A stretch of 44,236 nt of DNA from Candidatus Omnitrophota bacterium (GTDB lineage: Bacteria > Omnitrophota > Gorgyraeia > 2-02-FULL-51-18): positions 1 through 44,236 of the forward strand of contig JACPWF010000027.1 in NCBI GenBank assembly GCA_016197155.1, given 5' to 3'. Under the pieces are notes generated by a model. It ran no database searches and had not been told where the DNA came from. It saw only the letters and a list, made by a program, of their open reading frames with translations. Shown piece by piece: positions 1 through 44,236 of the stretch. Numbering within the stretch: the stretch's first letter is position 1; each line of letters opens with the position of its first letter. A program made the position numbers and the translations under genes.

Positions 1-1
1 G

Positions 2-346
2 ACCTTAAACATCTTAGACGGCTTCTGGGTCGACCGCTGGGGAGACTCCGGCATTCCCAGAGACTCTTACGGTCATGTATTCACGCATCGGATCTATCGT
101 GGCCATGATATGTATCCATTATTTAATGAAAGTCCAGTAGCCGGCTTTTGTATGTTTTCTGTTTTGCGTCTTGGTCGTTATAAGCGGCTTCAAATACGGG
201 GTGTAGATGAACGGCGGGACATGCTTTGGGCATTAATACTGTCTCGCCCACTCATATTTACAAATAATGTCATTACAATATTCGTGAATACAATCCCACA
301 AATGGGCAAAGCTACTTGTGGTCTTGTGTTTATATATGTAATTTAA
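2..346 (+). other. possible 3' end of a gene entering from the left edge
   Basis: A plus-strand frame is open from the window edge to a stop at 344-346. Its first ~60 codons read like protein (for example WVDRWGDSG and HRIYRGHDMYPLF). I recognise no family. Its last third overlaps the oppositely oriented reading frame at 233-619, so at least one of the two is not coding over the overlap. The region is AT-rich compared with the rest of the window. It could be a gene remnant. Confidence 0.2.
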
Positions 347-619
347 ATCCTCTGCTGGGACATGGCAATCGAAAAAAGCTATTAGATTCCTGGTGATCTC
401 GAAACATTCTTTTTCGTATTTTTCTGCTATTTTGGCATCTGAAACTGTAGCAATAGAACTACGAAGCTCGTTAAATGCTTTATGGCATCTTTCGCAATTT
501 TCGTTAAAATGCCGTAGCTTTATTTCGTGTTCCCAAGCCTTTAATTGTTGTTCAATTAGCTTGGACTGACCTTTATATGTTTCAAATTCCTCTCTAGGAA
601 CGGCTGTGGTTGTACTCAT
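233..619 (-). CDS. hypothetical protein, 128 aa
   Basis: I recognise no family. The predicted protein is soluble, charged and largely helical, with a CERCHKAF segment near residues 42-49 and several more cysteines towards the C-terminus, but no clear metal site. There is no signal peptide or membrane segment. The start at 619 lacks an obvious Shine-Dalgarno sequence. The gene sits in AT-rich DNA unlike the GC-rich operons that follow, which suggests recent acquisition. It overlaps a possible plus-strand frame tail to tail. It is probably a real gene because its composition is protein-like throughout. Confidence 0.5.
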   Translation of the reverse strand: MSTTTAVPREEFETYKGQSKLIEQQLKAWEHEIKLRHFNENCERCHKAFNELRSSIATVSDAKIAEKYEKECFEITRNLIAFFDCHVPAEDLNYIYKHKTTSSFAHLWDCIHEYCNDIICKYEWARQY

Positions 620-868
620 ATGAAATTTGCTCGATTTAGGTTTTGGATAGTTGAATTATACCATAAATAACCAAAATCAGACTATACATGTCAAGTAAAA
701 AATAACGTATTTAAACTATTAACATTTTGCTCCCGTTCCCACCTATTGGGTTGTGAAATAAATAAGTTCGGAATTTTCTCTACCAGACCAGATCCGGAAG
801 GGACACCTCAACACGTCCAACCTGTCCCCTGCGGACATGGTCCCGTTTACGTTTAAGCGGTTTGACTG

Positions 869-1105
869 TCATACAAGCTTCCAGGTAAGCCACGCTATAA
901 CGCCAGTCAATGCCGTCATAGTGATCGTGAGCCAAAAAATGCGACGATTAAAACGCTCTGTGGACTCATTGAAGTCGTTGATAAGCCCCATGTGAAGCTT
1001 ATTTAGGCTGTAAAGCTGATTTGTGACTCGTTCGGTGTTTCTTGTCTCTCCTATGGGGAAATTGTCTATCTCTTTGAGACTTTCTTCTAGTTTTGATTTC
1101 TTCAT
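869..1105 (-). CDS. small protein with C-terminal membrane anchor, 78 aa
   Basis: The first ~55 residues are charged and probably helical (KKSKLEESLKEIDNF at the N-terminus). The last ~20 form one hydrophobic segment (FWLTITMTALTGVIAWLTW), so this looks like a tail-anchored inner-membrane protein. A GGTGAT sequence lies just upstream of the ATG as a possible ribosome site. The gene lies 76 bp downstream of queE on the same strand and may be its last operon member or an independent gene. I recognise no family. Composition is more AT-rich than queE. Confidence 0.55.
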   Translation of the reverse strand: MKKSKLEESLKEIDNFPIGETRNTERVTNQLYSLNKLHMGLINDFNESTERFNRRIFWLTITMTALTGVIAWLTWKLV

Positions 1106-1181
1106 GTTATCACCACGTTATCACAGCCCCATTTTTCGGAGTGAAAACTGGAACTAATCCCTTGCAAAATAACACGTTCCA

Positions 1182-1913
1182 TCATCGCACCCCCCAAATC
1201 TTATGCATCTGGGGAATGACGCGCACGTCGGCCAGGGTTTGTTGGGCGAGGGCGAAGAAGGATCCTTCGATTAAAGAGAGGGCTTTTTGATTGATGCCAA
1301 AGGGATCGCTGAGAGGCTGGAAGATGAAAGGAATTTTCCCGCCGGCCTGTTCTGTCAGGGCGATGCATTCGCGGATATCCGATTCGGTGGTGGCGGGGGT
1401 CACGACCACCTTCACGAAGAGGTCTTTCTTTTTGGCCATTTTAAGAAACTCTTTGTGTTCGCGCTTAAAGCCTCTGTCGCCTGTGCTGGACGAAGGTTTT
1501 AAATCCATCGCGATGATGTCCGTCCATTTGAGAACGCCCTCGAGAGCCGCGGGAAGCGTGCCGTTTGTCTCGAGATACGTGACCCATCCCCTCTCTTTCA
1601 GCTTCGGCAGAAAATTTTTCAAAAATTGCGCGTAGAAAAGCGGCTCGCCGCCCGTGAGCGAGACGGAGTGATGCGCGCCTTTTTCTTTTTCCATTTTGTC
1701 AATTTCGGCCAAAAGGCCGCTGAGGCTCCACACGGAGAAATTCTCTTCTTTCATTTTCTCAAGCTCGTCGCAGTAGCCGCAGTGCATGTTGCAACGGCCG
1801 AAGCGGACAAATATTTGGCGGACGCCGAGATACGGCCCCTCGCCCTGGAGCGAGGAAAATATTTCGCTGATCTCGGTCTCGGTGTTTTTATCGCGAATAA
1901 GTGGCGCAGGCAT
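1182..1913 (-). CDS. queE: 7-carboxy-7-deazaguanine synthase, radical SAM
   Basis: QueE converts 6-carboxy-tetrahydropterin to 7-carboxy-7-deazaguanine in the queuosine/7-deazaguanine pathway, using SAM and a [4Fe-4S] cluster. The cluster ligands are C41, C45 and C48 in CNMHCGYCD (CX3CX2C). The N-terminal IFSSLQGEGPYLG is the substrate-binding loop typical of QueE, and SLTGGEPL is the SAM-binding GGEP motif. The 243-residue length is normal. The start overlaps the end of the upstream queD-like gene by 26 bp, which suggests translational coupling. No queC or queF is in the window. The family call is firm; the end product (preQ0, queuosine or other) is not shown here. Confidence 0.95.
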   Translation of the reverse strand: MPAPLIRDKNTETEISEIFSSLQGEGPYLGVRQIFVRFGRCNMHCGYCDELEKMKEENFSVWSLSGLLAEIDKMEKEKGAHHSVSLTGGEPLFYAQFLKNFLPKLKERGWVTYLETNGTLPAALEGVLKWTDIIAMDLKPSSSTGDRGFKREHKEFLKMAKKKDLFVKVVVTPATTESDIRECIALTEQAGGKIPFIFQPLSDPFGINQKALSLIEGSFFALAQQTLADVRVIPQMHKIWGVR

Positions 1914-2262
1914 CCGGCGTCTCCCAAACGGCCACCTTCACGAGCCTGGCATTTTTGGAGCGGAATTCGGCCTTCAGGCGGTCGTAGATCCGCCGCGCGA
2001 TATTTTCCGTGGAGGGATTGCGTTTCTCGTTTTTAAAATCGGGGTGGTCATTGATTGAAATTTCGCTGAACTGGCCCAAGACTTTTTTCAAAAGAGGCCT
2101 CAGCCTCTCGAAATCCGTCACCACCCCCATCGAGTCGAGTTTTTTGGCGCGCGCGGTCACGGCGACTTTCCAATTGTGCCCGTGGCGCTTTTCCCAGAAC
2201 CCGTCGTAGAGTTTCAGAAAATGTGCCGCTGAAAACTCGTCTTCTACCGTCACTTCGTACAT
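1888..2262 (-). CDS. queD: QueD/PTPS-family protein with E-x2-HGH motif
   Basis: This is a member of the 6-pyruvoyl-tetrahydropterin synthase family (T-fold). The ATG at 2262 (MYEVTVEDEFSAAHF) is chosen because GGAG lies 5 nt upstream. The zinc histidines are visible in FSAAHF and RHGHNW, and the ETPDACATY segment matches the family C-terminus. Bona fide QueD has a catalytic Cys four residues before the HGH histidine. Here the residue is Trp (WEKRHGH), leaving only E-x2-HGH, the signature known for PTPS-III proteins that replace FolB in folate synthesis. Adjacency to queE argues for the 7-deazaguanine pathway. So either the protein uses another nucleophile or it supplies a folate intermediate. 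Confidence 0.85.
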   Translation of the reverse strand: MYEVTVEDEFSAAHFLKLYDGFWEKRHGHNWKVAVTARAKKLDSMGVVTDFERLRPLLKKVLGQFSEISINDHPDFKNEKRNPSTENIARRIYDRLKAEFRSKNARLVKVAVWETPDACATYSR

Positions 2263-2273
2263 GATACTCCGTT

Positions 2274-2306
2274 GCGGCATCCGCCGCGCTTTTTGGCGGA
2301 TACCGC
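2274..2306 (-). repeat. inverted repeat between murI and queD (21-bp palindrome family)
   Basis: Two 12-bp arms (2274-2285 and 2295-2306) pair with one G-U around a 9-nt loop. The core at 2280-2300 is TCCGCC, nine bases, GGCGGA. The same 21-bp architecture recurs twice inside the tmRNA gene (8571-8612) and once near the tRNA-Leu (12565-12585). It separates a duplicated queD start from the functional one. A small mobile or REP-like palindrome is the likeliest explanation; a processing hairpin in the operon mRNA is possible. Confidence 0.8.
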
Positions 2307-2339
2307 TGAAAATTCATCCTCCACGACGACCTCATACAT
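2303..2339 (-). pseudogene. duplicated 5' end of queD
   Basis: Reading down from 2339, this segment encodes MYEVVVEDEFSA. It matches 11 of the first 12 residues of the downstream queD-like gene (MYEVTVEDEFSA), yet most third codon positions differ. It then runs into the palindrome at 2274-2306 and the frame ends at 2250 inside queD. It begins inside the murI stop region. It looks like the remnant of a second queD copy or the scar of recombination between two homologues. If translated, it would be a 29-residue upstream peptide overlapping the queD start. Confidence 0.7.
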
Positions 2340-3186
2340 GGAGCGCGGCTTCGGTAAACGGATCGGCGACCTTGGCCACCGAATGGATGGGGCTTCCCAA
2401 AAAGCGCTCACCGAGCGTGCGAAATTGCTCCGGTTCATCCGACACGTAAAAACGCACGGCCTGCCCGGCGGGCCTCTCGATCGAAGCGCTTTGAGGAAGA
2501 CGGTTCCGGACCTCTTTGGCCGTTTCCTCGGCGGAATTCACCAGGCGCACATGCTCGCCGACGATTTTTTGAATCACGCGCGACAAAAGCGGGTAGTGCG
2601 TACAGCCCAAAATCAGCGTGTCGATGCCGAAAGTTTTTAAGGGTTCCAAATAAATCCGCGCCGCTTCCGACACCACCCCGCCTTCGAGCCAGCCCTCCTC
2701 GACAAAAGGGACAAACAAGGGACAGGCCTGGCTATAAACCTTCACCGACGGACGGAGTTCTTTCAAACAATGCTCGTACGCGGAGCTTCCGATCGTGGCC
2801 TTTGTGCCGATGACGCCGACGCGGCCGTTCCGCGTGCACGCGATCGCCGCCCGCGCGCCCGGCTCGATGACGCCGACGACCGGCATCGAAAAACGCTCTT
2901 TCAAAGTCTCGAGGCTGAGCGAGGAGGCGGTGTTGCAGGCCACGACGGCCATCTTCACGTCAAAACTCTGCAGGAATTTTACGTTTTCAATGGAAAACTT
3001 CGTGATGGTCTCTTTGGATTTGGTTCCGTAGGGCACGCGCGCGGTGTCGCCGAAATAAACGATGGGTTCCGCCGGAAGCCGGCGCCGGATCTCGCGCAGG
3101 ACCGTGAGGCCGCCGATGCCCGAATCAAAAATCCCGATCGGCCGTTCGCGGCCGCTCTCGGCGTGGTCAGCGCGCGCGGCCGGCAT
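2332..3186 (-). CDS. murI: glutamate racemase
   Basis: MurI interconverts L- and D-glutamate in the cytoplasm to supply peptidoglycan synthesis, without cofactor. The two catalytic cysteines are in CNTASS (C84) and GCTHYPLL (C195). The N-terminal GIFDSGIGGLTV and the YFGDTARVPYG segment are family hallmarks. At 284 residues the length is normal, with ~15 extra N-terminal residues. The start lies within the last 20 bp of the upstream amidase gene, so both cell-wall genes are probably translated from one mRNA, followed by queD and queE. Confidence 0.96.
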   Translation of the reverse strand: MPAARADHAESGRERPIGIFDSGIGGLTVLREIRRRLPAEPIVYFGDTARVPYGTKSKETITKFSIENVKFLQSFDVKMAVVACNTASSLSLETLKERFSMPVVGVIEPGARAAIACTRNGRVGVIGTKATIGSSAYEHCLKELRPSVKVYSQACPLFVPFVEEGWLEGGVVSEAARIYLEPLKTFGIDTLILGCTHYPLLSRVIQKIVGEHVRLVNSAEETAKEVRNRLPQSASIERPAGQAVRFYVSDEPEQFRTLGERFLGSPIHSVAKVADPFTEAALHV

Positions 3187-4192
3187 ATTGAATGATCCCT
3201 TCCGCGATCGCGTGGGCCATCTGGCGGCGATAAGACGGTTGTTTCAAATTTTTCTCATCCTCGTCGTTCGTGAGATACCCCATCTCTACGAGCACCGCGG
3301 GGCAGTCCGTCCATTTGAGGACAAAAAATTCCGCCGAGCGGAACCGCCGGTTGGAAATGGACACCGAGCGCTCGACCGATCGCCCGATGGTTTCGGCCAG
3401 ATTCACGGACCGGCGCCGGTTGTCCTCCTGTTTCAAATCCCAGACGACGGCCTTCAGTTCATTATTTCTCAAATCAAATTTCGCGGTCTCCGAGCGGAAC
3501 GGCTCATGCCCCGCGCGGTTTTGCGCCAAAAATTCATCATCCGCTTTTTCCGACAGATAATAAGTCTCGAAACCTTTGAGCGACTTGCTAAGCGAGGCAT
3601 TGGCGTGAATGCTGACAAAAAAATCGGCGTCGTCGTCGCCGGCGACCCGCACGCGGCCCTCCAAAGGAATGAACTCATCGCCCTTCCGCGTCATCCGGAC
3701 CCGGAAACCCGCCTTTTCAAGTTCCTGCCAGACGCCCCTGGCCACCTCGAGCACGACCCGCTTTTCCGCCAGGCCCCTCGAAATCGCGCCAAAATCGTGC
3801 CCGCCGTGCCCCGCGTCAATCACGATCCGGATTGGGCGCGAAACAACCGCCGGCTCGGGCGCCGGGGTCGGCGCCGGCATCAAATATTCGAGCGCCGATT
3901 CGGGGACCATCACGGCGCCGTCGGACAAGCAAACTTTGCGCTCCAGCCTGATCAGCCTCCGGCCGTCCCAGGCAAACTCGGCGCCGACATGGGTTTTAAA
4001 AATACCTTTCGGGCCGGTGAGCAGGGCATTTTTTAAAATGGGGTCATACTGATACGCGAGCCCATTCTCCCGCGCCAGCGTCTCGAGAGGCAGATAGGCC
4101 GCGCCGTCGATTTTGGAAACCGGCGCGGCGGCCGCCATGCCGTTCCAAACGGAAAAAAGAATCATGATCCAAAATGTAAATTTGAATTTCAC
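3167..4192 (-). CDS. N-acetylmuramoyl-L-alanine amidase (Amidase_3), secreted
   Basis: A GTG start gives a signal peptide (FTFWIMILFSVWNGMAAAA). Residues ~28-105 resemble the small N-terminal stalk domain seen in many secreted amidases, followed by a Pro/Ala linker (PAPTPAPEPA). The C-terminal half is a zinc amidase of the AmiABC type: IDAGHGGHD, SIHANAS and LVEMGYLTN carry the metal-binding histidines and the catalytic glutamate. It should cleave the bond between MurNAc and L-Ala in the periplasm during cell separation or turnover. It is first in the amidase-murI-queD-queE run. A TAAAAT hexamer at 4200-4205 ends 7 nt before the GTG, so the message may be leaderless. Confidence 0.93.
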   Translation of the reverse strand: MKFKFTFWIMILFSVWNGMAAAAPVSKIDGAAYLPLETLARENGLAYQYDPILKNALLTGPKGIFKTHVGAEFAWDGRRLIRLERKVCLSDGAVMVPESALEYLMPAPTPAPEPAVVSRPIRIVIDAGHGGHDFGAISRGLAEKRVVLEVARGVWQELEKAGFRVRMTRKGDEFIPLEGRVRVAGDDDADFFVSIHANASLSKSLKGFETYYLSEKADDEFLAQNRAGHEPFRSETAKFDLRNNELKAVVWDLKQEDNRRRSVNLAETIGRSVERSVSISNRRFRSAEFFVLKWTDCPAVLVEMGYLTNDEDEKNLKQPSYRRQMAHAIAEGIIQYAGRAR

Positions 4193-4199
4193 GGCTCTT

Positions 4200-4232
4200 A
4201 TTTTATACCATTTTCATGCGCTCATGTATAAT
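4200..4232. promoter_or_regulatory. divergent -10 elements for amidase (-) and helicase (+)
   Basis: On the plus strand TATAAT (4227-4232) ends exactly 6 nt before the helicase ATG at 4239. On the minus strand TATAAAAT (4207-4200) ends 7 nt before the amidase GTG at 4192. Both predicted start sites fall on or next to the start codons, leaving no room for a Shine-Dalgarno site. No good -35 box is seen for either. The two promoters overlap in a 46-bp gap and could interfere with each other. Confidence 0.6.
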
Positions 4233-4238
4233 GTTTCC

Positions 4239-6221
4239 ATGCGTTACGACCCTTTTCAACAAAAAGCCATCGAGGCCATTGACGCCGAGCGATCCGTTCT
4301 CGTCTCCGCTCCGACCGGCGCGGGCAAGACCGCCATCGCCGAATACGCGATCGAAAAGGCCTTCGCGCGCAACGAGCGCGTGATCTACACGGCCCCCATC
4401 AAGGCGCTCTCCAATCAAAAGTACCGCGACTTTTCGGTCCGCTACCCCGATCAGGTGGGCCTGCTCACGGGAGACGTGTCTCTCAATCCCGCGGCCCCCC
4501 TCGTCATCATGACCACCGAGATTTACCGGAACCAGCTCTTCGAAGATCCCGCGCGGCTCAAAAACACCGTTTGGGTGATCTTTGACGAGGTCCACTATCT
4601 CGACGACGCCGAGCGCGGCACGGTTTGGGAGGAGGCGATCATGTTTTCTCCGGAACACGTGAGGCTCGTCGCCCTTTCGGCGACGGCGCCGAATATCGAA
4701 GAGCTCGCCGAATGGATCCGCAGTATCCTCAATCACCCCATCGAGGTCATCGTCGAAACCCACCGGCCGGTGCCGCTCATTCATTTGTTTCAATGTCAGG
4801 GAAAAATTTACGACGACCCGCGCGAATTAAGGAGAGAGGGCTACATGGGCCACGACCATTGGCCGTCGGGGTTTGGCCGCGATTTTTCCGGGCCCCGGCA
4901 TCGCGGCCGGCGGCAGTTCCGGCAGCAGTCCCACGAGCGCTTTCTGCGCGCCAAACCCAACCGGACGGACGAGCTCATCCGCCATTTGTCGAATGAGAAA
5001 AAACTGCCCTGCCTCTATTTCGCGTTCGGGAGAAAACGCGCCGAGGAACTCGCGTGGGAACAGGAGCGGTTTGATTTTTTGTCGCCGGATGAAAAAACGC
5101 GGGCGAGCGCCCTTTACCGGACCTTGTGCGAACGGTTTGACCTTTTGAAAGAATCCAGCGCCGTCGATATGACGCGCCTGGTCGAACGCGGCATCGCGTT
5201 TCACCACGCGGGGATGCTGCCCACCCTGAAGGAAGTGATCGAGCAATTGTTCACGTCAAAATTAATCAAACTGATTTTTACGACCGAAACCTTCGCGCTC
5301 GGGATCAACATGCCCGCGAAAACGGTCGTGTTTGACGAACTCCGGAAATTTTACGGCACGCACTTCGCTTTCCTGAGGACGCGGGATTATTTCCAGATGG
5401 CGGGCCGCGCGGGCCGGCGCGGCATGGACACCCAGGGCACCGTCTACGCGCGCGTGAATCCTCACCAGACGCCCTACCCCGCGCTCCATCGCATCGTCTA
5501 CGGAAATCCGGAGCCGATCGAAAGCCAGTTCAATTCCTGCTACGCGACGCTCCTCAACCTCTACGCCCAATTCGGCAAAAAACTTCTCGACGTCTACCCG
5601 CGCTCGTTCCATTTTTTCCAGTCCAACCGCAAAGGGCGCGAAAAGGGCGTCGCGGCGATCGAGAGAAAATTGGCGCTGTTAAAGGAGCTGGGGCATCTCG
5701 GCGACGCGGGGCTCACCGTGAAGGGAGAATTCGCCTCCTGGATGTACGGCTACGAACTTCTTTTGTCCGAAATGCTGGAGGACGGGTACCTGGAAACGCT
5801 GGGCGAGTTTCGCCTCTCCGCGCTTTTAGCGGCGCTCGTTTTTGAACCCCGGAAAAATCAAACCCTCGGCAAACTCCCGGGCGCGGTCGAGAGCGTCGAG
5901 AAAAAGGCCCTGCGGTATTTGAGGCATCTCCACACCCTCGAGGCGCGCCACAAAATTTACCCGCCGACGAAACTCCCGCATTTTCACCTGGCGGCGGCGA
6001 TCGAGGCGTGGATGGGCGGATGCGCGTTCGGGGACCTCGAGCGGCACACGGACGTGGATGAGGGGGAAATTATCCGTTATCTGCGGATGGTGATTCAGCT
6101 TTTGCGGCAGTTGAAACAGGCGCCGCAGGTCTCCGTTTCGCTCCGGCAAACCGCCGCGGGGGCCATTCAAAAAATCAACCGCGGCCTCGTGGACGCGGAG
6201 CGGCAATTACGGAATATGTAA
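4239..6221 (+). CDS. Ski2/Mtr4-like superfamily II (DEVH) helicase
   Basis: This is an ATP-dependent helicase of the Ski2-like group (COG4581-type), 660 residues. From the ATG at 4239 (MRYDPFQQKAIEAID) the Walker A is APTGAGKT (K30), motif II is FDEVHYLDD (~115-123), motif III is LSATAPN (~147) and motif VI is QMAGRAGRRGMD in the second RecA domain. The C-terminus is helical and shorter than in actinobacterial HelY, with no clear DSHCT domain. Family members unwind RNA; eukaryotic relatives feed the exosome. Tail-to-tail overlap with grxD is 15 bp. Nearby genes are a rescue factor, orn, tmRNA and smpB, which fits an RNA-surveillance role by inference only. Confidence 0.9.
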   Translation: MRYDPFQQKAIEAIDAERSVLVSAPTGAGKTAIAEYAIEKAFARNERVIYTAPIKALSNQKYRDFSVRYPDQVGLLTGDVSLNPAAPLVIMTTEIYRNQLFEDPARLKNTVWVIFDEVHYLDDAERGTVWEEAIMFSPEHVRLVALSATAPNIEELAEWIRSILNHPIEVIVETHRPVPLIHLFQCQGKIYDDPRELRREGYMGHDHWPSGFGRDFSGPRHRGRRQFRQQSHERFLRAKPNRTDELIRHLSNEKKLPCLYFAFGRKRAEELAWEQERFDFLSPDEKTRASALYRTLCERFDLLKESSAVDMTRLVERGIAFHHAGMLPTLKEVIEQLFTSKLIKLIFTTETFALGINMPAKTVVFDELRKFYGTHFAFLRTRDYFQMAGRAGRRGMDTQGTVYARVNPHQTPYPALHRIVYGNPEPIESQFNSCYATLLNLYAQFGKKLLDVYPRSFHFFQSNRKGREKGVAAIERKLALLKELGHLGDAGLTVKGEFASWMYGYELLLSEMLEDGYLETLGEFRLSALLAALVFEPRKNQTLGKLPGAVESVEKKALRYLRHLHTLEARHKIYPPTKLPHFHLAAAIEAWMGGCAFGDLERHTDVDEGEIIRYLRMVIQLLRQLKQAPQVSVSLRQTAAGAIQKINRGLVDAERQLRNM

Positions 6222-6524
6222 TAATTTCTGCAATGCCCCGCTCTCGTACATCTCGTGCGCGATGTCACAGCCCCCGATCAATTTCCCGTCGATGAACACC
6301 TGCGGAAACGTCGGCCATTTTGAAAATTGAGGAAGGACCGTCCGGAATTCGGGGTTGGACAGCACGTCCACCGCGTGAAAGGGCACGTTCATTTTTTTGA
6401 AGAGCTCCATCGTCGCGGCCGAAAACCCGCACTGCGGCGCCTCGGGCGTCCCCTTCACAAAAACCACGACCCGGTGCGACCGGATCTCTTTTTCGATGCG
6501 TTCGACCGCGGGATTGGAAGTCAT
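6207..6524 (-). CDS. grxD: monothiol glutaredoxin, CGFS type
   Basis: A 105-residue Grx4-type protein carrying the CGFS active site (PQCGFSAATMELF, C32) plus the WPTFPQVFIDGKLIGG segment that binds glutathione. CGFS glutaredoxins bind a [2Fe-2S] cluster as homodimers, or with BolA, and pass it to Fe-S proteins. The ATG at 6524 is preceded by GGAGTGAAA; the Shine-Dalgarno overlaps the bolA stop, 2 nt upstream. The bolA-grxD pairing therefore supports a Grx4-BolA complex. Longer upstream in-frame sequence lies inside bolA and is not likely to be translated. Confidence 0.95.
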   Translation of the reverse strand: MTSNPAVERIEKEIRSHRVVVFVKGTPEAPQCGFSAATMELFKKMNVPFHAVDVLSNPEFRTVLPQFSKWPTFPQVFIDGKLIGGCDIAHEMYESGALQKLLHIP

Positions 6525-6526
6525 TT

Positions 6527-6760
6527 TCACTCCTTCGGAACTTTGGTTTTGAGTTGGACGGCGTGGATCCGTCCGTCCATCTCCTTTTCGAGCGCCTGAA
6601 AAACCATCCGGTGCTGTTCGAGGAGGGGTTTTCCCCGAAAGGCCTTCGAGCACACCGTGATCTGGAAATGATCCCCGGTCCCCGTCATGTCGGAGACGGT
6701 GATTTGGGAACCGGGCAATATTTCCTGAATCATCTTTTCAATCTCAAGCGGCGCGATCAC
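6527..6760 (-). CDS. bolA: BolA family protein
   Basis: A small (77 aa) protein with the BolA fold: SQITVSDMTGTGDHFQITVCS is followed by KPLLEQHRMVFQAL, which includes the conserved histidine used with Grx4 for cluster binding. It is co-oriented with grxD and ends 2 nt before it. The start is GTG at 6760. A TAAAAT hexamer at 6767-6772 ends 6 nt before the GTG, so the transcript is probably leaderless, whereas grxD behind it has a clear Shine-Dalgarno. Likely role: Fe-S trafficking partner of the glutaredoxin. Confidence 0.93.
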   Translation of the reverse strand: MIAPLEIEKMIQEILPGSQITVSDMTGTGDHFQITVCSKAFRGKPLLEQHRMVFQALEKEMDGRIHAVQLKTKVPKE

Positions 6761-6766
6761 GCGTGA

Positions 6767-6802
6767 ATTTTATCACAAAAAGGAACGGCTTTGAAATATA
6801 AT
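6767..6802. promoter_or_regulatory. divergent -10 elements for bolA (-) and a TPR gene (+)
   Basis: Minus strand: TAAAAT at 6772-6767, six bases before the bolA GTG (6760). Plus strand: TATAAT at 6797-6802, six bases before the TPR-protein GTG (6809). As at 4200-4232, start sites would coincide with the start codons. No convincing -35 box is seen for either. The whole divergent control region is 48 bp. Confidence 0.6.
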
Positions 6803-6808
6803 GCCCCC

Positions 6809-7366
6809 GTGAAGAAGGCTTTCGTGTTTTTTTTAATTTTCGCGCTCGCCGGCGCGGCCGCGCGCGGCGCGGAGGACAACGCCCCCGAAGAAAAGACAAA
6901 AACGCTCAGGGCCGCGAATGATTTTTTGAGAGAGATCATTCTCAAAGTCAAAAGACCCGGGGTCCTGCAGGACAAGGCCCTCGAGCTTGTGGCGCAGAAA
7001 AAATACAGAGAGGCCGCGCGCGTCTACGAAGAGATCGTCCTCTCACAACCCGACGACGACGAGACCTACCTCATCCTCGGCCACACCGATCTTCTCGCCG
7101 GCGATTATGAAAAAGCGGAAAACGCCTTTTACAACGCCGTGCACATCGACCCGGAAAATATCGGCCGCATCACGCCCTTTTACGAAAACATCGCGATTCA
7201 AAATCCGGGTGACGACACGGCCTATGCCAATTTGGGGTACGCGTATCTGGTTGTGGGAGACGCCCCGAAAGCCGCCGGGGCCTTTCAAAACGCGCTTGAG
7301 CTCAATCCGGAAAACACGCCGGCCCTCCAGGGCCTCGAAATCCTGAAAAACCGCGGCCGTCAATAA
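6809..7366 (+). CDS. exported tetratricopeptide-repeat protein
   Basis: A GTG start gives a clean signal peptide ([20 protein letters not shown]); an in-frame TTG at 6791 would overlap the -10 hexamer. The mature part (~165 aa) holds TPR units: one starting near [19 protein letters not shown], one at [18 protein letters not shown], and one near [17 protein letters not shown]. TPRs are protein-protein interaction scaffolds, here probably periplasmic. It is a paralogue of the plus-strand protein at 9378-9749: both have the pattern PDD[DE]-x-[TA]Y-x(3)-LG and end in ALE[IL]NP[ED]N. It converges with the rescue-factor gene (7-bp overlap). The partner is unknown. Confidence 0.85.
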
Positions 7367-7779
7367 TCCGATCCCGTGACCCTGGCCCGCAGGGCTTTCT
7401 TGAACGAGTGCTGTTTTTTGCGCTCGAGCATTTTTTCTTTCGCGCGGCGGGACCGCCTGCGTTTTTGCCGGCGGATTTTTTCCCGCTCTTTTTGAACGGC
7501 GCTCTCCCGTCCACGATAAAAAACCTCGATCTTGTCCAGAAGCCGGAGCCTCGCCAGAAACCGGTTTAAAGCCTGCGAGCGTTCTTTCTGGCATTTCACC
7601 TCGAGGCCCGTCGGCCGGTGACGGAGCCACACGCAGGTCGAAACCTTGTTCACGTTCTGCCCGCCGGCGCCGCCCGAGCGCGTGAAACTTTCTTCAAAAT
7701 CGGATTCGCGGAGGCCGAGTGCGGCCATCTTTTGCCCCAAGGCCTCGAGTTTTTTGGGAGAAACGGGATAAACTGGCAT
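7360..7779 (-). CDS. release-factor-like ribosome rescue protein (GGQ, mtRF-R/ArfB type)
   Basis: A 139-residue protein with a class I release-factor catalytic domain but no codon-recognition domain. GGQ is at 39-41 within [14 protein letters not shown], followed by [16 protein letters not shown] and an Arg/Lys-rich C-terminal tail ([20 protein letters not shown]). This architecture belongs to stop-codon-independent rescue factors. The segments after GGQ, such as [17 protein letters not shown], look closer to the mitochondrial mtRF-R (C12orf65) type than to E. coli ArfB. Expected role: hydrolysis of peptidyl-tRNA on stalled ribosomes or split large subunits. It starts 4 nt after orn and shares the strand with tmRNA and smpB. 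Which stalled complex it acts on cannot be told from sequence. Confidence 0.88.
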
Positions 7780-7783
7780 CGCT

Positions 7784-8344
7784 CTAGGCGGGAATTTTGA
7801 AGAAAACTTTCTCGCGGTAATATTTCAATTCTTCAATGGATTCGTTGATGTCGTTTTGCACGCGATGGGTCTGGTCTTTTTGGCGCGGCATTTTGTATTC
7901 GGCGGGATACCAGCGGCTGACCAGCTCCTTCACCGAGCTCACGTCGACGACGCGGTAATGGAGGTACGCTTCCAGGCGCGGCATGTATTTCACCAAAAAG
8001 CGCCGGTCCTGCCAGATCGTGTTGCCGCAAAGCGGCGCGGATTTTGGTTTGCAGTGCGCCTTCACGAAATCAAGCGCCTCGGTCTCGGCTTTTTTGAGGG
8101 AAACCTTTGACTTCTTGCACTCGTCGGTGAGGCCGGATTTTTTGTGATGGTACTTGCTCCAGGGCTCCATCGACGAAAGCACGCGGTCGCTGTGATGGAT
8201 GGCGAGGCACGGCCCTTGGGCCACGACATTCAACTCATTGTCGGTGATGACCGTTCCGATCTCGAGAACCGTGCACTTGGCCGGGTCAAGACCCGTCATC
8301 TCGAGATCGATCCAAACCAGATAATCCGATTTTTGCTTGCTCAT
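7784..8344 (-). CDS. orn: oligoribonuclease (DEDDh 3'-5' exoribonuclease)
   Basis: Orn degrades 2-5 nt RNAs (and pGpG from c-di-GMP turnover) to mononucleotides. All DEDDh residues are visible: D13 and E15 in [11 protein letters not shown]113 in [11 protein letters not shown]160 and D165 in [10 protein letters not shown]. It ends with the usual ELKYYRE segment. Length 186 is typical. It starts 60 bp after the 3' end of the tmRNA gene and is followed after 4 nt by the rescue factor. A TAGAAT hexamer lies upstream near 8366-8371, so it may have its own promoter or be read from the tmRNA unit. The GGDEF gene nearby would make c-di-GMP, whose breakdown product Orn removes. Confidence 0.95.
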
Positions 8345-8570
8345 AAATTTTTACGCGAAAGGGTATTCTACCGATTTCCCGGCGAGCTGGAAAGAATAAA
8401 CTTATGGAGGCGGCGAGAATTGAACTCGCGTCTCTAACCTTCGAGTTCCGAAGCTTCTACATGCTTAGCCGGTTCTTTAAATTTCCCCTTCAAACTCGAA
8501 CGGGCACGATTTTGAAAGGTAAGCCTCATGTCGCTCTCGCCGAATCTACCTGAGACGCGTAAACCCGGCC

Positions 8571-8612
8571 TCCGCCAAACTGCGCGGCGGATCCGCCTTG
8601 TACTGTGGCGGA
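8571..8612 (-). repeat. two tandem 21-bp palindromes inside the tmRNA gene
   Basis: 8571-8591 and 8592-8612 are each TCCGCC, nine bases, GGCGGA, joined head to tail. The first (plus-strand TCCGCCAAACTGCGCGGCGG then A) matches the palindrome at 2280-2300 read on the minus strand at 19 of 21 positions. They fall ~60 nt after the tag stop, in the region normally holding the tmRNA pseudoknots, and would fold as two extra 6-bp hairpins. Confidence 0.85.
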
Positions 8613-8672
8613 AGCCTGTTGTCGACGCCCGGCCTCATCCCACAGACGAGGATGAGCGGACGGCAGCCGTTA

Positions 8673-8732
8673 TTAGGCGGCTAGCGGTAACGCCATGGGC
8701 CCCGCGAAGGGTACCCGGATCGTGTTTTTGGC
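8673..8732 (-). CDS. tmRNA tag peptide reading frame
   Basis: The frame that ends in LAA and the TAATAA stop reads AKNTIRVPFAGPMALPLAA if it resumes at the GCC (Ala) at 8732-8730. The A-rich ATCAAAC before it resembles the region upstream of known resume codons. The tag is longer than the usual 10-15 residues but keeps the hydrophobic C-terminal LAA recognised by ClpXP-type proteases. The resume codon is an inference; a start one to three codons further upstream is possible. Confidence 0.7.
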   Translation of the reverse strand, partial: AKNTIRVPFAGPMALPLAA

Positions 8733-8831
8733 GTTTGATTTTTGCCAGGTGTTTAAGGAGGCCTCCTGACAACCTCCGCATGCCACTCACGGATCAAAGG
8801 GCTAGATCGATACCTGTCGCCCCCGTTTCCA

Positions 8832-8840
8832 ATTATAGCA
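8832..8840 (-). promoter_or_regulatory. extended -10 promoter of the tmRNA gene
   Basis: TATAAT at 8837-8832 is preceded by TGC (8840-8838), an extended -10, and ends 7 nt before the mature tmRNA 5' end. No good -35 box is seen, as expected for an extended -10. The same TGC-TATAAT arrangement occurs upstream of the ROK operon at 31905-31913. Confidence 0.7.
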
Positions 8841-8893
8841 TAAAAACAAGGCCTGCCTAGAAATCAGAATACAGGAGTCAGGAATCAGCTTGC

Positions 8894-9397
8894 CTACTGT
8901 CTTCTGTTTTTATTTTTGATCGCCCGGTCGATTTCCCGCTTGGCGGACTCTTTTTTGATCTCCGAGCGCTTGTCGGTCGCGTTTTTCCCGCGCGCCACGG
9001 CCAGCTCCACCTTCGCGATGCCGTGGTCGTTGAAATAGACCCTGAGCGGAATGAGGGCCAGCCCCTTTTCCGCGGTCTTCACGCGCAGTTTGTGGATTTG
9101 GGATTTGTGCAAAAGAAGTTTTTTCACGCGCAGGGGATCCGGATTTTCCCGATTGCCCATGAGATACGGCGCGACGTAGAAATTGTGAAGGTGGACGGCC
9201 TCTTTTTCCAGACGCGCGAAACTGCCCGCGAGACTCGCGTTTCCCTCTCTCAATGATTTGACCTCACAGCCGGCCAGGATGATGCCGGCCTCAAGCGTTT
9301 CCAAAACAAAATAATCCCGCCGCGCCTCGCGGTTCGTGGTGACAGCGGGCCCTTCCTTTGCTAGAGTATGGGCGGATATGGGCGTTTTGCGTTTCAT
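8894..9397 (-). CDS. smpB: SsrA-binding protein SmpB
   Basis: SmpB binds the tRNA-like part of tmRNA and fits it into the ribosomal A site. Typical segments are NREARRDYFVLETLEAGI, GCEVKSLREG, LHNFYVAPY and the basic C-terminal tail (KKESAKREIDRAIKNKNRR) that reads the empty mRNA channel. The ATG at 9397 gives the usual ~20 residues before NREARRDY. A TAAAAT at 9410-9405 ends 7 nt before it, so the message is probably leaderless. The start overlaps the divergent TPR gene start by 20 bp. Next on the strand is ssrA, so both trans-translation partners sit together. Confidence 0.95.
   Translation of the reverse strand: MKRKTPISAHTLAKEGPAVTTNREARRDYFVLETLEAGIILAGCEVKSLREGNASLAGSFARLEKEAVHLHNFYVAPYLMGNRENPDPLRVKKLLLHKSQIHKLRVKTAEKGLALIPLRVYFNDHGIAKVELAVARGKNATDKRSEIKKESAKREIDRAIKNKNRRQ
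9339..9367 (+). promoter_or_regulatory. promoter of the second TPR gene
   Basis: GTGACA (9339-9344), 17 bp, TAGAGT (9362-9367). The predicted start site is 3-4 nt before the ATG at 9378, leaving essentially no leader. The promoter lies inside the smpB coding region. Confidence 0.5.
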
Positions 9398-9749
9398 TTT
9401 CTTCATTTTATTTCTGAGCGTCTCCCGGGTCTCCTTCGCGGGCGAACCGGAGAGTTTTATCTCTCCGAGCCCGGAAAAAATCACGCGCCTGTCCGAGCTT
9501 CACGCGCAGGCTGACGGCCTCATGGCCGAAAATAAGTTCCGGCAGGCCGTGAACGTTTACACCGAAATCATTCTGCTGGAGCCCGACGACGAGAGCGCCT
9601 ACGCCAATCTCGGGCGCGCCTACATGATCCTGGGTGATCGTGACAGGGCCAAGGACGCCTTCCGGAACGCGCTCGAGATCAATCCCGACAACCCGATGTC
9701 GCTCGTCGGCCTAAAAAGACTGACGGACCCCGACGCCTCTAACGGCTAG
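9378..9749 (+). CDS. exported tetratricopeptide-repeat protein, short paralogue
   Basis: A 123-residue protein with a signal peptide (MGVLRFIFFILFLSVSRVSFAG) and about two TPR units (KFRQAVNVYTEIILLEPDDE and ALEINPDNPMSLVGLK mark their edges). It is a shortened paralogue of the TPR protein at 6809-7366, and the two lie on either side of the rescue-factor/orn/tmRNA/smpB block. Its start overlaps smpB divergently by 20 bp. Its end overlaps the GGDEF gene by 11 bp, tail to tail. A periplasmic adaptor role is likely; no partner can be named. Confidence 0.82.
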   Translation: MGVLRFIFFILFLSVSRVSFAGEPESFISPSPEKITRLSELHAQADGLMAENKFRQAVNVYTEIILLEPDDESAYANLGRAYMILGDRDRAKDAFRNALEINPDNPMSLVGLKRLTDPDASNG

Positions 9750-11427
9750 GCTCGCCGGGCACTCTCATTCTTTCCTTGTCCATCAAAAGATCGCGGTCGG
9801 CTTCCTCGATCAATTTCTGAGGGCTCGGCGGCTGGGCGCCGGCGAGCGCGGGGTCAAAACAGGCCACGCCGACGCTGATCGAAGAATGTTTCAGCATCGG
9901 GTGATCGAGCGCCGACGCCATGGCCTCATACATCCGACGCAGGCGCGCGCGGTAGGCCCGCGCCTCCTCCTGACCGGCATGCCACAAAAGAATCATAAAC
10001 TCATCCCCGCCGTAGCGCGAAACGATGTCGTAGCGCCGCGCGCTTTCCTTGATGACTTCGCCCGCGCGTTTGATCATGTCGTTGCCGGTCTCGTGTCCGA
10101 GCGTGTCGTTGATTTTTTTGAAACGGTCCAAGTCCGCCATCACGACGGAAACCGGCAGGCGCGAGCTCTGGCATCTTTTCCATTCCTGTTCGAGACAGTC
10201 GCGCAGATAATCGGATTTGTAAAGACCCGTCAGTTTGTCGTGGATCACCTTGGCCTCGAGGCCCTTATTTTCGATCAAGAGCCTGAGAAAACCCGAAACC
10301 GCGCCCGTAGCCGCCCCCAGAACCGGCCCTAAAAATAAAATGGCCGGCTCGATCACCACGTCTCTCGAGAAAGCGATCTGGGTCCCCAAAAAAAGTCCGG
10401 CCATCGACACGACGAAACCCGCGCTTCCCAAAAGAAAGCGGCGCATCAAAAAAAGCGACAAAACGCAGACCGCCACGAGCCACGCGATCGAATAAGCCGC
10501 GGAATCGGGGACAAAATGCAGGGCGCGCCCCGAGGCCAGGGACAAAAATTCGTTGGCGTGGATCGCGATCCCCGGCAGGATCCCGATCGGCGTCGGGTGC
10601 ATGTCCGAAAAAAGGGAACTGGCCAGGCCCACGATCACGACCTTGTCGCGCACCTCCCTCTCCGAGATCTTTCCCTCGACGGCCCTCCAGGCGGGAATCT
10701 GTTTAAAATCCGAGAGGCGCGCCAGGTAATTGATCGCGTAACCGCCGTCCGCGTCCAAATAAAGCGCGCGGCGCGGATTGCCCGCGGCTATCCAACCCAG
10801 ATCGCCGTCGTAATGGATGTCCCCCTCGGACTTTCCGGGATGGCCGGCCGCCGCCAGAAGCGCCAGCGGAAACGAACTTTCAAAAAGATCGCTCCCCGCG
10901 TAGGGACGCACAGGGTAGGACCGGCGGATCAAAAAATCCGCGTCCATGATTTTTTCCAGATACCCGTAACGCGCGGCCGCGGCCGCGATGCGGGGGCTGG
11001 GCTTCACCAAATGATTTTCCCGGTCGAAGGTCACGCCGACCACCACGTTGCCGTGCTCCCGCATCGCGCGCGCGAGCTCCAGGCTCGTGGCGTCCCCGCG
11101 GTCCTCAAGGCCCGTGAACGAAATATTCAGCCCCACGACCCGCGCGCCGCGCTCTTTCAAATGACGGATCATCTCCGCGAACATCGAGCGCGGCCACGGC
11201 CAGCGGGCCCGGACTTTCGCGCAGGATTCCTCGTCGATCGTCAGGAGCACCAGGTCCCCGATCGCCGCGGGCGGCGGGGAGGAAAAAAGGCGGATTTTAA
11301 AAAAAGCGTCCCGCGTCTGCAGGACGGCCGTTTCAAGGGCCGGCGAGTTTTGGGCGTAACGGGGAATAAACCAGAAAAAAATGGAAAATAAAACCAGGAC
11401 GAGCGCGGCGTAATAAGTTTTTTTCAT
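9739..11427 (-). CDS. CHASE2-GGDEF diguanylate cyclase
   Basis: A 562-residue membrane receptor. There is one N-terminal membrane segment (~5-25), a CHASE2 sensor outside the membrane (LVLLTIDEESCAKVRARWPWPR to HPTPIGILPGIAIHAN), three membrane segments (~305-385), then a GGDEF domain starting DKLTGLYKSDYLRD. The active site RYGGDEF is intact (~471-477) and an RxxD inhibitory site (RRYD) sits five residues before it, so it should make c-di-GMP with product inhibition. GAGG precedes the ATG. The ligand is unknown. Orn, which clears the c-di-GMP breakdown product pGpG, is encoded 1.4 kb away. Confidence 0.93.
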   Translation of the reverse strand: MKKTYYAALVLVLFSIFFWFIPRYAQNSPALETAVLQTRDAFFKIRLFSSPPPAAIGDLVLLTIDEESCAKVRARWPWPRSMFAEMIRHLKERGARVVGLNISFTGLEDRGDATSLELARAMREHGNVVVGVTFDRENHLVKPSPRIAAAAARYGYLEKIMDADFLIRRSYPVRPYAGSDLFESSFPLALLAAAGHPGKSEGDIHYDGDLGWIAAGNPRRALYLDADGGYAINYLARLSDFKQIPAWRAVEGKISEREVRDKVVIVGLASSLFSDMHPTPIGILPGIAIHANEFLSLASGRALHFVPDSAAYSIAWLVAVCVLSLFLMRRFLLGSAGFVVSMAGLFLGTQIAFSRDVVIEPAILFLGPVLGAATGAVSGFLRLLIENKGLEAKVIHDKLTGLYKSDYLRDCLEQEWKRCQSSRLPVSVVMADLDRFKKINDTLGHETGNDMIKRAGEVIKESARRYDIVSRYGGDEFMILLWHAGQEEARAYRARLRRMYEAMASALDHPMLKHSSISVGVACFDPALAGAQPPSPQKLIEEADRDLLMDKERMRVPGEPSR

Positions 11428-11445
11428 TTCACCTCGATCCGGAGT

Positions 11446-11476
11446 CGCCAGAGCCTAAAAACTCTGGCGTTTTTTT
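11446..11476 (+). terminator. intrinsic terminator, plus-strand orientation
   Basis: CGCCAGAG (11446-11453) pairs perfectly with CTCTGGCG (11462-11469), followed by seven T on the plus strand. No plus-strand gene ends nearby; the closest is the TPR gene 1.7 kb upstream. On the minus strand the hairpin lacks a T tract. It may block antisense transcription into vapBC or be left from a lost gene. Confidence 0.7.
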
Positions 11477-11508
11477 AGCCCTCTTTGGGATCCCGGCTAA
11501 ACTTTTTA

Positions 11509-11922
11509 TCACAACCAGACCACCTTGATGTCGGTCTCCACTTCTTTAAATTCTTTGTCGCCCGTTACCAAATCCGCTTTTTCTTCTTTCGCAAGAGCCG
11601 CGGCGAAGCAGTCCGCGTAGGACATTTCATATTTCGATTTATAGACCGCAGCGATGCGGGTTAACTTCCAATCTGCATCGAAAAACTGGATTCCAAGTTC
11701 GCTCAATTCATGGATAACTTCATCGGCTTCACGCTCGGAAGTCCGTCGTGCCATAGCATACCAGACCTCTCCCACATTAAGAATGGACATGATAAGGGGA
11801 ATTTTATTTTCATGGGCGCCGGCCATGATTTCTGCAACCTTCTGTCCGGCGCTCTCATCACCGAGATAAGCGATAACCGCCCAGGAATCCAAAACAATCG
11901 CTTTTGCCTTTCGAGACATCAT
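11509..11922 (-). CDS. vapC: VapC-type PIN-domain toxin RNase
   Basis: A 137-residue PIN domain. The acidic catalytic residues are visible in VLDSWAVIAYL, NVGEVWYA, SYADCFAAALA and LVTGDKEF. VapC toxins are Mg-dependent endoribonucleases, often cutting tRNA or rRNA. The gene overlaps the stop of the AbrB-type antitoxin gene (ATG across TGA at 11919-11922), the usual antitoxin-first order. The target is unknown. It lies ~440 bp from a tRNA-Leu bordered by copies of its own ends, which fits arrival with a mobile segment. Confidence 0.92.
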   Translation of the reverse strand: MMSRKAKAIVLDSWAVIAYLGDESAGQKVAEIMAGAHENKIPLIMSILNVGEVWYAMARRTSEREADEVIHELSELGIQFFDADWKLTRIAAVYKSKYEMSYADCFAAALAKEEKADLVTGDKEFKEVETDIKVVWL

Positions 11923-12149
11923 CGATTCCGTTCTTTTTGCCGCTCGTCCATCAAGGTTTTTAGAAGCCCCTTGCCTTTATACTTGCCCCGAAGGCTAAAG
12001 ATATACTCCCGCGTGATGGGCGTTAGAATAATGTGATGGGTTTTTTCATCCGCATCGATTTGAATGCGAGTCCCTTCCTTGATTCCGAACCTCCGGCGCA
12101 CCGAGGAGGGTATAACAATTTGTCCCTTAACGGTAGATGTAGTAATCAT
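11919..12149 (-). CDS. vapB: AbrB/SpoVT-type antitoxin (VapB)
   Basis: A 76-residue protein. The N-terminal swapped-hairpin DNA-binding domain is clear (STVKGQIVIPSSVRRRFGIKEG), and the C-terminal tail (GLLKTLMDERQKERN) would wrap the toxin. GGAGG lies 6 nt before the ATG. The upstream promoter is a good consensus match overlapped by an inverted repeat (12136-12143 and 12180-12187), consistent with autorepression. Confidence 0.92.
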   Translation of the reverse strand: MITTSTVKGQIVIPSSVRRRFGIKEGTRIQIDADEKTHHIILTPITREYIFSLRGKYKGKGLLKTLMDERQKERNR

Positions 12150-12187
12150 GTATATCCTCCAACTTATTCATTAGTTTACACTACATC
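12136..12187. promoter_or_regulatory. inverted repeat, possible VapB operator
   Basis: GATGTAGT (12136-12143, inside the first vapB codons) and ACTACATC (12180-12187, in the promoter spacer) are perfect inverted copies 36 bp apart, centred on the ribosome site. AbrB-type antitoxins commonly bind such half-site pairs. The assignment is inferred from position only. Confidence 0.45.
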
Positions 12188-12201
12188 AATTAGTAAGTCA
12201 A
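12173..12201 (-). promoter_or_regulatory. sigma70-type promoter of vapBC
   Basis: TTGACT (12201-12196), 17 bp, TAAACT (12178-12173), giving a ~17-nt leader that contains GGAGG before the vapB ATG. The same two hexamers and spacing are used by the zinc-ribbon gene at 19759-19787. Confidence 0.75.
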
Positions 12202-12267
12202 TATAAAAACGTACTACAAATAAAATATAGGCTACCTATTGGGCTATCTCAATGGGCGGGAAAAACA

Positions 12268-12285
12268 ATGCGGAAGGAGAGATTT
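12268..12285 (+). repeat. 18-bp copy of the tRNA-Leu 3' end
   Basis: The 18 bp at 12268-12285 exactly repeat 12363-12380, which is the tRNA-Leu 3' end with its discriminator. A third, inverted fragment (CAAATCTCTC) is at 12331-12340. A direct repeat of a tRNA 3' end is what an integrase attachment site leaves, but no integrase is in the window. Nothing else is recognisable in 12202-12363. Confidence 0.6.
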
Positions 12286-12363
12286 GGCGCCCTCCACTGC
12301 GCACTCCTCACCGCCTCCGGCGGCTCACTTCAAATCTCTCAAATGTGACTCGAAAAAAATCCA

Positions 12364-12445
12364 TGCGGAAGGAGAGATTTGAACTCTCAACCCTTGCGGG
12401 ACTAGCTTCTGAGACTAGCGCGTATGCCAATTCCGCCACTTCCGC
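12364..12445 (-). tRNA. tRNA-Leu (CAG)
   Basis: Acceptor GCGGAAG (12445-12439) pairs with CTTCCGC (12371-12365), with discriminator A at 12364; CCA is not encoded. The anticodon stem CTAGT/GCTAG encloses the loop CTCAGAA, giving anticodon CAG, which reads CUG. The variable arm TCCCGCAAGGGT is long, as in class II tRNAs, and the T-arm GAGAG-TTCAAAT-CTCTC is intact. It follows citrate synthase on the same strand. Confidence 0.96.
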
Positions 12446-12451
12446 CAAACG

Positions 12452-12497
12452 ATGCCAATTCCCTGCCTGCCGGCAGGCAGGCGCCACTTCCGCTAAA
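12452..12497. repeat. duplicated tRNA-Leu 5' end interrupted by a 20-bp palindrome
   Basis: The segments 12452-12462 and 12483-12497 together repeat the tRNA 5' region and flank (12424-12449) with one mismatch. Between them lie exactly 20 extra bp (12463-12482) carrying the palindrome CCTGCCTGCCGGCAGGCAGG. The uninterrupted original is 3 bp away, so this is an empty/occupied site pair with no clear target duplication. Confidence 0.8.
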
Positions 12498-12546
12498 AGG
12501 TCAGCCAATTTTCGCCGTACGCCCGTTTTTGGCGGACGGACGAATC

Positions 12547-12585
12547 CCTGTCTGCCGGCAGGCAGGCGCCGCGCTCTTTGGCGGA
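12547..12585. repeat. second 20-bp palindrome abutting a 21-bp palindrome relic
   Basis: 12547-12566 matches the 20-bp palindrome at 12462-12481 at 19 of 20 positions. The overlapping 12565-12585 is GGCGCC, nine bases, GGCGGA. It matches the 2280-2300 palindrome at 18 of 21 positions, with its left end apparently overwritten by the 20-bp element. The gap between tRNA-Leu and citrate synthase (12446-12625) is made largely of such elements. Confidence 0.75.
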
Positions 12586-12625
12586 CCGCCAAAAATTTCC
12601 ACAGTTTTCGCTTGGATCATCCGGC

Positions 12626-13771
12626 TCACCGGCGTGCGGCCAACGGCACGTAGGATTCGTCTTTTCTTCCCACGTAATGAGACAACGGCCGGATGAGCCG
12701 GTTGTCGGACAATTGTTCCAGCACATGGGCCGTCCAACCTGCCATGCGGCTGGCCGCGAACATCGTCGTGAACAAATCGACGGGGATGCCGATCGTGTAC
12801 AAAACCGAGGCGGAATAAAAATCGACGTTGCAGTTCAATTTTTTTCTTTCCCAGACCGTCTTTTCCAGCTTTTCGGAAATGGCGTACCACTTGGCCTGAG
12901 CGGCGTCTTGCTCGGCGAGCGTTTTGGCCATGATTTTCAGATCGGCCGCGCGCGGATCCGGGCCCTTGTAGACGCGGTGGCCGAAACCCATCAGTTTCTT
13001 TTTATTCTTCAACGCCTCGTCCACGTAGGCCTCGACCTTATTCACATCCCCTATTTCCAAAAGGCTCTCCATCGCATGGCTGTTCGCGGACCCGTGGAGG
13101 TCGCCCTTCAGCGTCCCTACGGCGGACACCGCCGCCGAATAAATATCGGAAAGCGTCGAGGCCGTGATCCGCGCGGCGAACGTGGAGGCGTTTAAGTCGT
13201 GCTCCGCCAGCAGAATGAAATATTGATCGAGCATCTTCACCTCGACGGCCGACGGGTCTTTGCCTTTCAGCATCCGGAGAAAATTCTCCGCGGCGTTCGA
13301 CGCGCCGTCGGCGCGGGGTGCGACGAATTTTTGAGAATGGCGCGCGCGGTCAAAACAGGCGATGATGGCCGGGGTCTTCGCGATGAGGCGGATGGCCTTG
13401 CGGACATTGGAATCCGGAGACTTGTCGTCCGCCTCGGGATCAAAAAACGACAAAAGTGAAATCGCGCTCCGCAGGACCGCCATCGGATGCGCGGACTTCG
13501 GAAAAGACCCGATGCGCTCGATGAGCTCCGCCGGGATGGAACGCTCGGACGCGAGTTTTTTTGAAAAATCCGCCAGCTCCGAGGCCATCGGCAAGCTTCC
13601 AAAAAGAAGCAGGTACGCGGTTTCCTCGAAATGGGAATACCGGACCAGATCGTGGATGTTGTATCCGCGGTAAATGAGTTTGGAATTGATCCCGTCGATC
13701 CGGCAGACCGAGCTTTGGGCGGCGATGACCCCTTCCAGTCCTTTCGAAAAAGAATCTTCCGTTTCGATCAA
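12626..13771 (-). CDS. gltA: citrate synthase (or methylcitrate synthase), type II
   Basis: It condenses acetyl-CoA and oxaloacetate to citrate. The TTG at 13771 gives 381 residues starting IETEDSFSKGLEGVIAA, the usual beginning of short bacterial enzymes, with GGAAGGG just upstream. The catalytic residues are seen in LHGSANSHAM (His; usually HGGANE), GFGHRVYKGPDPRA (His) and NVDFYSASVLY (Asp). The altered HGSANSHAM loop is unusual and could shift substrate choice, for example towards propionyl-CoA. It follows aspA by 11 bp in the same unit. Confidence 0.93.
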   Translation of the reverse strand: MIETEDSFSKGLEGVIAAQSSVCRIDGINSKLIYRGYNIHDLVRYSHFEETAYLLLFGSLPMASELADFSKKLASERSIPAELIERIGSFPKSAHPMAVLRSAISLLSFFDPEADDKSPDSNVRKAIRLIAKTPAIIACFDRARHSQKFVAPRADGASNAAENFLRMLKGKDPSAVEVKMLDQYFILLAEHDLNASTFAARITASTLSDIYSAAVSAVGTLKGDLHGSANSHAMESLLEIGDVNKVEAYVDEALKNKKKLMGFGHRVYKGPDPRAADLKIMAKTLAEQDAAQAKWYAISEKLEKTVWERKKLNCNVDFYSASVLYTIGIPVDLFTTMFAASRMAGWTAHVLEQLSDNRLIRPLSHYVGRKDESYVPLAARR

Positions 13772-13782
13772 GGCCCTTCCCC

Positions 13783-15189
13783 CTATTTTCCCGGAATCCC
13801 GGGCTCCGTCATCTTCGCGGGGTCCATGATCTTCCGGATCTCGTCTTCCGGCAAAATTTTCCGCTCGCGGATCACCTGCACGATGGTTTTTCCGGAGGCA
13901 TGCGCCTCTTTGGCCACCTCGGCCGCCTTCGCGTAGCCGATGAAGGCGTTTAACGCCGTCGCCAGCCCCATGCTCGTCTCGGCATAATGCCGGCAGCGCT
14001 CGGCGTTCACCGTGATGCCGGTCACGCATTTTTCGGAAAGGATCTTACAGGCATTCGCCAAAATGGTGATCGCAAAATTCAAATTAAAAACCATCACGGG
14101 CATCATCACATTGAGTTCCAGTTGTCCCGCCTGAACGGCCATCGCGATCGCGGTGTCACAGCCCACCGCCTGAAAGGCCACCATGTTCACCATTTCTAAA
14201 ATCGACGGGTTCACCTTTCCGGGCATGATCGAAGAGCCGGGTGCGGTGGCCGGCAAAGCGATCTCCGCCAGGCCCGTGGTCGGCCCCGAGGAAAGAAGCC
14301 TTAGGTCATTGGCAATGCGGATGATTTCAAGCGATAGATTCCTCAAGGCGGCGGACACCTCAGCAACCGGCCTTTGGCTTTGCATCGCTTCCCGCATGTC
14401 GGTGGCGGGCACGAGCTTAAGGCCCGTCAGTTTTTCCAATTCTTTGATCACCGCCTCGCGGTAACCGCGCGCGGTGTTGAGCCCCGTGCCGGCGGCGCTC
14501 CCGCCCATCCCCAGCTCGGCGAGCGATTTTTCCGCCGCCAGCAGAAACGCGCGCGATTTTTTCAGCGCCTCGCCGTAGGCCGTGAATTCCTGCCCCAGGC
14601 GGATCGGCACCGCGTCCTGGAGATGCGTGCGCGCGGATTTCAGAATGCCGTCAAATTCCTTGCCCTTTTTAAGAAGAGCCCCTTCGAGAATTTGCAGGGA
14701 CGGATGAAGATTTTCCTTCAATAAAAGAAGCCCGCACAGGCGCATCGCCGTGGGAAAGGTGTCGTTGGTCGACTGGCCCATGTTCACGTGATCGTTCGGA
14801 TGGACCGGCGAGTAGGCTCCCTTGGCCGCCCCCAAAATTTCATTCGCGCGGTTGGCGACGACCTCGTTCACGTTCATGTTGAACGCGGTGCCCGCCCCCA
14901 TCTGAAAAACATCCACCGGAAACTGGTCGCGCAGACTGCCGGCCAAAATCTCGTCACAGGCCCGGACGATCGCCTTCGCCGAGGCGGGCGCCAGCTCCCC
15001 CGCTTTTTCGTTGGCAATCGCCGCGGCCTTTTTGATGAACAGGTAGGAATCGATGAAACGGGGATGGGCGCGAAGGCCGCTCACGGGAAAATTTTCAATG
15101 GCCCGAACGGTCTGGATGCCGTAATAAACGGACGCCGGGATCGCGTGCGACCCCAGCGAATCTTTTTCGACGCGGGTATCCACACTCAT
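13783..15189 (-). CDS. aspA: aspartate ammonia-lyase
   Basis: A 468-residue member of the aspartase/fumarase superfamily. The N-terminal KDSLGSHAIPASVYYGIQT and VRAIENFPVSG favour aspartase over class II fumarase (YWGAQTQRS in the latter). The catalytic loop GSSIMPGKVNP is intact and the substrate motif HVNMGQSTNDTFPTAM is present. It would convert L-aspartate to fumarate and ammonia. It is placed before citrate synthase, so the pair may feed carbon from aspartate into the TCA cycle. A fumarase activity cannot be excluded from sequence alone. Confidence 0.88.
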   Translation of the reverse strand: MSVDTRVEKDSLGSHAIPASVYYGIQTVRAIENFPVSGLRAHPRFIDSYLFIKKAAAIANEKAGELAPASAKAIVRACDEILAGSLRDQFPVDVFQMGAGTAFNMNVNEVVANRANEILGAAKGAYSPVHPNDHVNMGQSTNDTFPTAMRLCGLLLLKENLHPSLQILEGALLKKGKEFDGILKSARTHLQDAVPIRLGQEFTAYGEALKKSRAFLLAAEKSLAELGMGGSAAGTGLNTARGYREAVIKELEKLTGLKLVPATDMREAMQSQRPVAEVSAALRNLSLEIIRIANDLRLLSSGPTTGLAEIALPATAPGSSIMPGKVNPSILEMVNMVAFQAVGCDTAIAMAVQAGQLELNVMMPVMVFNLNFAITILANACKILSEKCVTGITVNAERCRHYAETSMGLATALNAFIGYAKAAEVAKEAHASGKTIVQVIRERKILPEDEIRKIMDPAKMTEPGIPGK

Positions 15190-15199
15190 CCCAAACTCA

Positions 15200-15445
15200 T
15201 TATTTCAGATCCGAAGGAGGCTCGGAAGCGTGTTTCGAGGAGGCGTGAGAGCCGGCGGCCGTGGCCTCTTTCAACTGATTCTGAAGCCTGGTGACCTCCT
15301 CATCCTTGGTCGAAAGCTGTCCCTGAAGGGCCGCGAGCTTCGCGTTCAGCGCGTCAATGTCGGTTTGATAATTCCGCCCGGTCGCGCAACCGGATGCCGT
15401 CAAAAAAGACAAAAAAACGAGGAACAAACAGGCCTTACGCTTCAT
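15200..15445 (-). CDS. small coiled-coil lipoprotein
   Basis: An 81-residue protein with a lipoprotein signal peptide and lipobox (FLSFLTASGC, Cys ~20), then a heptad-patterned coiled coil (DIDALNAKLAALQGQL to VTRLQNQLKEA) and a polar Ser/His tail. It resembles Lpp-like outer-membrane lipoproteins in design. It lacks the C-terminal lysine context of true Braun lipoprotein, although the last residue is Lys. The ATG at 15445 overlaps the TGA of the GH57 gene by one base. Its role is unknown. Confidence 0.85.
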   Translation of the reverse strand: MKRKACLFLVFLSFLTASGCATGRNYQTDIDALNAKLAALQGQLSTKDEEVTRLQNQLKEATAAGSHASSKHASEPPSDLK

Positions 15446-17046
15446 CAAATTTCCCTTTCTTTTCTTCGGTTTGCGTAGATTTGGTAATCGATATCCGGAA
15501 AAAGATTATCCATAGATTCTATGCTTTCCAAATGGCCGATGTCCATAGAATTTTTATTCAATTCCTCCCAAAGCCGCGTGAATCGCGCCAAATGTTCGCG
15601 CGTGCGCCTGACGGCATAGTCGGTGTGCGTGCCCGTCTTCATGATGAACGCCCAGTCGCTGGCCTGGGCGAGCAAAAGCTCGCGCGCCATTTGGTTCAGC
15701 GCGCGGCGCCGGACAACGGAGGGGTCCGGAAAATGCCGCGCCGATTCGGTCATGCGCCGGGCCGCCTCGTGAAGCGGCCGGTAGATCCAGTCGTTCGAGG
15801 GGTTCAGCCAAACCTCGGCGTAGCCGTTGTACCCCCAGCTGGACATCGGGGGATTGACGGTTTGATGCTCCGGATATTTTTCCAAATAGCCGCTCGGCGT
15901 GATCGTCTTGAAAACGGTCCCCTCCGAATGGATCTTGCGGAGAAGAAACTCGAGCCACCGCGGCCCCTCAAACCACCAATGCCCGAAAAGCTCCGCGTCG
16001 TAGGGCGCCAGAACGATGGGCGGTTTTTTCATGAGCGAATGAAGGTGCTCGATCTGTTTTTCCCGGTTGAATAGGAAATTGCCGGCGTGCGCGGCGGCTT
16101 TTTCGAGGGCGGCCGCGGGCGCATACGGCTCTTTCTGCGCGGAGCCGGTGATGCGGAAATATTTGAGCCCGGTCTGGATACGCGCGCCGTCGCCGTTGAG
16201 ATAAGGACGGACGTATTCGTAATCCAGATCGAAACCGATGTCGCGGTAAAACTCCCGATAGATCGGGTCGCCCGGATAACCCTCTTCGGCGCTCCAGACG
16301 CTTTTGGAGGATTCGCGGTCACGGCCGAAGGCCGCCACGCCGGACGGGCAATACACGGGGGCGTGGACACCGTACCTGGGCCTGGGGGTCGCGAACAAAA
16401 TCCCGTGCGTCTCTAAAATAAAAAACCGCAGGCCCTCTTCCTTCAAAATTTGATCGAGTCCCGGATAATACCCGCATTCCGGCAGCCATATCCCGCGCGG
16501 GTCGCGGCCAAAAATCCGCCGGTGCGTTTGGACCCCCACACGGATCTGCGCCCTCACCGCCTCGGGACAGATCTCCATCAGGGGCAAAAAGCCGTGAGTC
16601 GCCGCCGAGGTGATGATCTCGACCTGTCCGCGCTCCATCCATTCTTTGAAAGCCCTTGTCAGATCTTTTTGATAACGGCCGCAGAAAATTTCTCTGGCCT
16701 CGCCGAAAAGTCCGCGGTACATCCGCGCCAGGCCGCCGGATACCGGCTCGTTCGACGTGCGCCGGACCTCCTTGTCCGCGAGCTCGATCAGCGAATCCAG
16801 ATGCCGGACATAGCGATCCTGCAAAAGCGGATCGGTCATCATCGATAAAAGCGTCGGCGTGAGCGACAGCGTCAGGCGAAAATCCACACCATCCCGCGCG
16901 AGCGCGTCCATCGCCTTCAAAAGCGGGATGTAGCTTTCCGTCATGGCCTCGTAGAACCATTTCTCTTCCAGAAAATGTTCGTGCTCGGGGTGGCGGACGT
17001 ACGGCAGATGCGCGTGCAGGACGATCACCAGATACCCTTTTTCCAT
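15445..17046 (-). CDS. GH57 1,4-alpha-glucan branching enzyme
   Basis: A 533-residue glycoside hydrolase of family 57. The ATG at 17046 starts MEKGYLVIVLHAHLPYVRHP, the family's first conserved region. The predicted nucleophile is E190 in GIWLPECGY and the acid/base is D350 in APYDAELFGHWW, with the spacing known for archaeal and Thermus GH57 branching enzymes. The C-terminal ~100 residues form the helical DUF1957-type domain (NPSNDWIYRPLHEAARRM). It would introduce alpha-1,6 branches into glycogen-like glucan in the cytoplasm. A DUF4912 gene ends 10 nt upstream, a recurrent pairing. No glycogen synthase is in the window. Confidence 0.92.
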   Translation of the reverse strand: MEKGYLVIVLHAHLPYVRHPEHEHFLEEKWFYEAMTESYIPLLKAMDALARDGVDFRLTLSLTPTLLSMMTDPLLQDRYVRHLDSLIELADKEVRRTSNEPVSGGLARMYRGLFGEAREIFCGRYQKDLTRAFKEWMERGQVEIITSAATHGFLPLMEICPEAVRAQIRVGVQTHRRIFGRDPRGIWLPECGYYPGLDQILKEEGLRFFILETHGILFATPRPRYGVHAPVYCPSGVAAFGRDRESSKSVWSAEEGYPGDPIYREFYRDIGFDLDYEYVRPYLNGDGARIQTGLKYFRITGSAQKEPYAPAAALEKAAAHAGNFLFNREKQIEHLHSLMKKPPIVLAPYDAELFGHWWFEGPRWLEFLLRKIHSEGTVFKTITPSGYLEKYPEHQTVNPPMSSWGYNGYAEVWLNPSNDWIYRPLHEAARRMTESARHFPDPSVVRRRALNQMARELLLAQASDWAFIMKTGTHTDYAVRRTREHLARFTRLWEELNKNSMDIGHLESIESMDNLFPDIDYQIYANRRKEREI

Positions 17047-17056
17047 CGCGGATTTT

Positions 17057-17614
17057 CTAGGCCTTTGAGGAGGGTTCGGGCTCTGGGAAAAAGGAAGGCG
17101 ATGATTCGGAATGCAGGTGCGGGAGGCTCGCGGCTTCATCGAACAGCCCTTCAATGGGCATCCACTCCCGGTCCCGGACATCGGAAACGCCGTGCCGGGG
17201 CGTGCGGGCGCGATTCGACCGGACCCACGGAAAAAACCGCCCCGCGGCCGTCATCGCGCCGATTTCCACGAACCAGTCGCGGTCCGGGACACCCACATCG
17301 ATGTACCAATGATCCGCGCCGGAAGGCAAATCAATATCAAAAGGCTTTTCGGGTCCGTGAACACGCATCACCGTCCGGTCCGCCCGCAAACCCCTCCCCC
17401 GGATCTGGCGGAGCACGGCCTCCTTTCGTTCGGCGGCCACTTCCCAATAAGCAAAAACCCACCACGGGTCACGCGCCATGAGGACGGCGCGGCCGGTATC
17501 GTTATTCTTCAATCTTTTTATTTTCAATGACTTACGAGAATATTGGCGGGGTTTTTTAGCGGGAGATTTTTTGATTTTCTTAAGGATTTTTTTACGGACA
17601 GGCTTCCTTTTCAT
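17057..17614 (-). CDS. DUF4912 domain protein
   Basis: A 185-residue protein. A very basic N-terminus (MKRKPVRKKILKKIKKSPAK) is followed by a DUF4912 domain (LMARDPWWVFAYWEV, then DIDLPSGADHWYIDVG and FVEIG) and an acidic tail. DUF4912 proteins are commonly encoded beside GH57 enzymes and resemble carbohydrate-binding folds, so a glucan-binding helper of the branching enzyme is a reasonable inference. AGGGG lies 5 nt before the ATG. A consensus-like promoter (17634-17662) makes this the first gene of the DUF4912-GH57-lipoprotein-aspA-gltA unit. Confidence 0.85.
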   Translation of the reverse strand: MKRKPVRKKILKKIKKSPAKKPRQYSRKSLKIKRLKNNDTGRAVLMARDPWWVFAYWEVAAERKEAVLRQIRGRGLRADRTVMRVHGPEKPFDIDLPSGADHWYIDVGVPDRDWFVEIGAMTAAGRFFPWVRSNRARTPRHGVSDVRDREWMPIEGLFDEAASLPHLHSESSPSFFPEPEPSSKA

Positions 17615-17633
17615 GACGGCCCCTCATGACCCC

Positions 17634-17662
17634 ATTATAAAACAAGAAACGGGCGAATACAA
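17634..17662 (-). promoter_or_regulatory. promoter of the DUF4912-GH57 operon
   Basis: TTGTAT (17662-17657), 17 bp, TATAAT (17639-17634). The predicted start falls ~14 nt before the DUF4912 ATG, leaving just enough leader for the AGGGG ribosome site. Confidence 0.65.
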
Positions 17663-17675
17663 TCGAAGAAGCGGT

Positions 17676-19064
17676 TTATGCGCGGGACAAAAGACGCAGG
17701 TCGCCCACCGAGGCCCTCACGGAAAAATCGGACTTGGGCAGATCCTTTTGAAGCGTCTCCCAATCACGGGCGCGGACGACGCAAAAGAAATTTTTGACGG
17801 ACCGGGCGGCCGACACGAAGGCCTCGGGGTTATCCACATAGAGGCTTCGTTTCCCCCAATAAAAAGATATGGCCGGCGACTCGTGAAAATTGTAAAGGTA
17901 AACATCTTTTTCCCCGGCGAGCTCCTTCTGGACCGCCGGCGTCAGGATTTTCAAATCGTGGCTGTAATCCTGGCTGAAAAGACGCGAATAATAAATGTGG
18001 AGCACCAGGATCAGTAAAAACGCCAGCGAAACGCCTCTCCGGTAACGCTCATGAAACAGCTTCACGAAAAAGCAGGCGACCGACAGGGAAAGCGGCGGAT
18101 AAACCGGCAGAAGATACCAGGGGAGTTTCGTCCGCATCACGGTGATGATGATAAAAATAACGAACATCCACGAGGTGAGAAAAATAATTTCCGGCTCGCG
18201 GTTCTTAAGAGCCTTGAAAAGAAAAAGAGGGGCCGAGAAGATCCCGATGAGCACCCACGGATGATACTTGTTCACCAAGACACGGATGTAAAAATAAAAA
18301 TTTCCGCCGTGACCATCCACCGCGGTGAGCGTGCGAACCCAGGAATGCTTCACCACGGCCTCACTGACGAAGGAATTGTGATAGACAAACGTCTCCCATA
18401 GATTCCACGGCAGGGCGATCGCGACGGCGAGGATCACGCCGATCCAGTACGACGACCGGCCGAGGATCTCCATCTCCCCCGCCCACAAACAATAAAGCCA
18501 GACGACGGGCAACAGCATGAGCGCGGCGAAACTCTTCGTCAGAATCCCCAGGCCCAGGGCGATGCCGGAGAAAATAAGGTACCGGTTTTGGTCCCGGCCT
18601 CTCCAAAAGAAAAAGAGGGCCAGCGTCAAAAAGAAAACCAGCGGCGCGTCGGTCATGCCGAAACGCGCGAAGCGCAGGAAGTGAGAGGAGCTGAGGAGAA
18701 CGAGCGCCCCGACAAAACCCGTCCAGCGGTTGAAAAGCCTCCGGCCCAAAAAATAGGTGACCAGCACCGCGCCCACGCCGCACAAAGCGGAAAAAAGCCT
18801 CGCGCTAAATTCATTCACGCCGAACAGTTTATAAAAAACCGCCGTGCCCCAGATCGAAACCGGCGGCTTGTCAAACCACGGCGCTCCATTCAGGGTCAGG
18901 CGGAGCCAGTCCCCGCTGAGCGCCATTTCCTTGGCCACCGAGGCATAGATCGCCTCATCCCAGCTGGCGAGCGATCCATAACCCAGCCGGAAAATGAGGA
19001 AAAAAAGGGATGCGCCCAGGAGAAAGAGAACGTCGATGAGACTGTCTTTTGCGGGATTCTTCAA
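17676..19064 (-). CDS. ArnT/PMT-type membrane glycosyltransferase
   Basis: A 462-residue polytopic membrane protein with ~11 hydrophobic segments. The first periplasmic loop carries [20 protein letters not shown] and PWFDKPP, the acidic and DKPP motifs of the GT39/GT83 family, which uses polyprenyl-phosphate sugars to modify lipid A or proteins. The TTG start at 19064 overlaps the pdaD stop (TTGA), so it is probably coupled to pdaD. The acceptor and donor are unknown. A link to arginine-derived polyamine chemistry is not evident beyond co-transcription. Confidence 0.88.
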
Positions 19065-19672
19065 AAAATAAAAACACCGGCGGCGACCACGGTCGTATAA
19101 CCGCCCTTTTCCACGACGGCCGACTGTGTCACGTTGGTGGTCTTCACGATCTTGTCCGAGATTCTGAAAATTTCCTCTTTTTCATCCCAACTTTTATCCT
19201 CGTCGATGTCGATGCCGAGTGTCGAGGCCAGCATCGCCGCCGCCAGGTCCTCGGCGGTGTCCCCCGCCTCTTTTTCCGTCTGGCCGTAGGCGTAGTACTC
19301 GCTCAGATAACCGTAAGTGTTGGAATCCGACGGAATCGCACAGCCGATCGAGGAGGCGATGAGACGGCGGTTTTCATTCGAGGAGAGCCGCGCCGTCACG
19401 GCAAACGTGATCATGCCGGGGTAAATGTATTTGGCGCCTTCATTGCGCGAGATGAGTTCGCAGTTCGGGGGGAAGATGCTTGAGACGTGAACGATGTTGC
19501 ATTTCTCGATGCCAGCGTCGCGCAGGGCCAGCTCAAACGACCGGAGCTCGTGCTTATGGGAACCGGTGCCTTTCGTGAAAAACATTTTTTTGGGAACCAG
19601 CATCTGCTGACCGGTGGTCGCCAGATGATTCTGTAGCTGCACGCCCGCGCCGTTGGGGGGAGTCCCGGCCAT
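19061..19672 (-). CDS. pdaD: pyruvoyl-dependent arginine decarboxylase
   Basis: A PvlArgDC proenzyme that self-cleaves to create the pyruvoyl group and converts arginine to agmatine. The cleavage site is the double serine S64-S65 in [11 protein letters not shown]. Other family segments are [20 protein letters not shown] and [19 protein letters not shown]. The length of 203 residues is slightly above the usual 160-195. GGAGG lies ~13 nt upstream of the ATG, and a consensus promoter is at 19724-19752. Agmatine would feed polyamine synthesis, but speB-like genes are not in the window. Confidence 0.93.
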
Positions 19673-19723
19673 CTTTTTTTAAGCGCCTCCTTTTAAAAAT
19701 TCAGAAAAAAATCATCCGCAGTT

Positions 19724-19752
19724 ACTATACGTTTCCTGATTTCCAAAGTCAA
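19724..19752 (-). promoter_or_regulatory. pdaD promoter
   Basis: TTGACT (19752-19747), 17 bp, TATAGT (19729-19724), giving a ~45-nt leader with GGAGG before pdaD. Its -35 is only 6 bp from the -35 of the divergent zinc-ribbon promoter. Confidence 0.78.
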
Positions 19753-19758
19753 GCGGCA

Positions 19759-19787
19759 TTGACTTCGTCCCATGCGCCTGATAAACT
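19759..19787 (+). promoter_or_regulatory. promoter of the zinc-ribbon gene
   Basis: TTGACT (19759-19764), 17 bp, TAAACT (19782-19787), ending 6 nt before the ATG at 19794. The transcript should begin at or next to the start codon. Confidence 0.75.
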
Positions 19788-19793
19788 TTTTTC

Positions 19794-19949
19794 ATGAAAT
19801 GCGACACCTGCGGCAAAGAGACTCCCGAGGTCCGGCGCGTCGTCGTCGATGCCGGATACGACCGCGTGCTCGCCAAACCTCTCTACAACTGCCCGGACTG
19901 CTACGCCAAAAAAGAAGCGGCCAAGCGCCTCAGGAAGCCCAGTCCCTAG
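19794..19949 (+). CDS. small zinc-ribbon protein, 51 aa
   Basis: A short frame starting MKCDTCGKETPEVRRVVV, with two CxxC pairs (CDTC at 3-6 and CPDC at 33-36) and a basic C-terminal tail (AKKEAAKRLRK). This is a classic single zinc ribbon. A consensus promoter ends 6 nt before the ATG, so the gene is probably real and leaderless. It lies divergent from pdaD and overlaps the 3' end of lipM by 20 bp, tail to tail. It could be a nucleic-acid-binding or ribosome-associated protein; the function is not recognisable. Confidence 0.75.
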   Translation: MKCDTCGKETPEVRRVVVDAGYDRVLAKPLYNCPDCYAKKEAAKRLRKPSP

Positions 19950-20607
19950 AAGAATATCTTTCGGATTCTTTCTTCCTCGCCGAAATGAGCTCCTCTTCGC
20001 TCAAAGGGACGGGCTCGAAAATCATGTTCATCTTGGATTCAAAACCTCGGCAAATCAGATCCACCAAAAGATCCTTTTCCAAATTCAAAAAAACCGTCGA
20101 TTGATGCAAAAGAGCGCCCCCGACCCTGCGCTGGCTGGCGCCCACCACCTTTTTCCCTTTTAAAAGCAGATCGTGGCAGGAGGGCGAATCAAAACAGACG
20201 CGGTCCTTGCCCACCGCGCGCCCCGAAGGCACGGTTTTGCAGTCGGCAAAATCCAATCCCGGAAAATGCGGCGCGAGCCCCGCTCTCAACGCTTCGTTCA
20301 CCGCCAGATACGAGCCCTTCACGCCGCCGGTGAAAAAAGGATTGGGCTGGGGAAAAATAAGCGAGAACGTGAGATCCTTGTCGTGCAAAACCGCCCCGCC
20401 CCCCGTGAGGCGCCGGACCACGGGAAAATTCCTTTTCTCCGCCTTTTGGAAATACCCCACCGACCACGACGGCTCTTTCCAAAAATAAATCCGGAGCACG
20501 GGCAAGGCGCTACCCTTGGCCTGTCTTTCCAAAAACATCTCGTCGATGGCCATGTTGAGCGTGCCGGAGAGCGGGACGTCCAGGACGAGGCGGACGCGAT
20601 GGGCCAT
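19930..20607 (-). CDS. lipM: lipoate/octanoate transferase (LipM-like)
   Basis: A 225-residue member of the biotin/lipoate A/B ligase family. RRLTGGGAVLHDKDLTFSL is the lipoyl-binding motif, and CFDSPSCHDLLLKGKKVVG, with a Cys at the position of the LipM nucleophile, favours an octanoyl-ACP:GcvH transferase over an ATP-dependent ligase. It lies 2 nt after gcvPB at the end of the gcv run, so GcvH is its likely substrate. No lipoyl synthase (lipA) is in the window. The LipM versus LplA assignment is moderately sure. Confidence 0.82.
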   Translation of the reverse strand: MAHRVRLVLDVPLSGTLNMAIDEMFLERQAKGSALPVLRIYFWKEPSWSVGYFQKAEKRNFPVVRRLTGGGAVLHDKDLTFSLIFPQPNPFFTGGVKGSYLAVNEALRAGLAPHFPGLDFADCKTVPSGRAVGKDRVCFDSPSCHDLLLKGKKVVGASQRRVGGALLHQSTVFLNLEKDLLVDLICRGFESKMNMIFEPVPLSEEELISARKKESERYSSRDWAS

Positions 20608-20609
20608 GT

Positions 20610-22049
20610 CTAACGGCGGAAACGGAGGTTCGGTTCTCTTGCCGCGCGCACCTCATCGATGCGGCTGACCGGCGTCGTGGAAGGGGCGTCCAAAACTTTT
20701 TGCGGCTCCTCGTCGATCTCTTTTTGAATTTGAAAAAGGACGCGGACAAATTCGTCGAGGGTTTCCTTGGATTCGGTTTCGGTGGGCTCGATCATCATCG
20801 CCTCTTCCACGATGAGCGGAAAATAGACCGTCGGCGCGTGCACGCCGTAGTCCAAAAGACGCTTGGCGATGTCGAGGGCCTTGACGCCTTTCATTTTTTG
20901 ACGGCGCGCCGAGAGAACGAATTCGTGCATGCAGAATCCGTCGTAGGGAACGTCAAAAATTTCCTTCAATCTGGTTTTTAAATAATTCGCGTTCAAAATC
21001 GCGTTTTCCGAAACGGCCTCGAGGCCCTCCCTTCCGAGCGCTCGGATGTAGGCGTAGGAGCGGATGATCGCGCCGAAATTTCCGTAAAACGATCGGAGTT
21101 TTCCGATCGACTGCGGGGCGTTCTTTTCAAAAAAGAACCCGCCGTCTTTTTTTAAAATTCGCGGCGACGGCAAAAACCCGATGAGCTCTTTTCTCACGCC
21201 GACCGGGCCCGAGCCCGGGCCGCCCGAGCCATGCGGCACGGCGAATGTTTTGTGGAGATTGAGATGCACGATGTCAAAACCCATGTCGCCCGGCCGGCAG
21301 ATCCCCAAAAGCGCGTTCATATTGGCGCCGTCGTAATAGACAAGCCCGTCCACCGCGTGCACGGCCCGGGCGATCTCGAGAATGTCCTCCTCAAAAAGGC
21401 CGAGCGTGTTGGGATTGGTCATCATGAAACAGGCGACGTCGTCGCCGAGCTTGGCCTTCAGATCCGCCACGTCCACATGGCCCTTGGCGGACGTACGGAC
21501 CTGGACCACTTCGTAGCCGCAGAGCGCCGCCGTCGCGGGATTGGTGCCGTGCGCGGAATCGGGGATCAGCACCTTCGTCTTCTTTTCTTTTTTGGAACGG
21601 TGATACGCCCCGACAATGAGAAGCCCGCAAAGTTCGCCATGCGCCCCCGCAGCGGGCTGAAGGGTGAACTCCGCCATCCCCGTGATCTCGGACAAAAACG
21701 CCTGCATCTCGAACAAGACCCGGAGCGCGCCCTGCGCGTCCGCCTCGTCCTGGTAGGGATGAATTTGAGAAAAACCCGCCAGGCCCGCGATCGCGTCAAG
21801 GGATTTGGGGTTGTACTTCATCGTGCAGGACCCGAGCGGATAAAAATGGGAATCGACGGAAAAATTTTTCTTCGACAGATTCGTGAAGTGCCTCACCACG
21901 TCCAACTCCGACAGGGACGGGATGGCGGGCGCCATTTTACGCCGGTGCGTCTGCGGAATTTGTCCGAGAAGCGCCGCCTCGGGCATTTCCAGAGAAGGAA
22001 GCCACGACGCGTCGTTGCGGGAATGTTTTTCAAAAATGAGCTCGGACAC
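20610..22049 (-). CDS. gcvPB: glycine dehydrogenase (decarboxylating) subunit 2
   Basis: The C-terminal-half subunit of split P-protein, which decarboxylates glycine and passes aminomethyl to GcvH. The PLP lysine is K267 in HLNLHKTFAVPHGSGGPG. Other conserved parts are FYPLGSCTMKYNPK and DSAHGTNPATA. The GTG at 22049 has AAAGGAG upstream and gives 479 residues, the normal length. It overlaps gcvPA by 20 bp, as expected for subunits made in equal amounts. Confidence 0.96.
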   Translation of the reverse strand: MSELIFEKHSRNDASWLPSLEMPEAALLGQIPQTHRRKMAPAIPSLSELDVVRHFTNLSKKNFSVDSHFYPLGSCTMKYNPKSLDAIAGLAGFSQIHPYQDEADAQGALRVLFEMQAFLSEITGMAEFTLQPAAGAHGELCGLLIVGAYHRSKKEKKTKVLIPDSAHGTNPATAALCGYEVVQVRTSAKGHVDVADLKAKLGDDVACFMMTNPNTLGLFEEDILEIARAVHAVDGLVYYDGANMNALLGICRPGDMGFDIVHLNLHKTFAVPHGSGGPGSGPVGVRKELIGFLPSPRILKKDGGFFFEKNAPQSIGKLRSFYGNFGAIIRSYAYIRALGREGLEAVSENAILNANYLKTRLKEIFDVPYDGFCMHEFVLSARRQKMKGVKALDIAKRLLDYGVHAPTVYFPLIVEEAMMIEPTETESKETLDEFVRVLFQIQKEIDEEPQKVLDAPSTTPVSRIDEVRAAREPNLRFRR

Positions 22050-23409
22050 GAGGCTCCTTTTTTGCGGCCGGGCCGGCGGTTTCCCCGACGGCTCTCGTGA
22101 GCCGGTCTTCGTCCCACCGCGTGCGGTTTTCGGTGACGGCAAAGAGGAATCCATCGGGCAGGTCCGGATAAAATTCCGAGAGCGTCAGCGGGCCCAGTAT
22201 TTTTTCCCTCAAAAGATCCGCGCGAAACGCGGCGGGATTCTTTTTGATGTGAAGCGCGAATTCGTTGAAAAACGGCCCGTCCGAAAAAACCCGCACCCCT
22301 TTTATTTTCAAAAGACGTTCGCGCGCGCGGTGCGCGTTTTGAAAATTGAGAAGTGCCAATTTCTTCAGGCCTTCCCGTCCGAGCAGGGTCAGGTAGATGG
22401 CGCCTTTCAGCGCGCAGAGCGAGTGGTTCGTGCAAATATTGGAAGTCGCCTTTTCGCGGCGGATGTGCTGTTCGCGCGCCTGGAGTGTCAGCACAAACGC
22501 GCGGCGCCCGGTCCTATCGACAGTGAGGCCCGCGATCCGGCCCGGAATTTTTCGAAGCAGGGCCTCTTTCACCGTGAAAAATCCGAAATGCGGGCCGCCG
22601 AAAGAAAGCGGGTTCCCGAGTGGTTGCCCCTCGCCCACGGCGATGTCGGCGCCGTATTCCCCCGGCGGCTCAAGAATGCCGAGCGAAATGGGATTGACCG
22701 AAGCGATGAAAAGCGCGCCCGCATTGTGACACAAGTCCGAGATCGATCGCATGTCCTCCAGGACCCCAAAAAAGTTCGGGCTCTGCGCCACAACCGCCGC
22801 GGTATCCGCATTCAAAAATTTCTTTAACACACCGGGATCGGTGGCGCCATTTGAAAAAGGCAGTTCGATGATCTCCGCGTCCAGACACGAAAGATACGTG
22901 CGCATCACCTGCCGGTATTCGGGGTGCGTGGTGGCGGGAACGAGGATCCGCCGCCTGCCCGTCGCGCGCAAGGCCAGGAGCGCGGCCTCGGCGAGGCTCG
23001 AGGCCCCGTCGTACATCGAGGCGTTCGAAACATCCATCGCCGTGAGTTCGCAGATGAGGCTTTGGTATTCGTAAATGCTTTGAAGGGTCCCCTGGCTGGC
23101 CTCTCCCTGGTAGGGAGTATACGAGGTGATGAATTCGCCGCGATGCGCCAGGGCATTCACGACGGCGGGAATGAAATGATCGTAATTGCCCCCGCCGAGA
23201 TAAGAGGCGTAATCATTCGAATGCTTATTCTGACGCGACAGCCCTTCCAACTCACGCATGAGCTCAAGTTCCGAGAGGCCCGCGGGCAGGCCCAGCTTAA
23301 AATTCCTTAAGGCCCGCGGCACCTTGGCAATGAGCGCCTCGAATGAGCCGGCGCCGATCGCGCCGAGCATTTCTTTTTTGTCTTGTTCGGTGTTGGAGAT
23401 ATATTGCAC
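22030..23409 (-). CDS. gcvPA: glycine dehydrogenase (decarboxylating) subunit 1
   Basis: The N-terminal-half subunit of split P-protein. The GTG start at 23409 gives QYISNTEQDKKEMLGAIG, the typical beginning, and 459 residues. Conserved segments are YTPYQGEASQGTLQSIYEYQ, MYDGASSLAEAAL and GNPLSFGGPHFGFF. It lacks the PLP lysine, which is in the second subunit, as normal. A short 31-bp gap separates it from gcvH. Confidence 0.95.
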   Translation of the reverse strand: MQYISNTEQDKKEMLGAIGAGSFEALIAKVPRALRNFKLGLPAGLSELELMRELEGLSRQNKHSNDYASYLGGGNYDHFIPAVVNALAHRGEFITSYTPYQGEASQGTLQSIYEYQSLICELTAMDVSNASMYDGASSLAEAALLALRATGRRRILVPATTHPEYRQVMRTYLSCLDAEIIELPFSNGATDPGVLKKFLNADTAAVVAQSPNFFGVLEDMRSISDLCHNAGALFIASVNPISLGILEPPGEYGADIAVGEGQPLGNPLSFGGPHFGFFTVKEALLRKIPGRIAGLTVDRTGRRAFVLTLQAREQHIRREKATSNICTNHSLCALKGAIYLTLLGREGLKKLALLNFQNAHRARERLLKIKGVRVFSDGPFFNEFALHIKKNPAAFRADLLREKILGPLTLSEFYPDLPDGFLFAVTENRTRWDEDRLTRAVGETAGPAAKKEPRVRAHF

Positions 23410-23440
23410 GAAGAAACCTGCTGAGTTACGTAAAAGAAGA

Positions 23441-23842
23441 TCAGTGAGCGGACTTGACGGCCTCGTAAGCGTCCCCGGCCAAAAGCGAATCCCATTCTTT
23501 GACATTCGAACACTCGATCTCAAACAACCACCCGTCCGCGTAGGGCGAGCGATTCACGAGCTCCGGTTTGTCTTTCAATTTTTCGTTCACGCGCGTAATT
23601 TTTCCGCTCATCGGGGCGTAAATGTCAAACGCCGCTTTCACGGACTCGATCACCATCGCGCTTTCTTTTTGTTTCAAAACGCGTCCGGGCGCGGGCAGTT
23701 CCACAAACACGACGTCCGAAATTTCTTTTTGCGCGTGATCGGAAATACCGACTGTCGCTACATTGCCTTTGAGACTCACCCATTCATGCGTTTGTGCGTA
23801 TTTTAATTTAGAAGCGTCCACTCTCCACTCTCCATTTTCCAT
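23441..23842 (-). CDS. gcvH: glycine cleavage system H protein
   Basis: The lipoyl carrier of the glycine cleavage system, 133 residues. The lipoylated lysine is K69 in ESVKAAFDIYAP. The ATG shares one base with the gcvT stop (TAATG), and AGAGG lies just before it. The first ten residues (MENGEWRVDA) are encoded by a simple tandem repeat of GAGTGGA-type words (23818-23844), so the N-terminus is longer than the usual start just before KYAQTHEWV. It shuttles aminomethyl between GcvP, GcvT and the lipoamide dehydrogenase. Confidence 0.96.
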   Translation of the reverse strand: MENGEWRVDASKLKYAQTHEWVSLKGNVATVGISDHAQKEISDVVFVELPAPGRVLKQKESAMVIESVKAAFDIYAPMSGKITRVNEKLKDKPELVNRSPYADGWLFEIECSNVKEWDSLLAGDAYEAVKSAH

Positions 23843-24963
23843 TATCCTCTTTTCTTATGCGGAACAAACGGCAGTTTTACAATCTCGGCCGGCACGCGCC
23901 GTCCGTGAATCTCGATTTCAATCCCCGTTCCGGGTTCGGAAAATTTTTTCTCGACGTACCCCATCCCGATATTGCCGCCCACTGTCGGCGCGAACGAGCC
24001 GCTCGTCACCGTTCCAATTTTCCGGTCGCTCTTAAAAATCGGGTAATGCTCGCGCGCCACCGGTTTGTCGAGCACCCGAAAACCGACCAGCCTCCGCGCC
24101 GGGCCGCGCTCTCTCTGAACCAAAAGGCAGTCCCGCCCGACGAAACCGCCCGGCTTATCCAGGGAAACGGCCCAATCCAGGCCCGCCTCAAGCGGTGTCG
24201 TGGCCGTGTCAAGCTCGTTTCCGTAAAGCACGTTCCCCGCCTCAAGGCGCAGGGTGTTTCGCGCGCCGAGACCCGCGGGCAGGATCCCCTTTTCGCGGCC
24301 GGCGGCCAGGAGCCGGTCCCAGATCGGGACGATGAGCCCGTTCGACGAAAAGATCTCAAAACCATCTTCGCCTGTGTAGCCGCTTCGCGAGATCCAAACG
24401 GGTTGGCCGTTAAATTTTTCCTCTTTAAAAAAATAAGTATTCAAATCCCGAAGCTCATAACCCATGACGCCTCTCATCACTTCCTCCGCGCGAGGCCCCT
24501 GAATCGCCACGCAAGCGGTGTCGTCACTGCGGTCAGTGAGCGCGACGCTCTCCGGGACGTATTTTTCCAAACCCTCCAACACCCGCCCGATACTGCCGCC
24601 GTTCACGATGAGGGAATAATCATCGCGGCGCGACTGGTAAATTAAAATATCATCGAGCGTGAACCCCTGCTCGTCGCAGATGAGGCTGTAGAGGATTTTA
24701 TTGTCTTTTAATTTATTCAGATCGTTCGTGAGGCGGGCCTGCAAAAACTGGAAAGCGCCGGGGCCTTTCACATGAATCTCGCCGAGATGCGAGACGTCAA
24801 AAACGCCGCAGGATTTGCGCACCCATTCGTGCTCGGCGAGAATGCCCGAATAATAAACGGGCATCGCCCAGCCGGAAAAATCGACGATCTTCGCGCCGAG
24901 TGCCGTGTGACGGTCGTAGAGCGGGGTTTTTTTAAGAGCGGTCGGTTCTTCCAAAACGGTCAT
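23842..24963 (-). CDS. gcvT: aminomethyltransferase, glycine cleavage T protein
   Basis: It transfers the methylene group from aminomethyl-GcvH to tetrahydrofolate, releasing ammonia. Typical segments are LYDRHTALGAKIVDFSGWAMP, GVFDVSHLGEIHV, the folate-site SRSGYTGEDGFEIF and LGARNTLRLEAGN. Length 373 is normal. It starts 12 bp after bioD with no glycine riboswitch between them, so it is probably transcribed with the bio genes. Confidence 0.96.
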   Translation of the reverse strand: MTVLEEPTALKKTPLYDRHTALGAKIVDFSGWAMPVYYSGILAEHEWVRKSCGVFDVSHLGEIHVKGPGAFQFLQARLTNDLNKLKDNKILYSLICDEQGFTLDDILIYQSRRDDYSLIVNGGSIGRVLEGLEKYVPESVALTDRSDDTACVAIQGPRAEEVMRGVMGYELRDLNTYFFKEEKFNGQPVWISRSGYTGEDGFEIFSSNGLIVPIWDRLLAAGREKGILPAGLGARNTLRLEAGNVLYGNELDTATTPLEAGLDWAVSLDKPGGFVGRDCLLVQRERGPARRLVGFRVLDKPVAREHYPIFKSDRKIGTVTSGSFAPTVGGNIGMGYVEKKFSEPGTGIEIEIHGRRVPAEIVKLPFVPHKKRG

Positions 24964-24975
24964 CCCGTGAATCTA

Positions 24976-26923
<1,948 letters not shown>

Positions 26924-26927
<4 letters not shown>

Positions 26928-28090
26928 AAAATTTGCTTTCTGACTTTTTTAAACGCGCTCAGCATTTCATTTAAATGATCTTTTGTGTGCGTGGCCATGA
27001 TCGACACGCGAATCCGGTCGGTTCCGCGCGGAACGGTGGGCGGTCGGATGGCTGAAACAAATATTCCTTCCTCACTAAAAAATTCTTTAAGCCTCAAAAC
27101 TTTAGCGCTTTCCCCTATCCGCACAGGAATAATCGGTCCCTCGGAGTCCATCAAGTCAAAACCCATCCCCAAAAGCGCCTCACGGACAAACCGAATATTT
27201 TCCCAAAGTTTTTTTCTTATTTCGGGTTTATTTTCAATAACGTCAAGCGCGGCAAGCGCGGCAGCCGAAGAAGCGGGCGCCGGCGCCGTGGTATAAATAA
27301 ATTCCCTTGAGCGGTTCACCATCGTTTCCCGTAAAATATTTTTTCCCGCCACAAACCCACCCACGCTCCCAAAGGCTTTGCTGAGCGTGCCCATCACGAC
27401 ATCAATTTGTCCGGAAAGATTGAAGTGTTCAGTCATCCCTCTTCCTGATTTTCCGAACACTCCCGTCGAATGCGCCTCGTCAATGTATAAAATAGCTTTT
27501 TTTTCCGCGCAAACTTCGGCCAAACCAGCCAAAGGAGCCGCGTCCCCGTCCATGCTGAAATAAGCGTCCGTCAGCACAAGACGCCTGCGATAAGATTTTG
27601 CCCGGTCAAGGAGTTTGGAAACGGACGAAACATCTTTGTGCGGATAAACCCAAAATTTTGCCCGGGAAAGTCTTGCGGCGTCAATGAGACTCGCATGATT
27701 CAGGCGGTCAACCATCACAACATCTTCCTCGCCCGCGAGCGCCGTCACTGCCCCCAAATTTGCCAGATACCCTGAGGAAAAAACGAGAGCCGTTTCCTCT
27801 CTCTTAAACTCCGCAAGGCGCTTTTCCAACTCCGCATGAATCGCCAAATCGCCGGACACGAGCCTCGAGGCTCCGCTCCCCGTCCCCCATTTTTTTAAAG
27901 CACTCGCGGCCTTTGAAATAATTTCCGGGTGATGCACCAAACCCAAATAATTATTGGAAGAAAAATTGACGAGCCTTTTTTTTCCAAAAAAAATGACCGG
28001 CCCCGAGATTTTGGAGACGGTTTGAAGCCTGCGGTAAAGATTTTTATGACGTAACTGCGTGAGCTCTTCTTGAAGTTCTCGGGGAAGCAT
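26924..28090 (-). CDS. bioF: 8-amino-7-oxononanoate synthase
   Basis: A PLP enzyme of the alpha-oxoamine synthase family that joins pimeloyl thioester and alanine. NFSSNNYLGLVHHP, GTGSGASRLVSG, DEAHSTGVFG and the PLP lysine in GTLSKAFGSVGG are clear. The ATG at 28090 has GAGG 6 nt upstream and gives 388 residues. The start lies 47 bp inside bioB. No bioC, bioH or other pimeloyl gene is nearby, so pimelate supply is encoded elsewhere. Confidence 0.95.
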
Positions 28091-29066
28091 CCACCACCTC
28101 AAAACCTAAATCTTTCAGCATTTGAATATCCTTTGCCGGATGTCGCCCCATCGTCGTCAGATAATTTCCGATAATGAGTCCATTGGCGCCCGCCTGCATG
28201 GCCATGGCCTGAAGGTCGCGCAAATTGACTTCGCGTCCGCCGGCGATTTTGATCGTGCTCCTCGGCAGAATCAGCCTGTAAATCGCAATGTACCGAATAA
28301 TTTCAAGCGGAGAAAGGGGCTCCACATTTCCCAGCGGCGTGCCGCGCCTGGGATTTAAAATGTTAATGGGGACGCAGTGCGCCTCGAGGCGCTTCAGCTC
28401 AAAGGCAAGATCGATTCTATCCTTCGGCGTCTCACCCATTCCCAAGATTCCTCCCGAACACGGATGGATGCCGTAATGGCGCACCATTTCCACGTGATTC
28501 ACGCGGTCCTGAAACGTGTGTGTCGTGCAAATTTTTTCAAAATAATCCCGAGAAGCTTCGAGATTATGATTGTTCCGGTAAAGCCCCGCTTCTTTCAGCT
28601 CGACCGCCTGCTCTGGCGTCATAAAACCGAGCGAACAATCCACAAAAAGTTTTGTTTCCTTTGAAATTCGTTTCACCGCCTCCAAAACAACCTGAAATTC
28701 TTTCTCATTCACGGCTCCCCAACCGCTGGAGACCATGCAAAATTCGGTGGCGCCCATCGCCTCGGCGGCTTTGGCCTGTTCCATGATTTCGTCAATCGTG
28801 ATCTGGGGATAAACGGGGCTGTCTGTTTTGTAATGCCCCGACTGCGCGCAAAATTTACAGTCTTCACTGCAGTTGCCGCTCTTAATATTGGACAAAGCGC
28901 AGGACTCAATGAGATTTCCGGCAAATTTTTCGCGCACTTCGTTGGCGACGGCCGCCAGATACGGAATGTGAACGGAGGGGATGTCCGCCAGCGAAAGCGC
29001 GTCTTCGTAGGCAATCGGCTCTTCGTTTAAAACCGCTTCACGGACTCTGAGGATCAGCGGGAGCAT
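28044..29066 (-). CDS. bioB: biotin synthase, radical SAM
   Basis: It inserts sulfur into dethiobiotin. The SAM cluster cysteines are C66, C70 and C73 in NCSEDCKFCAQSGHY. Further BioB marks are YRNNHNLEASRDYFEK, CSGGILGMGE and the [2Fe-2S]-region GGREVNLRD. Length 340 is normal. GGAAAAA precedes the ATG. It overlaps the upstream Cys-rich small gene by 29 bp and bioF by 47 bp. Confidence 0.97.
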   Translation of the reverse strand: MLPLILRVREAVLNEEPIAYEDALSLADIPSVHIPYLAAVANEVREKFAGNLIESCALSNIKSGNCSEDCKFCAQSGHYKTDSPVYPQITIDEIMEQAKAAEAMGATEFCMVSSGWGAVNEKEFQVVLEAVKRISKETKLFVDCSLGFMTPEQAVELKEAGLYRNNHNLEASRDYFEKICTTHTFQDRVNHVEMVRHYGIHPCSGGILGMGETPKDRIDLAFELKRLEAHCVPINILNPRRGTPLGNVEPLSPLEIIRYIAIYRLILPRSTIKIAGGREVNLRDLQAMAMQAGANGLIIGNYLTTMGRHPAKDIQMLKDLGFEVVDASPRTSRRAHAVTS

Positions 29067-29391
29067 TTTTTCCTTTTTTCAGCTCGCGGTAGCGGCGCAT
29101 GTAGTCGCGCATGTATTGGCGGTACTGCGTGGAATGGGTTTGGCGGTAGAGGCGCACCTTCTCGGGATTTTTCTGGCGCCAGATCCTGGAGCGCTTGCGC
29201 TGGGTCTCGAGCCACGCCAGGCCCTTGGACTCGTCGTATTTGAAGTAACTGGGATTTTTCTCGCGCCAAACCCGCATGCTCTCGAGCTGGCGCCTTTTCT
29301 GGCACTCGGGCCTGGAACACACCTTTTGGCGGGGCGCGTATTTATTGGGAGGAAAAACTTCTTTGCAATAAAGGCAGGGTTTGGTTTCCAT
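29038..29391 (-). CDS. small Cys-rich, strongly basic protein, 117 aa
   Basis: An N-terminal metal-binding knuckle (CLYCKEVFPP then CSRPECQKRR, four cysteines at ~6, 9, 25 and 30) is followed by a long basic-aromatic helical region with repeated WR-x-KNP and YR-x-THS/YMRDYMRRYRE patterns. It is probably a nucleic-acid-binding zinc protein. I do not recognise a characterised family. It is squeezed between the ROK pair (7 bp) and bioB (29-bp overlap), so it is co-transcribed with biotin genes. A regulator of this operon is possible but unproven. Confidence 0.8.
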   Translation of the reverse strand: METKPCLYCKEVFPPNKYAPRQKVCSRPECQKRRQLESMRVWREKNPSYFKYDESKGLAWLETQRKRSRIWRQKNPEKVRLYRQTHSTQYRQYMRDYMRRYRELKKGKNAPADPQSP

Positions 29392-29398
29392 TTAATGA

Positions 29399-30625
29399 TT
29401 AAACGCTGACGAAATAACTTTGCGCGACAAGCGCGGCCGCCCCCAGCGACACGCCGTTCTCGCCGAGCTGAGATGGCACGATGCGCAATTTTTCCGTCGC
29501 CTCGGGAATCGAGGACTCGCGGACCTTGTCCCGCAGGGCGTCAAAAAAAGTCGTGCCCGCGGACTCAATTCCGCCGCCCACCACGATGATTTCCGGATTA
29601 AAAAGATTGACCAGGAAAGCCGCCTTTTGACCCAATCGTTCCCCGGCCTCCTCTAGAATCTTCCCCGCGAGCGCGTCCCCTTTTTCGGCCGCTTGAACAA
29701 CAACGCCAAAATTTATTTTGTCGGCGGCGCCTTTGGCCATTTCATAAATCTTGGACTCCGGGTTTTCTTTTTGCAAGCGCCGCGCCGTGAGCACGATGCC
29801 CATGTCCATCTGCCACTCGCCAGCCTTATAGGCCTCAACGACCGCCGGCAGGGGGTTGTCATGCTGAATGTCAAACAGCCACTCGCCCGCACAACCGGTG
29901 GCGCCGCGGTAAATCTGGCCGTTAATCATAAACCCCAGGCCGTTCCCCGAATAAAGATAGATCGCGTTTTGCACGCCCAGGCCTTTGCCGTACCATTCCT
30001 CCCCGAAAACGGCGGCGTTCGCGTCGTTATCGACGATCGTCGGGATCCCGAATTTTTCCTCAAAAATACCGTGGATCGAGACCGATATCGCCAGGTCCTC
30101 GTCCAGGAGCCCCACCGGCCAGCGGACCGTGTTTGTGTCTCGGTTGAAAATCCCCGGAATGCCGATGCCGATGCCGTGCACCTTCCCCGTATCGACTTTC
30201 GATTTTTGAATGAGTTCCTCGACCAGCGAAACCATTGACGTCACGAGGGCCTCGCCCGCCTCGAGTGGCCTTTCTTTTTTCACCTTAAAAATAATATCGC
30301 CCTTCAAATTGCAGAGCACCGCGATCATGTCCACCAGGTTCAGGCCCACCCCGATCAAGTGAATCGCCGAAGGGTTCAAATCCACGAGCGTGGGCTTCCG
30401 GCCGCCGCTGGAAACGTCGATGCCGACTTCTTTGATGACGCCCTTTTTAATGTACTGATCGACGTAACTGGTCACCGTGACGATGTTGAGTCCGATGAGG
30501 CGCGAGATCTCGGCGCGCGCGATGGGCCCTTTTTTACAGATCGTATCCAGGATCTGGAGGTTCTTTTTCTCGTGGTCGTTCAGTTCGACTTGATCCAGGA
30601 GCCTGCGTTTTGAGAGGGTCGTCAT
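29399..30625 (-). CDS. ROK-family transcriptional regulator 1
   Basis: A 408-residue protein: an N-terminal winged helix (KKGPIARAEISRLIGLNIVTVTSYVDQYIKKG), the linker SSGGRKP, and a ROK fold with VDNDANAAVFGEEWYGKG and VNLFNPEIIVVGGGIE. The CxCGxxGC zinc motif of NagC/Mlc-type ROK proteins is absent after GCAGEW, and the N-terminal phosphate loop is not DxGGT. It is therefore unlikely to be a sugar kinase and may sense a different ligand. GGAGG precedes the ATG at 30625. It follows a paralogue by 4 bp. Confidence 0.88.
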   Translation of the reverse strand: MTTLSKRRLLDQVELNDHEKKNLQILDTICKKGPIARAEISRLIGLNIVTVTSYVDQYIKKGVIKEVGIDVSSGGRKPTLVDLNPSAIHLIGVGLNLVDMIAVLCNLKGDIIFKVKKERPLEAGEALVTSMVSLVEELIQKSKVDTGKVHGIGIGIPGIFNRDTNTVRWPVGLLDEDLAISVSIHGIFEEKFGIPTIVDNDANAAVFGEEWYGKGLGVQNAIYLYSGNGLGFMINGQIYRGATGCAGEWLFDIQHDNPLPAVVEAYKAGEWQMDMGIVLTARRLQKENPESKIYEMAKGAADKINFGVVVQAAEKGDALAGKILEEAGERLGQKAAFLVNLFNPEIIVVGGGIESAGTTFFDALRDKVRESSIPEATEKLRIVPSQLGENGVSLGAAALVAQSYFVSV

Positions 30626-30629
30626 TTTT

Positions 30630-31859
30630 TTAAACCTCCGCGAAGAGTTCCTGCGCCACCAGACAAACCGCCCCGTAGGCCACCGCATCTTCCCCCAACC
30701 GCGATAAAATGATCTTGGCCGCGCCCGCCGTTTCCTCCATCACAAGCTGTTTCACGACACGGCGCACGACATTGAGCGCGATCTCCCCGCCCCGCTCCAC
30801 ACCTCCGCCGAGGACGACCACCTCCGGATTAAAAAAATTGGTGAGATACGCCACCTTGAGCCCCAGGCGCGTCGCGGCCTCTTCGACCACACCCGTCGCC
30901 AGCGCGTCCCCTTTTTTGGCCGCGTCAAAAATCGCGCTCGAATCGACTTTTTCTATGTCCTTCCCGACGGCGTCGAGAATTTTTGAGCGGGCGTTTGGCT
31001 TTTTCAAGGCTTCTTTGGCGCGGCGGACCATTCCCAGATCCAATCCCTCGGACTTAAAAAAGTCCGTCTCGCGCACCCAGGGTTCAAGCGCCAGCCCGTC
31101 CAGATTATCGAGATTGAGCTGGATCTCTCCCGCGCCCCAGCTCGACCCCCAAAAAAGATCGTTGTTGGCGATGATGCCGCTCCCCACGTCGCCGTAAAAA
31201 TACAAAACGTTTTCATCGTCGATCCGGAGGCTCAATTTTTTTTCGGCAAGGGCCGCCAGGCTCGCGTCATTGCCCACGGAAACGGGGACCCGGAATTCTT
31301 TTTCGAGCAAGCCTTTGGCCGTCACATAATTGCCGACGGTCTTGCCGCGCGCGACGTCCGTATCCCGGATGGTTCCAGCGCCGCGGTCGATGACACCCGA
31401 GATGCCCAAGCCGATGCCTTTGATTTTTTCAAGGGGGACTTTTGAGTCCCGAATGACATTGTGAACCAATTTCATCGCCTCGGCGATCACGACCTCCATG
31501 TGCCCCTCGGGCCGCGGGATCTTTTCTTTATGAAGAATCGCGGGGCTCAAATTCGAAACGATCGCCAGAATGTTCGTCGGCCCGATCTCGACACCCACCA
31601 GGCTCCCCCATTCGGAATTGAGCTCCACCAGCTCCGGCCGCCGGCCGCCGCTGGAAATATCCAGGCCTTTCTCCGCGACGAGTTTTTGGTCAATGTAATG
31701 CTCGACGTAATTGGAAACCGTGACGATGTTGAATTGGGTGATGCGGGAAATATCAGTCTTGGCGATGGGCCCGTTGCGGCGGATCACATCGAGCAAGATG
31801 ATGTTCTTCCGCTCGCGATCGGTGAGGTGGTCACTTTTATAAAGGGAACGGTAGGCCAT
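30630..31859 (-). CDS. ROK-family transcriptional regulator 2
   Basis: A 409-residue paralogue of the adjacent regulator: winged helix (RNGPIAKTDISRITQFNIVTVSNYVEHYID), SSGGRRP linker, and a ROK fold with GNDASLAALAEKK and TNFFNPEVVVLGGGVERGG. It too lacks the zinc CxCGxxGC motif. The active-site GNDAN of kinases is GNDAS, arguing against catalysis. AAAGGA lies before the ATG. It is first in the run that continues into the bio and gcv genes; the pair could form a heterodimer that controls it. Confidence 0.88.
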   Translation of the reverse strand: MAYRSLYKSDHLTDRERKNIILLDVIRRNGPIAKTDISRITQFNIVTVSNYVEHYIDQKLVAEKGLDISSGGRRPELVELNSEWGSLVGVEIGPTNILAIVSNLSPAILHKEKIPRPEGHMEVVIAEAMKLVHNVIRDSKVPLEKIKGIGLGISGVIDRGAGTIRDTDVARGKTVGNYVTAKGLLEKEFRVPVSVGNDASLAALAEKKLSLRIDDENVLYFYGDVGSGIIANNDLFWGSSWGAGEIQLNLDNLDGLALEPWVRETDFFKSEGLDLGMVRRAKEALKKPNARSKILDAVGKDIEKVDSSAIFDAAKKGDALATGVVEEAATRLGLKVAYLTNFFNPEVVVLGGGVERGGEIALNVVRRVVKQLVMEETAGAAKIILSRLGEDAVAYGAVCLVAQELFAEV

Positions 31860-31904
31860 AAAATCCTTTATAAAATATTATAAGAAATTGGAACACCAGA
31901 AGTT

Positions 31905-31913
31905 ATTATAGCA
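31905..31913 (-). promoter_or_regulatory. extended -10 upstream of the ROK-bio-gcv operon
   Basis: TGC-TATAAT (31913-31905) lies ~45 bp before the ROK-2 ATG, like the tmRNA promoter. A second TATAAT is at 31882-31877. No clear -35 box is seen for either. This AT-rich 70-bp stretch after the glnA terminator is the only evident promoter region for the following 12 kb. Confidence 0.5.
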
Positions 31914-31933
31914 TCCACTTTTAAAAATTAAAC

Positions 31934-31978
31934 CAAAAACGACCCTCCGCCGGCGTTTTTTCTCTGGCGAAGGGTCGT
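31934..31978 (-). terminator. intrinsic terminator of glnA
   Basis: On the minus strand, ACGACCCTTCGCC (31978-31966) pairs with GGCGGAGGGTCGT (31951-31939), with one T-G wobble, and is followed by a T run. It begins 13 bp after the glnA stop and separates glnA from the ROK operon. Confidence 0.88.
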
Positions 31979-31990
31979 TGGGTGATCAAA

Positions 31991-33529
31991 TTAAGCGTCG
32001 AAATAGAGGTAGAACTCGTAAGGATGGGGCCGCAGGCGGACCTTGGGAAGCTCCTGCCGCTTGTATTCCAGCCACACATCGATCACGTCCTGCGTGAAGA
32101 CGTCTCCCTTCAGGAGGAACTTGTGGTCCTTCTCCAGGGCGTTCAGGGATTCCTCCAGAGAACCCGGAACCGTCGGGATCTTGGCCAATTCCTCAGGCTC
32201 GAGTTCATAGGTATTCTTCTCGAGCGGCTGGCCGGGATCCATGCGGTTCTGAATGCCGTCGAGGCCCGCCATGAGCATCGCCGAGAACGCCAGATACGGG
32301 TTGCAGGACGGGTCCGGCGGACGAAACTCGATACGCTTGGCCTTCGGGTGATCCGTGTACATCGGGATCCGGCAGGCCGCCGAGCGGTTGCGCGCGGAAT
32401 AAACCAGGTTCACCGGCGCTTCGTAGCCCGGAACGAGCCGCTTGTAGGAGTTCGTCGTCGGGGCCGCGAACGCCAGGATCGACGGCGCGTGCTTCAGCAA
32501 TCCGCCGATGTACCATTTGCACATCTGGCTGATGCCCGCGTAGCCCTTCGCGTCCGCGAAAAGCGCCTGGTCATCATTGAAAAGACTCTGGTGCGTGTGC
32601 ATGCCCGAACCGTTGTCTCCGAAGAGAGGCTTGGGCATGAACGTCGCGACTTTTCCGTGCGCGCGGGCCACGTTTTTCACGATGTACTTGTACATCATCA
32701 TGTTGTCGGCCTGCGTGACGAGTGTCGTGTAGCGGATGTCGATCTCGGCTTGTCCGGCCGTGGCGACTTCGTGGTGCTGTTTTTCGACCGTGATCCCAGC
32801 CGCGATCATCTTCAGGATCATTTCACTCCGCAGGTCCTGTTGGGAATCATGCGGCGGCACGGGGAAATAGCCTTCCTTATAGCGCGGCTTGTAGCCAAGG
32901 TTCGGCTTCTCGTCGCGCCCTGAATTCCATTCGCCCTCGACGGAATCGATGAAATAGTAACCTTCATTTTCGGTTTGATCAAAACGGATACCGTCAAACA
33001 CGAAAAATTCGGCCTCAGGCCCCCAATAGCTCGTGGTCGCAATGCCGGTCGTCTTCAGATACGCCTCGGCCTTTTTGGCGATGAACCGGGGATCTCTCGA
33101 ATAGGGCTTGCGGCTGGTGGGATCGAAAATGTCGCAAACGATGCTCAGGGTCGGCACTTCGCAGGCGGGGTCCATGACCGCCGTGCGGGTGTCGAGGTAC
33201 AGGTTCATGTCGGACTCTTGAATCTTTTGGAATCCGCGAATCGAGGACCCGTCAAAACCGATGCCGTCCGCCCAGATGCCCTTGCGGTAATCCTCGTGGA
33301 GTTCGCCCGTGGGGATCGAAAAGTGCTGCCAGAGCCCGGGCAGGTCGTTGAACTTGAGGTCGATGATCTTGACGTTGTTGTCTTTGATCAGTTTCCAAAC
33401 GCGCTTCACCTCCGCTTCGGTCGCGGGCGTGTGAACGCTGGAATTCACGACTTTAGCGGGGGCACTGCCGTTGCGGGAAACCGGCTGTTGAAAACGTTTT
33501 GCCTTCTGTGATGTTGCCGTTGGTGCCAT
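31991..33529 (-). CDS. glnA: glutamine synthetase, type I
   Basis: GlnA makes glutamine from glutamate, ammonia and ATP as a dodecamer. Key segments are [43 protein letters not shown] and NRSAACRIP. Tyr 441 in [10 protein letters not shown] matches the adenylylation site of the GSI-beta type. The protein is 512 residues, about 40 longer than usual, through an N-terminal Ser/Ala/Pro-rich extension ([20 protein letters not shown]). The ATG has GGAGG 7 nt upstream, so the extension is real. It has its own promoter and terminator. Confidence 0.97.
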
Positions 33530-33573
33530 TGACGTTCCTCCGATTTGAATTCAAGATTGGACAAGATTCGGGT

Positions 33574-33602
33574 AGGGTACTCCAGTTCCCGAAAATTGTC
33601 AA
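33574..33602 (-). promoter_or_regulatory. glnA promoter, sigma70-like
   Basis: TTGACA (33602-33597), 17 bp, TACCCT (33579-33574), with a ~40-nt leader ending in GGAGG. No sigma54 GG/GC pair is seen in this short gap. Confidence 0.65.
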
Positions 33603-33614
33603 ATTAAGAATATG

Positions 33615-34394
33615 TTACGAAGCAAATTTGAGGGTCACCCCCACCGGGCAGTGGTCGGACCCCAGGACCTCCGGCAGGATGAAGGCCTCCTCGAGATGGG
33701 CCTCGAGGTCCTCGGAAATAAAATGATAATCGATCCGCCATCCGACGTTCCGCGCGCGGGCGCCGCTCCGGATGTCCCACCACGAATACTGGTTGGGCTC
33801 GTGGTTAAAAACCCGGAAACTGTCGAGGAACCCGTGGCTGACGAGCTTGTCCATCCACGCGCGCTCCTGGGGCAGAAAACCGGAAATTTTCTCGTTTTCC
33901 TTCGGGTGCGCGAGGTCCATCGGCTTGTGCGCGGTGTTCACGTCGCCGCAGATCACAAGCCTCCTCCCCTTCCGCCGGAGTTTGAGAAAATACCTGAGCG
34001 CCTCGTCGTAAAATTCCATTTTATAGCGGAGGCGTTCGGGGCCCATTTTCCCGTTGGGGAAATAAATATTGAGAAGTGTAAAATCCGCAAATTCGGTCTC
34101 GAGCACGCGCCCCTCCTCGTCAAAACGGGGAATGCCGAAGCCCCTCTTCACGGCCGCGGGCTTGACTTTGCTGAGCGTCGCCACTCCGCTGTAGCCCAGG
34201 CGCTTGGCCGGATTCCAAAACGGCAGATAGCCGTCGATGAATTTCATCTCGGGTGGGAGCTGGGACGGCGTGGCTTTGATCTCCTGCAGGCACAGAATGT
34301 CGGGGGACGCCTGTTTCAGCCAAGGGAGAAAATTTTTTTTCACCACGGCTCGGATGCCGTTGACATTCCAGGAGAGGATGGTTATTTTTTTCAT
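33615..34394 (-). CDS. xthA: exodeoxyribonuclease III / AP endonuclease
   Basis: A 259-residue Mg-dependent base-excision-repair nuclease. Catalytic segments are LSWNVNGIRA, LQEIKA, YFPNG, GDVNTAHKPMDL, GWRIDYHF and SDHCPVGV. The ATG at 34394 follows the thrH stop by 6 bp; an in-frame TTG one codon upstream is also possible. It cuts DNA 5' to abasic sites. Confidence 0.95.
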   Translation of the reverse strand: MKKITILSWNVNGIRAVVKKNFLPWLKQASPDILCLQEIKATPSQLPPEMKFIDGYLPFWNPAKRLGYSGVATLSKVKPAAVKRGFGIPRFDEEGRVLETEFADFTLLNIYFPNGKMGPERLRYKMEFYDEALRYFLKLRRKGRRLVICGDVNTAHKPMDLAHPKENEKISGFLPQERAWMDKLVSHGFLDSFRVFNHEPNQYSWWDIRSGARARNVGWRIDYHFISEDLEAHLEEAFILPEVLGSDHCPVGVTLKFAS

Positions 34395-34400
34395 CAAAAA

Positions 34401-34991
34401 TTAGATCAGTGCCTTCAAAAGGGCCGGGTAGTTTTTGGTCACTTTGAATCGGGGAAATGCGCGGGCGATCTTCGCCGGGGGGCGGAATAAAACGCCCCCG
34501 TCGGCGGCCTCGAGCATCGCCAGGTCGTTGTAGGAATCGCCGGCGGCCTTCACTTTAAATCCGATATTTTTAAGCGCCCGCACGGCGGCCTCTTTTCCGT
34601 TTTTCTGCCGCAAATGATACCGTGCGATGAATCCTTTTTGATCCGTCGAAAGCCAGTTGCAGAAAAGCGCGGGGCGCCCCAGTTTCTCCATGAGCGGCAT
34701 CGCAAATTCGTAATAGGTATCGGACAGGACGATCACCTCCTGCCGCGCGCGCAGCGCATCCAAAAATTTTCTGGCGCCGGGAAGGGGCTCCATTTTCGCG
34801 ATCACGCGCCGGATGTCTTTTAATTTGATCCCGTTTTCCCTTAAAATTTTTAAACGCCGCCGCATGAGCGCGTCATAATCCGGCAGGTCGCGGGTCGTCA
34901 GGCGCAGTTCTTTTATCTTCGTTTTTTCGGCGACCTCGATCCAGATCTCGGGCGTCAAAACGCCTTCCATGTCCAGACAGCAAACGATCAC
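34401..34991 (-). CDS. thrH: ThrH-type phosphoserine phosphatase / homoserine kinase, HAD family
   Basis: A 196-residue HAD phosphatase resembling Pseudomonas ThrH, which has phosphoserine phosphatase and phosphoserine:homoserine phosphotransferase activity. CLDMEGVLTPEIW is motif I (Asp nucleophile; ThrH has DLEGV), LSDTYYEF is motif II and AAGDSYNDLAML is motif IV; TTRDLPDYDALMRRRL is ThrH-specific. GTG at 34991 is chosen because AAGGGG sits 4 nt upstream; a TTG at 35012 is the alternative. It lies 30 bp after acrB. Confidence 0.9.
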   Translation of the reverse strand: MIVCCLDMEGVLTPEIWIEVAEKTKIKELRLTTRDLPDYDALMRRRLKILRENGIKLKDIRRVIAKMEPLPGARKFLDALRARQEVIVLSDTYYEFAMPLMEKLGRPALFCNWLSTDQKGFIARYHLRQKNGKEAAVRALKNIGFKVKAAGDSYNDLAMLEAADGGVLFRPPAKIARAFPRFKVTKNYPALLKALI

Positions 34992-35021
34992 GGGTTCCCC
35001 TTTTTGAGGCAAATTATGACA

Positions 35022-38000
35022 TCAATTTTTATGAGCGTCAATGTGTCTTTCGAACCGCGCCAAAAGACTGTACGCGCACGGCACCACAAACAGGGTCAGG
35101 ATCGTCGAGAGCAGCACGCCCCCGATCACGGCCACAGCCATGGGGATGCGCGTCTCGGCGCCCGGCCCGATGGCCAAGGCCGGCGGCACCGCCGCGGCGA
35201 TCGTCGAGATTGAGGTCATCAAGATCGGGCGCAACCGGACGGGACACGCCTCCAAAAGTGCCTCGCGGACGTCTTTGCCCCTGTCGCGGCGGACGTGGTT
35301 GGTGAATTCCACGAGCAGAATGGAATTCTTTTTCACGATGCCCATGAGGAGAATGAGGCCGATGAGGCTGTAAATATTGAGCGACTGGTTTCCGATAAAA
35401 AGAGCGATGAGGGCGCCCGAAATGGAAAAGGGCAGGGCCAAAAGCACGGTAAAGGGGTGAATGTAACTGTTAAACTGCGAGGCCAAAATCATGTAGGCGA
35501 TGATGACGCCGAGCCACAGCGCGAAAAAAAGACTGCTGAAAGATTCCCTGAAAACTTTGGCGCTTCCGCTCAAAACGATCCGGTAACCCTCGGGCAACTC
35601 TTTCCGGGCGATAGCTTCGACGGCCCCGAGCGCGTCCGATTGGGATTTCCCCTGCGCGACGTTCGCGAAAATGCCGATCGCGCGTTCGCGGCCGCGGCGG
35701 GTGATGGAAAGAAGCGACGGTTTTTCCTGGATCCCCACCACGTCGGCCAGGCGAACCATCTGGCCGCGATTGTTCCAGACGCGCAGGTTTTCGATGTCTC
35801 CGGCGCCGGCCCGTTCTTCGGGCACGAGACGCACGCGCACGTCATAGCGGCGTCCGCCGCGGGTGTATTTGCCCGCGCGCTGGCCGCCGACGAGGGCATT
35901 CACGGTGTTTCCGATTCCCGCCATGTCCACGCCGCGCGCTTCGGCCTTCACGCGGTCGGGCCTCACCTGAACCTCGGTCACGCCCAAAAGATAATCGGTG
36001 TCGACATCGGTCATGAGCCCGGTCTTTTTCATTTCCTCCATTATTTTTTGAGAAACTTCCGCGAGTTTATTCCAGTCCCGCCCGCGAACGGTGAACTCGA
36101 TCGGAAATCCGCGCTGGGCCGTGAACCCGCGCGTCGACAGATCCTGGATGAAGGCCTTCGTGTCGGGAATCTGATTGAGGGCTTTGCGGAACACGCCGAT
36201 CAGTTCCTGCTGGCTTAAGGGATGATTCCCGCCGGGCGGGATCCCGCGCTGATTTTTGGATTTCAACGTCACAAACAAAATGCCGGTGTTCACCTCCCCG
36301 CCGCCGAATCCGCCGATCGCCGCGTAGTAGCGGTTCACCTCCGGGCGGCTCATCACAAATTTCTCCGCTTCTTTGAAGCGCCTGTCCGTGAATTCAATGG
36401 AAGACCCCACCGGCGTCTGCAGGCGGCACAGAAACATCCCCTGGTCTTGCGCGGGCACAAATTCTTTTCTCAATGTTTTGAACAGGCCAAGGGACAAAAT
36501 GAAAATCAAAAACGCGGCGACTAGAACCAGCCGCCGTCTCTCGAGGGCCCACAAAAGTGTTTTGTGGTAATTTTTGGCCAGGCCCTTAAAACCATTTTCG
36601 ACGGCGCGGCCGAAGGCCGTCGAGCGCGACTGAATCTCCAAAAATTGCGACGCGCGCATCGGCGCCAAGGTGAGGGCCTCCAGAAGCGAAAGCGCGACGG
36701 CCGCGGAGATCGTGACGCCGAATTGAAAGAAAAATTTTCCGATCACGCCCTTCATGAAGGCGATCGGCAGGAAGATCGCGACGAGCGCGGCCGTCGCGGC
36801 CGTCGCGGCAAACGTGATCTGCCGCGCGCCGACCTGGGCCGCCTCCATGCGGCCCATCCCCTTTTCACGGTAGCGCACGATATTTTCCAAGACCATGATC
36901 GCGTCGTCCACGACGATGCCGATCGCCAGTGACAGGCCGAGAACGGTGAACGTGTTCAGCGTAAAGTGGGCGAACTTGAAAACCAGGCACGTGCCGATGA
37001 TCGACGTCGGGATCGCCAAAAGCACGTTCAGGGTCGACGTCCACGACCCCAGAAAAATCCAGCAGACCGCCGCGGTCAAAAGCGCCGACAGGATGAGCGT
37101 GAAGATCAGTTCCTGGATCGCCTGTTCGGCGAAGCGCGTGCTGTCAAAATTGATCCCGATCTCCATCCCTTCCGGCAGTTCTTTCTGAACTTCTTTCAAG
37201 CGTTCCTTCACGCGATGCGCCACTTCGACGGCGTTGGAGCCCCGCTGTTTCCGGATGCCGATGCCGACGGCCGTGCGCCCGCCGGTGCGCGACAGCCGCC
37301 GCACATCGGCCAGGCCGTCCTCGATCGTCGCCACGTCCTTGATGTAAATGGGTTTGTAAATGGGCGAGCCGCCGCGCCTGTCGATCAGAATATTTCCGAA
37401 TTCCTCCACCGAGAGCGCCTCGCCCATCGCGCGCACGTTCATTTCTTTTTCGGATGTTTCGATGCGCCCGGCGGGAATTTCCACGTGATTGGATTCGATG
37501 GCATGGATCACGTCGTTCGCGGTGAGCTCGAACTCGTCGAGTTTTTTCGCGGAGATCCACACGCGCAAATTCCGCTCCACGTAGCCGCCGAGCGTGATAT
37601 CCCCGACGCCCGAGATCGTCTGGAACCGGTCTTTCAGCGTGTCCTGCACGGTGGACATGAGGTCGCGCGTCGAACGCGTTTTGGAAGACAGGCCAAGCCA
37701 GAGAATGGGCTGGTCCGCCGGATTCACCTTCGCCACCACGGGCGGGTCGATGCCTTTCGGCAATCGAAGCTGGGCCTGGGCAATCTTGGACTGGACTTCC
37801 TGCAAGGCCACGTCAATGTCGCGCTCAAGCTCAAACTCGATCGTCACGTCCGCCGCGCCCTGCCGCGTGGTCGAAGAAACTTCGCGGATCCCCTGAACGC
37901 TCATCACCGCGTCTTCCACGACGTCCACGACATCGCTTTCCATCACTTCGGGCGCCGAGCCCTCCCACGTGACGCTCACGGAGATCACGGGAAAATCCAC

Positions 38001-38117
38001 GTCGGGCATCTCGCCCACGCCCAGGCCTCTGAACGAGATCCAGCCGAAGAAAATGATCCCGGCCATGAGCATCCAGGCGAAAACGGGATTTTTAATGGAA
38101 ATATCGGAAAGGGTCAA
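35022..38117 (-). CDS. acrB: RND efflux transporter, AcrB/HAE1 type
   Basis: A 1031-residue proton-driven inner-membrane pump. The start is TTG at 38117 (then TLSDISIKNPVFAWMLM, the usual beginning), overlapping the tolC stop as TTGA, with GGAGG 7 nt upstream. GIVVDDAIMVLENIVR in the fourth membrane segment carries the paired aspartates of HAE1 (drug/hydrophobe) pumps. Two large periplasmic loops and ~12 membrane segments are present. No periplasmic adaptor (AcrA) gene accompanies the tolC-acrB pair in the window. Substrates are unknown. Confidence 0.95.
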   Translation of the reverse strand: MTLSDISIKNPVFAWMLMAGIIFFGWISFRGLGVGEMPDVDFPVISVSVTWEGSAPEVMESDVVDVVEDAVMSVQGIREVSSTTRQGAADVTIEFELERDIDVALQEVQSKIAQAQLRLPKGIDPPVVAKVNPADQPILWLGLSSKTRSTRDLMSTVQDTLKDRFQTISGVGDITLGGYVERNLRVWISAKKLDEFELTANDVIHAIESNHVEIPAGRIETSEKEMNVRAMGEALSVEEFGNILIDRRGGSPIYKPIYIKDVATIEDGLADVRRLSRTGGRTAVGIGIRKQRGSNAVEVAHRVKERLKEVQKELPEGMEIGINFDSTRFAEQAIQELIFTLILSALLTAAVCWIFLGSWTSTLNVLLAIPTSIIGTCLVFKFAHFTLNTFTVLGLSLAIGIVVDDAIMVLENIVRYREKGMGRMEAAQVGARQITFAATAATAALVAIFLPIAFMKGVIGKFFFQFGVTISAAVALSLLEALTLAPMRASQFLEIQSRSTAFGRAVENGFKGLAKNYHKTLLWALERRRLVLVAAFLIFILSLGLFKTLRKEFVPAQDQGMFLCRLQTPVGSSIEFTDRRFKEAEKFVMSRPEVNRYYAAIGGFGGGEVNTGILFVTLKSKNQRGIPPGGNHPLSQQELIGVFRKALNQIPDTKAFIQDLSTRGFTAQRGFPIEFTVRGRDWNKLAEVSQKIMEEMKKTGLMTDVDTDYLLGVTEVQVRPDRVKAEARGVDMAGIGNTVNALVGGQRAGKYTRGGRRYDVRVRLVPEERAGAGDIENLRVWNNRGQMVRLADVVGIQEKPSLLSITRRGRERAIGIFANVAQGKSQSDALGAVEAIARKELPEGYRIVLSGSAKVFRESFSSLFFALWLGVIIAYMILASQFNSYIHPFTVLLALPFSISGALIALFIGNQSLNIYSLIGLILLMGIVKKNSILLVEFTNHVRRDRGKDVREALLEACPVRLRPILMTSISTIAAAVPPALAIGPGAETRIPMAVAVIGGVLLSTILTLFVVPCAYSLLARFERHIDAHKN

Positions 38118-39421
38118 TGCCTGCCCTCCGAGGCCTCGGCGAAAGAGGGGCCTTCCCCCGCGGCGACTAAAAGTTTCCAATAATCCTTCTTCATTTGATA
38201 GCGCGCTTCATTGAGCTTGCGGCTGACGTCCTGATCCGTCCGAAGCGCGTCCAGCACATCGAGATTGTTCACGAGATTCCGGCGGTAATCTTCGGCGTTT
38301 AGCAAATAATTTTCCTCCGCCGCGCGCGCGGCCTCGGTGAGGATTCGCGCGCGGCGCTGTGAAAAGAGAAAAGCACTGTAGGCGTTCCGGACGTCGAGCT
38401 CGGCGAGGCGCCGCCCTTTCTCGAGATTTTTTTTCGCCGCCTGGCTCCGCGACGCCGCCTCCTTCACGTCCCCCGCCGTTTTTGTCCCTTCAAAGATCGG
38501 CACGTCCACGGTGAGGAGCACGTCCCAATCGATCCCCGACTGCACCCCCACGCGCTCGGTGTAATAATTTCCGTCCACCTTCACCGTCGGCAGGTAACCG
38601 CCCCAGGCGGCTTGCGCTTTCTTGTCCGAAAACACCCGCGCTTCCTCAAGGGCTTTCACGTCCGCACGGTGTTCGGTTTTGGCGAGATAGTCGGATAGAT
38701 TTTTTTTCGAATAAAGAGCGTCCTCCTCGGCGAACTCTCCCCTAAACGGCTCTCCGATGTAAAACTCCAGCAGTTGTTTGGCCAGAATAAACGTGCGCCG
38801 CGCGTCCTCCTCGTCCGCCTCGAGCAGTTTCAAATCGGAAAGGGACGCCTGCCATTCGCTCTGGCGCGAGCGGCCGATCCCGACTCTTTGCCTTAGCTCT
38901 TTCATCCGCGTCTCCATCGCGCGGCGGATCGCTCCCAGTATCCGCGCGTCGTCCCCGGCCTCTTTGGCGGCGTAAAAAGATTCGACGACATCGATAAACA
39001 ACGTTTCTTCGGCGTGGCGTTTTTCGTATTCGCGCTCTTTTTTTTCGGCGGCCGCGCCCTGCATCGCGGCGAATTCTTTGAATCCGGAAAAAATCGGCTG
39101 GCTGAACACAAACTTCTGCTCGGGGGTCCTGCGGCGCAGGGACGTCGCGGTTGTCGTGTCGGAGCCCGACGTCCCCGAAGAATCCTGTTCCTTGCGGGTG
39201 ATGACGTAATGGCCTGACGGCAGAATGCCGGACAGGGCCTGCATGAAATGGACCTCGGCCTCCTCGACCGCCTCTTTTTTCACGGCGAGGTCTTCACTGC
39301 GCTTGAGGGCCAGGCGGTAAGCGTCCGTCAATGAGAGCGGTTCGCCGTGAATGGCCCCGGCGACGGCCGGAGACGGCGCCAAAAGACAAAAAATGAGGAA
39401 TGAAAAAACCGCGCGCTTCAT
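38114..39421 (-). CDS. tolC: TolC-family outer-membrane efflux channel
   Basis: A 435-residue protein with a signal peptide (VFSFLIFCLLAPSPAVAGA) and two long coiled-coil halves, as in outer-membrane factor proteins (SLTDAYRLALKRSEDLAVKK; RNLVNNLDVLDALRTDQDV). It forms a trimeric channel for the pump encoded next. The last residues (GPSFAEASEGRH) are written by a palindromic repeat that also holds the acrB ribosome site. It starts 16 bp after dedA. Confidence 0.92.
   Translation of the reverse strand: MKRAVFSFLIFCLLAPSPAVAGAIHGEPLSLTDAYRLALKRSEDLAVKKEAVEEAEVHFMQALSGILPSGHYVITRKEQDSSGTSGSDTTTATSLRRRTPEQKFVFSQPIFSGFKEFAAMQGAAAEKKEREYEKRHAEETLFIDVVESFYAAKEAGDDARILGAIRRAMETRMKELRQRVGIGRSRQSEWQASLSDLKLLEADEEDARRTFILAKQLLEFYIGEPFRGEFAEEDALYSKKNLSDYLAKTEHRADVKALEEARVFSDKKAQAAWGGYLPTVKVDGNYYTERVGVQSGIDWDVLLTVDVPIFEGTKTAGDVKEAASRSQAAKKNLEKGRRLAELDVRNAYSAFLFSQRRARILTEAARAAEENYLLNAEDYRRNLVNNLDVLDALRTDQDVSRKLNEARYQMKKDYWKLLVAAGEGPSFAEASEGRH
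38124..38152. repeat. palindromic repeat at the tolC/acrB junction
   Basis: This 29-bp stretch has a perfect 12-bp palindrome CCGAGGCCTCGG (38128-38139). It encodes the non-family tail PSFAEASEG of TolC and supplies the GGAGG used by acrB. It looks like a small dispersed element that inserted at the gene junction and was kept as coding and ribosome-site sequence. No second copy is seen in the window. Confidence 0.5.
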
Positions 39422-39437
39422 TCTTGAATTTGTCGCC

Positions 39438-40046
39438 TCACCTTTTATGCTTCAACCATTCGATTAAAATCGGCAGGAAGGAAATCACGATCACCGCGGC
39501 CACGACGAGGTGGATCTTCTCCTCCAGATTCGGAATGACGCGCCCCAGAAAATAACCGACCGACGTCATGCTGAGCACCCAGAGGACTCCGCCGATCACG
39601 TTGTAAAAAAGAAACCGGCGGTAGTCCATCCGCCCCACGCCGGCCACCGTGGGCGCGAACGTCCTCACGATCGGCACAAAGCGCGCGAGGATAATGGTCT
39701 TCCCGCCGTAGCGTTCGAAAAAACGGTGCGTGCGTTCTAGGTAGGCTTTTTTGAAAAAGAGGGATTCTTCTTTTTTGAAAATCCGGGGCCCCGAAAAACG
39801 GCCGATGAGATAGCCCGTGCTGTCTCCCGCGATCGCGGCAATGACCAGGAGCGCGTTCAGGGTCACGATGTCGAGTTTCGACTGCGACGCCACGAAACCC
39901 GCCGTCACCAAAAGAGAGTCGCCGGGAAGGAAGAGGCCGACGAGGAGTCCCGTTTCGGAAAAGACGACCGCGGTCAGCCCCGCGTACCCCGCCCAGGCGA
40001 TGAACGCGTCCAAATACCGCAGGTGGGAAAATATTTTTTCGATCAA
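39438..40046 (-). CDS. DedA/VTT-family inner-membrane protein
   Basis: A 202-residue protein with ~5 membrane segments. Family marks are GLFLPGDSLLVTAGF, GDSTGYLIGR, ERTHRFFERYGGKTIILARFVPIVRTFAPTVAG and the final basic tail. DedA proteins act in lipid-carrier recycling (undecaprenyl phosphate) and membrane homeostasis. The start is TTG at 40046, overlapping the hppA stop as TTGA. Confidence 0.93.
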   Translation of the reverse strand: MIEKIFSHLRYLDAFIAWAGYAGLTAVVFSETGLLVGLFLPGDSLLVTAGFVASQSKLDIVTLNALLVIAAIAGDSTGYLIGRFSGPRIFKKEESLFFKKAYLERTHRFFERYGGKTIILARFVPIVRTFAPTVAGVGRMDYRRFLFYNVIGGVLWVLSMTSVGYFLGRVIPNLEEKIHLVVAAVIVISFLPILIEWLKHKR

Positions 40047-42286
40047 GCGGCTTTCTGGATGATTTCGAGCTCTTCCCTGGAGGGCTTCGGCTTATGCAGG
40101 AGGATGAAAAGCAAAAAGACGCCGATGGCCGCGCCGACGATCATCCCTCCCGCCGAATGTTCAAGCCGCACGACAATCGGAATGGCTAAAAGCGCCACCA
40201 TGTTCATGACCTTGATGAGCGGATTGAGCGCCGGCCCGGCGGTGTCCTTCAGGGGATCCCCCACCGTGTCACCGGTGACGGAGGCCTTGTGCGCGTCGGA
40301 GCCTTTTCCGCCAAAAATTCCGTCCTCAATCAATTTTTTCGCGTTGTCCCACGCGCCGCCGGCATTGGCCATGAACACCGCCAAAAGCTGTCCCGACAGG
40401 ATCATGCCCGCGAGAAACCCGCCGAGCGCCTCTTTTTTCAGAACGAGCCCCACAAAAAGCGGCGTGAGGATCGCCAAAAGCCCCGGCCGTATCAATTCTT
40501 TTTGCGCCGCCGCGGTGCAAATCGAAACGACGCGCGCGTAGTCGGGAAGTTTTTTGCCTTCCCAAACGTCCTTGTCCTTCAACTGTTCTCTCACCTCTTT
40601 CACGATCAAAAACGCCGCGCGGCCCACGGCCTTGATCGTGAGCGAACTAAAGAGAAACGGAATCGCGCCCCCGATCAAAAGGCCCACAAAGACGTTGTGA
40701 TCCGAAACGGAAAGCATGGCCGCGATCTCGGCGTAAGTCATCCGAGTGAGCGCGCTGATATCGGTGATGTAGGCGTTGAAAAGTGAAATGGCCGCCACGA
40801 CCGCCGAGGCGATCGCGATGCCTTTGGTGATGGCCTTCGTCGTGTTTCCCACCGCGTCCAGGTCCGCCAAAATCTGCCGGGCGGGTTTGGGCAGGCGCGC
40901 CATCTCCCCGATCCCGTTGGCGTTGTCCGCGACGGGGCCGAAGACGTCCATGGAAATATTGTTGCCGGTCAAAGTCAACATCCCGATCCCCGCCATCGAC
41001 ACGCCGTACGCGACAAACGTGGGGTTGGTTCCCTGATAAATGAAGGCGGAGAGAAGGATCGCGATCGCGATCACGAAAATCGCCCAGACCGTGCTCTCGA
41101 GGCCGACCGCAAAACCGGTGATGATCGCGGTCGCGTGGCCGGTCTGGCAGGACTCGGCGACAGATTTGACGGGCGGCTTGTTCGTGTCGGTGAAATATTC
41201 CGTCAAACGGTTAATGGTGACCGCCAAGAGGATCCCGACAAGCGTGGCCCACACCGGACGGAAATCAAGCCCCGCGATCCCGAGCGTCGCCCACCCCGGC
41301 AGGGCCGAGGTCCAGGCGGCCGAACGCAGGTAAAAAAATCCGACCGCCATGAAACCCGCGATCGAGACAAAAGCCGAGATTAAAAACCCGATGTTGATCG
41401 CCTTCATCGCGTCGCGCACCTCTTCTTTGGTGCGCACCGCGTAGGTCCCGACGATCGAGGCAATGACGCCGATCGCGCGCACCAGAAGCGGAAAAATGAC
41501 GCCCTTGTGCCCGTACGACGCCCACCCCAAAATCATCGCCGAGACGATCGTCACCTCGTACGATTCAAAGATGTCCGCCGCCATGCCCGCGCAGTCGCCG
41601 ACGTTGTCGCCGACGTTGTCCGCGATCGTCGCGGCATTCCGCGGGTCATCTTCGGGAATATTTTTTTCAATTTTTCCGACCAGGTCCGCGCCCACGTCCG
41701 CGGCCTTCGTGAAAATGCCGCCGCCCACTCTCATGAAAAGCGCCAAAAGCGTCCCGCCGAAGCCGAATCCCAGAAGCACCTCGTACGCCCGCTCGCCGTA
41801 AATCATAAAAATACAGGTGCCGCCCAAAAGCCCGAGCCCGTCGGTGAGCATCCCCGTGATCGTGCCCGTCCGGTAGGCGATTTTCAAAGCGTCGCTAAAA
41901 CTGCCCCGCGCCGCCGCGGCCGCCACGCGCACGTTCCCGCGCACGGCCAGATTCATCCCGACGAAACCGACCGTCGCCGAAAAAATGGACCCCATCAGAA
42001 ACGCGCACGCGCGCCCGATGGCGATGTGTTTCTCGCCCGCCGTGAAATACAAAACGGCCGTCAAAAGCAGGATGAGAAAAGCGATGGTTTTGAATTGGCG
42101 CACCAGGTACGCGTTGGCGCCCACGCGGATCGAGGAGCTTATTTTTTGCATCTCCGCGGTGCCCTTGTCCTCGCGCAAAACCTGCGCCATCAAAAATCCC
42201 GCGTACAAAAGTCCTACGACGGCCGTCCCGAGCACCGCCCAAAGCGCCAGAATCTCTCCGGCGGAAAAAGTCGTGGATGCGATCAT
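40043..42286 (-). CDS. hppA: membrane proton-translocating pyrophosphatase
   Basis: A 747-residue, ~16-segment pump that hydrolyses pyrophosphate to move H+ across the inner membrane. The substrate site is DVGADLVGKIEKNIPEDDPR followed by DNVGDNVGDCAGMAAD. GNTTKAITKG carries Lys where K+-dependent enzymes have Ala, so this should be the K+-independent H+-pumping type. AGGAG lies before the ATG. A weak TAGAAT is at 42323-42318. It heads the run hppA-dedA-tolC-acrB-thrH-xthA. Confidence 0.95.
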   Translation of the reverse strand: MIASTTFSAGEILALWAVLGTAVVGLLYAGFLMAQVLREDKGTAEMQKISSSIRVGANAYLVRQFKTIAFLILLLTAVLYFTAGEKHIAIGRACAFLMGSIFSATVGFVGMNLAVRGNVRVAAAAARGSFSDALKIAYRTGTITGMLTDGLGLLGGTCIFMIYGERAYEVLLGFGFGGTLLALFMRVGGGIFTKAADVGADLVGKIEKNIPEDDPRNAATIADNVGDNVGDCAGMAADIFESYEVTIVSAMILGWASYGHKGVIFPLLVRAIGVIASIVGTYAVRTKEEVRDAMKAINIGFLISAFVSIAGFMAVGFFYLRSAAWTSALPGWATLGIAGLDFRPVWATLVGILLAVTINRLTEYFTDTNKPPVKSVAESCQTGHATAIITGFAVGLESTVWAIFVIAIAILLSAFIYQGTNPTFVAYGVSMAGIGMLTLTGNNISMDVFGPVADNANGIGEMARLPKPARQILADLDAVGNTTKAITKGIAIASAVVAAISLFNAYITDISALTRMTYAEIAAMLSVSDHNVFVGLLIGGAIPFLFSSLTIKAVGRAAFLIVKEVREQLKDKDVWEGKKLPDYARVVSICTAAAQKELIRPGLLAILTPLFVGLVLKKEALGGFLAGMILSGQLLAVFMANAGGAWDNAKKLIEDGIFGGKGSDAHKASVTGDTVGDPLKDTAGPALNPLIKVMNMVALLAIPIVVRLEHSAGGMIVGAAIGVFLLFILLHKPKPSREELEIIQKAA

Positions 42287-42394
42287 GGATTTCTCCTGAA
42301 TGAATGAATTGCGCGCTATTCTAACAAATTTTAATTGGAAATGTGAAACAATTTTCGGCTTCCGCCGGGCGGGCGACTCGTTGTTTAAAAGAAA

Positions 42395-44236
42395 TTAATG
42401 ATTCGTCTCTTTCGTCTTGAGAGCCGGCTCGACCATGTCGGCGTGGCCGTTCAGACGGGAGGAGGACTCGAGAACTTTCTTTTCTTGGGCATCAAAATAA
42501 CTGGCGAGTTCCTCGGAAATGACGGGCCGTTCGGGGGCGGCGTCTTCTGTCGGCGCATGATCCGGGCGGAAAAAATTCAAATCGGAAGAAACGACCCGTC
42601 CGAACCGGTCAAAAACCAGCCGAATATGTATCCCGATCGATCCATGGATAAAAATGGTCTCCTGTGATTTCAGCTGTCCGCCGGAATAATAAGTCCGCGT
42701 CGTTTCAATTTTGTTGAGAATTTTCCCGCGCTCATTCCACGCCGTGGAGCTGTAATAAACCTGCCGGGTGTCCGTGCCGCGCGGATTGAGCTCGTAACGG
42801 TAGATCAATTCGGATTTCTTCTTCTCCTGCCCGGGAATATCGGTGTCAAAATAAGTGGTCTTGGATGAAGATTCGGTAAAACGCGCCCCGCGCCCGTTGT
42901 ACAAATAAGTGATTGTTTCTTCCCTCTTTTTAATCAGTTTCTTTTCAACCGCCGGCCCGCCGACGACCTTGTAAAGAATGGTTCCGTAAGCCCTCTGTTT
43001 AAGCGTCACCGGATCGTATTCCCAACTGGTCCGCGTCGCCCGGTCGCCGGTGATCACAAACTGCATGAGGAGCCGTTTGCCATCCTCGCTGTAGCGGGAT
43101 TCAAAAACGGGCGTCTTGCCGTCAAAATCGTAAATCGCCGTGCCAATCAGGGCGCCAGTCGCGGAATAAGAATCTTTTTGCAGCAAAGTCCCAAATACTG
43201 CCCCATTATTTGGACGATAAACATAAATCGCGCAACCCCCATTTTTAAAAACCTGCTTGTACACCCGGCCCGTCCAATGACCGTCCGGATCAGGCCCAGA
43301 AAACTTTTCATCATAATAAAAAGCGGTCGTTCCGTCGGTGTGGTTTTTAAAGCTCTCCTTGTTGCCCGAGAGATAGAAAGTGGTGATGTCGCCGTTTGCA
43401 AGGGTGACCTTCTGGACCTTTAGCCCGTCCTGAAAGTAATCGGTTGATTGAATAAAATTGCCCGCCGGATCAAATTCGGTTTTTGTTTGGAGGTTGCCGG
43501 TTGTCGTCCAGTAGGTGAATTCTATTTTAGAGTGATCGGCCCTGGTGAGGCGGCTTATGCGGCTTTGGGTTTCGTCCAAGTATTCGGTCAGGGAGTTGTC
43601 TGCCGCGCTTAAGAAGCTTTGTTTGTTGCCGGAAGGATAAAAGACGGTGGTGCCGGTAGCGTCTTTAATCAGTGAGACGACGCCTGTTTCAAAGAACTCG
43701 GTGTGGGTGGTGAGGACGCCTTCGGTGCTGAATTCGTCCTTGGTTTTGGCTTGGGGGGTGTCGTTCCAGTAGGTGAATTCTATTTTAGAGTGATCGGCCC
43801 TGGTGAGGCGGCTTATGCGGCTTTGGGTTTCGTCCAGGTATTCGGTAAGAGAGCTGTCGGCAGCGCTTAAGAAGCTTTCTTTGTTGCCCGAGGCGTAGAA
43901 GGTGGTGGTGTCGCCACTACCCAGGGTGATGCGAAGAACTGATCCGTCATCGCGGTAGTCGGTGGTTTTAAAGAGTGTTCCCTGGGCGTCGAATTCTTTT
44001 TTGGTCTTAACGGTGGCCGTGGCGTTCCAGTAGTCAAAGGTGACCTTGGAGTTGTCGGACTGGGTGACGAGGTCCACTCTTCCGGTGTTCTGGCCGTCGA
44101 AGTTTTCATCAAGGTAGTGGGTGGTGGATTTATCGGTGTTATTGAAGAAGCTTTCTTTGTTGCCCGAGGCGTAGAAGGTGGTGGTGTCGCCACTACCCAG
44201 GGTGATGCGAAGGACTGATCCGTCATCGCGGTAGTC
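42395..44236 (-). CDS. YD/RHS- or MORN-like tandem repeat protein, 5' incomplete
   Basis: The minus-strand frame is open from the window edge to the TAA at 42395, so at least 613 residues are present and the N-terminus is missing. It consists of degenerate beta-rich units with the pattern TTFY-x-SGNK-[EQ]-SF, then TEYLDETQSRISRLTRADHS and KIEFTYW, repeating every ~86 residues. The C-terminal third has more diverged units (YYSGGQLKSQETIFIHG) and an unstructured charged tail (~70 aa) without a toxin domain I recognise. It is probably a cell-surface or secreted repeat protein. A GTG at 44077 is an internal codon, not the start. Confidence 0.75.
   Translation of the reverse strand, partial: DYRDDGSVLRITLGSGDTTTFYASGNKESFFNNTDKSTTHYLDENFDGQNTGRVDLVTQSDNSKVTFDYWNATATVKTKKEFDAQGTLFKTTDYRDDGSVLRITLGSGDTTTFYASGNKESFLSAADSSLTEYLDETQSRISRLTRADHSKIEFTYWNDTPQAKTKDEFSTEGVLTTHTEFFETGVVSLIKDATGTTVFYPSGNKQSFLSAADNSLTEYLDETQSRISRLTRADHSKIEFTYWTTTGNLQTKTEFDPAGNFIQSTDYFQDGLKVQKVTLANGDITTFYLSGNKESFKNHTDGTTAFYYDEKFSGPDPDGHWTGRVYKQVFKNGGCAIYVYRPNNGAVFGTLLQKDSYSATGALIGTAIYDFDGKTPVFESRYSEDGKRLLMQFVITGDRATRTSWEYDPVTLKQRAYGTILYKVVGGPAVEKKLIKKREETITYLYNGRGARFTESSSKTTYFDTDIPGQEKKKSELIYRYELNPRGTDTRQVYYSSTAWNERGKILNKIETTRTYYSGGQLKSQETIFIHGSIGIHIRLVFDRFGRVVSSDLNFFRPDHAPTEDAAPERPVISEELASYFDAQEKKVLESSSRLNGHADMVEPALKTKETNH
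43508..44236. repeat. ~258-bp tandem repeats within the repeat protein
   Basis: The block beginning CCAGTAGGTGAATTC at 43508 recurs at 43766 (258 bp, 86 codons) with near-identity over ~95 bp. A more diverged copy begins at 44027 (261 bp). The stretch at 43888-43962 is repeated almost exactly at 44162-44236, the window edge. All periods are multiples of three, so the copy number can change in frame. Confidence 0.88.

Follow-up and report, generated by a model that had tools for sequence, protein, structure and literature searches.

The ssrA (tmRNA) gene of an uncultured Omnitrophota bacterium contains 42 bp that we interpret, with a probability of about 0.87, as a double-hairpin copy of a small dispersed Omnitrophota insertion element, seated flush in the PK2/PK3 joint since a shared ancestor and belonging to a family that is tolerated in harmless sites. 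The gene lies in the window, the whole 44,236-nucleotide contig that was analysed, which is part of a 1.43 Mb draft genome; all sequences compared are draft assemblies. The insert is present in some relatives and absent from others, occurs at two different sites in ssrA, is dispersed through genomes and is found in frame in protein genes whose homologues show the empty site. We infer that the element moves by copying, that the enlarged tmRNA works and that the insert is tolerated.

Architecture of ssrA and its insert

ssrA is located on the minus strand at 8402–8824 and is 423 nt long (381 nt without the 42 bp). It was identified by Rfam family RF00023 (8402–8824, 153.9 bits, E = 8e-61, model positions 1–374) and by ARAGORN, which calls a tmRNA at 8405–8824 on the minus strand with the tag AKNTIRVPFAGPMALPLAA. 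The RF00023 match is full-length, and the tag ORF and the tRNA-like ends are all present. The element (8571–8612, minus strand) consists of two exact head-to-tail copies of TCCGCC-N9-GGCGGA, which in the RNA sense are unit 1 (TCCGCCACAGTACAAGGCGGA, 8592–8612) and unit 2 (TCCGCCGCGCAGTTTGGCGGA, 8571–8591). The first-pass annotation had already recognized this tandem pair and placed it between the tag stop and the tRNA-like 3′ domain; the position can now be given precisely as the joint between PK2 and PK3. In the last stem of PK2, the 3′ strand (ACAGGC, 8614–8619, minus strand), assigned from the sequence with GUCUGU as its partner and an equivalent pairing in relatives, lies one base from the insert, and PK3 (GCCGGG/UUCGGC and GUCUCA/UGAGGC, 8523–8569, minus strand), assigned from the sequence and the family alignment, follows directly after it. 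The order in the RNA sense is PK2 ending in ACAGGC-U, TCCGCCACAGTACAAGGCGGA, TCCGCCGCGCAGTTTGGCGGA and then GGCCGGG of PK3. Removal of the 42 bp was expected to leave a tmRNA of normal length, and the resulting 381 nt indeed fall among the 377–391 nt of most insert-free ssrA genes of the family.

Folding of the element RNA gives z scores of −3.8 to −6.0. The predicted folds differ among the copies: those from genome G001 and ssrA sequence G002b form two hairpins, that from G004 forms two hairpins enclosed by an outer stem, and that from the window's genome (G000) forms a single long hairpin containing an inner stem. The insert would therefore add two short GC hairpins, or in G000 a single longer one that encloses an inner stem, outside the pseudoknot ring, and these would leave the tmRNA tag, the pseudoknots and the tRNA-like domain intact.

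Filled and empty sites in relatives

The ssrA alignment comprises 19 sequences: that of the window's genome, 17 more from the family and order, and one from a further member of the class. Of the 17, three carry the insert (two at the PK2/PK3 joint and one elsewhere) and the others lack it. The 42 bp insert at the PK2/PK3 joint (site 1) is present in three genera, represented by G000, G001 and G004. In G002b a near-identical 42 bp pair (TCCGCCACAAATCGTGGCGGATCCGCCAATTTTTTTGGCGGA) occupies another joint, between PK4 and GACTAAGCATG just before the tRNA-like 3′ domain, and the PK2/PK3 joint is empty. The alignment check proposed by the annotation thus found the 42 bp absent from 12 aligned ssrA sequences of the family and order (G003, G005, G006, G007, G008, G009b, G009c, G010, G011, G012, G014 and G015), in which the joint is flush (GGCT|GG, for example CAGGCT|GGTC). 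The 42 bp are the sole difference between filled and empty sites. When 384 genomes of the class were scanned with sequence patterns for both insertion sites, insert-bearing ssrA was found, among the matches listed, in four (G000, G001, G004 and G002); among the sequence listed, the remaining matches contained no ssrA-like sequence or no unit. The copies of G001 (locus L067, identical to L123, JACQQX010000027, Omnitrophota) and G002b (L069 of genome G002, identical to L156, JAHFFM010000050, Omnitrophota) agree at 40 of 42 bases, although they lie at different ssrA sites.

G000 and G001 are sisters on the MetG tree (98/98). The insert is thus common to a sister genus and is not a one-off of the window's strain; the site 1 insertion would date to an ancestor shared at least with G001. 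G004 does not group firmly with these two (AU p = 0.06 on ssrA and 0.26 on MetG), and site 1 may have been hit once or twice, or the insert lost in between. The two different sites indicate that ssrA was entered at least twice overall.

If the hairpins were an ancestral structural part of the tmRNA in this lineage, lost by some relatives, the filling of the same joint in three genera would be accounted for. This reading is highly improbable: neither the family's other ssrA genes nor the sister family have the insert, it is absent, among the matches listed, from the rest of the 384 class genomes, and the same sequence recurs at another ssrA site (G002b) as well as in genes unrelated to ssrA. 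The annotation had regarded hairpins at the same place in all relatives from other genera as the mark of such an ancestry; those relatives are mostly empty, two other genera share the insert and one has the pair at a different joint, so that the empty sites and the second ssrA site refute this ancestry. The empty sites in relatives also led us to reject a covarying helix inherited from an ancestral tmRNA.

Dispersal of the 21 bp unit

The genome-wide count suggested by the annotation returned seven exact TCCGCC-N9-GGCGGA units in the window's genome and none of the reversed pattern, also a palindrome, that served as control. By a first-order Markov estimate based on the window, 0.6 exact units would be expected in 1.43 Mb and 2.5e-7 tandem pairs per genome. 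Over 59 relatives the exact units number 256 against 14 for the reversed control, G035 having the most with 34. As the window is 56% GC and ssrA joints vary, the hairpins might be put down to chance in a GC-rich, rapidly evolving region of the gene; the expected number of tandem pairs, the exactness of the 42 bp module and the same sequence at two sites make this origin negligibly likely, and the dispersion of the units refutes it. The proposal that a small dispersed element had entered a structured RNA is thus borne out as to dispersal, but its scope needs widening: the element is confined neither to this genome nor to tmRNA, and the unit of spread is the 21 bp module, often doubled. The arrays in the set examined are 39 single and 88 double, giving element lengths of 21 or 42 bp. 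The tandem form occurs as 99 stretches in GTDB genomes, and its hosts among the loci listed are all Omnitrophota (or Omnitrophica) except for one Elusimicrobia record. No tandem copy was found in the viral contigs of IMG/VR, and phage carriage was rejected on this ground.

Units also lie elsewhere in the window. One single unit (2280–2300, strand unassigned), located by exact match and ORFs, lies between queD (1888–2280) and murI (2332–3186); its reverse complement agrees with the ssrA unit at 8571–8591 at 19 of 21 positions, the same count as in the annotation. Another, TC|CGCCGCGCTCTTTGGCGGA (12545–12585, strand unassigned, from the sequence), is split by a different, 20 bp palindrome, CCTGTCTGCCGGCAGGCAGG, and CCTGCCTGCCGGCAGGCAGG recurs about 85 bp away (window 12441–12600); families of palindromes thus nest in one another. 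In genome 45_10b the tandem forms a separate subfamily (ACC CGA GAC / GTT CTG CTG; L095, L103, L105, L114, L130, L159, L163 and L166) housed within GATTGCTTCG...CGCTCGCAATGAC or GATCCTTC...CAGGATGAC palindromic repeats.

Arms, loops and flanks

The oriented tandem consensus is TCCGCC ACA NNN CRY GGCGGA TCCGCC AAG NNN TTT GGCGGA, in which the inner triplets vary. The three site 1 copies are identical in all 24 arm positions, with loops 33–72% identical and the remaining ssrA 77–82% identical, so that the arms are more conserved than expected of a neutral relic, a point that counts against the main reading. Variant arms that retain pairing occur as partners (CCCGCC/GGCGGG in G000 and G001, and TGCGCC/GGCGCA). 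Decayed copies were looked for in the window's genome and rejected, since one-mismatch units are in only slight excess there (15 against 10 for the control). At up to one mismatch G001 has 39 copies (26 exact, control 9) and G045 has 38 (32 exact, control 2), and the high-copy genomes (G001, G045 and G027) hold few one-mismatch copies beyond the control. This pattern fits either young, renewed copies or constrained arms. Constraint would be expected if the hairpins were under selection, with the invariant TCCGCC/GGCGGA arms co-opted, in tmRNA as in other RNAs, as a site for protein binding or for processing, and the 24/24 arm identity beside divergent loops, the scarcity of one-mismatch copies in G001, G045 and G027 and the maintained pairing of CCCGCC/GGCGGG in G000 and G001 all fit that reading. 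We nevertheless consider it improbable, as the sites are heterogeneous (proteins, repeats and RNAs), most relatives do without the hairpins and exact arms are also expected from recent copying.

The flanks of the 87 tandem copies contain no GTAG or CGTC tag, showing just a weak bias to T on the left and a purine on the right, and no target-site duplication is visible, either between filled and empty ssrA or in a protein gap of exactly 14 residues. A stem of 8 bp across the insert is found in 11 of 86 tandem copies, whereas cross-paired flanks average 2.65 and reach 6 at most; this is suggestive of insertion within flanking inverted repeats, although the excess derives in part from related host repeats.

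These flanks also bear on a REP reading, in which a RAYT (Y1 tyrosine transposase) encoded in the same genome would mobilize the units; we regard this reading as doubtful. Short palindromes, doublets and hairpin loops are common to both, REPs measure 20–40 bp (PMC3733652) and PF01797 genes occur in 48 of 59 genomes. The tag, however, is missing from the 87 flanks; G022 (93% complete) carries 12 units but lacks PF01797, whereas G026, with 11 PF01797, contains no unit; and in G000 no unit-bearing contig carries a PF01797 gene. A RAYT gene flanked by the repeats, as is associated with REPs, was not seen: in neither G000 nor G001 does a PF01797 gene lie close to a unit, and copy numbers do not match across genomes. 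RAYT/Y1 transposases, widespread as they are, were rejected as the mover, since tag, linkage and copy-number match are all missing.

Units in other structured RNAs

Similar placements are found in other RNA genes. In RNase P RNA, where the helix names are our reading of alignments, a tandem lies within the P9 loop of L107 and three units form P9, P12 and P19 of G001; the rnpB genes of G000, G003, G005, G007 and G008 have units or arm variants inside or beside them, with units in G000, G007 and G008. Short repeats are also tolerated inside a ribozyme gene in the case of the STRR repeats of cyanobacterial RNase P RNA, which are short tandem repeats, unlike palindromic doublets. In a Moco riboswitch the final hairpin has its loop taken up by a tandem, and another tandem adjoins the conserved GGCAAACC at the 5′ edge of the c-di-GMP-I riboswitch aptamer. 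In c-di-GMP-I riboswitches of several genomes (L072/L094, L081, L110, L125, L137 and L164; two are above the Rfam threshold and the others were identified by eye) the tandem abuts the same base 5′ of GGCAAACC, owing to shared descent or to a hot spot.

Units are also carried by tRNA gene copies, including those of tRNA-Val; in G001 they lie in the D-loop or anticodon stem of copies adjoining intact tRNA genes. Partial or duplicated unit-bearing copies are seen in G001 at L240 950–1510, L239 1150–1210, L238 190–310 and L230 1040–1400, beside intact genes for tRNA-Val, tRNA-Lys, tRNA-Thr and tRNA-Met. When the elements were excised in silico and ARAGORN was rerun, only one tRNA spanned the junction, the other cases being truncated copies beside intact genes. 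Elsewhere in the window's genome (L007) a unit at 1501–1521 follows another small hairpin and precedes the 16S gene (from 1549) by 27 bp, and an Omnitrophota contig (L101) matches group I introns at 2140–2474 (RF00028, 61.5 bits).

Units inside protein genes

Within ORFs of at least 100 residues lie 56 of the 87 distinct tandem loci, many of these ORFs being spurious. In proteins supported by Pfam on or around the insert the element is in frame and is usually translated as SATxRGGSAKxFGG, a 14-residue Ser/Ala/Gly linker; the hosts include PurA, MoeA, a DEAD helicase, Lnt, MnmE and GH94. By our reading, this codon phase is used in about 15 of 16 inserts within or between supported domains (the exception is L096), a ratio that is indicative only, since the set was partly picked by eye. 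The helicase of L168 aligns to the window's own uninterrupted homologue with a gap of exactly 14 residues, PurA aligns to PDB entry 4m0g with a gap of 13 residues and MoeA shows a gap to gephyrin at the element; for an insert-bearing valyl-tRNA synthetase the alignment is too loose around the insert to establish a gap. One unit lies within leuS of the window's genome.

Comparison with known systems and proposed mechanism

The closest parallel is provided by the RPEs of Rickettsia, which are described in a review (PMC2229807, citing Ogata 2000, 2002) as dispersed palindromes that occur in frame in conserved protein genes and also in tmRNA and RNase P RNA genes and are apparently near-neutral. 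RPEs are 105–146 bp long with long terminal inverted repeats. Compared by features, the Omnitrophota element resembles them in its in-frame insertion into conserved proteins (PurA, MoeA, DEAD helicase, Lnt, MnmE and GH94, among others) and in having entered the genes for tmRNA and RNase P RNA, but its units are 21 bp, single or double. By analogy, it would work like an RPE. The RHE/DHE of fungal and sponge mitochondria are single or tandem double hairpins with conserved stems and variable loops that sit in rRNA genes and, without frameshift, in genes, and are retained in transcripts (PMC2800124). Compared by description, the Omnitrophota element likewise has double hairpins with stems conserved over loops; unlike these organellar elements it occurs in a bacterial phylum and targets tmRNA, rnpB, riboswitch and protein genes. 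REP elements of the GTAG and CGTC families are palindromes that form doublets at high copy number, some of them intragenic (PMC3733652). Our element is similar in size and in its palindromic doublets, but differs in having no GTAG/CGTC tag or linked RAYT and in inserting into structured RNAs and in frame into proteins, and it differs from MITEs in having no target-site duplication. We do not claim membership in RPE, REP or MITE, because the defining features tested (length, tag and duplication) do not agree. A limited search of the open-access literature found no published description of such repeats in Omnitrophota.

The insertions are flush and modular (21 or 42 bp) and tend toward joints, tips and loops. 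Two head-to-tail units would insert, leaving no visible duplication, at the one-base PK2/PK3 joint, and the family may persist in places that can take up one more hairpin or a brief Ser/Ala/Gly linker with little harm: at the joints of structured RNAs and the tips of their hairpins, in the loops of other palindromes and of proteins, and in intergenic DNA. Spread would be by copying, probably as single-stranded hairpin DNA; neither a linked transposase nor a donor molecule was identified for the units. It is possible, although we put this forward tentatively, that the element represents a minimal class of mobile DNA, a 21 bp palindromic module, often doubled, with constant arms and varying loops, which settles in RNA tips and joints and in repeat hairpin loops by a single-stranded-DNA or hairpin-templated route unlike those of REP/RAYT or MITEs.

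In the literature found, invasion of tmRNA, RNase P RNA and, in frame, proteins by a palindrome has been a peculiarity of Rickettsia. Its independent occurrence in a distant uncultured phylum, with a 21 bp module, suggests that such a lifestyle recurs. The copies are in effect natural insertion experiments, which point to tmRNA joints and RNase P helices that may accept extra hairpins and to protein sites that may accept a 14-residue linker, and exact arms, variable loops and flush insertion together turn the mechanism of mobility into a testable question.
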